Assembly (NCBI GenBank): GCA_016840185.1
Contig: JAEOSV010000259.1
Span: 1-5,178, forward strand
Origin: Candidatus Hermodarchaeota archaeon
Lineage (GTDB): Archaea > Asgardarchaeota > Hermodarchaeia > Hermodarchaeales > Hermodarchaeaceae
Direction: 5' to 3'
DNA: 5,178 bases
Shown: in pieces, positions 1-5,178 of the stretch
Layout: each line of letters opens with the position of its first letter
How positions within the stretch are numbered: position 1 is the first letter of the stretch
The notes under the pieces: generated by a model
Database searches by the model: none
What the model was told of the DNA's origin: nothing
The model's input: only the letters and a program-made list of their open reading frames with translations
Position numbers and translations under genes: made by a program

Positions 1-116
1 CGGGTTCTATTTTTGAATGGATAGCTGTTTTCTCCTTCCAAGCCTGGGCGATTCTCATCATGGTTGTAATTCTTTGGCGATACAAATCCGCATCCAAGAA
101 ACCTGAAAAGACATAA
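1..116 (+). CDS. C-terminal end of a membrane-anchored protein (partial, 5' end outside window)
   Basis: Reading from base 3, an open frame of 37 codons runs to a TAA at 114-116. It encodes one hydrophobic, Trp-rich stretch (IFEWIAVFSFQAWAILIMVVILW), followed directly by a basic, polar tail RYKSASKKPEKT. This is the usual shape of a last transmembrane helix with a positively charged cytoplasmic end. The rest of the gene lies left of the window, so the family cannot be named. It could be the anchor of a surface protein, like the remnant at 4558-4824, or the last helix of a multi-pass protein. It is followed by a 99-base gap and then the HEAT-repeat gene on the same strand. Confidence is moderate because only a short tail is visible, but the hydrophobic-to-basic pattern ending in a clean stop is convincing. 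Confidence 0.6.
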   Translation, partial: GSIFEWIAVFSFQAWAILIMVVILWRYKSASKKPEKT

Positions 117-142
117 TCACCACCATTACGTCATTTCAAGAG

Positions 143-167
143 CATATATTCATGAAAATATGATAAA
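143..167 (+). promoter_or_regulatory. Possible TATA-box region for the HEAT-repeat gene
   Basis: Two AT-rich stretches, CATATATT at 143-150 and AAAATATGATAAA at 155-167, lie about 50-70 bases before the ATG at 216. Either could act as an archaeal TATA box, giving a leader of roughly 25-40 bases. No BRE is convincing and no Shine-Dalgarno sequence precedes the ATG. This is weak, position-based evidence. Confidence 0.25.
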
Positions 168-215
168 ACCACGTTCAGTACGAATCGCCACACAGATTTT
201 TACCTAAGAAAAGCA

Positions 216-740
216 ATGATAAACCTAAGCCAAAGTGTTGGGGCAGACGTCTTGAGCAACCCTGATAAGATTCTTACATTGGCTAAGATTCTACAGACTC
301 ACCCTGACGAACAGGAACGGGCACGTGCCGTCACCGAACTCGGTGCCATTCGTACCGGAACAGCCTACGAAGCCTTGGGCATTGCCATGCACGACAACTC
401 AGCCCTTGTCCGCAAAGCCGTTGTGAAAGCCTTTGAAGAAGTCGGTGCCGATTGGGTGCTAGCTCCGGTCCTTATTCGCCTTCGGAGCAACGATGCCGAT
501 GCCCGAATGGTTGCCTGCCGCGAACTGGGACGTCATGATGACACCGAAGCTGTCCTCCCCCTGATCGATCGGCTTAGCGATTCCAACCTCCAAGTCCGCA
601 TCGCTGCAGCGCATTCACTTGGTCAACTTTGTGACCCAAGAGCAATCCCGCACCTTCAGGATTTACGACGCCGCGATTGGAATCCCTCACTCCGACATAC
701 AATCGATCGTGCCTTGTTCCAACTACGCCAATCAAAATAA
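216..740 (+). CDS. HEAT-repeat protein (PBS-lyase-like HEAT repeats)
   Basis: The 174-residue product is made almost wholly of about five alpha-helical repeats of roughly 31 residues: about 19-49, 50-81, 82-112, 113-143 and 144-172. The signature is an Asp, then a V-R/A-R pair and an Ala-rich helix ending in L-G. Examples are D60/V65-R66/A68, D95/A96-R97 with L104-G105, and D122/V127-R128/A130-A131 with L135-G136. Proteins of this type are soluble scaffolds that bind other proteins. The family name comes from phycobilin lyases, but nothing here points to bilin chemistry. No signal peptide or membrane segment is visible. The ATG at 216 is the obvious start, although no ribosome binding site precedes it, so the mRNA may use a short or SD-less leader. 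A T6 tract lies nine bases after the stop. Third codon positions are strongly G/C-rich (GCC, GTC, CTC, CGC), unlike the AT-rich genes to the right. The partner is unknown. Confidence 0.9.
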   Translation: MINLSQSVGADVLSNPDKILTLAKILQTHPDEQERARAVTELGAIRTGTAYEALGIAMHDNSALVRKAVVKAFEEVGADWVLAPVLIRLRSNDADARMVACRELGRHDDTEAVLPLIDRLSDSNLQVRIAAAHSLGQLCDPRAIPHLQDLRRRDWNPSLRHTIDRALFQLRQSK

Positions 741-746
741 GCTAGC

Positions 747-757
747 TCTTTTTTGTT
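747..757 (+). terminator. T-tract terminator after the HEAT-repeat gene
   Basis: CTCTTTTTTGTT, with T6 at 749-754, begins a few bases after the TAA at 738-740. Archaeal termination commonly relies on such T tracts without a strong hairpin. Its position fits an end for the HEAT transcript, which would make the next gene (about 830) a separate unit or a read-through one. Confidence 0.45.
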
Positions 758-829
758 AGAAGTAAAACCGATGCGTTTATCAAGATTAAGTAGCCTTACA
801 AAACAATCAATTCTGTCAATTACTTAAGG

Positions 830-1198
830 TTGTATATTGTTTTGAATGACACAGAAACCCCCTCAACATTGGTTCGCGTCGGTGGATGGCTCCAAATTCC
901 ATTCGCCCTCTTTTCAATTCTCTTTAGTGTCTGGATGTTATGGATACTTTGGCCAATACTCGTTGACCCCCTCTTCTGGCTGGCATGGGGATGGTGGACG
1001 CTTCTCAGTATGATTTTCCTCATGTTCACAGGAGTCTTAGGGATAGCTCTCGCGATTATCTGGCTTCGATGGCGACACGACATCACCGGAAACAGGCAAC
1101 GACTTATCACAACAGGAATTGTCGGTATGATTCTAGCGGGAACGGTACCGGGACTACTTGTCCTTATCGGGGCAGCAATCTACCCCACTAATAAATAG
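830..1198 (+). CDS. Small Trp-rich integral membrane protein, unknown function
   Basis: The frame encodes up to 122 residues ending at TAA 1196-1198. No ATG lies near the 5' end. The first candidate is TTG at 830, giving 122 residues, and a second is TTG at 842, giving 118. An AAGGT at 826-830 overlaps the first start and sits 11 bases before the second, so the start is unsettled and 842 is plausible. Three membrane spans are visible at about 24-45, 55-79 and 94-117. The middle span is followed by a basic loop (RWRH, then RQR) that is probably cytoplasmic. Ten of the residues are Trp, seven of them between 35 and 56. The Gly-rich last span (GIVGMILAG...GLLVLIG) resembles small archaeal and bacterial membrane proteins of the DUF4064 kind, but I cannot assign a family. 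The reading on the opposite strand (820-1110) is a shadow. The gene follows the HEAT gene by 89 bases and converges on the methyltransferase gene. Confidence 0.75.
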   Translation: MYIVLNDTETPSTLVRVGGWLQIPFALFSILFSVWMLWILWPILVDPLFWLAWGWWTLLSMIFLMFTGVLGIALAIIWLRWRHDITGNRQRLITTGIVGMILAGTVPGLLVLIGAAIYPTNK

Positions 1199-1219
1199 GA
1201 GTTAGAGATTTCTCTTAGC

Positions 1220-1246
1220 GGTTTTTCTCTCTTCTCTATACAGAGA
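1220..1246 (+). terminator. T-rich terminator region after the small membrane protein gene
   Basis: A pyrimidine-rich run containing T5 (GTTTTTCTCTCTTCTCT, 1221-1237) begins 23 bases after the stop at 1198. It merges into a small hairpin, TCTCT/AGAGA (1233-1237 and 1242-1246) with a four-base loop. T-rich runs of this kind terminate archaeal transcripts. Confidence 0.45.
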
Positions 1247-1286
1247 CCACTAATTCCAAATTACTTATGAAGGGTTACCGCAAATT

Positions 1287-1336
1287 CGCTCATAGAGCGG
1301 GGTTGATCTAAGACGAAATTTCAAATCAGATTTCGT
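1287..1336. terminator. Inverted repeats at the convergent junction
   Basis: Two small inverted repeats lie between the converging genes. CGCTC/GAGCG (1287-1291 and 1295-1299) has a three-base loop and is GC-rich. ACGAAAT/ATTTCGT (1313-1319 and 1330-1336) is a perfect seven-base pair enclosing the methyltransferase stop codon (TGA, 1326-1328 on the minus strand). Both could fold in either transcript, so they may end transcription in both directions or stabilise the 3' ends. No long T tract follows on the minus strand, so the assignment is tentative. Confidence 0.3.
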
Positions 1337-1862
1337 AAAGATAAAGAATAGGGTCTTCAGTGGTTTTAACTGGCGTCCATCCATCAAACTGAAAAGCATG
1401 TGAAACCACACGAGTTCCCGGATTGAGCTCAGTTGTAAACTTTTCTTTTATCCGATTGTTAACTCCTGGCATCTGAAATATTGTCAAGACCGTGGCCTCG
1501 GAAAAATTTTGATGAAAAAAATTCCCCCAGATCACCTTCACTTTCTTTTTCAAGCCTCGAAATCGAATCACTAATCGCGACCAAAGAACTCGTCCTGGAT
1601 CGGCTTCAATACCAATTGAGCGAGCACCGAACTCTTTCGCAGCCATTACGATGATGCGTCCATCACCGGAACCCAAATCTAATACTGTATCCTTTGAATT
1701 CACTTGAGCGAGTTCTAACATCTTTCGCACTGTTCTTCTGGGTGTTGGCACCCAAGGTGCTCCAATAATTGAAGGCCAGACAGCCCATACCGCAACACCG
1801 ATGGCAACGACACATATGATTGGAAAAATGATCGGAATAACAAAAAAATAACCCTGCAACAT
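1326..1862 (-). CDS. Membrane-anchored class I SAM-dependent methyltransferase, aKMT/FAM173 (ATPSC-KMT)-like
   Basis: From the ATG at 1862 the product has 178 residues; a TTG at 1874 would add four. The numbers here count from that TTG. Residues 9-37 form one hydrophobic N-terminal helix. The PWVPTP segment (40-45) leads into a Rossmann methyltransferase core. Motif I is V64-L-D-L-G-S-G-D-G-R-I74, the SAM loop. E90 in IGIEADP would bind the ribose hydroxyls, and W98-S-R follows. GNFF (117-120) holds the motif II position. P152-G-T-R-V-V-S-H159 and GWTP (165-168) form the C-terminal strand. This order matches archaeal aKMT and the mitochondrial FAM173 lysine methyltransferases, which modify protein lysines, so lysine methylation at the membrane is a reasonable inference but the substrate is unknown. 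As I recall the family, the GNFF position is usually GD; here it is Asn118. A TATA-like box about 35 bases upstream supports the ATG start with a very short leader, or a leaderless TTG start. Confidence 0.82.
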   Translation of the reverse strand: MLQGYFFVIPIIFPIICVVAIGVAVWAVWPSIIGAPWVPTPRRTVRKMLELAQVNSKDTVLDLGSGDGRIIVMAAKEFGARSIGIEADPGRVLWSRLVIRFRGLKKKVKVIWGNFFHQNFSEATVLTIFQMPGVNNRIKEKFTTELNPGTRVVSHAFQFDGWTPVKTTEDPILYLYEI

Positions 1863-1896
1863 ACCAACCAGCAAATTAGTGATTATTTGTCACTGA

Positions 1897-1910
1897 AATA
1901 TTTACTCACT
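1897..1910 (-). promoter_or_regulatory. TATA/BRE-like promoter of the methyltransferase gene
   Basis: On the minus strand a purine-rich GAGTGAG leads into TAAATATT (1904 down to 1897), a good archaeal TATA box preceded by a weak BRE. Transcription starting about 25 bases downstream would begin near 1875. That places the TTG at 1874 at the very 5' end and the ATG at 1862 about a dozen bases in. Confidence 0.45.
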
Positions 1911-1952
1911 CTAACAATTTACCTAAAAGCATATTCACCTTACTCTCTCTGC

Positions 1953-1979
1953 TCTCCTCGGTGAAACAAACTGAGGAGA
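1953..1979. other. Intergenic hairpin, 10-bp stem with 7-base loop
   Basis: TCTCCTC (1953-1959) is the exact complement of GAGGAGA (1973-1979). The stem continues inward as GGT/ACT with one G-T pair, leaving the loop GAAACAA (1963-1969). As plus-strand RNA all ten pairs form. As minus-strand RNA the G-T pair becomes a C-A mismatch. No plus-strand gene flanks it and no T tract follows, so it is not an ordinary terminator. It could be a DNA operator or part of an untranslated or small RNA. Confidence 0.4.
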
Positions 1980-2031
1980 ACAACCAAGAGTAATCCGTGA
2001 TTTCATGTCGAAAACCCCACCTAATAGTTCG

Positions 2032-2084
2032 TTGTACGACTGACGCCTTTTACTCACAAACCCAAGATTTGTTGAACTTTTTTC
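2032..2084 (+). repeat. Dispersed intergenic repeat, copy A
   Basis: This copy is 53 bases and pairs with copy C over its full length, with about five mismatches and a one-base gap. It carries the 19-base core TTTTACTCACAAACCCAAG at 2048-2066 exactly, then a diverged ATTTGTT where the other copies have CCTTACT, then GAACTTTTTTC. It shares the left arm TTGTACGAC with copy C. It lies 92-144 bases past the stop of the tandem-GNAT gene and about 170 bases before the methyltransferase start, both on the minus strand. Confidence 0.9.
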
Positions 2085-2102
2085 TTCTCATAATGAACTA
2101 GA

Positions 2103-2134
2103 GTTTCCTTTCTTTTTTTTAACCAGAAAGAAAC
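2103..2134 (-). terminator. Imperfect hairpin downstream of the tandem-GNAT stop
   Basis: GTTTC-C-TTTCT (2103-2113, one bulged C) pairs with AGAAAGAAAC (2125-2134) around an AT-rich loop that contains most of a T8 run (2113-2120). It starts about 40 bases past the GNAT stop codon. On the minus strand the pyrimidine-rich arm comes first and is T-rich (GTTTCTTTCT), so it may act as a 3'-end signal for that gene. Its T8 reads as a terminator on the plus strand, where there is no gene. Confidence 0.3.
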
Positions 2135-2175
2135 ATGTAATTAAAATTTGAATTCTCATAGAGTTAAACAAGAAG

Positions 2176-3072
2176 TCAGAATTTCTTGGTTAGGTAGTAC
2201 TCCTTAACATTATTCGGATACGCGTCTGAAAAACCAAGAATTTCATACCCCTGACTCCTCAAGAACTCCAGATTCTGGAATGAGAAGCATGCAACCTGTC
2301 CAGATAAACATCTCATCCCTTTAGCTAGAGTTTCAGCATGCATCAATAGATCCATTCCGTATCCCATTCCACGATGGTTCTCATCAACCCAGAATTTCGC
2401 TATGTTCAATATCCCAAGTATTGTATAACCACTTATTCCTCCAATCACTTCTCCCTCATTCCGCTTTATCACAAAACAGTAGTCGGATTGGGGGTGTTCC
2501 TTCAGAAAACTTTGTGCATGCTTGTCAAAGTTCCGACCAAGCCCTGAACGAACGGTTTTGATCTCTTCTTCTGAAGGGTTTGATGTGATTGTAAACCGGT
2601 TTGGGTCTACCTTTGGTGTTGCCCTGTCATCCAAAGAGGCGAGGCGGGTCATCAAGACATATTCCTTGATCCCACTATGATAGCCATCATAGGTCACGAT
2701 GAGGTCGTAACCAACTGCCTGATAGAATTGTGGTGCTTGCCAAGAGAATGTGTACACATGGGATGAGATGCACCCAATCTCCTTTGCCAATTTCTGCGCT
2801 TCTATAACGAGGTCTTTTCCATATCCTAACCCTCGATACTTTTCATCGACCCATAGCACCTCGAGATATTGGCTCCAGTAGAGCGTACTTGTGATGATGC
2901 CACCAACGACTTTTCCCTCGTGATCTTTCAAGACCAAATTATGCCAGGGTTGTGGGCTGTTGAACTCCCAATTGGTCTTTTCCATGTTGTAGGACTCCAG
3001 ACCTTGCTGGAACTTCTTCACTTCTTCATCAGTCGGGTCGCTAATGACTGCATAACGATGTGATCCACTCAT
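2176..3072 (-). CDS. Tandem-duplicated GNAT-family N-acetyltransferase
   Basis: The 298-residue protein consists of two copies of one GNAT domain: about 7-143, then a charged linker, then about 160-298. Twice the usual length fits an internal duplication. Each half has the acetyl-CoA pyrophosphate loop, R80-G-L-G-Y-G85 and R234-G-M-G-Y-G239, preceded by the matching strands LWVDE and FWVDE. GNAT enzymes move an acetyl group from acetyl-CoA to an amine; the substrate here cannot be read. The C-terminal F-Y-x-x-x-G-Y motif is intact in the first half (F116-Y117, G121-Y122), where Tyr is the usual general acid. In the second half it is F270-L271 with G275-Y276, so that Tyr is lost and the second site may be impaired or structural. 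The ATG start is backed by AGGT at 3079-3082, six bases upstream, and by a TATA box at about 3122-3129. No membrane segment is seen. The small opposite-strand reading at 2869-3063 is a shadow. Confidence 0.92.
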   Translation of the reverse strand: MSGSHRYAVISDPTDEEVKKFQQGLESYNMEKTNWEFNSPQPWHNLVLKDHEGKVVGGIITSTLYWSQYLEVLWVDEKYRGLGYGKDLVIEAQKLAKEIGCISSHVYTFSWQAPQFYQAVGYDLIVTYDGYHSGIKEYVLMTRLASLDDRATPKVDPNRFTITSNPSEEEIKTVRSGLGRNFDKHAQSFLKEHPQSDYCFVIKRNEGEVIGGISGYTILGILNIAKFWVDENHRGMGYGMDLLMHAETLAKGMRCLSGQVACFSFQNLEFLRSQGYEILGFSDAYPNNVKEYYLTKKF

Positions 3073-3078
3073 TTGAAG

Positions 3079-3082
3079 ACCT
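3079..3082 (-). promoter_or_regulatory. Shine-Dalgarno site of the tandem-GNAT gene
   Basis: AGGT on the minus strand ends six bases before the ATG at 3072. This is good spacing for pairing with the 3' end of 16S rRNA and it fixes the start codon. Confidence 0.5.
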
Positions 3083-3121
3083 GCTCACTTAACATGGAAG
3101 TCAACTCTGTATCATTAATAT

Positions 3122-3135
3122 CTTTTAAACCACGC
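3122..3135 (-). promoter_or_regulatory. TATA-like promoter of the tandem-GNAT gene
   Basis: TTTAAAAG (minus strand, 3129 down to 3122), preceded by GCGTGG, lies about 50 bases before the ATG. A start site 25 bases further on would give a leader of nearly 30 bases that includes the AGGT ribosome binding site. The position is consistent, but the box is not a perfect consensus. Confidence 0.4.
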
Positions 3136-3164
3136 TAATTTGAAAAATCCCTTAGGATAACAAG

Positions 3165-3226
3165 TATTCTGTTCTAAAATAGAATATCATCATTTGATGA
3201 TTAACTGCTAATGATTGATAATCAAT
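3165..3226. promoter_or_regulatory. Cluster of three adjacent palindromes upstream of the tandem-GNAT promoter
   Basis: Three inverted repeats follow one another. TATTCT/AGAATA spans 3165-3170 and 3181-3186, with TTCT/AGAA nested inside. ATCATCA-TT-TGATGAT spans 3186-3201. ATTGAT-A-ATCAAT spans 3214-3226. They begin about 35 bases upstream of the GNAT TATA box, where an activator or repressor could bind. AT-rich spacers produce palindromes by chance, but three perfect ones in about 60 bases is notable. Confidence 0.35.
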
Positions 3227-3320
3227 GGACATCCGATATGCTTTTACTCACAAACCCAAGCCTTACTAAACTTTTTCTTGGTTTTACTTCATAGTTTCCC
3301 CGAATATCCTTAACTGCTAA
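3201..3320 (+). repeat. 11-base direct repeat flanking repeat copy B
   Basis: TTAACTGCTAA occurs exactly at 3201-3211 and 3310-3320, on either side of copy B. Each is preceded by GAATATC (3182-3188 and 3302-3308); the left one is separated from it by a palindrome and the right one by a single base. The pairing of both words suggests a real duplication rather than chance. It may be a target-site duplication or the residue of a local rearrangement. Confidence 0.45.
3241..3277 (+). repeat. Dispersed intergenic repeat, copy B
   Basis: This copy carries the 19-base core TTTTACTCACAAACCCAAG exactly (3242-3260), followed by CCTTACTAAACTTTTTC. That matches copy C except for one G-to-A change and one T fewer. 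The left arm (TTGTACGAC...) of copies A and C is missing or badly diverged here. The copy lies about 170 bases before the tandem-GNAT start and about 250 bases past the stop of the six-helix gene. Confidence 0.9.
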
Positions 3321-3450
3321 ACCTATCGAAGAAGCTCCGAGGTCCATGGTTTTATCCCTTAAAGCCATTTCTTATCTACTTTATTCACTAATCAACAAGT
3401 TACCAATGGAGTATCGTTTAACTTGTTTACGAAATAGCGTATGTGTCTTC

Positions 3451-3476
3451 CCCTGGGAACCACGTCCCGAACAGGG
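3451..3476 (-). terminator. GC-rich hairpin downstream of the six-helix gene
   Basis: On the minus strand CCCTG, a UUC bulge and GGGAC, a three-base loop GTG, then GTTCC and CAGGG form a ten-pair stem with one G-U pair. In the plus-strand sense one pair becomes A-C, so the fold favours the transcript of the six-helix gene, whose stop lies about 50 bases upstream. It could protect or end the 3' end. It lacks a following T tract. Confidence 0.35.
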
Positions 3477-3524
3477 TATAATGACAGAGTTCCAATTTGT
3501 GATTTGGATTTCTAATAGAGGTGT

Positions 3525-4103
3525 CTATTTTCGAAGTGCTATGACAAAGTAAAGGAAACCAAAGAGATAGACAATAGCGACTCCCATTGACCAGGCCTGA
3601 ATCCAGATTGAGGGAGGTAATCCGTAGTTCATAAACTGAATTATGAGATTAACAAATCCCCAAATCATGAAAAGGATTCCAGTTATCATTGCGATGAGTC
3701 CAATGTCGTCACGTGTTAGCCAGATAGTATAGCCAAGTACTACGTAAATGATGAGATAGAAAATCCAGAAGAGCCAACTGAGGTAGAGGTTAGCTGTTGC
3801 AAAGTCTAAAACTGTGAGAAGTAGTGGAAACAGAATATCGAGTAGAATTAATGCGACGAGAATCTGTAGTACCAATAGGAGTATCGCTGCGATTAGCGGT
3901 AGAAAATTACCAGTTTCTCTGTAGAGACCGAATATTGCCAATACAAGGAAAACTAGTGCGAGAACTGCAACCCAATCCAGAATGAGAACAGGGGGAAGCG
4001 CATAGATCAGCAGATAGACGTTGTAGAAAAACAAAATGCTAAGAATTAAACACCCGATTGCACCTAGTGCAAATAAGACATTGTTTAGAGTATCTTTACC
4101 CAT
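3525..4103 (-). CDS. Six-helix integral membrane protein, unknown function
   Basis: The 192-residue product is strongly hydrophobic, with about six membrane spans at 9-34, 39-60, 68-98 (long), 106-128, 134-158 and 170-190. It has short polar loops (YRETGN near 61-66, TRDD at 130-133) and ends in LRK. There is no signal peptide cleavage site and no charged residue pattern typical of a known transporter, so no function is offered. It resembles the small unassigned multi-pass proteins common in archaeal genomes. The start is the ATG at 4103, preceded after a seven-base spacer by GGTGA, a good Shine-Dalgarno sequence. An upstream in-frame TTG at 4121 would add six residues (MFGEHT) but would translate across that site, so I reject it. 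The gene ends with TAG at 3525-3527. It stands alone, with its own TATA/BRE-like promoter and spacers of more than 430 bases on each side. Codons are AT-rich. Confidence 0.85.
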   Translation of the reverse strand: MGKDTLNNVLFALGAIGCLILSILFFYNVYLLIYALPPVLILDWVAVLALVFLVLAIFGLYRETGNFLPLIAAILLLVLQILVALILLDILFPLLLTVLDFATANLYLSWLFWIFYLIIYVVLGYTIWLTRDDIGLIAMITGILFMIWGFVNLIIQFMNYGLPPSIWIQAWSMGVAIVYLFGFLYFVIALRK

Positions 4104-4169
4104 GGTGTGTTCACCAAACAAATACTGGTTAGTGTGTAAGGGAAACCCCTTGAGCTAAACTACTATAAA

Positions 4170-4183
4170 ATATTTAATTCGAA
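4170..4183 (-). promoter_or_regulatory. TATA/BRE promoter of the six-helix gene
   Basis: On the minus strand TTCGAA (4183-4178), a BRE-like purine-containing element, runs straight into TTAAATAT (4177-4170), a near-consensus archaeal TATA box. A second AT run, TTTTATAG, follows. Initiation 25 bases downstream would give a leader of about 45 bases that ends with the GGTGA site. An eight-base palindrome GGGTACCC (4194-4201) lies ten bases further upstream and could be an operator. Confidence 0.5.
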
Positions 4184-4437
4184 GTATATGTATGGGTACC
4201 CGTTGATATTTTCTAAACAGAATACTAGGTGTAAATATATCAAAATGAAACGAAGTGACTAATCCTTTGAAATTTGAAAGAACACGAATGGGTTTAATCC
4301 ATATGAAACACTCAACTTACGACCGAGATGTTGTTCTAAAATTAGACCGAAAATGATCACATATCGTACTGGTCATCGCCTTAATAACGAGGTGCGTTGA
4401 TAACAGGAATAAAGACGCCTAATATGCCTAATTCCTT

Positions 4438-4491
4438 TTGTACGACCGACGCCTTTTTACTCACAAACCCAAGCCTTACTGAACTTTTTTC
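4438..4491 (+). repeat. Dispersed intergenic repeat, copy C (most complete)
   Basis: This is the reference copy. TTGTACGAC (4438-4446) is shared with copy A. The 19-base core at 4455-4473 is identical to copies A and B. The CCTTACTGAACTTTTTTC end (4474-4491) is shared with copy B and partly with A and D. Beyond it, AGAAAAAGCTGT (from 4494) resembles AGAAAAAGTTGT after copy D, so the repeat may extend to about 4506. It starts about 70 bases past the stop of the surface-protein remnant. Read on the minus strand it contains an open reading FSKAWVCE followed by TAA, seen likewise in copy B. Confidence 0.92.
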
Positions 4492-4557
4492 CCAGAAAAA
4501 GCTGTAACGAATCATTATCAGAAGACAGTATCGACACACGAGCCCTGTTCTTCGGTG

Positions 4558-4824
4558 TTATTCGCCTCGTTGTCTGAGAAACCAAACAACGACAACAATG
4601 ACAATTCCCACAACAACGATTGCTACGATAACTAATAACCACTCGACAGGAAATGGAATTATGGGGGTAAGGACGGGTTCTTGTCGGGCGAAGTAGATAT
4701 CATGGTCAACACCATTGCGACCATCGGTCCAGACGATGCACATGTCACCATTTGGTGCCGGACGCATGCAGAAATAGTCACCCGGTCGGTCGAAGTATAA
4801 TGGGAAGCCTACTTCAGTAATCCG
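4558..4824 (-). pseudogene. C-terminal remnant of a cell-surface sialidase/BNR-type repeat protein with membrane anchor
   Basis: An open frame runs from 4824, just after an in-frame TAA at 4825-4827, to TAA 4558-4560. Its only ATG (4765-4767) lies inside a conserved stretch: the residues before it (FPLYFDRPGDYFC) continue naturally into MRPAPNGD. The motif VWTDGRNGVDHDIYFAR matches the repeated VW-D-R-G--DIYFAR unit of sialidase-like beta-propeller surface proteins. It is followed by a Pro-rich spacer, one very hydrophobic helix (VEWLLVIVAIVVVGIVIVVVVWFL) and the basic end RQRGE, so the product would be anchored with its N-terminal part outside. Such proteins normally have hundreds of residues and a signal peptide; here the N-terminal part is missing and no start lies upstream. 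I therefore read it as a decayed gene. A gene finder might call 4558-4767 as a 69-residue protein. A GC-rich hairpin and repeat copy D lie right at the broken end. The alternative is one frameshift in a gene whose upstream part is elsewhere. Confidence 0.65.
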
Positions 4825-4828
4825 TTAT

Positions 4829-4850
4829 GTGGCGAAGGGGCACTCGCCAC
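4829..4850. other. GC-rich hairpin at the broken end of the surface-protein remnant
   Basis: GTGGCGA (4829-4835) and TCGCCAC (4844-4850) are perfect complements around an eight-base loop AGGGGCAC. This is the most GC-rich inverted repeat in an AT-rich spacer. It starts two bases beyond the in-frame stop that ends the remnant's open frame. It may mark a rearrangement junction or be a structured leader element. Confidence 0.4.
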
Positions 4851-4865
4851 GAACACCAAAAACAC

Positions 4866-4899
4866 GACTTACAAAACCAAGCCTTTCTGAAATTCTTTC
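4866..4899 (+). repeat. Dispersed intergenic repeat, copy D (diverged)
   Basis: Over 34 bases it matches copy C (4458-4491) at 28 positions without gaps, including the run CCAAGCCTT. The following AGAAAAAGTTGT (4906-4917) also resembles the sequence after copy C. The orientation is the same as in the other copies. It lies between the surface-protein remnant and the divergent GNAT gene. A small hairpin, TTCTT/AAGAA, sits at its right end (about 4898-4909). Confidence 0.65.
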
Positions 4900-4994
4900 T
4901 TCTGAAGAAAAAGTTGTTGCCTAAAAAAATGTGCAGATTACACTGATTTTTTTGAAGGCAAAAATCCATAAACCCCGAATCATCTACAGCTTGC

Positions 4995-5178
4995 ATGCAA
5001 TTCTATCCTCAAAATGCGGCTGTTCCAAGAGAACTGCGAACGGAGGAATTACATATACGTCCTCTTAGAGTGAGTGATGCAGAGATTGACTATGCAGCAG
5101 TGATGGATAGTAAATCCATGCTACGGATAATGAGTCAGAGTACATGGCCATCAGATGATTTCACCTTAGAGATGAATA
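4995..5178 (+). CDS. GNAT-family N-acetyltransferase, N-terminal part (3' end outside window)
   Basis: From ATG 4995 an uninterrupted frame of 61 codons runs to the end of the window. The frame upstream is closed by TGA 4953-4955 and has no other start. The residues follow a known GNAT N-terminus: P-R-E-L-R-T-E-E-L-H-I-R-P-L (about 11-24), then V-S-D-A-E-I-D-Y-A-A-V-M (about 26-37), then S-T-W-P-S-D-D-F-T-L-E-M-N (about 49-61). In the family the first two form strand 1 and helix 1, and W-P-x-D-D/E-F-T-L-E-x-N leads into helix 2. The acetyl-CoA loop would lie beyond the window edge, so catalysis cannot be checked. It is a different GNAT subfamily from the tandem protein at 2176-3072. No Shine-Dalgarno sequence precedes the ATG. 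The start codon sits in the centre of the palindrome TTGCATGCAA (4991-5000), and an AT run at about 4920-4930 is a weak TATA candidate. The gene diverges from the surface-protein remnant. Confidence 0.8.
   Translation, partial: MQFYPQNAAVPRELRTEELHIRPLRVSDAEIDYAAVMDSKSMLRIMSQSTWPSDDFTLEMN

Follow-up and report, generated by a model that had tools for sequence, protein, structure and literature searches.

Oriented repeats in Hermodarchaeia as candidate junctions between the units of an integron-like gene-cassette array

Introduction

Asgard archaea are the closest known prokaryotic relatives of eukaryotes, yet the ways in which they acquire foreign genes are still largely to be worked out. Several kinds of mobile DNA come close to the locus described here. 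IS200/IS605 and IS91/ISCR elements are oriented and have one precise and one loose end. Integrons have been described as enriched in Asgard MAGs (PMC9668308). Aloposons, large Asgard transposons that carry giant genes, integrate at tRNA sites; the main text of the paper that describes them contains neither the word cassette nor the word integron (PMC8813620).

We analyzed a 5,178-nt stretch of Hermodarchaeota DNA (the window) in which a repeat recurs between genes. By sequence comparison, the locus looks like an oriented array of exchangeable gene units. It resembles integron arrays and integron clusters without integrase (CALINs) in its tandem, mostly one-gene units, single site orientation, accessory genes and gene-less units, and in having units that stand in different order and are common to several genomes. 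It differs in its site, a conserved sequence of ~60 nt without a common hairpin or RYYYAAC/GTTRRRY cores, in having conserved sequence to either side of the junction, in mixed gene orientation and in the lack of a linked integrase gene. Like MITEs and REP elements, the repeats are short, intergenic and non-coding, but they lack inverted ends and a common hairpin, no scattered copies were found, orientation is fixed within clusters and breaks fall within the repeat. Orientation is shared with IS200/IS605 and IS91/ISCR elements, whose precise and loose ends would suit an irregular downstream edge seen here. Unlike these elements, the repeats have no common subterminal hairpin, and Y1 transposase, the family scanned, occurs in only one of eight class genomes. 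The likeness to aloposons and other Asgard mobile elements is that of mobile DNA in Asgard archaea (PMC8813620).

Results

Three repeat copies in the window (A, B and C) share TTTTACTCACAAACCCAAG identically, at 2048-2066, 3242-3260 and 4455-4473, all on the plus strand. The initial annotation had pointed out this 19-base word, and it is real: the expected mean is 0.01, and three identical copies were reached in 0 of 200 dinucleotide shuffles. As had also been noted, likeness extends beyond the core and a diverged fourth copy, D, is present in the same orientation. Copies A and C are alike over ~54 nt (2032-2084 versus 4438-4491, 88.9%), the likeness covers ~35 nt in B, and D, at 4863-4897, has 71% identity with B. 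A model of 27 copies, D among them, gives D 33.1 bits (E 5e-9); the model was built from these same 27 sites, so their own scores hold by construction. Each copy was said to lie in a spacer of the minus-strand run. This holds for A to C; D has a minus-strand ORF on one side and on the other a plus-strand acetyltransferase gene, whose start at 4995 is 104 nt away, so confinement to the leftward run is partly wrong. The statement that the repeat matches no described family is borne out for Rfam, since a scan of the window with Rfam 15 gave two matches up to E 1, the better of which reached 21.5 bits where the gathering score is 70. Literature searches returned no earlier description of these sites, which is no proof of absence.

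We propose that the repeats mark the junctions in a chromosomal, integron-like array of gene cassettes in Hermodarchaeia, that they are not attC sites, and that they are candidate recombination sites. Judged from the sequences, this could equally well prove right or wrong. Each unit, of one gene or a few, would end in a left half-site (...GCCTTTTTACTCACA), which at TACTCACA would meet a right half-site (AACCCAAGCCTTACTGAACTTTTTTC) leading into the next unit. Recombination at TACTCACA would exchange and reorder units and pass them between genomes, with site orientation kept regardless of gene direction inside the unit. The cut at TACTCACA would be made by a dedicated recombinase acting in trans. 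What is observed is clustering, single orientation, free combination of halves, different unit order and lateral gene content. In addition, homology breaks exactly at the word in one gene unit and one repeat, and less cleanly in a second gene unit.

Read as an array, the window has the following layout. Site A (2030-2086, plus strand) joins left half L1 (TTGTACGACTGACGCCTTTT) to right half R1 around the core ACTCACA at 2052-2058. Unit A-B (2085-3223, minus strand) carries the gene for a two-domain GNAT acetyltransferase at 2176-3072. Site B (3224-3279, plus strand) has left half L2 (GGACATCCGATATGCTTTT), the core ACTCACA at 3246-3252 and R1, and is followed by unit B-C (3280-4436, minus strand), whose gene at 3525-4121 encodes a membrane-type protein of no assigned family, with one Pfam match below the cut-off. 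Site C (4437-4493, plus strand) again combines L1 and R1, around ACTCACA at 4459-4465. Unit C-D (4494-4824, minus strand) holds a short ORF (4558-4767) that may be what is left of a longer membrane-anchored protein. Site D (4863-4900, plus strand) combines the core ACTTACA (4867-4873) with R1, and a small gene-less unit supplies its left half with that unit's end. This mini-unit remnant (4825-4866, plus strand) contains a hairpin, GTGGCGA at 4829-4835 with TCGCCAC at 4844-4850, and has a relative within L024:14948-15029 (76.8% over 82 nt). The unit after D (4901-5178, plus strand) carries the acetyltransferase gene from 4995, which continues past the window end. At the other end lies a chromosomal HEAT-repeat gene (216-740, plus strand). 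In genomes G001 and G003, too, its counterparts stand beside the arrays, with 0.9 to 3.7 kb between them and the nearest site.

Within the collections scanned, close relatives of the repeat occur in three Hermodarchaeia MAGs only (G001-G003). A GTDB scan with the exact degenerate core returned three stretches, every one from a Hermodarchaeota MAG, and in a scan of 227 genomes of the phylum all 11 matches with at most one mismatch fall in G001-G003. The 27 sites, 23 in these MAGs and 4 in the window, are all on array contigs; in G001-G003 they cluster on two contigs per genome, on a single strand per array. A model search found no further strong site elsewhere in G001-G003, with 150 of 712-869 first-look candidates scored per genome, so that weak sites could be missed. 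The G003 array depends on two contigs that overlap exactly over 127 nt, and misassembly is possible in MAG contigs. A virus-borne repeat was considered and rejected: viral contigs gave one degenerate-core stretch (L071, 16.9 bits) and 12 stretches carrying the L1 half pattern, and in none of these did the model find another match.

The site copies are hybrids. Left halves, mainly of two types, occur in free combination with right halves around TACTCACA. Identities of left and right half pairs correlate at 0.13 (435 pairs, 30 places), an independence that partly reflects low variation because right halves are mostly R1. Like left halves go with unlike right halves in 14 of the 435 pairs, and the reverse is seen in 30. 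The 30 places are the 27 sites without L023:16, where the left half is cut off, plus four at the edge of a second repeat, E2; in this comparison L023:5951 stands a few bases out of register. At least one junction, L023:5951, joins halves that share only ~5 nt, so homologous recombination does not explain it.

Homology breaks were seen at the same word. The Acr3/ArsR unit is homologous between G001 and G002 exactly to TAYTCAC, and the neighbors differ beyond it. For the ICMT-like unit, G001 and G003 also part at TACTYACA, less cleanly because the G003 right half still weakly resembles R1 and is perhaps a decayed form of it. This unit is not younger than the flank in those two genomes (81.1% versus 84.2%). 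E2, a repeat of ~95 nt with four occurrences in the loci examined, shows the third break: between G002 and G003 the 22 nt before the core are identical and divergence begins right after ACTCACAAAAT. E2 is separate from the site, carries inverted words and adjoins an HtrA gene, followed by TACTCACA-AAA-TGTGAGTA, operator-like in look. On the downstream side, unit homology starts irregularly, 43 to ~150 nt past the core and without a common sequence, and window and G002 differ over the post-core stretch despite a gene identity of 97%. A simple two-ended cassette does not predict this irregular edge. Among the few comparable spacer pairs, none set an orthologous spacer with a site against one without, and no clean empty site was found; at the HEAT locus of G067, considered as an empty site, the contig stops directly after the gene.

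Sites fill 24 of the 27 spacers of at least 60 nt in the window and its relatives. The gene list behind this count was chosen by hand, leaving out ORFs at 3346-3552 and 4814-4996 of the window, L023:1901-2101, L025:5515-5718, and L026:7329-7526 and 7499-7756. As two of the omitted ORFs overlap sites, it is true only after this choice that no site lies inside a gene. The downstream gene is on the strand of the site in 19 of 27 cases and on the opposite strand in 8. Convergent (3), divergent (5) and both tandem spacer arrangements carry sites.

No fold is shared. The site alignment has zero consensus pairs, and 53 flanking stretches folded singly gave 3 with z <= -2 and no common shape. A structured RNA was rejected on the missing conserved fold together with the Rfam scores of the window.

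Discussion

The repeat might instead be kept for a transcriptional job, as a T-rich terminator, insulator or regulator site, and be shuffled as a by-product of ordinary or microhomology-driven recombination. We think this somewhat unlikely. A run of at least five T stands at +23 to +36 of the core in 17 of 27 sites, archaeal terminators carry such runs, the downstream gene mostly shares the strand of the site, and the operator-like sequence after E2 next to the HtrA gene would fit as well. Yet the T-tract has no constant relation to gene ends, and no constant position relative to genes fits a regulator site across the 27 sites. The suggestion in the initial annotation that the repeat signals the 3' ends or the processing of leftward transcripts sits poorly with the 19 to 8 strand split and with sites in all gene arrangements, including convergent and divergent spacers; these arrangements disfavor a gene-end signal and likewise a promoter, and both were rejected. 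The L023:5951 halves, with their ~5 shared nt, and the lack of a further strong site among the candidates scored in the three genomes also count against a transcriptional role. A conserved peptide end, the minus-strand FSKAWVCE-stop, can be read in B and C and almost in A, but an in-frame stop within eight residues occurs in 5 of 27 sites and the final stop is missing in 7, making this reading hardly credible.

Two further rivals concern mobility. Insertion of a short non-autonomous element (MITE- or REP-like) into each spacer of a hot region would account for an intergenic, multicopy sequence of ~60 nt with subtypes, and E2, too, recurs four times in the loci examined. It is nevertheless improbable, because the site lacks inverted ends and a shared hairpin, each array has a single orientation, left halves pair with other right halves and the reverse, and no scattered copies were found in the three genomes; no empty orthologous site was found either, although few pairs were comparable. 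The earlier suspicion of a mobile element survives as mobility of gene units that meet at this junction, and probably not as a little element that hops by itself. A canonical CALIN with degenerate attC sites would match the mostly one-gene units, oriented sites and accessory genes, and the G001 bin holds a partial integron integrase (L113:2-412; TIGR02249, positions 1-125 of 315, 148.8 bits against a whole-protein cut-off of 265). The sites, however, make a CALIN very improbable. Paired RYYYAAC/GTTRRRY cores occur in 0 of 27 (0.21 expected from shuffles) and nowhere in the window or L021-L026, GTTRRRY lies inside the conserved block in 1 of 27, and there is no conserved fold. The contig with the integrase fragment, which is not an array contig, also encodes an integrase of phage type and is possibly contaminating bacterial DNA.

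The cassette-array reading predicts a recombinase. A PF00589 (tyrosine recombinase) scan had no match on any array contig; the tyrosine recombinases of G001-G003 sit on other contigs, and G067, which lacks an array, also has two. No serine recombinase was found in the eight class genomes. No intI is linked to the array, but several array contigs are short and absence is weak evidence. Tentatively, and with less confidence than the junction-site reading itself, we suggest a Hermodarchaeia cassette system independent of integrons, with a double-stranded junction site of ~60 nt, crossover at TACTCACA and a predicted, unrecognised recombinase. Such a system would capture genes also present in other Asgard classes and reshuffle them within oriented arrays that include gene-less units and E2 as a border site next to HtrA.

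If the cassette-array reading is true, integron-like arrays can rest on a site other than attC, which attC-based finders would probably miss. Its own junction sequence would then be a testable recombination site and a searchable mark of gene capture and exchange between Asgard classes. The genes carried by the units are accessory ones: Acr3 with ArsR, GNATs, an esterase, an alcohol dehydrogenase and a tautomerase. Unit order differs between genomes on the same strand throughout, with ICMT ahead of the esterase/530-aa gene in G003 and behind it in G001. The acetyltransferase unit at 4953-5178 is 97.3% identical to G002 over 226 nt (L023:1288-1513), where a site also precedes the gene, against 73.0% for the HEAT genes of the same pair. 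For the GNAT encoded in unit A-B, a comparison with 227 Asgard genomes places the nearest relatives outside the class, with 86.5% DNA identity to G213, at whose locus the model finds no site; within the class only G002 matches at E 1e-20 (43% amino acid identity). Separately, the G213 locus has a 74-nt repeat, with no additional copy in the loci examined, whose two copies (93%) stand at the 3' ends of two neighboring genes, one of them an esterase homologue.

Distribution and layout of the repeat

The initial annotation described a 19-base word that is identical at three places on the same strand of the window. This was confirmed; none of 200 window shuffles reached three matches. A fourth copy (site D, 4863-4897) has 71% identity to copy B. 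Each copy was also said to lie in a spacer of the minus-strand gene run, which holds for sites A, B and C (2030..2086, 3224..3279 and 4437..4493) but not for site D, which directly precedes a plus-strand acetyltransferase gene. It is fairly well supported that the repeat marks where gene units join in an oriented array, the units varying in their order and in how long ago they were exchanged.

Exact matches to a degenerate core in a GTDB genome scan gave three stretches, each from a Hermodarchaeota MAG. With up to 3 mismatches, these three genomes hold 6, 6 and 5 copies, and a reversed control pattern gives none in them. Across the phylum, 94 of 227 genomes scanned contain some core match. All 11 matches with 0-1 mismatches fall within the three Hermodarchaeia MAGs just named as sources of exact matches, G001, G002 and G003; the rest have 2 or 3 mismatches each, a level likewise seen in the control columns. 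A sequence model was built from 27 copies. Searching G001-G003 with it (150 candidates scored per genome) returned nothing beyond these copies at E <1e-3, and among the class's other five genomes the strongest were two G071 matches (E 0.01-0.03).

Copies are clustered on two contigs per genome: C275 and C337 in G001, C63 and C39 in G002, and C16 and C37 in G003. The G003 pair is taken as neighbouring because C37 ends with the same 127 nt with which C16 begins. Site orientation is uniform inside each cluster and gene orientation is mixed. At 13 of 27 sites the genes on either side share the strand of the site, and at 5 both lie on the other strand; 5 sites have a divergent pair, 3 a convergent one, and the remaining site lacks an upstream gene on its contig. 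With a gene list hand-picked from mechanical ORFs, six of which were dropped, 24 of the 27 spacers that measure 60 nt or more contain a site. Median spacing is 1.1 kb (21 intervals).

The units carry an Acr3 arsenite efflux gene (TIGR00832, above cut-off) with ArsR, GNAT acetyltransferases, carboxylesterase, alcohol dehydrogenase, tautomerase, PNPOx-like and rhodanese-like proteins, a PEMT/ICMT-like methyltransferase and unknown membrane proteins. No recombinase was found among the scanned array gene products.

Hybrid sites and unit boundaries

When the sites are aligned at the core ACTCACA, their left parts are of two types, L1 (GTACGACCGACGCCTTTTT) and L2 (GACATCCGATACGCTTTT), apart from single ones, and their right parts are mainly R1 (AACCCAAGCCTTACTGAACTTTTTTC) with variants. 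Left-half and right-half identities correlate at 0.13 (435 pairs from 30 places), an independence due partly to low right-side variation, since R1 dominates. Like left halves (>=0.8) with unlike right halves (<=0.5) occur in 14 pairs, the reverse in 30, and only 6 pairs are alike in both. L023:2836, in a G002 array, has the same left half and TACTCACA as window site C; beyond that the two differ.

The Acr3/ArsR unit (80.6% identity between L021:1174-2886 of G001 and L023:4245-5958 of G002) stays alike up to TAYTCAC, followed by R1 after one copy and by a second repeat, E2, after the other. Identity of the ICMT-like unit between G001 and G003 likewise ends at ACTYACA; in G003, however, the right half still resembles R1 weakly and may be R1 in decayed form. 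E2 itself is identical between G002 and G003 ahead of the core and diverges directly after ACTCACAAAAT.

At the opposite unit end, homology starts only 43 to ~150 nt past the core. Downstream unit starts have no word in common, and this includes the acetyltransferase unit with its 97.3% identity between the window and G002. A simple two-ended cassette does not predict this irregular edge. The stretch after R1 could be a separate module, or genes could be captured behind it with loose edges.

E2 is ~95 nt long (L023:5945-6046, L023:6377-6476, L024:13974-14072 and L026:7295-7377). It lies at the HtrA-side array border in G002 and G003 and once within the second G002 array. It terminates in TACTCACA; beside HtrA it is followed by the palindrome TACTCACA-AAA-TGTGAGTA. 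E2 may serve for attachment at the border, or as an operator.

Probable exchange of units

G001 and G003 arrange their units in a different order, with no inversion: ICMT is on one side of the pair of esterase and 530-aa genes in one genome and on the other side in the other. This pair is 91.8% identical between the two genomes, the HEAT/DinB flank 84.2% and the ICMT unit 81.1%. The ICMT unit is below the flank; therefore at least this unit is not younger than the flank. Between the window and G002, one acetyltransferase unit is 97.3% identical (226 nt), whereas the HEAT gene is just 73.0%. In G002 that gene sits in a stretch of 16 kb in which the model search detects no site.

At the DNA level, the GNAT gene of the window's first unit matches two genomes from outside the class, G213 (86.5% identity) and G197 (79.9%). 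Within the class its only match at E 1e-20 is in G002 (43% aa), and its named close relatives in a large protein set are labelled Thorarchaeota or Promethearchaeota. The second acetyltransferase is absent at E 1e-15 from all class genomes but G002; G204 (74% aa) and G185 (69% aa) come next. In G213 the GNAT homologue has an esterase-unit homologue nearby, in a locus without sites. On G213 contig C112, a 74-nt repeat, 93% identical between L128:8370-8443 and 9512-9585, lies at the 3' ends of two adjacent genes, one being the esterase-unit homologue. It might represent another kind of array repeat, belonging to a different Asgard class.

Candidate recombinases

The most likely mechanism is a dedicated recombinase that would cut at TACTCACA. 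Two tyrosine recombinases each are found in G001, G002, G003 and the array-less G067, none of them on array contigs. No serine recombinase was found in 8 genomes, and a single Y1 transposase is in G001. No attC-like pairs were found at the sites or elsewhere in the window or array stretches L021-L026. A partial integron integrase (TIGR02249, L113:2-412) in the G001 bin lies on a 4.4-kb contig, C49, with a phage-type integrase (L113:3411-4448) and weak plasmid matches. This contig is probably bacterial contamination, and its presence in an Asgard MAG bears on claims of archaeal integrons from MAGs.

Other features

A perfect 7-bp hairpin (GTGGCGA/TCGCCAC) lies in a gene-less stretch at window 4829-4850, and a relative lies in the G002 array, inside L024:14948-15029. 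The short ORF at window 4558-4767, with a transmembrane-like stretch at its end, may be what is left of a longer gene. One MAG carries a hydrolase-like stretch at the ends of two of its contigs (L021:2-926 and L022:5094-6017, 93.3% identity), which represents either a duplicated unit or two strains. Finally, a repeat of 50-128 nt (L107:7023-7150, L107:10734-10861, L025:7387-7503 and L131:7331-7381) occurs near the 3' ends of long G002 genes, with a relative in G003.
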